Positions 1 to 45,279 of a stretch of DNA of 45,279 nucleotides are shown piece by piece. Within the stretch, counting starts at the first letter, position 1. Each line of letters begins with the position of its first letter. The stretch lies in NCBI GenBank assembly GCA_028711995.1, contig JAQTRE010000010.1, forward strand, positions 1-45,279, read 5' to 3'. Below the pieces are notes generated by a model. That model did not search any database and was not told where the DNA came from. It saw nothing but the letters and a program-made list of their open reading frames with translations. The DNA comes from Dehalococcoidia bacterium. GTDB lineage: Bacteria > Chloroflexota > Dehalococcoidia > SZUA-161 > SpSt-899. The position numbers were made by a program, and so were the translations under genes.

Positions 1-162
1 CGGCGAGTTTTCTTTTTCTTATTGGCATAGGCCATGCTGGCAAATGTGGGTCCATTTATCACGGCAGATCTCCTTGAAGTAGTCTGCCATTATTATCGCA
101 TGATTCGGGACTTAATCAGAGGTTCCTCAAGTAAACTCAGGCCAAGTGACAGTCAACGATTC
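1..162. other. left edge, no gene supported
   Basis: No convincing coding sequence. An open frame starting at 34 (+) runs into the antisense of the aminotransferase and its peptide resembles nothing I recognise. This stretch lies just downstream of the aminotransferase stop codon. No clear terminator hairpin was seen. Confidence 0.4.
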
Positions 163-1338
163 TTACGATATACGCCTGCGCACGAATCGCCGAATGCGCT
201 CCAGCGCTTCCTCGATCTCTGGCAGAGAGACGGCATAGCAGCAGCGCACATGTCCCTCACCGCAGGTGCCGAACGCCGATCCCTGAATGACCACCACCTT
301 CTCCTCTTTGAGGAGATTTTCGGCAAACGCGTCCGATGACAGGCCGGTGGACTTGATCGAAGGGAAGGCGTAGAAGGCGCCTTTAGGCTCAAAACACGGA
401 AGGCCGATCTCATTGAGGCCCTTGACGATCACCTTGCGCCTGCGATCATATTCGGCCAGCATCTGCTGGATATCTTCCTCGCCGTTCTTGATGGCCTCAA
501 GGGCCGCCATCTGCCCCATGATGGAAGTACACATCATGGCATACTGATGAATCTTCATCATCGCCTCAATGATGTCCTCCCGCGCCATGGCATAGCCGAC
601 CCGCCATCCGGTCATGGCATAGGCCTTGGAAAATCCGTTGATCAGGATAGCACGCTCCTGCATATCCGGCAGACTGGCAAAGCAGGTGTGCTCCACGCCG
701 TAGACCAGCCGATCGTAAATCTCATCGGAGATCACCAGAAGATCATGCCGCCGGGCGATATCGGCGATGCGTTCCAGTTCGCTTCGATCCATCACCGCGC
801 CGGTAGGATTATTGGGGAAGCCCAGCAAAAGAGCCTTGGTTCGAGGGGTGATGCGCTTTTCGATCTCTTCCGCCTTGACCTTGAAGTCATTTTCAATCGA
901 AGTCGGTACCGGCACCACCACTCCACCGGTCAGAATCGTACAGGGTGTATAGGCCACGTAACCCGGGTCCGGGACGATGACCTCGTCGCCAGGATCGAGA
1001 ATGGCGCGCATGGCCAGATCCAGCGCCTCGCTCGATCCGGTGGTGACCAGAATCTGGTTGTTCGGATTGTAGGCGATTCCATATCGATGCTGATAATGCT
1101 CAGCCAGCGCCTTTCTAAGTTCGATGCGGCCGTAGTTGGAGGTATACATGGTATACCCCTTCTCGATGGCATAGATACCCGCCTCAGAGATATGCCAGGG
1201 CGTGACGAAATCGGGCTCCCCCACACCCAGCGAGATGGCCCCGTCCATCCCGGAGAGCAAGTCGAAGTATTTTCTGATCCCGGAGGGTGGGATCTTCTGC
1301 ACCCGCTGAGAGATCGCGTTCCTTGGCACTTTCTTCAT
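163..1338 (-). CDS. class I/II PLP-dependent aminotransferase
   Basis: Fold-type I aminotransferase (AspC/MalY-like), about 391 residues, the usual family length. It transfers an amino group between an amino acid and a 2-oxo acid in the cytoplasm. Visible landmarks: GVGEPDF near residue 38, the FPNNPTG loop near 174, SDEIYD with Asp205, and SKAYAMTGWRVGYA with the Schiff-base Lys238. A C-terminal arginine in VRCCYAVS probably binds the substrate carboxylate. The frame is open further upstream, to 1572, but those residues do not look like the family. ATG at 1338 gives a normal N-terminus; ATG at 1377 is an alternative. Neither has a strong ribosome binding site. The gene is divergent from the histidine kinase across about 220 bp. 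Substrate cannot be told from sequence alone; aspartate or aromatic amino acids are the usual possibilities. Confidence 0.9.
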   Translation of the reverse strand: MKKVPRNAISQRVQKIPPSGIRKYFDLLSGMDGAISLGVGEPDFVTPWHISEAGIYAIEKGYTMYTSNYGRIELRKALAEHYQHRYGIAYNPNNQILVTTGSSEALDLAMRAILDPGDEVIVPDPGYVAYTPCTILTGGVVVPVPTSIENDFKVKAEEIEKRITPRTKALLLGFPNNPTGAVMDRSELERIADIARRHDLLVISDEIYDRLVYGVEHTCFASLPDMQERAILINGFSKAYAMTGWRVGYAMAREDIIEAMMKIHQYAMMCTSIMGQMAALEAIKNGEEDIQQMLAEYDRRRKVIVKGLNEIGLPCFEPKGAFYAFPSIKSTGLSSDAFAENLLKEEKVVVIQGSAFGTCGEGHVRCCYAVSLPEIEEALERIRRFVRRRIS

Positions 1339-1429
1339 AGCGATTAAGGTCGCCTCGATTCTTGATTCCTTAATCATACCCGATATTTGCCTCTGTATCC
1401 ACTGCCAGCGAGTCAGCCAGTTGAACATC

Positions 1430-1458
1430 TTGTTATTCACCAATCCCAAAGGTATCAT
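1430..1458 (+). promoter_or_regulatory. candidate sigma-70 promoter for the two-component operon
   Basis: TTGTTA (1430-1435) and TATCAT (1453-1458) are separated by 17 bp and lie about 100 bp before the kinase start. Position and spacing fit, but the -10 has one mismatch to consensus, so this is only a candidate. Confidence 0.35.
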
Positions 1459-1561
1459 AGGATCACCAGAAATTCGTAAGACGGTTTCAGGCGAGCAGAT
1501 AACCCCATTCTTTGGGATGGGCTCGCCAGAATCGAGGCCATCGTCAAGATCGAACGGCTTT

Positions 1562-2719
1562 ATGCAGCTCATGAACGACCAACAAAAGACTCAAGAACAA
1601 CTCATCGCTGAGTTATCACAAGCCCGCCGCGAGATCGCTGAATTGCGAGAAGGCGAGAATCGGCGCATCTGGGTGGAAGAAGCTATCTCAGAGTCTGAGG
1701 ATAATTTGCGTGCCTTGGTTGAAAACGCTCCGGACCATATCATGATTCTGGATCACCAAGGAACCATCCTGTCTGCCAACCGCATTGTTCCCCCTTTTAC
1801 TCCCGAGGCTGTATATGGCAAAAACATTTTCGATTTCATCGCCCCGCAATTCCACAGTACTGCCCAAAAGTGCTTTGCCCACACTTTTCAGACTGGAGAA
1901 ATGATAAACTTCGAAGGCAAAGGCGTACATCCCGGTTTTACAGGATGGTGGGTCGGCCGGGTGGGCGCTGTGAAACGCGGTGGAGAGGTCATTGCCGTAA
2001 CATTTATGAATACGGACATCAGCCAAGTAAAACACGCCGAGGATGTGCTTCGAGAACATTCTCAACGGCTGGTAGAGGCTCAGGAGGCAGAGCGTCGTCG
2101 TATTGCCAGAGAACTCCATGATCATATTGGGGGGAGTCTTACCGGACTTCGGCTATTACTGGAAAAGGCGGTCATGGAACCGCCTGAGAAATCGCAGCAA
2201 AGCATATCCGAAGCGCAGGCGTTGATCTTTGAACTCATGGCGTGGGTGCGCGATTTCTCCCTTGACCTTCGACCCTGGATGCTGGATGACCTGGGCTTGT
2301 TGCCGGCCTTTTTCTGGGGGCTTGATCGGTTGAAAGCAATAGCCGGTCTTTCTGTGGATTTCGAGCACGCGGGTTTGCAGGGGCGATTCCCCGCACAAGT
2401 GGAGACTTCTGCCTATCGCATCGCGCAAGAAGCATTAACCAATGTCGTCAAGCATGCCGGTGTTCAAAAAGCCACGGTACGGCTTGTGGGTGACCGGCAC
2501 CAACTGACCGTGATAATTCAAGATGCGGGCCGTGGGTTCGATCCGCGAACCGCATTCAGCAACCCCCTGTCCAGTGGGCTGATCGGAATGAGAGAGCGCG
2601 CAGTATCACTGGGCGGAAAGTTGTTCGTGGACTCCGAAGTTGGGATGGGAACAACCATAATGGCTGAACTGCCGCTTAGGGAGATGGTCCCGGAATCTGC
2701 AGATGAGGACTGGAAGTGA
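1562..2719 (+). CDS. PAS-containing histidine kinase, NarL/DesK-type
   Basis: Soluble sensor kinase of about 385 residues. It has an N-terminal coiled coil (about 1-45), a PAS domain (about 45-160), a HisKA_3 dimerisation domain and a HATPase domain. The phosphoacceptor is the His in RELHDHIGG (His183 counting from the ATG at 1571). The ATPase has the N-box (AQEALTNVVKHA), the DAGRGFD box and SGLIGMRERA, all typical of the NarX/DesK class. No transmembrane segment is visible, so it probably senses a cytoplasmic cue through PAS, such as redox state or a bound cofactor. The start is uncertain: ATG codons at 1562 and 1571 both fit and no strong Shine-Dalgarno is present. Its TGA overlaps the regulator's GTG, so the two are translationally coupled. 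It precedes the methyltransferase island, which it might control (inference). Confidence 0.9.
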   Translation: MQLMNDQQKTQEQLIAELSQARREIAELREGENRRIWVEEAISESEDNLRALVENAPDHIMILDHQGTILSANRIVPPFTPEAVYGKNIFDFIAPQFHSTAQKCFAHTFQTGEMINFEGKGVHPGFTGWWVGRVGAVKRGGEVIAVTFMNTDISQVKHAEDVLREHSQRLVEAQEAERRRIARELHDHIGGSLTGLRLLLEKAVMEPPEKSQQSISEAQALIFELMAWVRDFSLDLRPWMLDDLGLLPAFFWGLDRLKAIAGLSVDFEHAGLQGRFPAQVETSAYRIAQEALTNVVKHAGVQKATVRLVGDRHQLTVIIQDAGRGFDPRTAFSNPLSSGLIGMRERAVSLGGKLFVDSEVGMGTTIMAELPLREMVPESADEDWK

Positions 2720-3369
2720 CAACAATTGTACTGGCCGATGATCACGATATAGTCAGGAGAGGACTACAATCCGTGCTGCAGGCACAGAAGGATTTCGAGA
2801 TCATCGGCGAAGCGTCGGACGGACTGGAGACCATCAAGATCGCGGAGAAGCTACAGCCGGATGTGCTGGTGCTGGATCTGGTCATGCCGGGGCTAAGCGG
2901 ACTGGAGGTCGCCAGAAGAGTTGCCAAGCAATCGCCGAAAACCAGGGTGATTATTCTCTCCATGTATGACAACGAAGCCGGTGTGTTGGAAGCCTTCAGG
3001 GCCGGGGCAATGGCGTACGTAGTAAAGCAGGCCTTGTCAAATGAACTGGTACAGGCCATCCGCGCTGTCATGGAAGGCCGTTTATATCTCAGCCCTCCGC
3101 TTTCCGATCGGGCCATCGCCAGTTATGTAGAGAAGGCCCAGGGGGCCAAACTTGATCTGTACGAGACGATATTGACATCCAGAGAGCGAGAGGTTCTGCA
3201 ATTGACGGCCGAGGGATATACCAGCATTCAGATCGGCCAGCGGCTGTCCATCAGTCCGCGCACAGTCGATACCCACCGCAACAGCGCCATGCGAAAGCTG
3301 GACCTCCATAGCTCGGCTGATATCGTCCGGTATGCTATCCAACGAGGAATCGTCCCCCTCGAAAGTTGA
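2716..3369 (+). CDS. NarL/FixJ-family response regulator
   Basis: DNA-binding response regulator, 217 aa, the usual family length. The receiver domain (1-120) has the acidic pair Asp8/Asp9, phosphoacceptor Asp54 in LVLDLVMPG, and the conserved Lys in YVVKQAL. The C-terminal LuxR-type helix-turn-helix (about 150-212) contains LTSREREVLQL and SISPRTVDTHR. It starts with GTG inside the kinase stop codon (GTGA overlap), with GAGG 8 nt upstream. It is the cognate partner of the preceding kinase. Target genes are not evident; the adjacent methyltransferase cluster, 380 bp downstream, is the closest candidate. Confidence 0.94.
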   Translation: MTTIVLADDHDIVRRGLQSVLQAQKDFEIIGEASDGLETIKIAEKLQPDVLVLDLVMPGLSGLEVARRVAKQSPKTRVIILSMYDNEAGVLEAFRAGAMAYVVKQALSNELVQAIRAVMEGRLYLSPPLSDRAIASYVEKAQGAKLDLYETILTSREREVLQLTAEGYTSIQIGQRLSISPRTVDTHRNSAMRKLDLHSSADIVRYAIQRGIVPLES

Positions 3370-3746
3370 CCCGCATCTGCTTTGGTGCAACACGATTCGA
3401 TAGAACCGCGAACTCGCCCCGATCAATATCAAGCGGCCTGCGCGCCATCAGTACGTTGGTTCGCGTATACACAGGCTCGTGACTGTTTCACATAATCGCG
3501 CCATAATTACGCTTATCCGCGGATATACAACCCCCTTGTCTACTCCTCATACTAAGATCGTAATAGAATATCGTATAATCATTGAATATGTTGCGCTTGC
3601 CGAAATTACAGTTGAGAGAGCGACTGAAGTGATTGAAAGGCTCCGCGTGAAGGCAATGTGAGGGTGGAACAAGTAGAGGAACCCCCTATGAGTCATCGAT
3701 CAGACCCGCAACACCGAGAAATTGATTAGTGGAGGAGGTTGGTACC
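3370..3746 (+). other. intergenic leader before the methyltransferase island
   Basis: About 375 bp with no supported gene. A 60-codon frame (3479-3661) lacks a ribosome binding site and recognisable features. The region is A/T-rich around 3485-3600 and includes TATAAT near 3574 without a matching -35. A strong Shine-Dalgarno (GGAGGAGG, 3731-3738) immediately precedes the first methyltransferase and favours its ATG at 3747 over the in-frame GTG at 3729. Confidence 0.45.
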
Positions 3747-4841
3747 ATGCCAATTCTGAGACAGGACAGGATGACATCGGATGAGCGATTGGTGGCCCTG
3801 CTCAACAGAAAGCCCGTTGACCGCGTTCCCATCTATCCCTTAGCTGTTGGCTTCTCTGTCGTCAATGCCGGCTTCACGATTTTCGACGCCTATGGAGATT
3901 CCACCGGAAAGAAGAGCGCCGATGCGACACGATGGATGAATGAGCAATACGGCTTCAATCAGTTGCCGCTTCTGGGCACCAATGGAGTAGTAGAGTTTGG
4001 CGGGGAACTAACGCTGCCTACAGGTGAGTATAGTCAATCATCAGCCATCGCTCGCCACGGAGTCAACACATCAAAAGAAGCCTGGGATTTGAAGTCGCCC
4101 CCCGACGTCAGAACATCGGGTTTCTTGCTTTCGAGGGCCATGGCAATCAGCAAGCTGGAGGCGGAGCGCGGTGCACCCTATATCCACATCGCGATGCAAG
4201 GCCCCTGGGATATCGCCTGCAACATTTGCGGAATAGAACGGTTATGTAAATGGGCGATGCGAGAAAAGGAGACGGCCCATCACCTGCTACGGCTGGCCAC
4301 CGATTTCAATTTACAGATCATCAATTGGTGGGCTGAGACTTTTGGCGCGGAGCGTCTCTTCCCTTTGAGCGCCCACCCTCATACGGCAGCTCAGATAATC
4401 GGGCCGAAGATATTTGAGGAATTCTGCTTCCCCTATATCAAGGAGGAACACGAAAAAATGATGGGGATGGGCATCAAGAACATCCTCACTCATGTCTGCG
4501 GTTATCATGCCATGAACTATCCGATGTGGGCACAAATCCCTATGGGAAACCCCGGGATTATCAGCGTCGCCCATGATATGCATGAAGACTGGCCATCGCC
4601 TCTTGAGAGTGTGGGGAAGCTTTTCCCAGATGATATCATCATGGGCAATATCGAACCGGCGGTCTTTCAGGTGGGTACTCCAGGGCAAGTCTATGAGCTG
4701 GCCAGAAAGTGCATCGAGATCGGGAAGAAGCATGAGGCAGGGTTTGTTCTGGGGCCAGGGTGCGAACTGCCGCCCAAAGCATCACCCTACAATGTCTGGC
4801 AGATGACCAAGGCAGTCAGCGACCATGGCTGGTACGAATAG
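3747..4841 (+). CDS. URO-D-family corrinoid methyltransferase (MtaA/CmuA-like), copy 1
   Basis: Member of the uroporphyrinogen decarboxylase superfamily, methyltransferase branch, 364 aa. In MtaA/MtbA/CmuA relatives a zinc-bound thiol or substrate exchanges a methyl group with a corrinoid protein. The zinc-site pattern His-x-Cys...Cys is visible as His249, Cys251 (THVCG) and Cys339 (GPGCELPP). This pattern, plus the corrinoid protein next door, argues against a haem-pathway decarboxylase. An N-terminal RKPVDRVPIYP segment is typical of the family. It starts with a strong ribosome binding site and is followed after 88 bp by a paralogue with the same C-terminal layout (IPMGNPGI, GNIEP, ELPP). 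No methylated substrate can be named. The methyl donor or acceptor could be a methoxy compound, a methylamine, a thiol or a tetrahydrofolate. Confidence 0.88.
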   Translation: MPILRQDRMTSDERLVALLNRKPVDRVPIYPLAVGFSVVNAGFTIFDAYGDSTGKKSADATRWMNEQYGFNQLPLLGTNGVVEFGGELTLPTGEYSQSSAIARHGVNTSKEAWDLKSPPDVRTSGFLLSRAMAISKLEAERGAPYIHIAMQGPWDIACNICGIERLCKWAMREKETAHHLLRLATDFNLQIINWWAETFGAERLFPLSAHPHTAAQIIGPKIFEEFCFPYIKEEHEKMMGMGIKNILTHVCGYHAMNYPMWAQIPMGNPGIISVAHDMHEDWPSPLESVGKLFPDDIIMGNIEPAVFQVGTPGQVYELARKCIEIGKKHEAGFVLGPGCELPPKASPYNVWQMTKAVSDHGWYE

Positions 4842-4929
4842 CAAGCGGGTATCGCTGTTTATCAAGTGACAAGCGAGGCTGGCCGAAAAAGGGCAATTAA
4901 GAAATCGGAAGAGAAGGAAGGTGGCTTTT

Positions 4930-5967
4930 ATGAACCGAATCAGCGCTCTCCTGGATGGAAAACGAGTAGACAGAGTCCCTGTCTTCCAATTCGCACTGGG
5001 GTTTTGCGCCAGGAACGTTGGGTATCCCATTGCTGCCATTTATCAGGACCCTGAGAAGAGCTTGCAGGCACAGCTGTGGAGCAAAGAGATGTACGGCTGG
5101 GACAATGCTCCGTTTTACGGGTATGCCTCGTATGGGAGCTGGGAATTCGGGGGACCAATAGAGTTCCCCAGCAGCGAGCTGCAACAAGCCCCGACGATTC
5201 CCTATTTTCCGGTGCAATCGGAAGAAGATATCAAGGGCCTGAAATTGCCCGCTGTGAAAAGGGCTGGCATGCTTCCCTTCGCTATGGAGTTCTCCCAGCT
5301 TCAGAAGAGGCTTGATCTGCCGATCACCGTGGTGGTGGGAGGAGTATTCACACTGGCGGGAAACATCTGTGGAGTGGATCGGCTATGCCGCTGGATGCTG
5401 AAGAAGCCTGAACTCGCCCACCAGATTATTCGCCTGTCCACCGATCATATCCTGGACGTAGTACAATATTGGGGGGAAACATTCGGCGCGGAGAGGGTTA
5501 TCCCCTATATTCTGGAACCTCTGGCAGCCAATCAAATAATTTCACCCGGACAATTTGAGAAATTCGTTCTCCCCTATGAGAAGGAAGCCCATGAAAAGAT
5601 GTTGTCCATGGGCATTAAACACATCCTCTGCCACATCTGCGGCGAACAGAATCTGAACATACCGTTCTGGGAACAGATTCCGATGGGCAACCCCGGCATC
5701 GTCACCTTCGGCAAGGAGGTCAATCTGGCCACGGCCATAAGACACTTCGGGGACAAGTGCATTATCGCCGGCAACGTTGAGCCCCGCATTCTTCAGGAAG
5801 GAACTCCGCAGGAGGTCTATGAAGCCATGAAGCAGTGTGTCATTGAGGGCAAGGATTCTCCCCGGGGTTTTATAGCGATGCTGGGCTGCGAACTTCCGCC
5901 AATGGCTCCCCCGTATAATGTCCATACGATGATGAAGGCCGTCAATGACTTCGGCCGGTATAGCTAA
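4930..5967 (+). CDS. URO-D-family corrinoid methyltransferase, copy 2
   Basis: Paralogue of the preceding gene, 345 aa from ATG 4930; an in-frame GTG at 4921 is also possible. The His-x-Cys...Cys zinc pattern is kept at His235, Cys237 (CHICGEQ) and Cys320 (LGCELPP). Shared segments include ICG(I/V)(E/D)RLC, W(A/G)ETFGAER, IPMGNPGI and GN(I/V)EP. The two copies therefore arose by duplication. One may load methyl onto the corrinoid protein and the other remove it, or they may have different substrates (inference). The N-terminus is shorter than in copy 1. The corrinoid gene follows after 82 bp. Confidence 0.88.
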   Translation: MNRISALLDGKRVDRVPVFQFALGFCARNVGYPIAAIYQDPEKSLQAQLWSKEMYGWDNAPFYGYASYGSWEFGGPIEFPSSELQQAPTIPYFPVQSEEDIKGLKLPAVKRAGMLPFAMEFSQLQKRLDLPITVVVGGVFTLAGNICGVDRLCRWMLKKPELAHQIIRLSTDHILDVVQYWGETFGAERVIPYILEPLAANQIISPGQFEKFVLPYEKEAHEKMLSMGIKHILCHICGEQNLNIPFWEQIPMGNPGIVTFGKEVNLATAIRHFGDKCIIAGNVEPRILQEGTPQEVYEAMKQCVIEGKDSPRGFIAMLGCELPPMAPPYNVHTMMKAVNDFGRYS

Positions 5968-6049
5968 AATGAACGGCATGGATAAGGGTTGAATTGCAGC
6001 CATCCAACACAATAGGGCGTGCTAAAACCAGAAAAGGAGGTAGTCTGAA

Positions 6050-6706
6050 ATGACGTCAAAGGAGAGGACGAGGGAGATAATCAAGGGGCTTTATGATGCC
6101 GTGGTGGCATTTGATGAGGGAAAGGTTGTGGAGCTCAGCCACACCGTCCTCAATGAAAGCGTGGACCCATATGTCGCGGTGGTCGATGGCCTGGCCAGTG
6201 GCATGTCCGAGGTGGGCGACCGCTTTAACAAGATGGTTTACTTCGTCCCCGAGCTTCTCCTGTGCTCAGATGCGCTCTATGCCGGTTTAAACATCCTGAA
6301 GCCGGCCATACTCGCATCGGGAGGAAAGGCCGCCGTAAAAGGATCCATCGTCCTCGGCGTTGTTGAGGGCGATATTCACGATATCGGCAAGAACCTGGTT
6401 AAAGTGATGTTTGAAGCTGCCGGCTGGACCGTGCACGATCTGGGGCGCGATGTGAAACTCCAAAGGTTTGTTGAGGAACAAGCAAAGACCGGCTCTGAAG
6501 TTGTCGGCCTTTCCGCTCTGACAACTAGCAGCATGCTGGCAATGCAACAAGCGGTTCACATGATAAAGTCCAGCAATCCCAAGACCCGTGTTCTGGTAGG
6601 CGGAGCGCCGATAAACATTGACGTGGCCAAGAAGTTTGGCGCCGACGGATATGCTCCAAGCGCCGGAACCGCAGTCGCGGAGGCGGCGAGGCTTGTAAAA
6701 CATTAA
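6050..6706 (+). CDS. corrinoid methyl-carrier protein (B12-binding, MtaC/MtbC-like)
   Basis: Methyltransferase corrinoid protein, 218 aa. An N-terminal helical cap domain (about 1-90) is followed by a Rossmann-type cobalamin domain. The DxHxxG signature is visible as Asp108, His110, Gly113 in GDIHDIGK, with His110 the expected lower cobalt ligand. The later LSALTTSS and VGGAPI segments match the SxL and GG motifs that cradle the nucleotide tail. The start has a strong AAAGGAGG 10 nt upstream. It would shuttle the methyl group as methyl-Co(III) between the two neighbouring methyltransferases, and its Co(I) state would be restored by the reactivator encoded at 7167. Confidence 0.95.
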   Translation: MTSKERTREIIKGLYDAVVAFDEGKVVELSHTVLNESVDPYVAVVDGLASGMSEVGDRFNKMVYFVPELLLCSDALYAGLNILKPAILASGGKAAVKGSIVLGVVEGDIHDIGKNLVKVMFEAAGWTVHDLGRDVKLQRFVEEQAKTGSEVVGLSALTTSSMLAMQQAVHMIKSSNPKTRVLVGGAPINIDVAKKFGADGYAPSAGTAVAEAARLVKH

Positions 6707-6815
6707 ATGGAGATGCGACATCACGGTAGAAGCCAGTACACTCGAATATCAATTCGGCCGCCAGCTTGATCAAAGGGTAGCTGCTCCTTTATGGCGGGAT
6801 GCATGATCGGATGAC

Positions 6816-7127
6816 ATGACAAAAGTAGTGGTTAACCCCGGCATATGCGGTTTTCTTACCTCCATAGAGGTCGAAAAGACTGCTGGTCGAAAGGTCAGGG
6901 TCAGAATTCTCAGCGATTGTGAGACAGTGACCAAGCTGGGCGAATCACTGACGGAGGTCGATCAGAGGGATGTCATCAAGCAACACGCAAATATCAATCG
7001 AACAGCCTGGAAATTTCCATTGCACCCATCATGTCCTGTTCCTGTGGCCATCATAAAAGCAGTTGAAGTTGAGGGAGGCTTGGCGCTGCCTCGCGATGTG
7101 GTTATCCACTTCGAGAAGCCCGATTAG
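6816..7127 (+). CDS. small cysteine-bearing protein of the methyltransferase island
   Basis: 103-aa cytoplasmic protein with no signal or membrane segment. Cysteines occur in NPGICGF (near residue 11), SDCETV (near 35) and HPSCPVP (near 75), a spacing that could hold a metal or cluster. I believe it resembles a small uncharacterised family (DUF6951) often beside URO-D methyltransferases and corrinoid proteins, but I recall this from memory and could not test it. It sits between the corrinoid protein and its reactivator, so a role in corrinoid maturation or methyl transfer is plausible. No strong Shine-Dalgarno precedes the ATG. Confidence 0.75.
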   Translation: MTKVVVNPGICGFLTSIEVEKTAGRKVRVRILSDCETVTKLGESLTEVDQRDVIKQHANINRTAWKFPLHPSCPVPVAIIKAVEVEGGLALPRDVVIHFEKPD

Positions 7128-7166
7128 AGACAGCGGACTGCAGAGCGTCCCAAGGGGAGACTATAC

Positions 7167-9119
7167 TTGTCTGATAGCAAGAGGCACGAGATCATTTTCC
7201 ATCCCTCAGTGTGTAGAGGTACTATCGATGATGGCAAAACCATCATGGAGGCCTCCCAGGAACTTGGCGTGCCGATAGAGGGTGTCTGTGGCGCTCAAGC
7301 GCTTTGTGGTAAGTGCCAAGTCAGAATCAAGGAGCGGCTCTTTGCCGAATATGGCATGGCATCTGGCTCAGGGGCTGTATCTCCACTAAGCGAGTCGGAA
7401 AAGAAACTGTTGAGTGATGAGGAAAAGCGGCAGGGTTACCGGCTAGCCTGCCAGACTCACGTCCATGGCGATATCATGGTCTTTGTTCCCGAACAAAGCC
7501 GGGGGCAGGAACAGATCGTCCGCAAACAAGCCACGCCGAGAACCATCGAGTTGAAGCCCGCGGTAAGAAAATACTGCGTGGAGATGGCACCCCCTACCCT
7601 GCGGGATAGCCTAGGCGATTGGGATCGCCTACGGATCGAACTGCATCGACGGTTCAACTTGAGCAATCTGACCATTGATTTTCAGGTAATGACAGACCTG
7701 CAAAAAGTGGTGCGCCAAGGCAATTGGATTGTGAGTGCATCCGTGTGGATGGACAATGAGGTAATCAGGGTAGAGCCCGGACATGAAAGCGGGAGCTATG
7801 GGATAGCAGTGGACATAGGGACTACCACCCTGGCCGGTTACCTGTGTGATCTGGAAAGTGGTGAAGTGGTTGCCACCGAATCTATGATGAACCCCCAAGC
7901 GGTTTACGGCGATGATGTGATGACCCGCATCAGCTACACCATGGGCAACCAGGATGGCCGCGAGCGCATGAACCAGGTGATCATTGAAGCTCTCAATCAG
8001 CTCGTCAGGCAAGCAGCGGCCCGCGCAGGCATTGAGGCAAAAGATATCATTGACATGACCGTTGTGGGCAACACATGTATGCATCATTTCTTCCTGAATC
8101 TCGATCCTCAGCACATCGCCAAAACTCCCTTTACCCCGGCAATATGCCATTCCCTGAACGTGAAGGCCCGCGACTTGGGGTTAAAGATATCCCCCGGAGC
8201 TTATGTTCATGTCCTTCCTATCGAAGCCGGCTTTGTCGGGGCTGATAATGTAGGAGTACTCCTGGCAGAAGAACCATACCACCAGGATGATATTGTGTTG
8301 ATCCTCGATATCGGCACCAACGGAGAACTGATACTCGGTAACCGGGACAGTATCCTCTCCGCCTCCTGTGCTACTGGCCCGGCATTCGAGGGAGCCAGCA
8401 TAAGGCACGGCATGCGTGCTGCTGTTGGGGCTATCGAGAGAATTGAGATAGCCCCGGATACCAAGGAGGTGCGCTTCCAGGTTATCGGGAAAGAGGGCTG
8501 GAATACGAACTTGCCACATATCGGGGCTAAAGGCATATGCGGATCAGGGGTGATCGATGCCATAGCTCAATTGCTGGTGAGCGGTGTAATAGGCAAAACC
8601 GGGCGTTTCAACGAAGACCTGGAGAGCGCCCGTTTCCGCGTGATAGAGGGAGAGCCGGAATTCGTCATCGCCTGGGCAGATGAGACCTCTATCGGTCGCG
8701 ACATCGTAATCTGTCAGAGTGATATAAGGCAGATCCAGCTGGCAAAAGGGATCATGTATGCCGGGGCAAGAATCATGATGCAACATTTGGGTGTGGAAAT
8801 TTTGGATAAAGTTATCTTGGCCGGAGCCTTCGGCAGTTGTATCAACCAAGAATCGGCAGCTATCATCGGCCTCTTTCCTGATTGTGCTTTAGAGAACATT
8901 TGCGCCGTGGGTAACGCTGCCGGTGATGGAGCTCGCATAGCTCTTCTTAATGTGGATAAGAGAGCAGAAGCCGAAAATATGGCCAGAAAAGTGGAATATA
9001 TGCAATTAGCTTTAGTACCTGATCTTGCCAGGGTTTTTGGCCGGGCGATGTGGTTCCCCCATATGCATGATTCCTTTCCTCTTTTAACAGGTTCCGGCCT
9101 CGGCAAGACAATGGAATAA
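7167..9119 (+). CDS. corrinoid protein reductive activator ([2Fe-2S] + ASKHA domain, RACo/RamA-like)
   Basis: 650-aa ATP-dependent reactivase that re-reduces inactive Co(II) corrinoid to Co(I). The N-terminal plant-type ferredoxin domain has Cys41-x5-Cys47-x2-Cys50 and Cys95. A linker follows, then an actin-like ASKHA ATPase (from about 205) with phosphate-1 motif GIAVDIGTTTLAGY, phosphate-2 motif LDIGTNGELIL and adenosine motif LAGAFGSC near the C-terminus. The [2Fe-2S]-first layout is that of acetogen RACo rather than methanogen RamA, which carries C-terminal [4Fe-4S] clusters. The chosen TTG start has GGGGAG about 7 nt upstream, and no better start lies before the first conserved residues. 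It completes the methyl-transfer island. Confidence 0.93.
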   Translation: MSDSKRHEIIFHPSVCRGTIDDGKTIMEASQELGVPIEGVCGAQALCGKCQVRIKERLFAEYGMASGSGAVSPLSESEKKLLSDEEKRQGYRLACQTHVHGDIMVFVPEQSRGQEQIVRKQATPRTIELKPAVRKYCVEMAPPTLRDSLGDWDRLRIELHRRFNLSNLTIDFQVMTDLQKVVRQGNWIVSASVWMDNEVIRVEPGHESGSYGIAVDIGTTTLAGYLCDLESGEVVATESMMNPQAVYGDDVMTRISYTMGNQDGRERMNQVIIEALNQLVRQAAARAGIEAKDIIDMTVVGNTCMHHFFLNLDPQHIAKTPFTPAICHSLNVKARDLGLKISPGAYVHVLPIEAGFVGADNVGVLLAEEPYHQDDIVLILDIGTNGELILGNRDSILSASCATGPAFEGASIRHGMRAAVGAIERIEIAPDTKEVRFQVIGKEGWNTNLPHIGAKGICGSGVIDAIAQLLVSGVIGKTGRFNEDLESARFRVIEGEPEFVIAWADETSIGRDIVICQSDIRQIQLAKGIMYAGARIMMQHLGVEILDKVILAGAFGSCINQESAAIIGLFPDCALENICAVGNAAGDGARIALLNVDKRAEAENMARKVEYMQLALVPDLARVFGRAMWFPHMHDSFPLLTGSGLGKTME

Positions 9120-9275
9120 TATTGAGCTTTAATGCCAACAGTTTATACTACAGAACATCAATCTTGTGTGGGTTGAAAGTCATCATTTTGAGGGAAGGAG
9201 GTGCCCACAAAGCGTGAGTTGGTGGAAGCTTGTGTACAGATTACTCGGGTGAAACACAAAATAAGGAGGGTACAT

Positions 9276-10565
9276 ATGCACAGTCTGAGAAGCAGTCTCT
9301 GGTACAAAGCAGCAGCCTTGATCATTGTGGCAACATTGCTGGTTCCCGTGCTGGCTGCCTGTGGTGACGACGGTGATAAGACGACTCCTGCAGAAATCAC
9401 TGCCCCTCCATCCACAACCACCCCCGCAACTTCAAACCCAGCCATAACGACCTCCGATAAGCCGGTGAAGATCGGTGTGATCATTGATTACAGCGGCCCG
9501 GCTGCCTTGACAGGCTTTCTGGTGGATGGCGTCATCGAATTCGCCAAATGGTACTGGAATGACAAACAAGGCGGCATCCTGGTAGGAAACGAGCGCCGAC
9601 CGGTGGAGTTTCTCAAATACGATAACAAAGGTCAGGTGGCAGAGGCAGCAGCTGCCGCAAAGAAAGCCTTGATCGATGGGTGTACGGTGGTCACCATGGG
9701 AGGAACTTCGAATTCGTTTGGCTTTGCCATTGCTGACGTGACCGATCCGGCAAAGGTCCTCTATTCAACCTTCCTAAATGAACCGGACCTGTTCACTACT
9801 TACAGCTGGTTGGTTTGCTCATTCTACGACCTTGAGGCGAGGGCCAAGATGACTGCCGACGTGGTTGTCAAAAAGATAAAGGCCAAGAAGGTCAGTATTC
9901 TCTGTCTGGAACTGGAGACCGACCGCAAGGCGATGGACAGGGTCAAAGCGGCAATCAAGGATTTGGATCCTACCATAGAGATCGTTAGTGAGGACTACGT
10001 CTCCCTGGGGACCTCAGATTTTTCGAGCCTGCTGACGAAGATCAAATACAAGAATCCGGACGTACTTGTCACCATCTTGGTTGAGGCGAACTACCAGGCA
10101 ATAGCCAAGCAGATATTGGAAGGAGGCGGCTGGGGCAATATCCAGCACGTCGGCAATACTGAGGGGTCCAGTTTCAGTGGAATCGGCAAGTCTCCTGGTG
10201 CAAACGGCTGGTATACACCGTTCATGTACCTGAACGGCCAGGGAAGCCCGGCCCAGATAGAATTCGGTGAGCTGTGGGCCGAAAAGTGCGCCGTTGATTC
10301 TGGCTGGAAGAAGAAGTATTCGGCGGCAGGAACAGCGCCTCTGTCCAACCATCCTGTCCTATATAATCCTCTACTGACCGCAATCAAGGCTATCGAGAAG
10401 GCCGGAACCGATGATCGTGCCAAAGTGGCTGAAGCCGCCAAAGGGCTTGAGTTTGACTCCGCCCTGGGATACGAGAAATTTGGTCCGGGAGGCCAGAGCT
10501 CCATCGCCGGTTTTTATGTTCACTGGCAGGATGGGCAACCTGTCCCCGTCGACTTGAGTGAATAG
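9276..10565 (+). CDS. substrate-binding lipoprotein, Peripla_BP_6 (branched-chain amino acid type)
   Basis: Type I periplasmic-binding-fold lipoprotein, 429 aa. A hydrophobic signal (about 11-28) ends in the lipobox LAAC with lipidated Cys29, followed by a Thr/Pro/Ser-rich linker (about 35-60). The mature fold starts at VKIGVIIDYSGPAA, the usual LivJ/LivK opening. The start was set at ATG 9276 because AAGGAGGG lies 5 nt upstream and the signal peptide follows directly; an in-frame GTG at 9201 would add 25 unlikely residues. No permease or ATPase genes are adjacent, so it may feed a transporter elsewhere or act as a sensor. Its position after the methyltransferase island suggests it binds the methylated substrate (inference). 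Confidence 0.9.
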   Translation: MHSLRSSLWYKAAALIIVATLLVPVLAACGDDGDKTTPAEITAPPSTTTPATSNPAITTSDKPVKIGVIIDYSGPAALTGFLVDGVIEFAKWYWNDKQGGILVGNERRPVEFLKYDNKGQVAEAAAAAKKALIDGCTVVTMGGTSNSFGFAIADVTDPAKVLYSTFLNEPDLFTTYSWLVCSFYDLEARAKMTADVVVKKIKAKKVSILCLELETDRKAMDRVKAAIKDLDPTIEIVSEDYVSLGTSDFSSLLTKIKYKNPDVLVTILVEANYQAIAKQILEGGGWGNIQHVGNTEGSSFSGIGKSPGANGWYTPFMYLNGQGSPAQIEFGELWAEKCAVDSGWKKKYSAAGTAPLSNHPVLYNPLLTAIKAIEKAGTDDRAKVAEAAKGLEFDSALGYEKFGPGGQSSIAGFYVHWQDGQPVPVDLSE

Positions 10566-10570
10566 ACATT

Positions 10571-10612
10571 CGGTCGGTTGTGGCGGATTTCATCCCCCGC
10601 CACAACCGACCG
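10571..10612 (+). terminator. perfect 16-bp hairpin after the lipoprotein gene
   Basis: Arms 10571-10586 and 10597-10612 are exact inverted complements around a 10-nt loop, starting 5 bp after the stop codon. The stem is strong, but no T-tract follows, so it may be a Rho-assisted terminator or mRNA 3'-end stabiliser rather than a classical intrinsic terminator. Confidence 0.65.
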
Positions 10613-10727
10613 GGAAGCATTCACCATGGCGGAGCCGCCGCGCGTTCGCAGAGCCCCCCTGGTTCAATGGTCTTCTCGCAAGGTTGAGGATAGGGGGATA
10701 ACTGTTTTGGGCGCACACCGCAACAAT

Positions 10728-10756
10728 TTGCCTCGCTTGATCCCATCGGCTATAAT
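10728..10756 (+). promoter_or_regulatory. sigma-70 promoter before the first plsC-like gene
   Basis: TTGCCT (10728-10733), 17 bp, TATAAT (10751-10756), 33 bp before the start codon. It is nearly identical in form to the promoter at 11611; both have the extension GGCTATAATCAA. Confidence 0.75.
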
Positions 10757-10789
10757 CAAGCAGATCATATACTCCCCTGTAATATCCGC

Positions 10790-11413
10790 ATGGCTATTTT
10801 CTATTCTTTTGCCACGGGCACGATGAAGTTCGCCCTGATATCACTCACCCGCTGGCGGGTGATCGGGAAAGAGAACGTGCCGGCAACCGGGCCGTTCATC
10901 GTCGTGGCCAACCACCTCAGCATGGTCGACCCGCCGCTGCTGAGTGCCAGTATACCCCGGCCGATTACATTCATGGCCAAGGAGGAGCTTTTCCGCTCCT
11001 GGGGAGGGATAATCGTGAGCGCCTTCGGCGCTTTCCCGGTACAACGAGGCGCTGCCGATAGAGAGGCACTCCGGAAAGCCCTGAAAGTGCTGGAAGATGG
11101 AGGAGTACTGGGCATGTTCCCGGAAGGGACCCGAAGCACCGATCAGCGCTTGGGAAAAGCCACTGTGGGCGCTGCTTTCATCGCCGTTCATTCCGGCGCT
11201 CCCATTCTGCCCGTCGCCATCAGCGGATCCGATAACGTCAAAGGACCGGGGGTTGTTGTTCGACGGCCTATGATCACCGTCACCATCGGCCCACCCTTTC
11301 ACCTCAGTGCAGGCAAGAAACAGACAAATCGGGATCGCTTGGCTGAAGCCACCGACCTGATCATGAGCCGGATTATCGATGTTTTGCCCCCGAACCAAGG
11401 ATGCTCTGATTAA
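10790..11413 (+). CDS. 1-acyl-glycerol-3-phosphate acyltransferase (PlsC-like), copy 1
   Basis: Acyltransferase of the PlsC family, 207 aa. It transfers an acyl chain to lysophosphatidic acid at the inner membrane face. The catalytic HX4D motif appears as NHLSMVD (about residues 41-47) and the substrate-binding motif as FPEGTRS (about 110). A hydrophobic N-terminal stretch may anchor it. There is no clear ribosome binding site, and the short leader after the predicted promoter suggests a nearly leaderless mRNA. The stop codon TAA lies inside the left terminal inverted repeat of a repeat element, so the last few residues may have been altered by that insertion. A paralogue follows 300 bp downstream. 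Confidence 0.9.
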   Translation: MAIFYSFATGTMKFALISLTRWRVIGKENVPATGPFIVVANHLSMVDPPLLSASIPRPITFMAKEELFRSWGGIIVSAFGAFPVQRGAADREALRKALKVLEDGGVLGMFPEGTRSTDQRLGKATVGAAFIAVHSGAPILPVAISGSDNVKGPGVVVRRPMITVTIGPPFHLSAGKKQTNRDRLAEATDLIMSRIIDVLPPNQGCSD

Positions 11414-11560
11414 GTGGCGCAGATACCTCCTGCCGGGGGCCTGCCCTCGACCCGATCGGGGGTTTGGGGGTGCCCCAAAACTTTTCCTCTCTTCCCCCAA
11501 GACTGGGGGCAAGGGAGTTGATCGGGAGTTGATCAGGAGTTGATCAGAACTTGATCGGAG
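11404..11560 (+). repeat. MITE-like repeat, copy A
   Basis: About 157 bp, bounded by imperfect inverted repeats 11404-11415 and 11549-11560 (10 of 12 matching). It contains the family core: a CTCCTGCCGGGGG segment, GGGTTTGGGGGTG with a facing CCCCAAAA, then CTTCCCCCAAGA..GGGGGC. It overlaps the stop codon of the first plsC-like gene. Related copies are at 18439, 40956 and 41193. Confidence 0.7.
11513..11556 (+). repeat. 4 x 11-bp tandem repeat inside repeat copy A
   Basis: Four consecutive 11-bp units: GGGAGTTGATC twice, then AGGAGTTGATC, then AGAACTTGATC. The other copies of the element carry only one or two TTGATC units here, so copy A has expanded. Confidence 0.85.
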
Positions 11561-11610
11561 CTTCACCCATGTCAGAGAAACAAATCTGATTGGATTCATC
11601 GGCCAGAAAT

Positions 11611-11639
11611 TTGCTCCCTCTTCGCGCTTCGGCTATAAT
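11611..11639 (+). promoter_or_regulatory. sigma-70 promoter before the second plsC-like gene and ispH
   Basis: TTGCTC (11611-11616), 17 bp, TATAAT (11634-11639), in the same GGCTATAATCAA context as the promoter at 10728. It likely drives the plsC-like gene at 11721 and the overlapping ispH. Confidence 0.75.
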
Positions 11640-11720
11640 CAAACAAACAGCAAATCATTCAGATTGTGCAATTTATTATCCGGCGATAACCCGGATTGAA
11701 CCAGAGGACAGAACATCAGG

Positions 11721-12398
11721 ATGCCATCCGTCTATGCCACCGGTACGGCCACGATGAAGCTTCTGCTGAGGGCGCTGACCCGCTGGAAGGTGGTCGGTCA
11801 GGAGAACATACCCAGAGACGGGCCGATCATTATCGTGGCCAATCACATGAGCATGGTCGACCCCCCGCTTCTGAGCGCCAGCATCCCCCGGCAGATCAGC
11901 TTCATGGCCAAAGAAGAGCTCTTCACCTCCAAGCGATGGTGGCTCGTGCCTGCCTTCGGGGCCTTTCCGGTGCGCCATGGCATGGGAGATGTGCAGACCA
12001 TTCGTCGGGCCACCCGAATGCTGCAAAAGGGACAGGTTCTGGGCATCTTCCCGGAGGGGAAGCGGAGCAGCACTCACGCCATGGACAAGGCAGAGGTCGG
12101 AGTTGCTCTGATTGCCCTTCTCTCCGGTGCTCCAATTCTCCCCGTTGGGATCACCGGCACCGAAAAGGTAAAGGGCCTGGGGGTGATTTTCCGGCGTCCC
12201 AGGATCACGGTGACCGTAGGTCCCAGATTCTACCTGGCCAAAAGCTGGGGCAGGCCATCCAGAGAGCGATTGACGCTGGAGACTGCCATCATCATGAGCC
12301 ACGTCGCCAGCGTTCTGCCTTCGAATTATCACGGGGCGTACGGTGATTATCTGACGTACACTATCGAAAGAGAAACGGAAGTTGCCCGTGAAGATTGA
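11721..12398 (+). CDS. 1-acyl-glycerol-3-phosphate acyltransferase (PlsC-like), copy 2
   Basis: Second PlsC-family acyltransferase, 225 aa, clearly paralogous to the copy at 10790. Both share ATGTMK-type starts, LTRW, NH(L/M)SMVDPPLLSASIPR and FMAKEELF. The HX4D motif is NHMSMVD and the second motif is FPEGKRS, with Lys replacing the usual Thr of FPEGTRS. That substitution may alter phosphate or acyl-donor handling. The C-terminal tail is about 15 residues longer than in copy 1. Its last codons overlap the start of ispH, giving translational coupling; a plsC-ispH pairing is known from other bacteria. The ATG at 11721 has only a weak upstream AGAGGA. Confidence 0.9.
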   Translation: MPSVYATGTATMKLLLRALTRWKVVGQENIPRDGPIIIVANHMSMVDPPLLSASIPRQISFMAKEELFTSKRWWLVPAFGAFPVRHGMGDVQTIRRATRMLQKGQVLGIFPEGKRSSTHAMDKAEVGVALIALLSGAPILPVGITGTEKVKGLGVIFRRPRITVTVGPRFYLAKSWGRPSRERLTLETAIIMSHVASVLPSNYHGAYGDYLTYTIERETEVARED

Positions 12399-13230
12399 GC
12401 TGGCTTCTGAGATGGGACTGTGTTTCGGCGTCAAGAGAGCCATCGAACTGGCCCAGGAGGCCGTTCGGAAGCACGAATTACTGGAGAGCCTTGGGCCGAT
12501 CGTTCACAATAAACAGGTGGTGGATAGATTTGCCGCTGAGGGAATGCGCGTTATCGAGAGGCTCGATCAGATGCAGGGGCACGATATCCTCATCCCCTCT
12601 CACGGCGTGGGAAAAGAACTGAATGAACAGATCGCCGCACGGCAGTTGAATGTGATTGACGCCACCTGCCCTATTGTCCATAATGCACAGACTGTAGCCC
12701 AAAAGCTGGGCCTTGAAGGGTTCAAGGTACTGGTTTTCGGGGACGCCTCCCACGCCGAGGTGGAGGGATTGCTTTCCTGGGCCGGCAAGGGAGCGATAGC
12801 CGTTACGGATGTCCCGGAATTTCGGGTCCCACCCCGCCGCATCGGAATCCTTTCGCAAACCACGCAAAGTCAGGCACAGTTCGCCAGCTTTCTGGCCAAG
12901 TTCATGAATTCTCAGCTTGCCTCGTTATCCGAGATACGCATCTTCAACACCATTTGTGATGCAACAGCCAAGCGCCAGGCCGCAGCGATGAATCTGGCCA
13001 AGAATGTTGACCTGATGATGGTGATTGGAGGACACGATAGCGCCAACACCAAACGTCTGGCCGAACTCTGCAACTCTGTCGGCGTGAAGACCCTCCACAT
13101 TGAGTCCGTCGATGAACTCGATATGCTGGATTACTCTCCGCAATATCGGATTGGCATCACGGCAGGAGCCTCCACGCCTGAGTGGGTCATCAGAGAGGTG
13201 ATTGGGAAACTGGAGCGATCCTTGAGATAA
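12388..13230 (+). CDS. ispH: 4-hydroxy-3-methylbut-2-enyl diphosphate reductase
   Basis: IspH (LytB), last enzyme of the MEP isoprenoid pathway. It reduces HMBPP to IPP and DMAPP with an oxygen-sensitive [4Fe-4S] cluster in the cytoplasm. About 280 aa, a normal length. The three cluster cysteines are visible: Cys12 (GLCFGVKRA), Cys94 (DATCPIVHN) and Cys190 (NTICDATAKRQ). The start was placed at GTG 12388, which gives the canonical KIELASEMG opening; TTG at 12382 is in frame too. The gene overlaps the 3' end of the acyltransferase by 11 bp. A bidirectional hairpin follows at 13249. Confidence 0.97.
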   Translation: MKIELASEMGLCFGVKRAIELAQEAVRKHELLESLGPIVHNKQVVDRFAAEGMRVIERLDQMQGHDILIPSHGVGKELNEQIAARQLNVIDATCPIVHNAQTVAQKLGLEGFKVLVFGDASHAEVEGLLSWAGKGAIAVTDVPEFRVPPRRIGILSQTTQSQAQFASFLAKFMNSQLASLSEIRIFNTICDATAKRQAAAMNLAKNVDLMMVIGGHDSANTKRLAELCNSVGVKTLHIESVDELDMLDYSPQYRIGITAGASTPEWVIREVIGKLERSLR

Positions 13231-13248
13231 GAAAAGGCGTCCGAAACC

Positions 13249-13287
13249 AAAAGAGGCCATCCTCCCTGACGAAGGACAGCCTCTTTT
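13249..13287. terminator. bidirectional intrinsic terminator
   Basis: Arms 13249-13257 (AAAAGAGGC) and 13279-13287 (GCCTCTTTT) form a stem, extended inside by TCCT/AGGA pairing. The A-tract and T-tract on the two sides make it functional in both directions. It separates ispH (+) from the purH-pepA operon (-), which converge here. Confidence 0.8.
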
Positions 13288-13306
13288 ACCATGGCGCGCT
13301 CCAAAA

Positions 13307-14509
13307 TCACGATTCCGCTGGTGCGGGATTTTGCACTTCTTGGTTTTCCTTCAGATTGGCTTTACTCGCCACCGGTGCCGACTTCGCCTTTTCCTGATCG
13401 CTCAATTTCGCCTTCATTGAGACGATCCTCTCCTCCAGGTCCTTATTGGCCGTCTTGATCGCCTCTACCTTCTGGCGTTTCTCCCGAATCAGCTTTCGCA
13501 GCATGTCCGAGTATTCAGGAGCCCTGGCAGCCTTTATCTCAATCTGATGGCGCTTCATCTGACCTTCAAGCTCCGCAATCTCTTCCTTGTTTTCCTGAAT
13601 CACTTTTCCCCAGCGTTCAACCTGAGTCTTTGTCCGGCCGATCCAATCTTCCTGCTTCCTGCGTTTCACTTCACGGATCCCATCCACCTTGGCAATCGCC
13701 ACATCCCAGGCACTATTCAGAACGGACTTTATCTCCTCACGTTGAGACTTGCTCAAAGGGTTTTCCCTTAAATGATTTTGCGCCTCTTTCACCTTATCCA
13801 GCGCCTTGAAGGCATCACCCTCATTGGCCTCATCAAGGGCAGCCTTTGCCTCCGGCTGCAGTTGACTATAACTCCGATCCCATAAAGCCTTCCTCCGGCC
13901 GAATACCAAATCATTCGCCTGGCGCCACATCTCCCAGCAGGCCTGCTCATCTTCCCTCGTCATATTGCTGACGACCGGCGCTGCTTTCTGAGACTCAGCT
14001 GCAGGATCAGAGCCCCGTTCCTTTGGTTTGCCTTTCAGCAGCACAAGCGCCTCACTCAACATTGTCTGAGATTTGGACAGAGCCATAATATCTTCAGGGT
14101 TAGACTCGACGCCGGAAAGCGCCTCCTTGACCTTCTTTTCGACCAACTCGCGCGTCTGTTTGGATTCCCCCCTGCGAGATTGCCATTCCCTCTCCTGCTT
14201 TTCCCTGATCTGCATGGTCTGCGCTCTGCGAGCCTGCATTTCCTGCTGCTGCCTTCGTTTCGCTTCTCCGCATACGCGGCCATACTTCTCCTGAAGTTTC
14301 TCTTTATCGTCCGGTGAGAGCGGGGTCAGCGTCTCAAACATAGCGGAGATTTCATTGGCTTCAGCCCAGAACTCCCGGTACTTAAAGCCATCCGGGCTAT
14401 CATAGCCCGAAGAAAGTCCTTCGATTTTCTCTTCCAGAACTTGGATATTGGCCTTCTCCTGCGCCAGCCATTTCTCCCATTCTGCAGCCATCGATTCCGT
14501 TTCAGTCAT
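13307..14509 (-). CDS. charged coiled-coil protein, function unknown
   Basis: 400-aa soluble protein rich in Glu, Lys, Arg and Gln with long heptad-like stretches (about 10-140 and 285-380). No signal peptide, membrane helix or catalytic motif was recognised. Two segments with Trp-rich spacing (EFWAEANEISAMF near 47 and CWEMWRQANDLVFGRRKALW near 195) loosely recall DUF349-type helical repeats, but I cannot confirm that. ATG 14509 is preferred because AGAGG lies 8 nt upstream; the frame stays open to 14608, which would overlap pepA. It is the last gene of the purH operon, 76 bp after pepA. Confidence 0.75.
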   Translation of the reverse strand: MTETESMAAEWEKWLAQEKANIQVLEEKIEGLSSGYDSPDGFKYREFWAEANEISAMFETLTPLSPDDKEKLQEKYGRVCGEAKRRQQQEMQARRAQTMQIREKQEREWQSRRGESKQTRELVEKKVKEALSGVESNPEDIMALSKSQTMLSEALVLLKGKPKERGSDPAAESQKAAPVVSNMTREDEQACWEMWRQANDLVFGRRKALWDRSYSQLQPEAKAALDEANEGDAFKALDKVKEAQNHLRENPLSKSQREEIKSVLNSAWDVAIAKVDGIREVKRRKQEDWIGRTKTQVERWGKVIQENKEEIAELEGQMKRHQIEIKAARAPEYSDMLRKLIREKRQKVEAIKTANKDLEERIVSMKAKLSDQEKAKSAPVASKANLKENQEVQNPAPAES

Positions 14510-14585
14510 CTTAATAGCCTCTTCTACTGATGAATTTCCTATCCCTATCAGGTATAAACCTGCATAAGACTCTTTTCCCTGGCGG

Positions 14586-16088
14586 CTACTCTTCAGCCAT
14601 CGCCTCAATCCAATTCACCAGGGTTCTGACCGGAATTCCGGTGGCTCCTTTAGGCGAATAGCCACGGCCCTTGTCCAGCATAAACGTGCCCGCGATATCC
14701 AGATGAACCCATGGGGTCTTCCCCACAAACTCGTGCAGGAACTGCGCCGCGCTGATGGCACCTCCCCACCTGCCGCCGGAGTTTTTGATATCGGCAATAT
14801 CACTCTTGTTGTGATCCTTGTATTCATCAAACAGAGGCATTTGCCACATTCTTTCCCCTGTCCGTTCGCCAGCGGCAATCACGCTATCGATAACCCTCTG
14901 ATTGTTGCCGAAAGCGCCGCTGCAAACATCGCCCAGCGCCACATGGCAGGCTCCGGTTAGTGTAGCAATATCGATCATCGGTGAGAGGCCCAGCTTATTC
15001 CCATAGCAGAGAGCATCAGCCAGGATAAGCCGACCTTCAGCATCCGTGTTAATCACTTCGATGGTCTTGCCGTTCATCGCCTTGATGATATCGCCCGGCT
15101 TCAAAGCACTCCCGCTGGGCATGTTCTCCGTAGAAGGTATCAGTCCGGTGACGTTGATCTTCGGCTTCAGCTCTCCCAGCGACTGCATCACGGCAATCAC
15201 CGTTGCCCCACCAGCCATATCCCCTTTCATCTCGTCCATCCTGTCCGCCGGCTTCAGCGAGATTCCTCCCGAATCAAAGGTGAGGGCTTTGCCCACCAAA
15301 CCCACCACCTTCTGAGATTCCGGGTCCCCTTTATAGGTCAAAACAACAAATTTCGGCGGCTGCTGGCTTCCCTGAGCTACCCCCAGAAGCCCACCCATTC
15401 CCAGCTTCTGCATGGCATCGCGTTCCAGGATTTCAATCCCCAATCCCTCTTTTTCAGCCACCTCTCTGGCTTTTTCCGCCAGGTCAGTGGGCGTCATGAA
15501 ATTGGCAGGCTGATTGACCAGATCCCTGGCAAGAATTGCAGCCTGAGCCAGTGTGGTGCCTTTTGTGACGGCCGCTTTCAATCCGGCGATATTGCGCCGG
15601 GACGGCGTAACAATGGTGATCTGCTCGATTTCTTTCCGGTCAGGCTTCTTGGTAACATACTGGCAAAACGTGTAGAGCCCCAGAAGGCTCCCTTCGGTAA
15701 TGGCTTGAGCTAGACTTTCCGGCGCAAGCCCCTTTGCCCCAGTTCCATGGAGGACGGTCGCCACGCGCTCGGCTCCAGCCTCACGCGCTGATTTGCAGGC
15801 AGCGCTGGCAACACCACGGACCTTTTCAAGATTAAACTCGCCCTTCTTTCCCAATCCAACAACTACCACCATCTCCGGCGCAATCTTCCCCAAACCATGG
15901 ATAAGGGTCACTTCATTGAGCTTACCCTTGATTGAGCCTTTCTTGATGAGATTCGATATTACGCCATCCAGAGCATTATCCACTGCTCCAGCAGCCTCAT
16001 CGAGAGACTTTGCCCCCTCAAAAAAGCTGACGACGATGGCATCCACCTTGAGCTTGACGATATCGCCAGAGATTACTTTAATATTCAC
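14586..16088 (-). CDS. pepA: leucyl aminopeptidase, M17 family
   Basis: Cytosolic M17 aminopeptidase, about 500 aa. It removes N-terminal residues from peptides using a two-metal centre. The family signature NTDAEGRL is present, as are the metal-binding GKALTFDSGG and DMAGG segments. The N-terminal macro-like domain (about 1-160) opens with VNIKVISGDIV. The start is likely GTG 16088, which has GGGGGA just upstream; TTG at 16106 would add six residues. It follows the cysteine paralogue after 27 bp within the purH operon. All expected catalytic motifs are intact. Confidence 0.95.
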   Translation of the reverse strand: MNIKVISGDIVKLKVDAIVVSFFEGAKSLDEAAGAVDNALDGVISNLIKKGSIKGKLNEVTLIHGLGKIAPEMVVVVGLGKKGEFNLEKVRGVASAACKSAREAGAERVATVLHGTGAKGLAPESLAQAITEGSLLGLYTFCQYVTKKPDRKEIEQITIVTPSRRNIAGLKAAVTKGTTLAQAAILARDLVNQPANFMTPTDLAEKAREVAEKEGLGIEILERDAMQKLGMGGLLGVAQGSQQPPKFVVLTYKGDPESQKVVGLVGKALTFDSGGISLKPADRMDEMKGDMAGGATVIAVMQSLGELKPKINVTGLIPSTENMPSGSALKPGDIIKAMNGKTIEVINTDAEGRLILADALCYGNKLGLSPMIDIATLTGACHVALGDVCSGAFGNNQRVIDSVIAAGERTGERMWQMPLFDEYKDHNKSDIADIKNSGGRWGGAISAAQFLHEFVGKTPWVHLDIAGTFMLDKGRGYSPKGATGIPVRTLVNWIEAMAEE

Positions 16089-16115
16089 ATTTCCCCCGAT
16101 ACTCAATTTAGCCGG

Positions 16116-16421
16116 TCAGGGAACTATTTTCGCATACGCATCGAGTATAGAAGCTCCCCTGGCAACATCTCCTTTATCAAGAGCCGAAAGGACATCCTCG
16201 ATCATCTGGGTTTCCTCATAGAGGCAATTCGAAGGGCCTGGGCCGCAACAGGCGGCGGCAGCATCGGCACGCCACAGAAGAACCGACTTGATTTCCAGCA
16301 TCTTATTTAGTTCTGCTATGCAGGAATCCAATGCGATGGAATTTCTCAATCTATCACTCAAGGATTTAATTTGCTCCTTGCTGATGATAAATATCTCCGC
16401 ATTCATATCTCTGGTATCCAT
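16116..16421 (-). CDS. cysteine paralogue of the adjacent probable selenoprotein
   Basis: 101-aa soluble protein of unknown function. It aligns end to end with the gene directly upstream (16422-16724). Shared stretches are IISKEQ, DRL, LDS, IK and WRAD, then a C-terminal helix (VL.AL...D). In place of Sec it has Cys58-Cys59 and Cys66 in ACCGPGPSNC. The predicted structure is helix, a short glycine-rich thiol loop, helix. Such a loop could bind a metal or do thiol redox chemistry (inference). Its ATG directly follows the TAG of the upstream gene, so the two are co-translated. A later ATG at codon 6 is possible. I do not recognise the family. Confidence 0.8.
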   Translation of the reverse strand: MDTRDMNAEIFIISKEQIKSLSDRLRNSIALDSCIAELNKMLEIKSVLLWRADAAAACCGPGPSNCLYEETQMIEDVLSALDKGDVARGASILDAYAKIVP

Positions 16422-16724
16422 CTATTCCACCATCTGTTCGTATTTCCACAGAAGCGCAATGGCCCCAGTAGTATCCTTTTCCTCAAGAGCATTCAAAACG
16501 GCTTGAAGTAGATCGATCTCTCCCTCAATGGATATGGCCACCTCACGGATGGCACAACCTCCGCCACCTCAGGAGCCCATATCTGCCCGCCAGGCGAGGG
16601 TCAATTTGATATCGCGCATCCTGCGGATTTCCTCTATGCTTGAGTCCAGTGTATCGGACTTGCCGAGCCTATCGATCAGCGCGCGAACTTGCTCCTTACT
16701 GATGATGAGCATGCCCTCTTCCAT
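16422..16724 (-). CDS. probable selenoprotein, UGA-encoded Sec52, family unknown
   Basis: 100-aa reading frame from ATG 16724 to TAG 16424-16422, with a single in-frame TGA at codon 52 (16571-16569). The start has GGGAGG 6-7 nt upstream. Before the TGA the peptide matches the downstream paralogue (IISKEQ..., DRL, LDS, WRAD). After it the match resumes in the same frame through VL.AL, so the codon is read through rather than being a random stop. The local motif is GS-U-GGGG-C, facing ACCGPGPSNC in the paralogue, so Sec sits where the paralogue has Cys. A bSECIS-like hairpin follows at the right distance (16553-16537). It lies 20 bp after purH in the same operon. A standard gene caller would truncate or miss it. 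Alternative: a nonsense-mutated pseudogene. Role unknown; a selenol/thiol redox or metal site is inferred. Confidence 0.78.
16537..16571 (-). promoter_or_regulatory. UGA plus bacterial SECIS-like hairpin
   Basis: On the minus strand, the UGA (16571-16569) is followed by 15 nt. Then comes GCCA, a bulged U, CC, loop GUGA, GG and UGGC (16553-16537). That gives a 6-bp stem with one bulged U two pairs below a tetraloop beginning with G. The loop starts 22 nt after UGA, inside the 16-37 nt range described for bacterial SECIS elements, and the bulged U recalls E. coli fdhF. A competing pairing with the GGUGGC just after UGA is possible. Confidence 0.7.
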
Positions 16725-16744
16725 TTCCGTCCTCCCTCTTGGCT

Positions 16745-18292
16745 CTAATGCCTGAAATGCCTCACCCCGGTAAACACCATGGCGATATTCGCCTTATCGG
16801 CAGCGTCAATCGATTCCTGATCCCGGATCGAGCCACCCGGCTGAATGATAGCAGTGACACCGGCCTTGGCCGCCGCCTCTACTACGTCGGAGAAGGGGAA
16901 CATGGCGTCGGAAGCCAATACACTGTCCTTCGACTTATCTCCCGCCTTCTCCCTGGCAATCTGAGCAGCGATGATACGACTGGGTTGACCCGCTCCCATA
17001 CCCACCAGCGTCTTATCCTTGGCCAACACAATGGCATTGGACTTGATATGCTTGACCGCCCTCCAGGCGAAGAGCAAATCCCGGGTCTCCTGGGAGGTCG
17101 GAGCCCGTTTGGTCACTGTTTTCAGCTGAACGCTGCTCTCAGGCAGCGAATCGGAGTTTTGGACGAGAAAGCCGCCTCTCACCCGGCGCAAATCCACATA
17201 TCCCGCCGGGGAATCCCCATAGCCCGGCGGCAGGGTAGCAACGAGAATGCGCAAATCCCTCTTCTTTTTCAGCAGCGCCAGCGCATCGGGTGCATATTCC
17301 GGTGCGATAACGATTTCATAAAAAACCGGCTTGATCGCTTCGGCCGTGGCCAAGTCTATCGGCCGATTGGAGGCCACGATGCCGCCGAAGGCGGCTATCT
17401 CATCGCCGCTGAAAGCGCGGCGGTAGGCTTCACTGATATTCTGATGGCTGGCCAAACCACAAGAGTTGGTATGCTTGATGATGGCCACAGTGGGTTCGGC
17501 AAAGTCAACAACCGCAGCCCAGGCCGCATCGGCATCGAGAATGTTATTGAAGGAAAGCTCCTTTCCTCCCAGTTGCTCTGCCCATGTGATACCGGTATTG
17601 CGCGGCTGACTGCCAGGCAACTGTTCGGCATAAAAAGCGCCTTTCTGATGGGGATTTTCACCATAGCGAAGCCCATAGCGCTTTTTCATGGCTACGGTCA
17701 TCTCATCGGGGAGGACGTCATCCGGATCGCGAAGGTATTGGGAGATCGCCGTATCATAAATGGCCACATGTTGGAATGCCTTCTGCGCCAGTCTCTTCCG
17801 ATCTGCTTGCACCACTTCTCCGGAACGGAGTTTCTCCAGAATGAGCGGATAATCGGCAGGATCAACAACCACCAGGACATGCGGAAAATTCTTGGCCGAA
17901 GCTCGGATCATGGTAGGGCCGCCAATATCGATATTCTCCAGCGCATCCTGCAAGCTGATATTCGCCTTGGCCACCGTCTGCACAAAGGGATAAAGGTTGA
18001 CCACCACCATATCGATAGGGCTCATCTTGTGCTTGGCCAGTTCATTCATGTGGGCCGGAAGATCACGCCGCGCCATGATTCCGCCATGGACTGCAGGGTG
18101 GAGGGTTTTCACCCGGCCATCGAGTATTTCAGGAAAACCGGTGATATCGCTGACGCTATGGACCGCAACTCCTGCTTCTACCAGGGATTTCTTTGTGCCC
18201 CCGGTGCTAAAGATATCCACTTTCAATCCCGCCAGCCCTTTGGCGAAATCAACCAGCCCTGTCTTGTCCGAAACGCTTAAGATGGCTCGCAT
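16745..18292 (-). CDS. purH: bifunctional AICAR formyltransferase / IMP cyclohydrolase
   Basis: PurH, 515 aa, full length. It catalyses the last two steps of purine synthesis: formylation of AICAR by 10-formyl-THF and closure to IMP. The N-terminal cyclohydrolase domain (1-195) has SVSDKTGL, STGGT and RVKTLHPAVHGG. The C-terminal transformylase domain has RYGENPHQ, IIKHTNSCGLA and the terminal VRHFRH. AAGGAGG lies 5 nt before the ATG. It heads a minus-strand operon that continues into the probable selenoprotein, its paralogue, pepA and a coiled-coil gene. Confidence 0.98.
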   Translation of the reverse strand: MRAILSVSDKTGLVDFAKGLAGLKVDIFSTGGTKKSLVEAGVAVHSVSDITGFPEILDGRVKTLHPAVHGGIMARRDLPAHMNELAKHKMSPIDMVVVNLYPFVQTVAKANISLQDALENIDIGGPTMIRASAKNFPHVLVVVDPADYPLILEKLRSGEVVQADRKRLAQKAFQHVAIYDTAISQYLRDPDDVLPDEMTVAMKKRYGLRYGENPHQKGAFYAEQLPGSQPRNTGITWAEQLGGKELSFNNILDADAAWAAVVDFAEPTVAIIKHTNSCGLASHQNISEAYRRAFSGDEIAAFGGIVASNRPIDLATAEAIKPVFYEIVIAPEYAPDALALLKKKRDLRILVATLPPGYGDSPAGYVDLRRVRGGFLVQNSDSLPESSVQLKTVTKRAPTSQETRDLLFAWRAVKHIKSNAIVLAKDKTLVGMGAGQPSRIIAAQIAREKAGDKSKDSVLASDAMFPFSDVVEAAAKAGVTAIIQPGGSIRDQESIDAADKANIAMVFTGVRHFRH

Positions 18293-18340
18293 TGGACCTC
18301 CTTATGGATTTATCGGTTACCCATCCTACTGGCCGCTTTG

Positions 18341-18349
18341 ATTATAGCA
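18341..18349 (-). promoter_or_regulatory. extended -10 promoter for the purH operon
   Basis: TGCTATAAT on the minus strand (TATAAT at 18346-18341), about 50 bp before purH. No good -35 is seen at 16-18 bp, consistent with extended -10 dependence. Confidence 0.6.
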
Positions 18350-18438
18350 AATACGGTCAAACCAAGCTAGGGAAGCACCAATCACCCCTCTGGCCACCAT
18401 TCTTGGGCGATTGACAGGGACTTAACCAGATCTTCCCC

Positions 18439-18564
18439 AGCAGAGTGTTGAAAAAGTCTGACTCAACCCCCTAACCCCCACTCGTTGGGGGAACTTTTGC
18501 ATCTGGGGGACACCCCCAAACCCCCGGAAGGAGGAATCCTTCACCTCTTTTTCAGCAGCCTGCT
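18439..18564 (-). repeat. MITE-like repeat, copy B
   Basis: 126 bp bounded by 18-bp inverted repeats (18439-18456 and 18547-18564, 15 of 18 matching, form AGCAG..TG.TGAAAAAG). Read on the minus strand it carries the same core as the other copies: GGATTCCTCC, CCGGGGGTTTGGGGG and TGTCCCCC, then TTCCCCCAA..AG..GGGGG and GAGTCAGA. It begins within the stop codon of the CoA-transferase gene at 18563. No target duplication is obvious. Confidence 0.75.
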
Positions 18565-19795
18565 AGGTAAACACCCCGCTTTGAAACAGGTCGATGAACT
18601 CCTCAACAGGCATTCCCAGAAACTCGGTACATATCTTCTCGGTGTGTTCCCCCAGACACGGAGCCGGAATCGCCCGGGCCGGACTTCGCGACAGCTTGAA
18701 GGGAAATCCGATTGCCTGAACGCTTCCCATCACCGGATGCTCCACCCAGGGGAAATGCTCCCGGAATTTCAAGTGAGGATCGCGGTCGATGATATCTTCC
18801 TCATCCTGCACGATTCCCGCAGCCACACCGGCCGATTGCAGTCGGGTCATAACCTCTTCAGGGGTATGACCGATCGACCACGCTTCTATCAGCTGGTTGA
18901 GTTCTTCTTCATTCTCCTTGCGGCTACTGAGAGTGGCAAATCTGGGGTCTCTTGTCCAGGCAGGATCACCCATCGCACGGCAAAGGCTCTCCCACTCCTC
19001 ATTACTGAACACCGCGATAACGCACCATCTGTCCTCACCCAGACATCGATAGCAGCCGTGAGGACAGGCCCGTGAGGACAGATTGCCTTGCCGGGTTTGC
19101 CTTCTTCCGTTGGCCGTCCAGTCCAGAAGAGCCGGAGAGAGAAACTGGAGGCTGGCTTCCACCTGCGAGTGGTCGATATACTGCCCCTTCCCGGTGCGAC
19201 GTCTCCAATCCAGAGAGGCCAGAATAGCCGCAACAGCAAACCAGGGAGCGACCTCATCGGTATAGGATGAAGCAGGAGAAGTTCCATCTCGATCGGGCCA
19301 TCCGGTCATATGGGTGAATCCGCACAGGCTCTTCATCGACCATCCCCATCCCGGGTGTTGACAATGAGGACCCGTCTGCCCCTGGGAAGATGTGCTGAGC
19401 ATGATAATCCGGGGATTGATGCGGCTTGCTTGCGGGTAGTCCAGCCCCCATCTCTCCTTCACCCCCACAGTGAAGTTATCGATCATGACGTCAGCCCATT
19501 TTATCAAACTTTCTGCCACTTCATGCTTTCGGGGATGATTCATATCCAGGGCCATGCTGAATTTATTGGAGTTGACATAGCTGAATAGACCGGAGCGGTC
19601 CGTTCCGGTTAGCTCATCTTTATAGGGGGTGCTCATCCTGAGGATATCCGGCTTAAGGCTGGTCTCCACCTTGACCACCTCAGCGCCGAACCCGCCCAGA
19701 TAGGTGGAAATGAAAGGGCCCGCTACCGATACCGAGAAATCCAGTACCCTTAGTCCCTCCAGGGGGCTACCGCCTGCTGCTCTGGCTTGATTCAT
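18563..19795 (-). CDS. CaiB/BaiF family III CoA-transferase (second of pair)
   Basis: Class III CoA-transferase, 410 aa. It moves CoA between carboxylic acids through an enzyme-bound aspartyl intermediate. The family opening LEGLRVLDFS, the GAEVVKVE motif and DVMIDNF are present. SYTDEVAP (about residue 190) holds the probable catalytic Asp. The final residues abut a repeat element that shares the stop codon, so the C-terminus may have been changed. It overlaps the upstream CoA-transferase by 4 bp (ATGA), which suggests the two are co-translated and may form a heteromer. The acid substrates cannot be named. Confidence 0.92.
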   Translation of the reverse strand: MNQARAAGGSPLEGLRVLDFSVSVAGPFISTYLGGFGAEVVKVETSLKPDILRMSTPYKDELTGTDRSGLFSYVNSNKFSMALDMNHPRKHEVAESLIKWADVMIDNFTVGVKERWGLDYPQASRINPRIIMLSTSSQGQTGPHCQHPGWGWSMKSLCGFTHMTGWPDRDGTSPASSYTDEVAPWFAVAAILASLDWRRRTGKGQYIDHSQVEASLQFLSPALLDWTANGRRQTRQGNLSSRACPHGCYRCLGEDRWCVIAVFSNEEWESLCRAMGDPAWTRDPRFATLSSRKENEEELNQLIEAWSIGHTPEEVMTRLQSAGVAAGIVQDEEDIIDRDPHLKFREHFPWVEHPVMGSVQAIGFPFKLSRSPARAIPAPCLGEHTEKICTEFLGMPVEEFIDLFQSGVFT

Positions 19796-21048
19796 ATGAT
19801 GCCCGATTCCTTCAGCGTGACAAGTTCCTTAGCCGATATCCCCAATTCCCCATATATATCCTGATTGTGTTCTCCAATCAGAGGGGAATGCCTCCGGATA
19901 CCCAGTGGCGTAGCGCTCAGACGTGCGGCTGGACCCGGATAGGTGATATTAGCGCCTAATTCCGGATGCTCCACGTCCACCCAGAAGTTTCTGGAAAGCA
20001 GTTGCCTATCGGTCAACAGCTCGTCCGGCGCATAGGCCGGCAAAAGGTGAATGCCCCTTTTTACCGCCTCCCGATAGAGATCCTCTTTGGTATGCCGGAG
20101 AAAGAATTTCATAAACTGATCTTCCCAAGAGTCATATTCCTCCTGGGTCAACTGGCCAACGTCGATCTCTTCCCATTTCACTTGCTTCAGGTTGCCGGCC
20201 ATCCCCTCCTCATCCATCCATTCCACCAGCGGGATGATGGCCTTGGCATAGACGCCAGTCAATATCCTCATTCCGATCTGACCGTCCTTGCAGGGCCAGG
20301 TAGCTCGCTGCCATGCCTCTCCCCGGAATACATACGGGCCTGACCTGGGGACTTTGCGTTGACCGAACTCCCAGTGAGAGAGCAGCTCCGGGATCGCCGG
20401 GATCATTGATTCCTGTATGGACACATCCACTATCTGGCCTTCTCCAGTCAACGTGCGGTGGTGAAGAGCTAGAAGAGATCCTATGGCTGCCTGAGCCCCG
20501 GCATGGAGATGCGATTGCTCCACGCTCACCCTCACCGGCGGACGATCAGGATCGCCGGTTACATACATCAGTCCGCCCATGGCCACAGAGACGATATCTG
20601 AAGCTTTGTAATCCTTATAGGGACCGGACTGACCAAAAGGGGTGATTGATACCAGAATGATACGAGGATTCACTTGGCTCAACGTGGGATAACCCAACTC
20701 CAGGTTGTCTAAATACCCCGGCGCAAACGATTCGATCACGAAATCAGCAGTCTTGGCCAGTCTCTTGAATATCTCTCTTCCGTCTGAAGAACGGAGGTTG
20801 AGGGTTATTCCCTTTTTGTTAGCGTTGTAAGCAAACCAGGGCAAGCTTTTCTCCGGGTGGGGGATATCATGATAGAAAGGCCCAATATTCCGGCTCTGGT
20901 CCCCACCGGGTTCTTCCACCTTTATCACCTCTGCTCCCAGGTCACCAAGGATACGGCCGCAAAACATCCCTTTTTCGTCGGTCAAATCCAGCACCCGATA
21001 AGGAGCCAGAGGCAATTGGCTTTCGTTGTTGCTGTTCAGTTCGCTCAC
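19792..21048 (-). CDS. CaiB/BaiF family III CoA-transferase (first of pair)
   Basis: Class III CoA-transferase of about 418 aa. It has PYRVLDLTD, GAEVIKVEEPGGD, FVIESFAPGYLD, NPRIILVSITPFGQ and TGEGQIVDVS. At the usual catalytic position it reads RVSVEQSHLHAGAQ, without an obvious Asp, whereas its partner gene has SYTDEVAP. This could mean the pair works as one active and one non-catalytic subunit (inference, from my rough alignment). The start is uncertain: GTG 21048 fits the family length, while TTG 21099 would add 17 residues; neither has a clear ribosome binding site. It is transcribed away from the hypothetical gene at 21271. Confidence 0.88.
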   Translation of the reverse strand: MSELNSNNESQLPLAPYRVLDLTDEKGMFCGRILGDLGAEVIKVEEPGGDQSRNIGPFYHDIPHPEKSLPWFAYNANKKGITLNLRSSDGREIFKRLAKTADFVIESFAPGYLDNLELGYPTLSQVNPRIILVSITPFGQSGPYKDYKASDIVSVAMGGLMYVTGDPDRPPVRVSVEQSHLHAGAQAAIGSLLALHHRTLTGEGQIVDVSIQESMIPAIPELLSHWEFGQRKVPRSGPYVFRGEAWQRATWPCKDGQIGMRILTGVYAKAIIPLVEWMDEEGMAGNLKQVKWEEIDVGQLTQEEYDSWEDQFMKFFLRHTKEDLYREAVKRGIHLLPAYAPDELLTDRQLLSRNFWVDVEHPELGANITYPGPAARLSATPLGIRRHSPLIGEHNQDIYGELGISAKELVTLKESGII

Positions 21049-21160
21049 GTTGAAACCTACGCCAACCCCATTGTAAGAGAGTTGATTTGAAACCGTCAAG
21101 GAACGAGAGGGTCCACGCCAGAAGGAAGGCCTTCACTTTATTCAGGTCATAAACATAAGA

Positions 21161-21189
21161 TTGCCACAGCGCCTCATCAGGACTATAAT
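21161..21189 (+). promoter_or_regulatory. sigma-70 promoter before the gene at 21271
   Basis: TTGCCA (21161-21166), 17 bp, TATAAT (21184-21189), about 80 bp before the start codon. It matches the form of the promoters at 10728 and 11611. Confidence 0.7.
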
Positions 21190-21270
21190 CCTTACCATGA
21201 TTCCCTTTGCATCAGCCAGTGAAAAACCCCTCTGATAGGGTTATCATAAGGCCGAAAACACAAAGGGGAA

Positions 21271-22002
21271 ATGACAAGTTGGATTTCCAACCGGAGGCTA
21301 CTCTCTTCGATGCAAGAGCATGGGAACTCTCAATTTGATCATGGTGTCAGCAATGAGACCAACCCGATACGCTGCCTGAAGCAATCCATAACAGATGGCA
21401 GACATTGGTATATTGCCCTGCTGGAAGCTATGGCCATTTGGCCCATAACCGAGGAAATCCACAACGGCCGTCATTATCGATATCTGGTGGCGGATCAGGC
21501 CTTCGACTGGTTCCTGCTGGCGGAGCGCCTGTGTCAAGAAATCGACAACTTTATCCCTGAAGATGAAAAGGTTGACCTGCTTTTTGGCAAGCCGCCCATC
21601 GAGCTTTCCAGGGAAGAGTTCAGAGCACTCTTGGGCAATGAGAAATATCAGGCGCACCTCAATTATTTTTACGGCATTGTTGTGGAGCAAGCCCTGCATA
21701 TCGCTGTGGAACTGGAAATAGAGAAAGAGTTGCACGGAATGAGCCGTCGAACCAGTTCCCGGGGCGATATCTTCCAGCGGATCTATGGCTCCGCTGAGTC
21801 GCTTCTGCTCGAGCGCTTCAGACAGGCAAGGGGCTTGGATCAGAGCGAAAATCTCGCGCTCACGGAGTTCAACGAGTTCATCTACTGGCTCTTCAAATAT
21901 CGGGTGGAAAACTGCGATAGCTCCCGTGTTGCCAGCGATACCAAGAAGGCCCTGAAACAACTGGAGCAATTGAAGGGACGGCAGGTATCGATCTGGTGGT
22001 AG
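21271..22002 (+). CDS. conserved-looking hypothetical protein
   Basis: 243-aa soluble protein, predicted mostly helical and acidic, with no signal or membrane segment. Recognisable stretches: WYIALLEAMAIWP near residue 46, RYLVADQAFDWFLLAERLC near 70, and an Asn-Tyr-Phe-Tyr-rich helix near 130. No catalytic motif is seen and I do not recognise a family. AAAGGGGAA lies just before the ATG and a good promoter precedes it, so the gene looks real. It sits upstream of coaX, which has its own extended -10 promoter. Confidence 0.8.
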   Translation: MTSWISNRRLLSSMQEHGNSQFDHGVSNETNPIRCLKQSITDGRHWYIALLEAMAIWPITEEIHNGRHYRYLVADQAFDWFLLAERLCQEIDNFIPEDEKVDLLFGKPPIELSREEFRALLGNEKYQAHLNYFYGIVVEQALHIAVELEIEKELHGMSRRTSSRGDIFQRIYGSAESLLLERFRQARGLDQSENLALTEFNEFIYWLFKYRVENCDSSRVASDTKKALKQLEQLKGRQVSIWW

Positions 22003-22079
22003 AAAATCACGGATTTGACTTCATAGTGACGGGGCTTTGGGCGAACAAAGGAATTTATCACCCCAGCCAAATTTCGATA

Positions 22080-22088
22080 TGATATAAT
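22080..22088 (+). promoter_or_regulatory. extended -10 promoter for coaX-coaBC
   Basis: TGATATAAT with TATAAT at 22083-22088, 33 bp before the likely coaX start. No matching -35 hexamer was seen. Confidence 0.55.
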
Positions 22089-22120
22089 GATCCTAATCAT
22101 TGAAGAGTGCGAGTAATTTT

Positions 22121-22900
22121 ATGCTGATGGCCTTCGACGTCGGAAATACCAACATTGACATCGGGGTATTTAAGGGAGAAGAGCTCTTCACCAAGTGGGA
22201 CCTGGCAACCGATGTTTACCGGACTTCAGATGAATATGGCGTCATCCTGATGAGTTTACTGGCACAACAGGGATTGAAGCCTTCCAACATCAATCATGCC
22301 ATTATCTGCACCGTGACTCCCCCTCTGGTGACCATTCTCAAGGAAATGCTCCAGCGGTATTTTCACATCTCGCCGCTGATGGTAGAAGCGGGAATCAAAA
22401 CAGGCGTCAATATTTTGATCGATAACCCTCGCGAGGTCGGACCTGACCGAATCGCCAACGCCGTGGCCGGACACCATTTTTATGGCGGTCCGCTGATCAT
22501 CATCGATTCCGGAACAGCCACCACCTTTAATGTGCTCTCAAAGAAAGGCGACTATCTGGGAGGAGCTATAGCGCCGGGCATCAGAATCGCCATGGAGGCA
22601 CTCTTCCAGCGAACCGCCCGGCTTCCCCGCATGGACCTGGCCCGCCCCAAGAGCGTCATCGGGAAAGACACCATCTCCGCCATGCAATCAGGGGTTCTCT
22701 TTGGATATGTGGCGCTTATCGAAGGCATGGTGGTCCGGATCCAACAGGAACTGGGCACAAAAACCAAGGTGATCGCCACCGGCGGATACGCCGAGCTGCT
22801 GGCAAAAGAGGCCAGCGTCATTGAAAAGGTCGACCCTTATTTGACGCTGGTCGGGCTGAGGATCATTCACGAACTCAACTCCGGACAGAAGCATGTTTGA
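22121..22900 (+). CDS. coaX: type III pantothenate kinase
   Basis: CoaX, 259 aa, an ASKHA-fold kinase that phosphorylates pantothenate, the first step of CoA synthesis. The phosphate-binding FDVGNTNIDIGVF with Asp6, GPDRIANAVAG and IDSGTATTFNV motifs are all present, followed by GGAIAPGI. ATG 22121 (or 22127) gives the usual N-terminus; the in-frame TTG at 22100 would add seven residues. Its end overlaps coaBC by 8 bp, so two parts of the CoA pathway are translated together. Confidence 0.96.
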   Translation: MLMAFDVGNTNIDIGVFKGEELFTKWDLATDVYRTSDEYGVILMSLLAQQGLKPSNINHAIICTVTPPLVTILKEMLQRYFHISPLMVEAGIKTGVNILIDNPREVGPDRIANAVAGHHFYGGPLIIIDSGTATTFNVLSKKGDYLGGAIAPGIRIAMEALFQRTARLPRMDLARPKSVIGKDTISAMQSGVLFGYVALIEGMVVRIQQELGTKTKVIATGGYAELLAKEASVIEKVDPYLTLVGLRIIHELNSGQKHV

Positions 22901-24089
22901 AGGCAAGAATATCCTCCTGGGAGTGACCGGCAGTATTGCGGTTTATAAGGCCGTCGATCTGGCCAGCAAGCTCGTTCAAGCGGGCCTCACGGTCGATGTG
23001 ATCATGACCGAGCCCGCCGCTCAATTCGTCACGCCATTATCTTTCCGCAGCATCACGCATCGCCAAGTTCACACCGACATGTGGGCGCCGGTCGCCGAGT
23101 TCAACGTCAAGCATGTAGCGCTGGCAGACCGGGCCGATCTGGTGGTAATTGCCCCAGCCACTGCCAACACCATCGCCAAGCTGGCCCATGGCCTTGCCGA
23201 CGATCTGCTGAGCTGCACCATTCTATCCACCAGGGCTCCCATCCTTCTGGCTCCAGCGATGGACGTCGGAATGTACACCAACGCAATCACCCAGCAAAAC
23301 CTGGAAACGCTCCAAAAGCGGGGCTGCACCATCGTTGGGCCAGGCAGCGGTCGGCTTGCATCAGGACTGGAAGGTCCGGGAAGGCTGGTGGAAGTGCCTG
23401 AGATTCTGGCAGCCATTTACCAGAGCCTCGGCCGATCCGGCGACCTGGCAGGCAAACGAATCGTCATCAGCGCCGGAGGAACTCAGGAGCCCATTGATCC
23501 GGTGCGCTTCATCAGCAATTACTCTTCCGGCAAGATGGGCTATGCCATCGCAGAGGCGGCTCGGAATCGCGGGGCGCTGGTAACGCTCGTCAGCGCTTCC
23601 ACTACTGCGCCACCTCCCCTGGGTGTTGAGCTGGTGAAAGTCCAAACGGCAGCCCAGATGCGAGATGCCGTTGTCAAGGCAAGCGCGGAAGCCGATGTTC
23701 TGATTATGGCTGCTGCGGTGGCCGACTATCGCCCGGCGAATATCGCCGAGGGCAAAATCAAGCGCAAAGCCGCCAAGCTGACCCTTCAACTCGAAAAAAC
23801 GCCCGATATCCTGAGCGAAGTCAAAGGCAAGCTGTTGAAAGTGGGCTTCGCTGCCGAAAGCTCTGATCTTCTCAAAAACGCCAGTGCCAAACTGAAAAAG
23901 AAGGGCCTTGATTTCATCGTGGCCAATGATATCACCGCCTCCGATGCCGGATTCGCTGTGGATACCAACCGAGTGACGATCATCGATCGGAATGGAAAGT
24001 CCGAAGAACTGCCGTTGATGCTCAAATCCGAAGTGGCCCACAAGATACTGGATCGAGTGGCGGCCAAGCTGAAACGAAAGTCAGCTTGA
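22893..24089 (+). CDS. coaBC: bifunctional phosphopantothenoylcysteine synthetase/decarboxylase
   Basis: CoaBC (Dfp), 398 aa. The N-terminal flavin-dependent CoaC domain (1-180) decarboxylates phosphopantothenoylcysteine; the C-terminal CoaB domain (185-398) makes it from phosphopantothenate and cysteine. CoaC shows GVTGSIAVYKA, HVALADRADLVVIAPATANT and PAMDVGMY, an Asp variant of the common PAMN motif. The GSGRLASG loop has Ser where E. coli has the catalytic-loop Cys. CoaB shows ISAGGTQEPIDPVRFISN, SSGKMG, AAVADYRP and the KIKRK segment. Both variants occur in other phyla as far as I recall, so the enzyme is likely active. Confidence 0.96.
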   Translation: MFEGKNILLGVTGSIAVYKAVDLASKLVQAGLTVDVIMTEPAAQFVTPLSFRSITHRQVHTDMWAPVAEFNVKHVALADRADLVVIAPATANTIAKLAHGLADDLLSCTILSTRAPILLAPAMDVGMYTNAITQQNLETLQKRGCTIVGPGSGRLASGLEGPGRLVEVPEILAAIYQSLGRSGDLAGKRIVISAGGTQEPIDPVRFISNYSSGKMGYAIAEAARNRGALVTLVSASTTAPPPLGVELVKVQTAAQMRDAVVKASAEADVLIMAAAVADYRPANIAEGKIKRKAAKLTLQLEKTPDILSEVKGKLLKVGFAAESSDLLKNASAKLKKKGLDFIVANDITASDAGFAVDTNRVTIIDRNGKSEELPLMLKSEVAHKILDRVAAKLKRKSA

Positions 24090-24182
24090 GTCTCCGATAT
24101 CACCTGTTGAAACCCGCCGCTATGTCCTCCCGTAATTGATGCGGAATCCCCCTTCCAGCCATTTGACTGGATTCCCAATCCC

Positions 24183-24240
24183 TTCGACAAGCTCAGGACG
24201 AACGCAAAAAGAGCGCTCCGCTCGTGGTGAGCCTGTCGAA
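24183..24240. repeat. dispersed palindromic repeat of the TTCGACA..GCTCA type
   Basis: Arms TTCGACAAGCTCAGGACGA (from 24183) and its near-complement ending at 24240 (CTCGTGGTGAGCCTGTCGAA) flank a short loop. This palindromic intergenic sequence is widespread in environmental genomes. It lies between the converging coaBC and uvrB genes. Confidence 0.8.
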
Positions 24241-24275
24241 CCATCACTCAATGCCTTCGGCAAAGATACCTCCCG

Positions 24276-26267
24276 TCAAGAGAGGGAAGAAAAAGATTCC
24301 ATCACCTTCCTCAGCTCGATGATTTGATCTCTCAACAGCGCCGCCTTCTCGAACTCCAGATTTCCGGCAGCCGACTTCATCTGCGACTGGAGGCTCTTGA
24401 TCAGCCGGGTGATCTCTTCTTTAGAAAATGCCCCTGCGGCGATCTCCGGCTCTGGTTTAGCTTTGACTGCCTGCCGTAACTGATCGGTGATGTCCTTGAT
24501 GGCCTTCTTGATTCCCTCCGGCGTGATGCCATGCTCCTGGTTGTGAGCCGCCTGGATTTTGCGCCGCCGCTGGGTCTCATCGATCGCCCTGCGCATCGAA
24601 TCGGTCATCACATCGGCATACATTATAATATGGCCCTCAGCATGACGCGCCGCCCGCCCCATTGTCTGGATCAGGGCCGTATCGGATCGCAGATATCCTT
24701 CCTTATCGGCATCAAGGATGGCAACTAAACTGACTTCCGGCAAATCCAGTCCCTCCCGCAACAGGTTAATCCCCACAACCACGTCATAGACGCCGAGGCG
24801 CAAATCCCGGAGAATCTCCACCCGCTCCAGCGTAATAACCTCCGAGTGCAGATAGTGCGTTTTGATGCCCATCTCGCGAAGATAGTCGGCCAGTTCTTCG
24901 GCCATGCGCTTGGTCAGGGTGGTGACCAGGACCCTCTCCGAACGGCTCACCCGAATGTTGATCTGCTCCACCAGATCATCGATCTGCCCCTTCGTCGGCT
25001 TTATCTCCACCGTGGGATCCAGAAGCCCGGTAGGACGGATCACCTGTTCCACCACCTGCTGGCTATGCGCGTGCTCATAAGGGCCGGGGGTCGCGGAAGT
25101 GTAGACGACCTGATGGATATGGCGCTCGAACTCCTCGAAGTTCAACGGTCGATTATCCATAGCCGAAGGAAGCCGAAATCCATACTCCACCAGCACCTCT
25201 TTCCGTGACCGGTCGCCGTGATACATGCCCCGAACCTGTGGAATGGTCATGTGGGACTCATCGATGATCAGGAGAAAGTCATCGGGAAAGTAGTCGATCA
25301 GCGTCCAGGGCGAGCTCCCAGCCCCACGTCTTGCCAGATGGCGAGAGTAATTCTCCACACCGTTGCAATATCCTGTTTCCCGCAGCATCTCGATATCATA
25401 ATTGGTACGGGCCTCCAGCCGCTGCGCCTCTACCAGCTTATCCCGAGATTTGAGGTCAGCCACTCGCTGCTCCATCTCCGCCTGAATATCGATGATGGCC
25501 GCCATCAGCTTCTCCTGGGTAGTAACAAAGTGCTTGGCGGGATAAATTTCGATCTCATTCTCGTGGGACAGGATTTCCCCTGTCAGCGGATCAAAGAGGC
25601 TGATGCGTTCCACCTCATCTCCCCAGAATTCCACCCTGAAACCCAAATCTTCGTAGGCGGGCTGAATCTCCAGCGTGTCTCCCCGAATACGGAACCTGCC
25701 TCTCGCAAAGCCAACGTCGTTCCTCTCATACTGCATCTCCACCAGACGGCGGGCCAGCCGATCCCGGTTTGCCTTTTCGCCTTTCTTTATCTGCGTCACG
25801 AAGCTGAAATATTCTTCCGGTTCGCCCAATCCATAGATGCAGGAAACCGATGCGGTCACAACAACGTCGCGGCGGGCGAGCACCGACCGCGTAGCTGAAT
25901 TCCGCAGCTTATCGATCTCCTCATTGACGTCGGTTTCCTTTTCGATGTAGGTATCCGTGCGCGGGATATAAGCCTCCGGTTGGTAGTAATCATAGTAGCT
26001 GACGAAGTACTCTACCGCATTTTTTGGGAAAAACTCGCGAAATTCACTGCAAAGCTGTGCGGCCAGGGTTTTGTTATGAGAAAGGATCAGCGTCGGCTTT
26101 TGCACTCGGGCGATAACATTGGCCATGGTGAAAGTCTTCCCACTTCCGGTGACGCCCAGAAGGGTCTGGTGCCTGTAGCCTTTCCCCAAACCTTCGAGGA
26201 TCTTCTCGATGGCTTGCGGCTGATCACCGGTGGGTTGAAAATCGGAGGCGAGTTCGAATTCCGGCAT
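24276..26267 (-). CDS. uvrB: excinuclease ABC subunit B
   Basis: UvrB, 663 aa, full length. It is the damage-verification helicase of nucleotide excision repair and works with UvrA and UvrC. Visible: N-terminal [11 protein letters not shown], Walker A GVTGSGKT, the beta-hairpin region [14 protein letters not shown], Walker B LLIIDESH, helicase motif MGRAARH, and a C-terminal UVR domain that contacts UvrC (about 620-655). No ribosome binding site is obvious before the ATG. An extended -10 promoter lies about 45 bp upstream. Confidence 0.98.
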
Positions 26268-26308
26268 AGGATAACACTCTGGGCAGCGCGACTTCCCGAT
26301 ACTGAGTT

Positions 26309-26317
26309 ATTATATCA
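26309..26317 (-). promoter_or_regulatory. extended -10 promoter for uvrB
   Basis: TGATATAAT on the minus strand (TATAAT at 26314-26309), about 42 bp before the uvrB start. No LexA-type operator was recognised nearby. Confidence 0.55.
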
Positions 26318-26524
26318 CCATCGCTGGATAGTCAGCTTCATCAGGATCAACCAAACCGCAGTCCATTACGGGGTGGAAGTTTAGCCAACGGGAACAACCT
26401 GCGCATCATAATAGAGTCTAAAGGCTGATCAGTCCCCGGAAATACACATGGACTAACATCAACTTCCAGTCTCAAACTTAAGTCCCTTACCAAAACAACG
26501 ACCTGCCTCATTCGAACCGGCAGC

Positions 26525-26554
26525 TTGACAAACGGCCGGCTTTATCTCTACAAT
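26525..26554 (+). promoter_or_regulatory. sigma-70 promoter for the yceD-rpmF-fabD cluster
   Basis: Perfect -35 TTGACA (26525-26530), 18 bp, TACAAT (26549-26554), 25 bp before the likely start at 26580. Together with the uvrB promoter it accounts for the 312-bp divergent gap; nothing else was recognised there. Confidence 0.75.
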
Positions 26555-26579
26555 AAGCTAATCTTGGGGAGTCATATAA

Positions 26580-27086
26580 TTGGTCATGAAAATCAATGTT
26601 TCGCAGCAGCTTATGGGCCCTCTGGGTGATCGTCGCACTTATTCTATCGATGAATTCACTCCGGAAGGTTATTCTGTAAAAGCGCTCGTGACGTTGGTAC
26701 GCACTAACCGCAGCATTCTGGTGACGGGGCAAGCCAAAACCGCCAGCCACAGCATCTGCAGCCGATGTCTGGAAGAGTTCGAGCATTCGCTGGCATTCAA
26801 AATTGAAGAGGAATTTTTCCCGGCCAGAGATGTGGTAACTGATGAGCCTTTACTAACAAGCGAAGAGATCGATGGATTCACCATCGGCCAGGATCATATC
26901 ATGGACCTGAGCGAAGCAGTGCGGCAAAACATTCAGCTCAATCTCCCCATCAAAACGATCTGCCAGCCGAAGTGTGCTGGATTATGTCAACAATGTGGCC
27001 ATAATCTAAACCATGGCCCCTGCCATTGTTCGGAAGAGCCTGCTGATCCTCGCTGGTCTGCCTTGCGAGAGATACTCTCCAGATAA
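26580..27086 (+). CDS. yceD: YceD/DUF177 family protein
   Basis: 168-aa member of the DUF177 family, usually encoded just before rpmF and linked to ribosome (23S rRNA) maturation in several bacteria. The cysteine pattern is typical: CSRCLEEFE near residue 60 and a C-terminal CQPKCAGLCQQCGHN run that may bind zinc. TTG 26580 is chosen since GGGGAG lies 8 nt upstream; ATG 26586 is two codons later. It heads a ribosome and fatty-acid gene cluster. Confidence 0.92.
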   Translation: MVMKINVSQQLMGPLGDRRTYSIDEFTPEGYSVKALVTLVRTNRSILVTGQAKTASHSICSRCLEEFEHSLAFKIEEEFFPARDVVTDEPLLTSEEIDGFTIGQDHIMDLSEAVRQNIQLNLPIKTICQPKCAGLCQQCGHNLNHGPCHCSEEPADPRWSALREILSR

Positions 27087-27120
27087 AATGGCCGGAAGAA
27101 AAAAGCGAGGTTGAAACTAC

Positions 27121-27309
27121 ATGGCATTACCCAAAAGAAAAACATCAAAGTGCCGACAGGCAACAAGGCAAAGTCACCGAGCCTATCCTATTCCCAGCTT
27201 ATCCGAATGCCCACAGTGTCATACTCCGAAACCTCCCCACCAGGTATGCCCGGTCTGCGGAACTTATCGGGGAAGAGACGTAACCCAGGTCAACAAGACC
27301 AAGGCATAA
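27121..27309 (+). CDS. rpmF: 50S ribosomal protein L32
   Basis: L32, 62 aa. It shows the standard ALPKRKTSK opening, then a zinc ribbon with two CxxC pairs (CPQC and CPVC) and a TYRGRDV segment. It is 34 bp after yceD, the usual order. Having all four cysteines, this is the zinc-binding form. Confidence 0.97.
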   Translation: MALPKRKTSKCRQATRQSHRAYPIPSLSECPQCHTPKPPHQVCPVCGTYRGRDVTQVNKTKA

Positions 27310-27418
27310 TCAAATGGAGATCATATTCGATCATCCTGCCTACAACACCGGCGAGGAAAGGCAACCCTGACAGCGTCAACACCCAGCCGAATCACAAATT
27401 CACGTGCGGCGGTGATCA

Positions 27419-28357
27419 ATGAATAGGATAGCGTTCGTTTTTCCTGGCCAGGGATCGCAGAAAGTGGGTATGGGGGTTGATCTGGTCAATCAATCACCGG
27501 CAGCCAGACGCATCTTTGAAGAAGCCGATGACGCGCTGGGATTTTCAATATCCAAACTCTGCTTCGATGGCCCCGAGGAGAAGCTTCGTCAAACAATCAA
27601 CACCCAGCCAGCGGTGATGACCGCCAGCTTGGCCTTTCTGCAGGCAGCCTTTGGAAACGGGCATCACATTCAGCCTGCCTTCGTCGCCGGGCACAGCCTG
27701 GGTGAGTTTACCGCACTGGTAGCCGCAGGTGTGCTCAGCTTTTCCGAAGGCATCCGCCTGGTTCAGGAACGCGCTCGCCTGATGCAGGAAGCCGGTGAGA
27801 ACCGGCCCGGCGGCATGGCGGCCATTATCGGACTCGATCTGGTAACTCTGGAAGAGGTTTGTCAGGAAACCGGCACCCAGATCGCGAACCTTAATTGCCC
27901 GGAGCAAATCGCTATCAGCGGCACGCATAACGGTCTGGCCTGGGCGATGGACCTGGCCAAGGCCAGAGGAGCCAAAAGGGTTATTCGACTCGAGGTGGGC
28001 GGCGCCTTCCACTCTTATCTGATGAAGCCCGCGGCCAAAGGTTTAGCCAAGGCCGTTTCTCAGTTTGAGTTCCACCAGGCAGCGATTCCAATCGTGGCCA
28101 ATACCACAGCCGAGCCCAAATCAACCGCCAAAGAAATGAGAGAGGAGATTGTGAACCAGGTATGCGGCTGCGTCCGCTGGCAATCCTCAATCGAATACAT
28201 GATCAGTTCAGGAGTAGACACCTTTATTGAGATTGGCCCCGGCCAGGTACTTACCGGGTTGATAAAAAGGATCAACAGCGAGGTAAGGGTCATCAACATC
28301 AACGATGTGGCCTCTATCTCAGCCATACATTCTCAGGATTTGCTGTCGCCAGTTTGA
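27419..28357 (+). CDS. fabD: malonyl-CoA:ACP transacylase
   Basis: FabD, 312 aa. It loads malonyl groups on acyl carrier protein for fatty-acid synthesis. Visible: FVFPGQGSQ at the N-terminus, the catalytic GHSLGE with Ser93, and the GGAFHSYLM segment holding the catalytic His. It follows rpmF after 109 bp, whereas many bacteria place plsX and fabH between these genes; neither is present here. The ribosome binding site is weak. Confidence 0.97.
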   Translation: MNRIAFVFPGQGSQKVGMGVDLVNQSPAARRIFEEADDALGFSISKLCFDGPEEKLRQTINTQPAVMTASLAFLQAAFGNGHHIQPAFVAGHSLGEFTALVAAGVLSFSEGIRLVQERARLMQEAGENRPGGMAAIIGLDLVTLEEVCQETGTQIANLNCPEQIAISGTHNGLAWAMDLAKARGAKRVIRLEVGGAFHSYLMKPAAKGLAKAVSQFEFHQAAIPIVANTTAEPKSTAKEMREEIVNQVCGCVRWQSSIEYMISSGVDTFIEIGPGQVLTGLIKRINSEVRVININDVASISAIHSQDLLSPV

Positions 28358-28446
28358 ACGGAGTAATCACTCCCTCCCCATTCGCTCGTGCTAATAAAGT
28401 CGCTGCCCTTTCTTGGACTTAACTAAATAATGAGAGTTTTAACTAC

Positions 28447-28863
28447 ATGGTCAGTTCTCGAAGAAAAGCCAGAATAATCGCCTTACAGGCCTTATACGAA
28501 TTTGACTGCGTGGGACACGATCCCATTGCTTCTATCCTGCGCGCGACCCAGGAGAAATCCGTTTCAGAGGATATCGCCCTCTTCGCCCAACAAATCGTCA
28601 GCGGGGTGCTGGAAAACACAGAGGAACTCGATAGCCAGATCCACAAGTTCGCGCCAAGCTTCCCAGTAGAACAGCTTGCGCTGATTGATCGAGCGATATT
28701 GCGTCTGGCCATTTTTGAGTTGATGATCGATGGCAGCGTACCGGTCAAAGTAGCCATAAACGAGGCCGTGGAACTGGCAAAATCGTTTGGCAGCAGAAAC
28801 TCTTCAAGGTTCGTCAACGGAGTTCTAGGTTCTGTCAGTGCGACCCTTGTACAACAGCGCTAG
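28447..28863 (+). CDS. nusB: transcription antitermination factor NusB
   Basis: NusB, 138 aa, an all-helical RNA-binding protein that joins NusE in rRNA antitermination. It has the expected [16 protein letters not shown] start, [23 protein letters not shown] in the middle, and the [14 protein letters not shown] motif. ATG at 28447 is preceded by no strong Shine-Dalgarno. Confidence 0.95.
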
Positions 28864-28869
28864 TTTTCA

Positions 28870-28878
28870 TGCTATAAT
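28870..28878 (+). promoter_or_regulatory. extended -10 promoter for acpP
   Basis: TGCTATAAT (TATAAT 28873-28878) just after nusB, followed by a strong AGGGAGG (28896-28902) and the acpP ATG at 28910. This would let acpP be expressed more highly than the upstream genes. Confidence 0.6.
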
Positions 28879-28909
28879 CACCTTTGAAATCTTTCAGGGA
28901 GGAAAAAGA

Positions 28910-29170
28910 ATGGCCACAGTGTTTGAGCGGGTGAAAAAAATTGTAGTGGAGCAACTTGGTGTCGAAGAAGATGAAGTCACCATGGACGCTTCATTCGCTG
29001 ATGACCTCAATGCGGATTCCCTCGATCTGGTTGAGCTGGTAATGGCCTTCGAGGAAGAATTCGGAAAAGACAACGAGCCCTTTGAGATACCCGATGAAGA
29101 CGCAGAGAATCTCCGCGGCGTGAAAGATGCGGTTGAGTATCTGAAAGAACACGGATTCGAGGACGAATAA
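28910..29170 (+). CDS. acpP: acyl carrier protein
   Basis: ACP, 86 aa, acidic four-helix carrier of growing acyl chains. The phosphopantetheine attachment Ser37 is in [15 protein letters not shown], the classical DSL motif. The start was chosen by the strong ribosome binding site 7 nt upstream, excluding an extension to 28838. It closes the fab/nusB cluster and is followed by a terminator at 29313. Confidence 0.97.
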
Positions 29171-29312
29171 ATAACGACGATGGTCATGAAAACCGCTCTT
29201 CCTCTCCCATCAACTGAATCCGGAACAAAAAAGGTGGAGCTATGGATACTGGCGGTGAAGCATTATCGGAGTGCGTCCTAACCGAATTTTCGGGGTCAAA
29301 TAACATAAAGCA

Positions 29313-29340
29313 CACGGCCGTCTCCGGCCGTGGTCTTTTA
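29313..29340 (+). terminator. intrinsic terminator after acpP
   Basis: Perfect 8-bp stem (CACGGCCG/CGGCCGTG, 29313-29332) with TCTC loop, followed by GTCTTTTATT. It sits about 140 bp after acpP and 27 bp before the glycosylase gene. Confidence 0.8.
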
Positions 29341-29366
29341 TTACTCTCATCCAGAGAGGCGCGGAT

Positions 29367-29960
29367 GTGACGTTACTAGCTGATTTATGTGATGAAATCT
29401 CCCAATGTCGAGACTGCGAACTGGCAGGATGCCGAAATCATGTAGTGCCTGGTGAAGGGGCGGAAAATGCTGAAATCATGTTTGTTGGCGAAGCACCAGG
29501 ATTCCATGAAGATCAGCAGGGTCGACCTTTCGTGGGGGCGGCGGGGAAATTCCTTGATCAACTGCTGACTTCAATCAATCTCGACCGAAGGCAGGTGTAT
29601 ATCTGCAACGTCATCAAATGTCGGCCTCCGGAGAACCGCGATCCGCTCCCCAAAGAAATAGAGGCCTGCCGGAAATGGCTGGACCGCCAGATCGAAGTTA
29701 TCGCCCCAAAGGCAATTGTCACACTGGGACGCCACTCCATGGCCAAATTCTTTCCCGGGGCCAGCATCAGCAAAATTCACGGCACGGCCCTGAAGAGTAA
29801 CGGCCGAATTTTCTTTGCCATGTACCATCCCGCAGCGGCTCTGCATCAGCAAAGCCTGCGCAAGACCATCGAAGCGGATATACTCAAGCTCCCGGAGATT
29901 CTGGCCCAGCTCGAGGATACCAAACCGCAGCCCGAGCCCAAACAGCTCAGCATGTTTTGA
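29367..29960 (+). CDS. type-4 uracil-DNA glycosylase ([4Fe-4S])
   Basis: Family 4 uracil-DNA glycosylase, 197 aa. It removes uracil from DNA to start base-excision repair. The iron-sulphur ligands are visible: Cys14 and Cys17 (CRDC), then the Cys in VIKCRPPENRDP and the one in EACRKWL. The catalytic motif GEAPGFHEDQQGRPFVG and the HPAAALHQ loop are intact. The last six residues, KQLSMF, fit the sliding-clamp-binding consensus QL(S/D)LF and may tether the enzyme to DnaN. It starts with GTG after a GAGG-type site. Confidence 0.95.
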   Translation: MTLLADLCDEISQCRDCELAGCRNHVVPGEGAENAEIMFVGEAPGFHEDQQGRPFVGAAGKFLDQLLTSINLDRRQVYICNVIKCRPPENRDPLPKEIEACRKWLDRQIEVIAPKAIVTLGRHSMAKFFPGASISKIHGTALKSNGRIFFAMYHPAAALHQQSLRKTIEADILKLPEILAQLEDTKPQPEPKQLSMF

Positions 29961-30013
29961 TCGGTTGCCATAGAGAGCCTCATTTTCCACAGGACTCTTG
30001 GAATGATGTGCAT

Positions 30014-32344
30014 ATGACCAGGCGCAATGTGAAGCGAAAGAGAGCCACAGCAAAATCAAAAGGAAATGGCAAAGGTCCAGGCGCCATACGCTCCTTTATA
30101 TCCAATCTGTCTTACAAAGTGGGAGCCGTTGTTCTCACAGCCCTTCTTGCCAGCGGAGCACTCTTCATCGCACTCGAGGTCGGGGGCACGGATCTCCTCA
30201 AGGCATTGGGCTTCGGATGGATTCCCATCATCATATGGATTGTGATCGTCATCGCTATTATATGGCAAGACCGTATCAGCAGCATGCGAAAGTACTGGAA
30301 CTGCTGGATCGGAGCCCTCATCCTCAGCACTGCTCTTCTGGGCATAATGGCCTTGTTTCGTCCCGCGATCACCATCGCTGATGTCTCCCTAGCCGATGAG
30401 GACGTCACACTGGCCGGCTCTGTGGGGCGATTTATCCGCGGCGAATCTTACAGTTGGGCGCATCTGATGAGCCTGGTTGTTCTTGGCACGGTCTTCATCA
30501 TCCCCAGACACTCCTTTGACTTCGCCATAAAAGCATGCCGGTTTTCCTGGGACATGAGCCGAAAACTCCTCGTCCTGCTTGCAACCAAATCATGGCCTTT
30601 TATCAAGCAGATACCGGGATGGATACTCTCCGCCGCTCGCTTCATATGGGCCAAAATAGGTTCTCTCTTACGTCCCAATCCGGATGCAGAGAAAGCGCCT
30701 GAAGCATCGAAGAGCAAAGAGGGAACAAAGAAACCGGTGGGACGATCCTTAAGAAGAACCCGAAAGCCCTCTCCGGAAATGGTCGCCGTCCCGGCGGCAG
30801 AACCGGAGGAAACGCCGATAGATGAAGTGATCATTTCTCTTGATACCAACCGGGAATTGCCCCCCATTGAGATTCTGGACGAATCTCCCAAGACCAGCTT
30901 CGCGCAAGCCAATAACGATGATCGCGCCCGGATCATTGAGGAAGCGCTCTCCAGTTATGGCGTCGATGCCAAAGTGCAGCAGGTCAATCCGGGACCTTCG
31001 GTCACTCAATTCGGCATAGAACCGGGATGGGATCGCAAATACAAGAAGATTGTCGAAAAGGACCTAAACGGCAAGCCCAAACTCGATAAGAACGGCAACC
31101 CGAAAACACATCAAGAAGAAATATCGAAAACCCGAGTCAAAGTGGAGCGCATTACCGCGCTTGCCAATAACCTCGCACTGGCATTGGCTGTCTCCGATAT
31201 TCGAATTGAAGCGCCGGTGCCCGGAAAGGCACTAGTGGGGATCGAAGTTCCCAATGTGAGCACTGCCATCGTCTCTCTGCGCAGTGTTATTGAGAGTCCT
31301 TCCTTTCAAAAGATCGCCGCCAAGTCCAGCCTGGCCATCGCTTTGGGGCTGGGTGCCGGGGGAGAGGCGTCCTCCGGCGACCTGGCCAAGATGCCCCATT
31401 TGCTCATCGCCGGCGCTACCGGAAGCGGGAAAAGCGTTTGCCTCAACTGCATCGTGAGCTGCATTCTCTCACAGACTACACCGTATGAAGTGCGACTGCT
31501 TCTCATTGACCCCAAGAGAGTTGAGATGGTGGCCTTTAATGATGTTCCCCACCTGATAACCCCAGTGGTAGTAGAATCCGATCAAGCAGTCGATAGCCTG
31601 AGACGGTTAACGGCGGAAATGGACATCCGCTACCGTAAGTTCGCCTCCGTTGGAGTCCGCAATATCGAGACTTACAACAAGAGCCCCAGAGTCGCCGAGA
31701 AAATACCCTACATCGTAGCCGTAATCGATGAGCTCGCCGACCTGATGATGACCACACCGGATATCGTCGAGCCCTTGATCTGCCGGCTGGCTCAGCTGGC
31801 GCGGGCCACTGGAATCCATCTCATCATAGCCACTCAGCGGCCATCGGTGGATGTCATCACCGGGCTCATCAAGGCCAACTTTCCCACCCGGATCAGTTTC
31901 GCCGTCGTTTCCTCGATCGATTCCCGCACCATTCTCGATTCAATTGGCGCCGAGAAACTTCTGGGGAAGGGCGATATGCTTTACCTCCCTTCGGACGTCA
32001 GCAAGCCAAAACGAATCAGGGGATGTTATGTATCCGATGAAGAAATGGAACGTTTGGTGGGTTTTTGGAAAAAATGGGCGGCAAGGCATTTCCCCCCGGA
32101 AGCAGATCATGTAGCAAAGGATTTTGCTGCCCTGCCTGTTGAGAGATTGGACATAGATCCCCTCCTGGAAAAAGCCAGGCAGTTATGCGAGGAGGCCAGT
32201 CACGTTTCTGCCTCTCTCCTCCAGCGCAAGCTTCATATCGGCTATCAACGAGCTTCTCGAATCATGGAGCAGCTCGAAGTGGAAGGACTACTTGAATCCG
32301 GGGAATCCGATGATTTTGAAAATCCTTGGGAGGGGGAACCATGA
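30014..32344 (+). CDS. ftsK: FtsK/SpoIIIE DNA translocase
   Basis: FtsK, 776 aa. It pumps DNA through the closing septum and assists chromosome dimer resolution. There are four N-terminal membrane helices (about 35-170) and a linker with Pro/Lys-rich segments (about 220-290). The motor domain has Walker A GATGSGKS near 467 and Walker B VIDELADLM near 570, plus IATQRPSVDVITG. The C-terminal gamma winged helix (about 715-765, KLHIGYQRASRIMEQLE) would read polar DNA motifs. ATG 30014 was preferred to the in-frame TTG at 29957, since a basic MTRRNVKRKR start precedes the membrane segments. It overlaps the accD-accA gene by 4 bp (ATGA). Confidence 0.96.
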   Translation: MTRRNVKRKRATAKSKGNGKGPGAIRSFISNLSYKVGAVVLTALLASGALFIALEVGGTDLLKALGFGWIPIIIWIVIVIAIIWQDRISSMRKYWNCWIGALILSTALLGIMALFRPAITIADVSLADEDVTLAGSVGRFIRGESYSWAHLMSLVVLGTVFIIPRHSFDFAIKACRFSWDMSRKLLVLLATKSWPFIKQIPGWILSAARFIWAKIGSLLRPNPDAEKAPEASKSKEGTKKPVGRSLRRTRKPSPEMVAVPAAEPEETPIDEVIISLDTNRELPPIEILDESPKTSFAQANNDDRARIIEEALSSYGVDAKVQQVNPGPSVTQFGIEPGWDRKYKKIVEKDLNGKPKLDKNGNPKTHQEEISKTRVKVERITALANNLALALAVSDIRIEAPVPGKALVGIEVPNVSTAIVSLRSVIESPSFQKIAAKSSLAIALGLGAGGEASSGDLAKMPHLLIAGATGSGKSVCLNCIVSCILSQTTPYEVRLLLIDPKRVEMVAFNDVPHLITPVVVESDQAVDSLRRLTAEMDIRYRKFASVGVRNIETYNKSPRVAEKIPYIVAVIDELADLMMTTPDIVEPLICRLAQLARATGIHLIIATQRPSVDVITGLIKANFPTRISFAVVSSIDSRTILDSIGAEKLLGKGDMLYLPSDVSKPKRIRGCYVSDEEMERLVGFWKKWAARHFPPEADHVAKDFAALPVERLDIDPLLEKARQLCEEASHVSASLLQRKLHIGYQRASRIMEQLEVEGLLESGESDDFENPWEGEP

Positions 32345-34161
32345 AGCAAATGATTTCATATGTGACCTACGTTGTAGAAAGAAAGAGGCAGCGGAATAGA
32401 AGACCCAAGTATCTTTTTCTGAATCCCATGAAGCGATTGCCGGAAGAGGAAGCTCAGTGTGTTTCTTGCGGCGCTGATCTGGCCAAATCCGAGCTGTATC
32501 AGCAATATCGCGTCTGTGAAGAGTGCCGATTTCATCACAGCATCTCGGCCTTGGAAAGGATACAGCTCCTGGCCGATCCAAACAGTTTTCAAAAAATTCA
32601 CCGAACCCAAGCGACTTCAAGTTCAGCCCAGCTCCCGGGGAATGTTTCCTATCAGGAGCGCATCCACGAAGCCCAAAGGAGAACCGGGCTCTCCGAGGCA
32701 GTGGTGACGGGCATCTGCACCATCGGCGGCAATCCGACGGTTCTGGTGGTGCTGGACTTTGGCTTCCTGGGCGGAAACATGGGCATCGTGGTCGGCGAGC
32801 GGATCGCCATGGCTTTTGAAACCGCAGTGAAGAAGAAGCTCCCTGTGATTACAGTCGTCTCATCGGGCGGGGCCAGAATCGAAGAAGGGGTTCTTTCTCT
32901 GATGCAAATGGCCAAGACGGTAGCCGCAGCCAAAAAGCTCCACGATAATCGATTGCCCCATATTTCCATCCTGACTCACCCCACTACCGGTGAAGTCTAT
33001 GCCAGTTTCGCCAGCCTGGGAGATATGATTATCGCTGAGCCAAAGGCAATGGTCGGATTTGCTCCGATACGAGTGGCGGAGTGGGCAAGCGAAAACCAGA
33101 TCACGGAGATCGAACACACTTCCGAATCACACCTCGATCATGGCCTGATTGACCAGATCGTTGATCGAACCCGATTGCGCCACTTCATCTCAACGGTCCT
33201 CGACATGCTGAGCTCCAGATACCGCTTGGGAATGCGAAAAAAAGTCAGCCCTTACATGGCGCCCACCCATCCCCAGGAACAGGCCTGGGAAGCCATTCAG
33301 CTGGCCAGACATGAGGAACGGCCTACAGCTATGGACTATATCTCCCGCATCACCTCCACCTTCATCGAAATCCATGGGGACCGATCTTACAGTGACGACC
33401 CGGCGATTGTGTGCGGTCTGGCTGAATTCGGAGGGGAAGCCGTCATCGTCATCGGGCAACAGCGAGACCACAACGAAGGACATGCCGGACCGGAGGGATT
33501 CCGCAAGGCCAAGCGAGCCATGCGCCTGGCGGCCAAGTTCAATCTGCCGCTCATCAATCTCATCGATACCCCCGGCGCCTATCCGGGTCCGGAATCGGAG
33601 GAAAGGGGAATCGGACATGCGATTGCTTCAACCATTGCCCTTCTCTTCGAGCTGCCCGTGCCGGTGATTTCGGTGATCATCGGACAGGGAGGCAGCGAGG
33701 GCGCTCTGGCGCTCGGAATCGCCAATCGAACTCTTATTATGGAAAATGCCTTCTTTTCAGTGATCTCACCGGAGAGGGCTGCCTCGATCTTCTTCCGGGA
33801 TGTCAAAAGAGCAGAAGAACTCGCGGTGGCTCTAAGGCTCACAGCTGCCGATTGCAGTGAGCTTGGGGTGATTGACATCGTAGTGCCGGAGCCTGCAGGA
33901 GGAGCCCACACCGACCCGGAAGAAGCCGCCCGCTTACTGAAGAACGTCATCCTTCGGGAATTGCTTCAGATTCAAACCCAATCCCCCAAAACGCTGATCG
34001 ACTCCAGATATGAGCGATTTCGGCATGGCAAAGAGGGCACCAGATTCTTGAAACGAGTCTTTTCCAAGCAAACAACACAATTTCAGAATCTGCTCCAGAG
34101 CGTAAGTGAGATGAGGCAGCATCTCGGAGAAAAACCCGAAGGTGAGAGAATGGCCGATTAA
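32341..34161 (+). CDS. accDA: fused acetyl-CoA carboxylase carboxyltransferase, AccD-AccA
   Basis: 606-aa single chain joining the beta (AccD, about 1-295) and alpha (AccA, about 300-606) carboxyltransferase subunits, which are separate in E. coli. It transfers CO2 from carboxybiotin to acetyl-CoA, giving malonyl-CoA for FabD. The AccD zinc finger is seen as Cys40, Cys43, Cys59 and Cys62. Beta oxyanion-hole segments (GFLGGNMGIVVGE, SSGGARIEEGV) and alpha segments (IGQQRDHNEGHAGPEG, DTPGAYPG, GQGGSEGALA) are present. The ATG has GGGAGGGGG upstream and overlaps the ftsK stop. Confidence 0.96.
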   Translation: MKQMISYVTYVVERKRQRNRRPKYLFLNPMKRLPEEEAQCVSCGADLAKSELYQQYRVCEECRFHHSISALERIQLLADPNSFQKIHRTQATSSSAQLPGNVSYQERIHEAQRRTGLSEAVVTGICTIGGNPTVLVVLDFGFLGGNMGIVVGERIAMAFETAVKKKLPVITVVSSGGARIEEGVLSLMQMAKTVAAAKKLHDNRLPHISILTHPTTGEVYASFASLGDMIIAEPKAMVGFAPIRVAEWASENQITEIEHTSESHLDHGLIDQIVDRTRLRHFISTVLDMLSSRYRLGMRKKVSPYMAPTHPQEQAWEAIQLARHEERPTAMDYISRITSTFIEIHGDRSYSDDPAIVCGLAEFGGEAVIVIGQQRDHNEGHAGPEGFRKAKRAMRLAAKFNLPLINLIDTPGAYPGPESEERGIGHAIASTIALLFELPVPVISVIIGQGGSEGALALGIANRTLIMENAFFSVISPERAASIFFRDVKRAEELAVALRLTAADCSELGVIDIVVPEPAGGAHTDPEEAARLLKNVILRELLQIQTQSPKTLIDSRYERFRHGKEGTRFLKRVFSKQTTQFQNLLQSVSEMRQHLGEKPEGERMAD

Positions 34162-34164
34162 GGC

Positions 34165-34746
34165 CTATTCCAAGCCCTTCCCATAACGAGCTCGCTCCAG
34201 ATGCCGAAGGCTCTCTTTGGAAGTTGTGGCATACGTTTCCGCCCCCAGAAAGAGGGCTGGATTCACATGGCCCAGATCGAGAATTCCCGCCGGGGTGAAT
34301 GCCCCTTCGGTGACGTGGGTGGCGACCACTTCTCCCACGAACCATTCGTGGTCGCCGTATGTCCGATGCTCCACCAACCGGCACTCGTAAGCCGCATAGG
34401 CATCGGCCAAAATCGGCACACTGGTCTTCAGCGGTTGCTCTCTGGCAATATTGAACCTGGCAAATTTATCTACGTCCTTCCCCGTAACGCCCCCGACTGC
34501 GGCGATAAGCTCTCCCATCTCAAGTGGCAGAAAGTTGACCCCGAATTCCCCGGCCTCCAGTATCAGTTCATAGGTATATCGCTTGGGCGCGATGGAAATC
34601 CCTATAAGCGGCGGCTTCTGGGAAACGGAGCTGTGCCAGGCCACGGTCATGGCATTATCCTTCCCCTGCGCATGGCAAGTGACCACCACTGCCAGCCGGG
34701 GATAGTGATGGTGAAACCCGCCCGTGCCTTCAACGCTCTTTTTCAT
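34165..34746 (-). CDS. flavin reductase-like FMN-binding protein
   Basis: 193-aa member of the flavin-reductase split-barrel family, cytoplasmic. Typical features: early YPRLAVVVTCHAQGKDNAMTVAWHSSVSQKPPLIGISI, given here as two overlapping parts of one flavin-binding segment (AMTVAWHS and PPLIGISI), then the GEFGVNFLP and ARFNIA motifs. Such proteins reduce flavins or act as flavin-binding redox proteins or rubredoxin partners; the exact role is unknown. AAGGAG lies 8 nt upstream of the ATG. It converges with accD-accA with only 3 bp between stop codons. Confidence 0.88.
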   Translation of the reverse strand: MKKSVEGTGGFHHHYPRLAVVVTCHAQGKDNAMTVAWHSSVSQKPPLIGISIAPKRYTYELILEAGEFGVNFLPLEMGELIAAVGGVTGKDVDKFARFNIAREQPLKTSVPILADAYAAYECRLVEHRTYGDHEWFVGEVVATHVTEGAFTPAGILDLGHVNPALFLGAETYATTSKESLRHLERARYGKGLE

Positions 34747-34965
34747 CCAAAGGCTCCTTGTTCACGCGTCTACGAGAAAACGCTTGATCATTTGTTCATA
34801 TTATAGCGAGAAGCTCTTCAGAAGTGAAGGAATAATATCCGGCAGATGCACTCTGACTCGTCATTTGAACTGACGAACACAGCCATGCCCATTCATTCCT
34901 GAAAGCGACCTTTTGAACCACTTGTTTACCGCAATTTTACCTCCTGTTTACTGACATTTCCGGAT

Positions 34966-34995
34966 GATAATGATAAAGTGTTAATTATCGTTATC
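34966..34995. repeat. 11-bp A/T-rich inverted repeat
   Basis: Arms GATAATGATAA (34966-34976) and TTATCGTTATC (34985-34995) pair fully (one G-U pair in RNA) around an 8-bp spacer. It lies between the flavin reductase and the exported-protein genes; it could be a regulator-binding site. No regulator gene is adjacent. Confidence 0.55.
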
Positions 34996-35040
34996 CGAGG
35001 TCTAGGGACAACTGCATCTATTGCTAGTTTTTTCGGATCA

Positions 35041-35292
35041 GAAGGTGCGAGGAGGCTAGCCTTTTGTCGAACCTTCGGCATATGGTGCCATGTTAGTCCC
35101 TTAAGGGCGAAATCTTATGCAAAAGTGTCAAGATATTTTGGGGCTGAATCTGAGTTGAAACTGAGAAATTATGCTTCAACTTTTTGGTTCTGGCTATGCC
35201 GGGTTAGGCCAGAGCAGGCGGGCGATTCGTCCTGGCAGAATAGTATCGAAGCCGGCGCTGCCGCAAGGCACTCGCCATCATAGCGATTGCCC
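35041..35292 (+). other. structured leader region before the exported-protein genes
   Basis: The 690-bp gap 34747-35433 has no supported gene but several hairpins. One is 35041-35076, with GAAGGT/ACCTTC arms around AGGC-TA-GCCT. Another is 35189-35213 (TCTGGC/GCCAGA). A multibranched fold is closed by GGGCGAT (35220) and ATTGCCC (35286), with GGCAG/CTGCC and a GCC-GCAA-GGC hairpin inside. This could be a riboswitch-like leader or a small RNA. I could not assign a class. Confidence 0.4.
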
Positions 35293-35433
35293 GCTATCTT
35301 ACGCAGCAAAAAAGAGCAGCTACTGGAAAGAAGACGGAAGAGGAGGTGCAGATACAAACACTCAACCATCGTAAATCCTACCAATTGGGAATGAAAGGGA
35401 GCATCTCCAACAAACGAAAAAAGGAGGATCAGC

Positions 35434-37212
35434 TTGAGAAAGATATTTGTAATTGTTCTGGTATTGGTTATGGTGGTGGCGATGGCAGTGTCAGTCACCA
35501 GCGCAACTGCCGCACCGCCGATGACTCAATCATCAAGCGTGGCGGTAATAGGATCGCTCACTGTATGGAATGGCGGGTACTTTCCGGCATTGTCTGGTTT
35601 CACATTTACCACCCTGTCACCGGCAAATGTGAATTCGGCCAATCTGGCTAATTATGATACAGTATTCCTTAATGTTAGCAGCTCTGGGATGAACTGCAAT
35701 ATGAACAACCTTAGCGCTCAGGCGAAGGCAGACCTCATCGCCTTTGTTGGAACCGGCAAGAAGCTCATTATCTCCGATTCTGAGTGTTCCAGTCAAGACT
35801 ACTCTTGGCTACCCTATCCATTCACCACAAATAACCCCGGTGCATATGGGGCAACAGGGACTTTGACTATTGTAGAGAATAGCACCCTTGCCAGCAGCAA
35901 CGCATCAGATGCAAGCTACATTGATGCCGCATTGCTTAACAGTGGAACGGACGCGATTGGGGACATGAACGTCATGACAACGCTCGACTCAGCCTGGTGC
36001 GTCGCCATGTCCGGCACTAATCACAACCAAGTTACCGGACCGGTACAGTGTTATGCCAGGTATGGAACTGCTGGTAGTGTCGGTCTGATCATCTACAACG
36101 GATTTGACTGGGACTACAGCACCTCCACTACTACACCAGACACCAGCACCGCACGTGGGAATTTGGTTAAAGTGTGGCAACAGATGTTGCTGCAGCCGGT
36201 CAACCCCGATGGCCTCCCTTGCGGCGTTGCCGTCGTCGGCATCACGCTCACGCCGCGCACCGCGACCAATCCTGTCGGGACGGCCCATACCGTGACCGCT
36301 TCGCTAGTCGATTTGCTGGGCCAACCTCAGGCTGGTATTTTGGTTAGTTTCCAGGTAGTTTCCGGGCCAAATGCAGGACAACAAACTAGCACCCCCATAG
36401 CCACCGATGCCGCCGGAAACGCCTCCTGGACCTATGCCAGCAACGGAAATGTCGGCCAGGATGTCATTAAAGCTAGCTTCCCGGATCAAGCCGGTGCGCC
36501 GGTCTACTCCAACAACGTCACTAAGGACTGGGAGCCATTGCCACAGGGCCCATGCACAACCCAGACCTGGAAACTGGATGCCAACACACCGATCGTGGGT
36601 ACCAATGTCTTTGAAATGGACCGGTACTATGCAGGTGGCGATCTTCTCCAGGGCAGCGCGGATGGAAACAACAATAGCGTGCCTGTGCCTGCCAACAACG
36701 GGCAAGTGAACGGAACAGCGACCTGGATTGCCGATGAGGCAGCCAAGGTGGATGTGACCTTCCCTGATGGAGATTGGATCACCAAGCTGTGCATCCAGGG
36801 AGTGGATATGGATCAGGATAGTGATATTGACCAGGATGACGCTGATGCTCTGAGTGCTCTGATCTCCGTTCGTGTGGGGAGCTGGAATGGAAGCTTCAAC
36901 ACTTTCGGGCTGAGTAGCCAGGGCGTCATGAGATGGGTGACAGGGACTGATATCTTCCGAATGGAAGTCCAGACCCAGACCGGTTCGGAGGAAGTATTAA
37001 CGGGCGACTATCTGGCTCTGGAAGTCAGCAACTCTGATCAGGTGAAATCCTATTATGTGCTGACGGAAGGGTGTTCGGAATTGCAGTCCCCCTGCAGCGA
37101 TCCGGGCTATCCTACCCCTGAAATTGCCACAGCAATCCTGGTAGGGCTTGGAGTCCTTGGACTGGCGGGATATGTGTTCATCCGCAGGCGGTCTGCAGGA
37201 ATGGCGGCCTAA
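35434..37212 (+). CDS. large exported protein with Ig-like domain and PEP-CTERM-like tail
   Basis: 592-aa secreted protein. It has a signal peptide (1-27, ending TSATA), an N-terminal domain of unknown type (about 30-265), and an Ig/Big-1-like domain (about 270-350, VGITLTP...TDAAGNASWTY). A C-terminal domain (about 380-550) is shared with the next gene. The tail carries PGYPTPEIAT, a hydrophobic helix and FIRRR, the tripartite plan of PEP-CTERM-type sorting signals. Paired cysteines occur in the shared GCSELQSPC segment. It starts with TTG, supported by AAAAAAGGAGG 6 nt upstream. It is probably surface-anchored or sorted by an exosortase-like enzyme encoded elsewhere (inference). Confidence 0.85.
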   Translation: MRKIFVIVLVLVMVVAMAVSVTSATAAPPMTQSSSVAVIGSLTVWNGGYFPALSGFTFTTLSPANVNSANLANYDTVFLNVSSSGMNCNMNNLSAQAKADLIAFVGTGKKLIISDSECSSQDYSWLPYPFTTNNPGAYGATGTLTIVENSTLASSNASDASYIDAALLNSGTDAIGDMNVMTTLDSAWCVAMSGTNHNQVTGPVQCYARYGTAGSVGLIIYNGFDWDYSTSTTTPDTSTARGNLVKVWQQMLLQPVNPDGLPCGVAVVGITLTPRTATNPVGTAHTVTASLVDLLGQPQAGILVSFQVVSGPNAGQQTSTPIATDAAGNASWTYASNGNVGQDVIKASFPDQAGAPVYSNNVTKDWEPLPQGPCTTQTWKLDANTPIVGTNVFEMDRYYAGGDLLQGSADGNNNSVPVPANNGQVNGTATWIADEAAKVDVTFPDGDWITKLCIQGVDMDQDSDIDQDDADALSALISVRVGSWNGSFNTFGLSSQGVMRWVTGTDIFRMEVQTQTGSEEVLTGDYLALEVSNSDQVKSYYVLTEGCSELQSPCSDPGYPTPEIATAILVGLGVLGLAGYVFIRRRSAGMAA

Positions 37213-37236
37213 CGAAAAGGAAATAAGGGGGTTTAG

Positions 37237-37887
37237 ATGAAGACAAGACGTGGACTAATAGTAATGATAGCAGTAGTTCTCTCCGCGCTGGTTTTGATGG
37301 CCACCGGCATAGCCATGGCAGCAACTCCCAGCCAGCATTGGAAATTGGATAATGACAAGCAGATGGAAAGGGAAACCGGTCTGGGGAATGATGGCCAAAG
37401 CGACAGTGTCAGCATTCCAAAGAGCACCACCGTGATCTGGCTGGCCGATGAAGCGGCCCAGCCGGCCACCGGAGTCACCTTCCCCAATGGATCCTGGGTT
37501 ACCCACCTGTGTCTGGATTCCAATTGGTCTGGCAATATGACCATACGCGTCGGCAGTTGGGATGGGGCCAATTTCACACCCTTTACCATCAGCGGTACCG
37601 CATCAATGACCTGGGACAGCGGCAAGCAACAGCTGGCATATCAGACGCAAACCGGTTCCGAGACAATAGCCCAGAACGACTATCTGGCTCTGGAAATCAC
37701 CAATAATGACGCCAATAGTTCTCATAGCATCATGACCAACGGGTGTTCGGAATTGCAATCCCCCTGCAGCGATCCCGGCTATCCCACCCCCGAGATTGCC
37801 ACCGGCATCATGGTAGCTTTAGGCGTTTTGGGGCTGGCCGGATATGTGTTCATTCGGCGCAAACAGACCCAGGATGTACTGGCCTAA
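37237..37887 (+). CDS. small exported protein sharing the C-terminal domain and sorting-like tail
   Basis: 216-aa secreted protein: signal peptide (1-28, ending IAMA), one copy of the domain seen at the end of the preceding protein, and the same tail. Shared positions include WKLD, ADEAA, VTFP.G.W.T.LC, RVGSW.G..F, QTQTGSE and DYLALE, then the GCSELQSPCSDPGYPTPE segment, hydrophobic helix and FIRR. It lacks the Ig-like and N-terminal domains. AAGGGGG lies 5 nt before the ATG, and the gap to the previous gene is 24 bp, so the two form an operon. The domain looks like a beta-sandwich wall or matrix module; its ligand is unknown. Confidence 0.85.
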   Translation: MKTRRGLIVMIAVVLSALVLMATGIAMAATPSQHWKLDNDKQMERETGLGNDGQSDSVSIPKSTTVIWLADEAAQPATGVTFPNGSWVTHLCLDSNWSGNMTIRVGSWDGANFTPFTISGTASMTWDSGKQQLAYQTQTGSETIAQNDYLALEITNNDANSSHSIMTNGCSELQSPCSDPGYPTPEIATGIMVALGVLGLAGYVFIRRKQTQDVLA

Positions 37888-37920
37888 ACAGTAACGAGCA
37901 ACTTTTCACAAAGGCTCAAG

Positions 37921-37960
37921 AGAAGAGAGGGGGTGCCTCAGAGGCGTCCTCTCTCTTCTG
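37921..37960. terminator. hairpin terminator between converging genes
   Basis: AGAAGAGAGG (37921-37930) pairs with CCTCTCTCTTCT (ending about 37959) with a GCCTC/GAGGC inner stem, just before the permease gene end. It likely terminates the exported-protein operon; a T-rich stretch follows only weakly. Confidence 0.6.
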
Positions 37961-37969
37961 ATTTCCTCC

Positions 37970-39013
37970 TCACCTCTCCGCAGCCACCAGCCTCTTCGAA
38001 GCCAGGAGAAACACGCCGGCTACTCCCATCAGGGGAAGCAGATACAAAGCCACCTGTCCCAGTCCCACAGAGTAATCACCAACAGCCAGCCTGGTCAACA
38101 AGCTGAAAGGCGATGGGTTCGAGAGGTAGCTCAACCCCACAGCGCCAAGGAGCACCAGCGAATAGATGAACTGGGAACGCTCTCTATCCTTGAAGTAAAG
38201 CCCGATGATCCCTGCAGCAAATGACACAGCGGCAGCGACGATAACGGAAAGAGAAAGCACCGGCACGAGGTTTTCTATAGAGAAACCGTTGATCCGCAAC
38301 AGGCCCACCCATAAGGCGCACTGGAACAATGCTGTCAGGATAGCAGCGAACACCTTGGACGAAAATATCTGGTTGAGAGAAATGGGCGCAGCCCATAGAG
38401 TATCAAGCGTCTTGCCCTCCAATTCCTCAGAGAAGGTATCGATGACGATGCTTCCGGCAATCAGCGCCGGGAAGAACATCAGCAGGGGAATGATGATGGA
38501 ATAGAGGAATTCATAGTCGGTGCTAGGTTTTCCCTCAAGATCAGAATAGTTGAGTTGCACCCCGTTTGCTTCCCGCATCGCATTCTCGGCCTTTTTGAGA
38601 GGCTCGTTCAGCGTCATCAGGATGACCGTCGACTGCGCATCCGACTCCGGCAAGAAGAGCTGCATATCCACTATTCCCGCCTCACTGGCCGGAACAGACA
38701 CGATGGCATCAAGCTGGTTTGATTGGAATGCTTTCTCTGCGCCCGCAATATCAGGGATGGGGAACACTTGTATGTTTCGTTTCTCTACCAGCGAATACAT
38801 CACCGGGCTGGCAGCATCGCCAACATATCCCACTTTGATGTTGACATTGGAATTCTCGCCGATCGATGTCGGATCATAGAACGCCATGATGCCCGTCAGC
38901 ATAATCGAAGAAAAAGAAGCGATGAAGAACTGGATCAGCATGGCAAAGAGAATCGTCTTCTCTTTCTTGATCGATCGCAGTTCTTTCCTTACCAGTATCC
39001 AGAACCGTCTCAT
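37970..39013 (-). CDS. ABC-2 type transporter permease
   Basis: 347-aa membrane protein with one N-terminal helix (about 25-45), a large extracytoplasmic domain (about 50-170) and five more helices toward the C-terminus. This is the layout of ABC-2/NatB-like exporters. The conserved DTFSEELEGKTLDTLWAAPIS segment after helix 2 marks the family. ATG 39013 overlaps the upstream permease stop (ATGA) and has GGAGG 7 nt before it; the frame is open further upstream but inside the neighbouring gene. The likely ATPase partner is the divergent gene at 41327. Substrate unknown. Confidence 0.88.
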   Translation of the reverse strand: MRRFWILVRKELRSIKKEKTILFAMLIQFFIASFSSIMLTGIMAFYDPTSIGENSNVNIKVGYVGDAASPVMYSLVEKRNIQVFPIPDIAGAEKAFQSNQLDAIVSVPASEAGIVDMQLFLPESDAQSTVILMTLNEPLKKAENAMREANGVQLNYSDLEGKPSTDYEFLYSIIIPLLMFFPALIAGSIVIDTFSEELEGKTLDTLWAAPISLNQIFSSKVFAAILTALFQCALWVGLLRINGFSIENLVPVLSLSVIVAAAVSFAAGIIGLYFKDRERSQFIYSLVLLGAVGLSYLSNPSPFSLLTRLAVGDYSVGLGQVALYLLPLMGVAGVFLLASKRLVAAER

Positions 39014-40890
39014 GACAGCGCCTCCAGGATAATCGTCATATTGTAAATTCCGTGGATGACCACCCCCGCAAAGATGCCCAGGGCATAGTATTTCACCCCT
39101 AGTCGCGCCGGTATGAGACAGACCACAGTGGTGCACACAAAGTGCAGCGCCAGCGGGACAAGCAGCATTCCGGAGCCAAAGATGGCATCCGTGAACTCGG
39201 ACCTGTCCATGACGCTGAGAGCCAGATACAGCAACAGTTTTTCCCCGATCAGGAATCCCAGGGCCGACAAGAAGGACAGCACAACGACACTCTTGAGCGA
39301 GCCAATGACCTTATTCTGCAAAAGCACGAAGATGCCCGTCGATTTGGCGATCTCTTCGGTGACAACTGCCAGCGCCAATATCACGCCCCAGCCGAGGACC
39401 CCGTTCAGATTTGAGGCGATAACGATAGAGGCAAACTGAGCCATGAACACCACCGGCACCAGACACAGGCTCAGCACAAAGATCGACGCTTTAAGGTGAT
39501 TCTGGTCGATGGCCAGATAAGCCGCCTCGCTCAGCTTGGTATGCAGCGGCCGGAACCCCATCAGGAATTCTTCGTTGAAAATGCGCGTCCCGATGAACAT
39601 CGTCACCGCGAAAACCAGGTACATCGGGATGGTGGAAAGAAAATACTGAGCGATGGAGAAGGATTCGCCCCGGTACATCTCGACCGCCAGGGTAAGCGGC
39701 GAAATGTGGCTCAGGTCGCTCGTATCGGAGAACATCGCCGGAGCCACCAGATAGGCAGTGATAATCCACACCGCCAGAACCGAGAAGAAGGTCTGATCCT
39801 TAAAGGTGCGATACAACAACGCCACCATCAGATAGACGGAGAGGATGAACAGCATCACCGGTATGAATATCGCCAGCGCGATCAGGACGTTGCCTTTCAG
39901 CACCAGGGTGATGGCGATAATGCATCCAATGGAATACCCGATATAGGGCAGCATCTTGCCCAGGATAATCTGGGAAGGGGTAATCGGCGCCGACATCAAG
40001 ATGACCAGCTTGCGGTTGGTCTTCTCTTCAATAAAGCTGCTGGTGAAAAACACGCTGACGAAGAATATGGGAACGATATACAAAAAGGCCAGCAATACCT
40101 GTGAAAGCGGTATAGGCGGATTCAACAACGAGGGAACGATGATCTCGTTATCCGAAGTGAACTCTGCCTTGAACTGGGGTAACCCGCCGCTATCCATATT
40201 TTTCAGTTGATCTCGAACAGCTGCATCGGTGGAGCTATCGACTCTCTTGACAGACGAGCCATTGGAGGGACTGAAGGCGGGGGTGCCTGACTGTAGGGGG
40301 GTGGGTGCTGCCAGTGCAGGCGCAACTTGAGATTCAGAGGCTTTTGCAGCCGGTGGTGGGCCAGCCGCTACGGAGACTTCCGAGTTCTTCCACGATGAGT
40401 TGAGCGCATCAGCGATTGAGGACTTTTGAGCCTTTTCGCGGACATCGTCGCCATCTCGCTGCAGGTGCTGCACCTCAATGCGCAGGGGAAAGGCTTGGTC
40501 GATCTCGTACTCCTGCGCGATCCGGTTCAGCTCTTGCTTTTCTAAATATTTCTTGAGCGCTCCGAGAGCGCATTGAGACTTTTCACTCGAACCCCAACCC
40601 ACAACATCCTTCCCGAGATAGACATCTATAGTGCCATCATCAATCATGGTAGAAGCAGAATCGGGATCAACAGCCAGGACGGTGAAGCGCTGGTCGGCGA
40701 TTACCGGGGCATCGGAGGACACGCCAATAGTGTACAGCCCCTTGCTGAAAGAGAGTTCTTGATGGTAAATTACATACGAGAGGATCATCACCAACGCCAG
40801 AATTCCCACCATGACGAGCCGCGATTTTCCGGTGAACCGGCTCCTGAGGCGGGTGATCTCACGCTTGGAGATGGTCAGAATGTTGCTCAT
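39010..40890 (-). CDS. ABC-2 permease fused to a PrsW-like membrane protease domain
   Basis: 626-aa membrane protein. The N-terminal ABC-2 permease half (about 1-440) has a helix at 25-43, an extracytoplasmic Pro/Ala/Ser-rich region near 175-220, and the SSFIEEKTNRKLVILMSAPI family segment. The C-terminal part (about 445-626) has several helices and the PrsW-type motifs VVTEEIAKS (EExxK), IGEKLLLYLAL, LHFVCTTVV and VVIHGIYNM. PrsW-type proteins are intramembrane metalloproteases, known for site-1 anti-sigma cleavage, though some relatives lack proteolysis. The fusion suggests the exporter processes its cargo or senses it (inference). It is translationally coupled to the second permease. Confidence 0.85.
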   Translation of the reverse strand: MSNILTISKREITRLRSRFTGKSRLVMVGILALVMILSYVIYHQELSFSKGLYTIGVSSDAPVIADQRFTVLAVDPDSASTMIDDGTIDVYLGKDVVGWGSSEKSQCALGALKKYLEKQELNRIAQEYEIDQAFPLRIEVQHLQRDGDDVREKAQKSSIADALNSSWKNSEVSVAAGPPPAAKASESQVAPALAAPTPLQSGTPAFSPSNGSSVKRVDSSTDAAVRDQLKNMDSGGLPQFKAEFTSDNEIIVPSLLNPPIPLSQVLLAFLYIVPIFFVSVFFTSSFIEEKTNRKLVILMSAPITPSQIILGKMLPYIGYSIGCIIAITLVLKGNVLIALAIFIPVMLFILSVYLMVALLYRTFKDQTFFSVLAVWIITAYLVAPAMFSDTSDLSHISPLTLAVEMYRGESFSIAQYFLSTIPMYLVFAVTMFIGTRIFNEEFLMGFRPLHTKLSEAAYLAIDQNHLKASIFVLSLCLVPVVFMAQFASIVIASNLNGVLGWGVILALAVVTEEIAKSTGIFVLLQNKVIGSLKSVVVLSFLSALGFLIGEKLLLYLALSVMDRSEFTDAIFGSGMLLVPLALHFVCTTVVCLIPARLGVKYYALGIFAGVVIHGIYNMTIILEALS

Positions 40891-40955
40891 GATTTAAGCG
40901 TCACTGCAATGACGCAAAGCTTGCCCAAATTTGCCGACTGCTTGCCAGGTAAGCG

Positions 40956-41063
40956 CTGATCAAGAGATGCAGGATTCCTCCTGCCGGGGGTTCGGGGGTG
41001 TCCCCCGAATTCCCCAACCTTCCCCCAAGAGTAGGGGCCAGGGGATTGATAGCCCTTGATCAG
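40956..41063 (+). repeat. MITE-like repeat, copy C
   Basis: About 108 bp with 9-bp inverted ends, CTGATCAAG (40956-40964) and CTTGATCAG (41055-41063). The core reads GGATTCCTCCTGCCGGGGG, TTCGGGGGTGTCCCCCGAA and then CTTCCCCCAAGAGTAGGGG. It lies in the 436-bp divergent gap between the permease and ATPase genes. Confidence 0.75.
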
Positions 41064-41192
41064 ACTTTCTTTAATTGTACCGAGGGCCATCACAAAAGGA
41101 TTCAGGGCAGCCCCCGAAATGGCTATGGGGATATCACCCAGTTGGAAGTCATCAGTAATCAGCCGTCAGTAGGGGCGACTCTTGTGGTCAGC

Positions 41193-41292
41193 ATTCAAGA
41201 GCGAGTGAAGGGATACTTCCCTTCCGGGGGTTTGGGGGTGTCCCCCAAATTTCGCCTCTTCCCCCAAGAGTAGGGGCCAGGGGATTGATCAG
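41193..41292 (+). repeat. MITE-like repeat, copy D
   Basis: Same core as copy C, 130 bp further on: TTCCGGGGGTTTGGGGG, TGTCCCCCAAA, CTTCCCCCAAGAGTAGGGG and CCAGGGGATTGATCAGA. The terminal inverted repeats are degraded. The two copies together fill most of the upstream region of the ABC ATPase gene. Confidence 0.7.
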
Positions 41293-41326
41293 AACCTAAC
41301 CATGACTTCTTAAAGAAAGGAATCTG

Positions 41327-42202
41327 ATGATCAAACTCCAGTCGATCAACAAACAATACAAGAACTTCTATGCTGTAAAGAACCTGAACCTTGAAGTCAG
41401 GGACGGAGAGATATTCGGTATCATCGGGCACAACGGGGCAGGAAAAACCACCACGCTCAAAATGATGGTAGGCCTGCTGACACCCACCTCCGGCACCATC
41501 GAGGTGATGGGCCGGAACATGGCTAAAGAAAGCACTCAGATCAAGCAGTCGATCGGATACCTGCCGGAAGAAAGCCCCCTCTATGAAAATATGACCGTTT
41601 CCGATTATCTGATGTTCTTCGCCGAGCTTTACAAATTGCCCAAGGACCGGGCAAAGGCGCGCATCGAGGAGCTGCTGGAATCGCTGAAGCTGGAGGATCG
41701 GAACAAATACACGGGCGAACTTTCCAAGGGAATGCGGCGAAAGGTGGCCATCGCTCGAACCCTGCTTCATGATCCGCAACTGCTGGTGCTGGATGAACCG
41801 AACTCCGGACTCGATCCGCTGACATCCTTTTTCATTATCGATTACCTCAAGAACCTCAACAGACAGGGCAAGACCATTGTCCTGAGCGCCCATAACCTGT
41901 TTCACGTGGAATATATCTGCCACCGGGTGGCGATCATCAAAAAGGGCGAACTGGTGGTCTGCGACACCATCGAAGCCATGCGCCGGAAGTTCGGCAAACG
42001 GGAGTATGAGGTGATCTTCAAAGCCGATGCCGAACTCAGATATGAAAAAAGGGACGGGAACTACCTCTTCCGGGCTTCGGAGGTCTCCGAAATCGCCCGG
42101 CTTCTGCAGAAGATTTCGGAACAGAACTGGGCGCTGGTTGATCTCTCGGTAAAGCAATCCGCCCTGGAAGAGATGTACGTCAATATCATGGAAAAAGATT
42201 AA
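41327..42202 (+). CDS. ABC transporter ATP-binding protein
   Basis: 291-aa ABC ATPase, the likely motor for the two divergent ABC-2 permeases. Walker A is GHNGAGKTTTLK, the signature loop is the variant ELSKGMRRK (LSKGM in place of LSGGQ), Walker B is LLVLDEPNSGLD, and the switch His is in VLSAHNL. A C-terminal extension of about 70 residues after the ATPase core is typical of NatA/CcmA-type exporters. AAAGGA lies 5-6 nt before the ATG. Confidence 0.95.
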   Translation: MIKLQSINKQYKNFYAVKNLNLEVRDGEIFGIIGHNGAGKTTTLKMMVGLLTPTSGTIEVMGRNMAKESTQIKQSIGYLPEESPLYENMTVSDYLMFFAELYKLPKDRAKARIEELLESLKLEDRNKYTGELSKGMRRKVAIARTLLHDPQLLVLDEPNSGLDPLTSFFIIDYLKNLNRQGKTIVLSAHNLFHVEYICHRVAIIKKGELVVCDTIEAMRRKFGKREYEVIFKADAELRYEKRDGNYLFRASEVSEIARLLQKISEQNWALVDLSVKQSALEEMYVNIMEKD

Positions 42203-42241
42203 CTAAGGCGATCCTGTGTGGTCGCCCTGGGAAGCACCCCA

Positions 42242-42652
42242 ATGAAGAAATCAAGAAAGCGGGCCGGAAAGAGCATTCCGCCCAGGCAATTGCGCCTGGC
42301 GCTGGAACCGGTCGAATGCCGCTATGAGAAGGAATGCGCCGCTCCGATGTGCCCCAGGGACATCAACTTCGGAGGGAGAATCTGGTTTCCCAAGGAGCCG
42401 ATATGCCGCCTGAGAAGCGCTCCCGAGTGGGTGCGCAAACAACGGGAAATCGCCAGACTCCCTGGAATCGACGCCGACAGATATTTCACCTTCCGCATGC
42501 TCAAGGCTGTTCCCGAGATCTGCCACGATCTTCAGGGAGCAAACCCCGATTATGTGACCGCAGAGAGGATCTGGTTTAAAGGGTGGATTGGCAGGAAAGC
42601 CAAAAAGCGCGCACCTGCTTCGGATGCAGGGCTGGGGAAGCCGCTTTTCTAG
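42242..42652 (+). CDS. small basic cysteine-containing protein, function unknown
   Basis: 136-aa soluble protein with a basic N-terminus (KKSRKRAGK). Cysteines occur in VECRYEKECAAPMCPRD, PICRL and EICHDL. The first cluster could bind zinc. No known domain is recognised. GGGAAG lies 8 nt before the ATG; an in-frame GTG at 42218 is less likely. It follows the ABC ATPase by 39 bp and may be co-transcribed with it. Confidence 0.7.
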   Translation: MKKSRKRAGKSIPPRQLRLALEPVECRYEKECAAPMCPRDINFGGRIWFPKEPICRLRSAPEWVRKQREIARLPGIDADRYFTFRMLKAVPEICHDLQGANPDYVTAERIWFKGWIGRKAKKRAPASDAGLGKPLF

Positions 42653-42710
42653 GGATATAGCTCGTTTTAGTTTGACCGCGAAGATATGTCGAACAACCAG
42701 CTTCATCATG

Positions 42711-42737
42711 GAGCGTTTTGCTTATCAAAACAAGCTC
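42711..42737. terminator. hairpin between converging genes
   Basis: GAGC-GTTTTG (42711-42720) pairs with CAAAAC-(AA)-GCTC (42726-42737) over a 5-nt loop, in the gap between the gene ending at 42652 and the propeller lipoprotein. There is no clear T-tract, so its termination role is tentative. Confidence 0.4.
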
Positions 42738-42783
42738 TAGCTCAAAAAACTCTTTATGATATCTTGCTAAAGCCGAAGGGGCA

Positions 42784-44592
42784 TTACTCCCCTGAATAGT
42801 GGAGGATGGTGCCTCGCTCTCCCACGACGAAGACATCGGCGGATGAACTCCCCCAGGCCCCAAGGAGATGATTTCTGGTGCCGCTGGACATTTCGCTCCA
42901 TGTGCTGCCGTTGTAGTGCAGGATGGTACCAAAAACTCCCACGGCAAAGACGTCGGAGGATGAGCTGCCCCACACGGCAAGGAGACCATCTGGGGTGCTG
43001 CTGGCCATAGTGCTCCAGGTACTGCCATCATAGTGCAGGACGACGCCGGAGTTTTCAACTGGGGCCCATCCTACAGCAAAAACATCAGATGAAGAACTGC
43101 CCCAGACATCTCTGAGATCATATCCGATATCGTTGGTTATGGTTTCCCAGATGCTACCGTTGTAATGGAGGATGCTGGCGTTTCCAAAGGTTTCCCATCC
43201 CACGGCGAAGACATTGGAGGGCGAACTGCCCGATATGCTCCAGAGATCAGTTATGGTGCCGCTGGTCATTTCGCTCCAATCGCTGCCGTTGTAGTGGAGG
43301 ATAGTGCCTTGCTCTCCCACGGCGAAGACATCGGAGGGCGAACTGCCCCAGACACCGGTGAGATAGCTTTCGGTGCCGGTGGGCATGGTACTCCAGGCAT
43401 TGCCGTTATAGTGGAAGATGGTGCCTTCCTCTCCCACGGCAAAGACGTCGGAGGGCGAACTGCCCCAGGCACCGGCAAGATGAGTGGCACCGCCGAGATA
43501 ATCTCCGTAGCCGCTGGCCATGATACTCCAGATGCTGCCGTTGTAGTGCAGGATAGTGCCCGCATCATCCACGGCAAGGACATCGGAGGAGGAATTTCCC
43601 CAGACACCAAGAAGATCATTTGCGATGCCCTTGGTCACGGTGCTCCAGGCGCTGCCGTCGTAGTGCAGGATGATGCCCTGATCTCCCACGGCAAAGACAT
43701 CGGAGGACGAACTGCCCCAGATACCCCGGATGCCTGGGATGCTACTGCTTGTCATGGCGCTCCAGGCGCTGCCGTTGTAGTGCCGGATGGCGCCCGTAGT
43801 TTCCACGGCAAAGACATCGGAGGACGAACTGCCCCAGACGCCGGCGACATCACCTGTGGTGCTGTCTGCCATTTCGTTCCAGGTGCTGCCGTCATAGTGC
43901 AGGATGACACCATGGAACTCGCCCACGGCAAAGACATCGGAGGACGAACTGCCCCAGACATCACTGAGATGATTTCCGGTGTCGCTGGGCATGACGCTCC
44001 AGGCGCTGCCGTTGTAGTGCAGAATGGTGCCCCCTTGTCCCACGGCGAAGACATCGGAGGAGGAACTGCCCCAAACATCACTGAGATAATTTTCGGTGCC
44101 GCTGGGCATGACGCTCCAAGCGCTGCCGTTACAGTGCAGGATGGTGCCCATAATTCCCACGGTAAAGACATCGCAGGATGAGGTGCCCCAGATACCACGG
44201 AGATCATTTCTGGTGCCGCTGGGCATGACGCTCCATGTGCTGCCTTTGTAGTGCAGGATGGTGCCCGCACCTCCTACGGCAAAGACATCGGTGGAAGAAC
44301 TGCCCCAGATATCAGCGAGATTATTTCCTGTTGGCCACGGATTCCGCCATGTCCACCCAGTCATTGACGCCTGTTCAACAGTGGGAGTAGGTGTGAACGA
44401 GACTGGAGTTGTTGGACTACCGATAGCTCCGTCCGTTGGTGTTGCTGATAACGTAGACGTTAGCTGCGTTTCTCCGGACGGAATCATCGGCGTCGTGGCC
44501 TTTTCCGTTCCCCCGCCACACGATGCCATCAGTGTCAGCAGGAGAATTAAAAGTAACATCGCAATGCTAGCAACAGTCATATTCATTCTCAT
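42784..44592 (-). CDS. repeat-rich lipoprotein, probable beta-propeller
   Basis: 602-aa exported lipoprotein with a signal peptide and lipobox LMASC (Cys25), then a Thr/Pro/Ser-rich linker (about 26-80). From about residue 80 there are 13 tandem repeats of about 38-45 residues with consensus DVWGSSSSDVFAVG..GTILHYNGS.WS.M. Each is predicted as four beta strands, so the domain is probably one or two beta-propellers on the cell surface. The chosen ATG 44592 has GGAGG 8 nt upstream (lying inside a longer frame from 44607). Function unknown; similar repeats occur in secreted proteins of environmental bacteria and may bind ligands or partners. The near-identical repeats suggest recent internal duplication. 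Confidence 0.88.
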   Translation of the reverse strand: MRMNMTVASIAMLLLILLLTLMASCGGGTEKATTPMIPSGETQLTSTLSATPTDGAIGSPTTPVSFTPTPTVEQASMTGWTWRNPWPTGNNLADIWGSSSTDVFAVGGAGTILHYKGSTWSVMPSGTRNDLRGIWGTSSCDVFTVGIMGTILHCNGSAWSVMPSGTENYLSDVWGSSSSDVFAVGQGGTILHYNGSAWSVMPSDTGNHLSDVWGSSSSDVFAVGEFHGVILHYDGSTWNEMADSTTGDVAGVWGSSSSDVFAVETTGAIRHYNGSAWSAMTSSSIPGIRGIWGSSSSDVFAVGDQGIILHYDGSAWSTVTKGIANDLLGVWGNSSSDVLAVDDAGTILHYNGSIWSIMASGYGDYLGGATHLAGAWGSSPSDVFAVGEEGTIFHYNGNAWSTMPTGTESYLTGVWGSSPSDVFAVGEQGTILHYNGSDWSEMTSGTITDLWSISGSSPSNVFAVGWETFGNASILHYNGSIWETITNDIGYDLRDVWGSSSSDVFAVGWAPVENSGVVLHYDGSTWSTMASSTPDGLLAVWGSSSSDVFAVGVFGTILHYNGSTWSEMSSGTRNHLLGAWGSSSADVFVVGERGTILHYSGE

Positions 44593-45279
44593 TCTACCTG
44601 CCTCCATCGGGGGCTACCTAACCCGAACAATCTGAGATACGCATCGATCATCATTCTCCACCTGATCACAATATGTGTCAGCAAAGATAACGATTTTCAT
44701 AGCGATCTTTTGCAATATGATGAAACTATAGCCCTATTCTAGCGACGCTATGTTATGGAGTCAACACGCACGCACGCAGATTCTCGTTAGATTCGCATGG
44801 AATCTTGATGCTATGGTGTTTTATGCGAAAGCGAATAAATGATGCCAGTTCCGTAATTGACAGCAGGTAGATGAAATCCATTCCACTAGAATCTAGTAGA
44901 TGGAATCCCATCTACCCACCTTGTTATTTGGTGATACTGAACAAATTGGTTACTATCTTCCGTCTACATTGAAGGATTGTCCATCTGCGCCAATGTCAGA
45001 GACAATCGGTGGAGTGGTAACCGTGTTGCGTTTATATAGGATTGAAGCTGCATCGCTATTGATCGGCTGGGGATTCACACCAATCGTCCACAAGCATTGA
45101 GAGAAATAAACCGGATCATAAGTTCCTCTCCGCATCGGCCATGGCGCAATTTCAACTATGGCGTCCCTGCAAAAAGCCGGTATCGGAATTCTGATTGAGT
45201 CACCCTGATATTATGCTGCGAAGTTTAAAGTCTGAGTGAATCGGCTGGCGGGTCGAATTTAGCGCCAAAACAAGCGCCA
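44593..45279. other. right-edge intergenic region
   Basis: About 690 bp after the propeller lipoprotein start with no supported gene. A 66-codon frame at 44900-45100 (+) and an opposing frame on the minus strand lack ribosome binding sites and family features. The main structure is the inverted repeat at 44868-44914. Sequence continues past the window. Confidence 0.4.
44868..44914. repeat. 23-bp imperfect inverted repeat
   Basis: Arms 44868-44890 and 44892-44914 are imperfect complements (about 16 of 23 matching), with TAGATG/CATCTA ends and CTAGA-a-TCTAG at the centre. It could be an operator, a recombination site or a remnant end of a mobile element. It lies about 280 bp upstream of the lipoprotein start. 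Confidence 0.6.

Follow-up and report, generated by a model that had tools for sequence, protein, structure and literature searches.

The published bSECIS model comprises a loop of 3–9 nt, a stem of 4–16 bp, a G within the first two positions of the loop, a spacing of 16–37 nt and a minimum free energy of –7.5 or lower, and a 2026 inventory counts 119 prokaryotic selenoprotein families (PMC13188914). None of the latter has been recognised as a match to the gene described here, the comparison by profile covering those families that have a Pfam or NCBIfam model and not a cd or PTHR identifier alone.

Standard annotation reads selenoprotein genes as truncated or missing, and a gene of the present type would be lost in every genome carrying one. 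The window, by which we mean the complete analyzed stretch of 45,279 nt (contig JAQTRE010000010.1 of a Dehalococcoidia bacterium, assembly GCA_028711995.1), contains such a gene between purH and a Cys paralogue. We consider it very likely that it encodes a small all-helical selenoprotein, whose UGA at codon 52 is decoded by SelB and Sec-tRNA-Sec, and that it comes from a new purH-linked family of Dehalococcoidia. The features of the locus are the following.

16422 to 16724, minus strand: predicted UGA-containing selenoprotein gene (window copy), translated with the TGA read through; 100 codons and a TAG stop
16731 to 16736, minus strand: Shine–Dalgarno sequence GGGAGG, seen in the sequence six bases 5' of the window-copy ATG
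16569 to 16571, minus strand: in-frame UGA, codon 52, predicted to be read as selenocysteine; seen in the sequence, and matched by a UGA at this position in two other genes, the C23 copy and the first G003 copy (both described below)
16537 to 16553, minus strand: SECIS-like hairpin GCCAUC-CGUGA-GGUGGC, apical loop 21 nt past the UGA
16116 to 16421, minus strand: Cys paralogue of 101 aa with the motif AAAACCGPGPSNC, starting directly after the window-copy TAG and ending in its own TGA stop
16745 to 18292, minus strand: upstream neighbour conserved for the family, which we take from general knowledge of such sequences to be purH (AICAR formyltransferase/IMP cyclohydrolase)
14586 to 16106, minus strand: downstream neighbour conserved in G003, on the same basis presumably a pepA-type leucyl aminopeptidase

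The window copy runs from the ATG at 16724 to the TAG at 16424–16422, and its translation is MEEGMLIISKEQVRALIDRLGKSDTLDSSIEEIRRMRDIKLTLAWRADMGSUGGGGCAIREVAISIEGEIDLLQAVLNALEEKDTTGAIALLWKYEQMVE. The frame of 100 codons with a single in-frame TGA at codon 52, and a good Shine–Dalgarno sequence before it, had been proposed in an earlier sequence-only reading of this DNA; its coordinates are correct, the strand, unstated there, is minus, and GGGAGG is present six bases before the ATG. The same reading had noticed homology to the next gene on both sides of the TGA, which we observe as 36% identity over 102 columns (E = 5e-18), a full-length alignment spanning the UGA. Its pairing of GS-U-GGGG-C with ACCGPGPSNC in the paralogue also holds, the exact register being accurate to plus or minus one residue: BLAST and MAFFT disagree on which Cys of the CC pair aligns with U.

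For an independent view of the two halves of the gene, a profile was built from 32 Cys-only relatives, with no UGA members included. Scored apart, the 51 residues before the UGA yield 41.9 bits and the 48 residues after it 30.1 bits, while the five other frames of the tail following the UGA score below zero. Comparison with a second UGA copy from the source genome (the C23 copy, located on another contig) gives dN/dS of 0.258 before the UGA and 0.219 after it, and, as these values are similar on both sides, the tail is translated. Moreover, 10 amino-acid changes are observed in this tail, where 24 nucleotide changes placed at random would produce 15.9 on average (P ~0.003). Computation thus establishes one continuous conserved reading frame running through the UGA of the window copy. 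A separate downstream ORF starting after the UGA was considered and ruled out, as the Cys relatives are single proteins across the site.

When one of a pair of tandem paralogues carries an in-frame stop, it is usually a decaying duplicate, and the UGA might accordingly be a recent nonsense mutation, or an error of sequencing, that reduces an ordinary Cys paralogue to a fragment of 51 residues. The tail following the UGA is still under purifying selection (the dN/dS of 0.22 given above), and the distribution of the UGA argues against this explanation as well: the same codon recurs on a second contig, in a copy of 76% identity, as well as in another genus, and the stop is always TGA, never TAA or TAG. 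We regard decay or error as extremely improbable.

Four UGA genes of the family have been found, in two genomes only. The 76%-identical gene is the C23 copy of the source genome, with the UGA at the same place (GSUGSGSC, compared to GSUGGGGC in the window copy). With the contamination of this assembly estimated at 4.48%, the C23 copy could derive from a closely related organism, and in that case, too, it would count as another sequence sharing this UGA. The other two genes come from G003, a related genome of the same family and another genus, represented by a Chloroflexi MAG according to a sequence match. There, contig JABMQN010000106.1 carries a tandem array with the order purH, a UGA copy (GCUATS), a Cys copy, a second UGA copy (VAUCVG, the third copy of the array) and the aminopeptidase gene (pepA). 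Hence an ordinary sense codon at this position, a possibility that the sequence-only reading had considered, is not seen in any close relative: the nearest copy has UGA, and so do two G003 genes. In a tree, three UGA copies cluster (SH-aLRT 93), and the third G003 copy lies on a very long branch, so that one and two origins of Sec are not separable; a second gain of Sec within the family, as judged from these sequences, is possible. A search of the genome contigs with the single sequence of the window copy gave no matches, while four loci were retrieved in the alignment-based search (alignment A4).

The source genome is equipped for Sec decoding. It has two tRNA-Sec genes with anticodon TCA, SelA (563.9 bits), SelD (390.6 bits) and FdhA (1192 bits, with one in-frame TGA); SelB runs into a contig end and is truncated, hence its score is below the family cut-off. 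G003 also has tRNA-Sec. SelD of the source genome (L034, 1483–2532) has an in-frame TGA of its own (GAGUASK), being a selenoprotein of a known type. The genes selA, selB, selC and selD, proposed earlier as the ones to look for, are thus represented by SelA, SelB in its contig-truncated form, tRNA-Sec and SelD. Genome-wide reassignment of UGA is ruled out: the Cys paralogue (16116–16421, minus strand) ends in TGA, therefore UGA is still a true stop in this genome.

The UGA stands at the position of the relatives' Cys, and one might suppose that readthrough by a near-cognate or suppressor tRNA inserts Cys or some other standard amino acid. Against this, the only tRNAs with a UCA anticodon in the eight loci scanned by ARAGORN are the two tRNA-Sec, SelA and SelD are intact, and the UGA stop of the next gene is a real one. 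This leaves readthrough with a standard residue very unlikely, and we infer that the residue at the UGA is Sec rather than Cys. Decoding of the UGA as Sec had been suggested from the sequence in the first place, and is supported by the presence of the Sec machinery, by Cys at the site in 34/34 Cys-type relatives and by the UGA in further copies. The refuting conditions named in the sequence-only reading were thus all decided on the side of Sec, and that reading proved correct wherever it could be checked.

Two further observations concern the tRNA-Sec loci. Directly downstream of each tRNA-Sec lies a frame of 54 residues that contains a single in-frame TGA (L001, 1320–1484, minus strand, on contig C195, and L002 on contig C4). 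It reads METSLVIATAVLAFLTAAUGLSIHRGWIDRSVAKWHGTFAFLTVAVAIAAAVAN, the other copy being 91% identical, and the UGA is immediately followed by a long hairpin, of –26.1 kcal/mol in the C195 copy and –14.3 in the C4 copy. From its sequence, it looks like a candidate for a second small, membrane-type selenoprotein beside selC; a clear relative was absent in 147 related genomes. The tRNA-Sec of contig C4 is adjoined by a gene (L094, 5376–6599, minus strand) that we take, from general knowledge of such sequences, to be tyrosine-recombinase-like; small phage- or element-like genes follow further out, and this tRNA gene may be an integration site.

Elsewhere in the window, two adjoining secreted-looking proteins (35434–37887, plus strand) have near-identical tails (GCSELQSPCSDPGYPTPEIAT...GLAGYVFIRRR), which, by their appearance, may be a C-terminal sorting-type signal. 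A lipoprotein-like gene (42784–44607, minus strand) consists of numerous WGSSSSDVFAVG...ILHYNGS-type repeats.

Hairpins are observed downstream of the UGA codons of the family. That of the window copy fits all geometric features of bSECIS, with a local energy of –7.0 kcal/mol, slightly short of the cut-off of –7.5, and the 45-nt fold reaches –13.4. The hairpin of the C23 copy (UGUCAUC-CGUGA-GAUGGCA, spacing 21, –6.5) has the same place and loop, and that of the third G003 copy (UUCGAAG-CGUGU-CUUCGAA, spacing 22, –5.4) has an unrelated stem with a nearly identical loop; in the first G003 copy, CGUGA forms the loop on a stem with one mismatch. G at the second loop position, followed by U, agrees with the bSECIS model. 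Control UGA hairpins of the source genome have energies of –9.1 and –11.7 for the two FdhA-type genes and –4.0 for SelD. One of these controls deserves a separate mention: the second FdhA-like region (L079, contig C125) has an in-frame TGA (CARLUHSATVAG) followed by the hairpin of –11.7 kcal/mol, its profile matches being split into pieces. Among the 1758 TGA triplets of the window, 6% are followed by a hairpin as stable as that of the window copy, and 1.1% conform to a stricter loop-and-spacing rule, which was set post hoc and is descriptive only. In synonymous-codon shuffles the hairpin energy is not exceptional (P < 0.05) for any of the four UGA genes. As stability is not significant in comparison with the shuffles, the hairpin is supporting rather than decisive, and the claim is carried by the comparative coding evidence.

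The Cys relatives define the family and its site. Members were identified by a search with the 17-member alignment in 52 of 393 genomes of the class, and a phylum-wide search yielded a member in 9 of 400 genomes, all of the same class; we infer that the family belongs to the class Dehalococcoidia. Out of 34 distinct Cys-type relatives, 29 have CC at the site and all have at least one Cys (L064 and L066 are read from the alignment as CC), which answers the question, raised by the sequence-only reading, whether homologues have U or C here. The site is directly preceded by WRA[D/E], and a Glu is conserved in the following helix. In many relatives CC is followed by a third Cys (CCGNIC, CCGSLC).

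The gene immediately upstream is purH in most family loci. The remaining loci have no common theme, their neighbours being, to judge from general knowledge of such sequences, presumably prmC/recO, an RsfS-like gene, a nicotinate-pathway-like gene and MBL-fold hydrolases. As members also adjoin other housekeeping genes, the link to purH may reflect operon membership only.

Pfam and NCBIfam profiles gave no match above the cut-off for any of 17 family members, nor a consistent family, and naming the window copy and the Cys paralogue by their Pfam, NCBIfam or PDB matches was ruled out, all these matches being spurious. The guess that the family is undescribed, made when the gene was first noticed, thus stands within the Pfam and NCBIfam profile libraries. 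A full-text literature search for selenoproteins together with purH returned unrelated papers only, and a description elsewhere in the literature could exist; titles and abstracts of papers on Dehalococcoidia and selenoproteins contain no pointer to the family. The gene would then represent a new family of a well-known kind of protein, the selenoproteins, new with respect to the libraries searched.

An AlphaFold model of the window copy (mean pLDDT 77, lower around the site) has helices at residues 10–20, 23–50, 58–81 and 85–98, with Sec in the loop 51–57. Foldseek comparison of this model with PDB gave no significant match, none having E below 0.4. In the model, the Cys/Sec pair at a helix turn beside the conserved Arg and Asp/Glu would fit a thiol/selenol redox or soft-metal site.

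These data can be combined into the following mechanism. SelB and Sec-tRNA-Sec would decode the UGA at codon 52, aided by the hairpin directly 3' of it, and after Sec insertion the ribosome would read on to the TAG at 16422. Sec would take the place of one Cys of a vicinal pair (GS-C-C in the Cys-only paralogues), in a turn between two long helices. Each Sec member has a Cys near Sec: in the window and C23 copies it follows at a distance of five residues, and in the G003 copies the two are neighbours. This suggests that Sec may pair with the nearby Cys in the folded protein, Sec52 with Cys57 in the window copy and Sec with its neighbouring Cys in G003. The product would act in thiol/selenol redox or in soft-metal handling: from the Cys/Sec motif, it is probably a helical protein whose vicinal thiol/selenol site serves redox chemistry or the handling of metals.

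With the same Sec decoding, the function could be other than redox, the Sec/Cys cluster binding a metal or metalloid in a chaperone or sensor. The adjacent CC/CU motifs and the third Cys of many relatives are in line with this, and published CU-motif families include the metal-related HgcA, SaoL and MbdU (PMC13188914). On the other hand, the third Cys is not universal, and metal transport or resistance genes were not recognised by eye next to the copies examined. We consider metal binding a real, though minority, possibility. A further scenario seems to us rather doubtful: the purH-linked helical family, not of the thioredoxin fold, would have acquired Sec two or more times, at positions next to each other within a single vicinal chalcogen site, and the CU, CC and UC versions of one operon would together constitute a relay, or a heteromeric soft-metal site, tied to purine or one-carbon metabolism.

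Under the preferred reading, a SelB-decoded selenoprotein, the family adds a predicted helical, non-thioredoxin-like type to known selenoproteins, and its Cys forms recur behind purH in one bacterial class without an assigned function. The Sec and Cys versions in tandem in one operon offer a natural Cys/Sec comparison at the same site. New selenoprotein families appear regularly; this one stands out by its predicted helical structure, the tandem of Sec and Cys forms and its invisibility to standard annotation.

Compared to bacterial selenoproteins decoded via SelB and bSECIS, such as FdhA and SelD of the same genome, the family is similar in the in-frame UGA, in the near-downstream hairpin whose first two loop positions include a G, in the Cys homologues at the UGA site and in the presence of the machinery. 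It differs in being a small, predicted all-helical protein and not a large molybdoenzyme, an ATP-dependent synthetase or a thioredoxin fold, and the two FdhA-type genes have stronger hairpins. With the CU-motif families SaoC, SaoL, HgcA, MbdU, KCU-star and Csac_0668 (PMC13188914), some members share vicinal Cys and Sec (CU in the first G003 copy, UC in the third), but the family has no NCBIfam or Pfam profile match, and the window copy carries SU, with a Cys at the fifth position after Sec. Finally, the CC/Se motif family NF041239 is similar in combining a Cys pair with Sec, according to its name and listed motif CxxU, while its HMM matches 0 of 17 members of the family described here.
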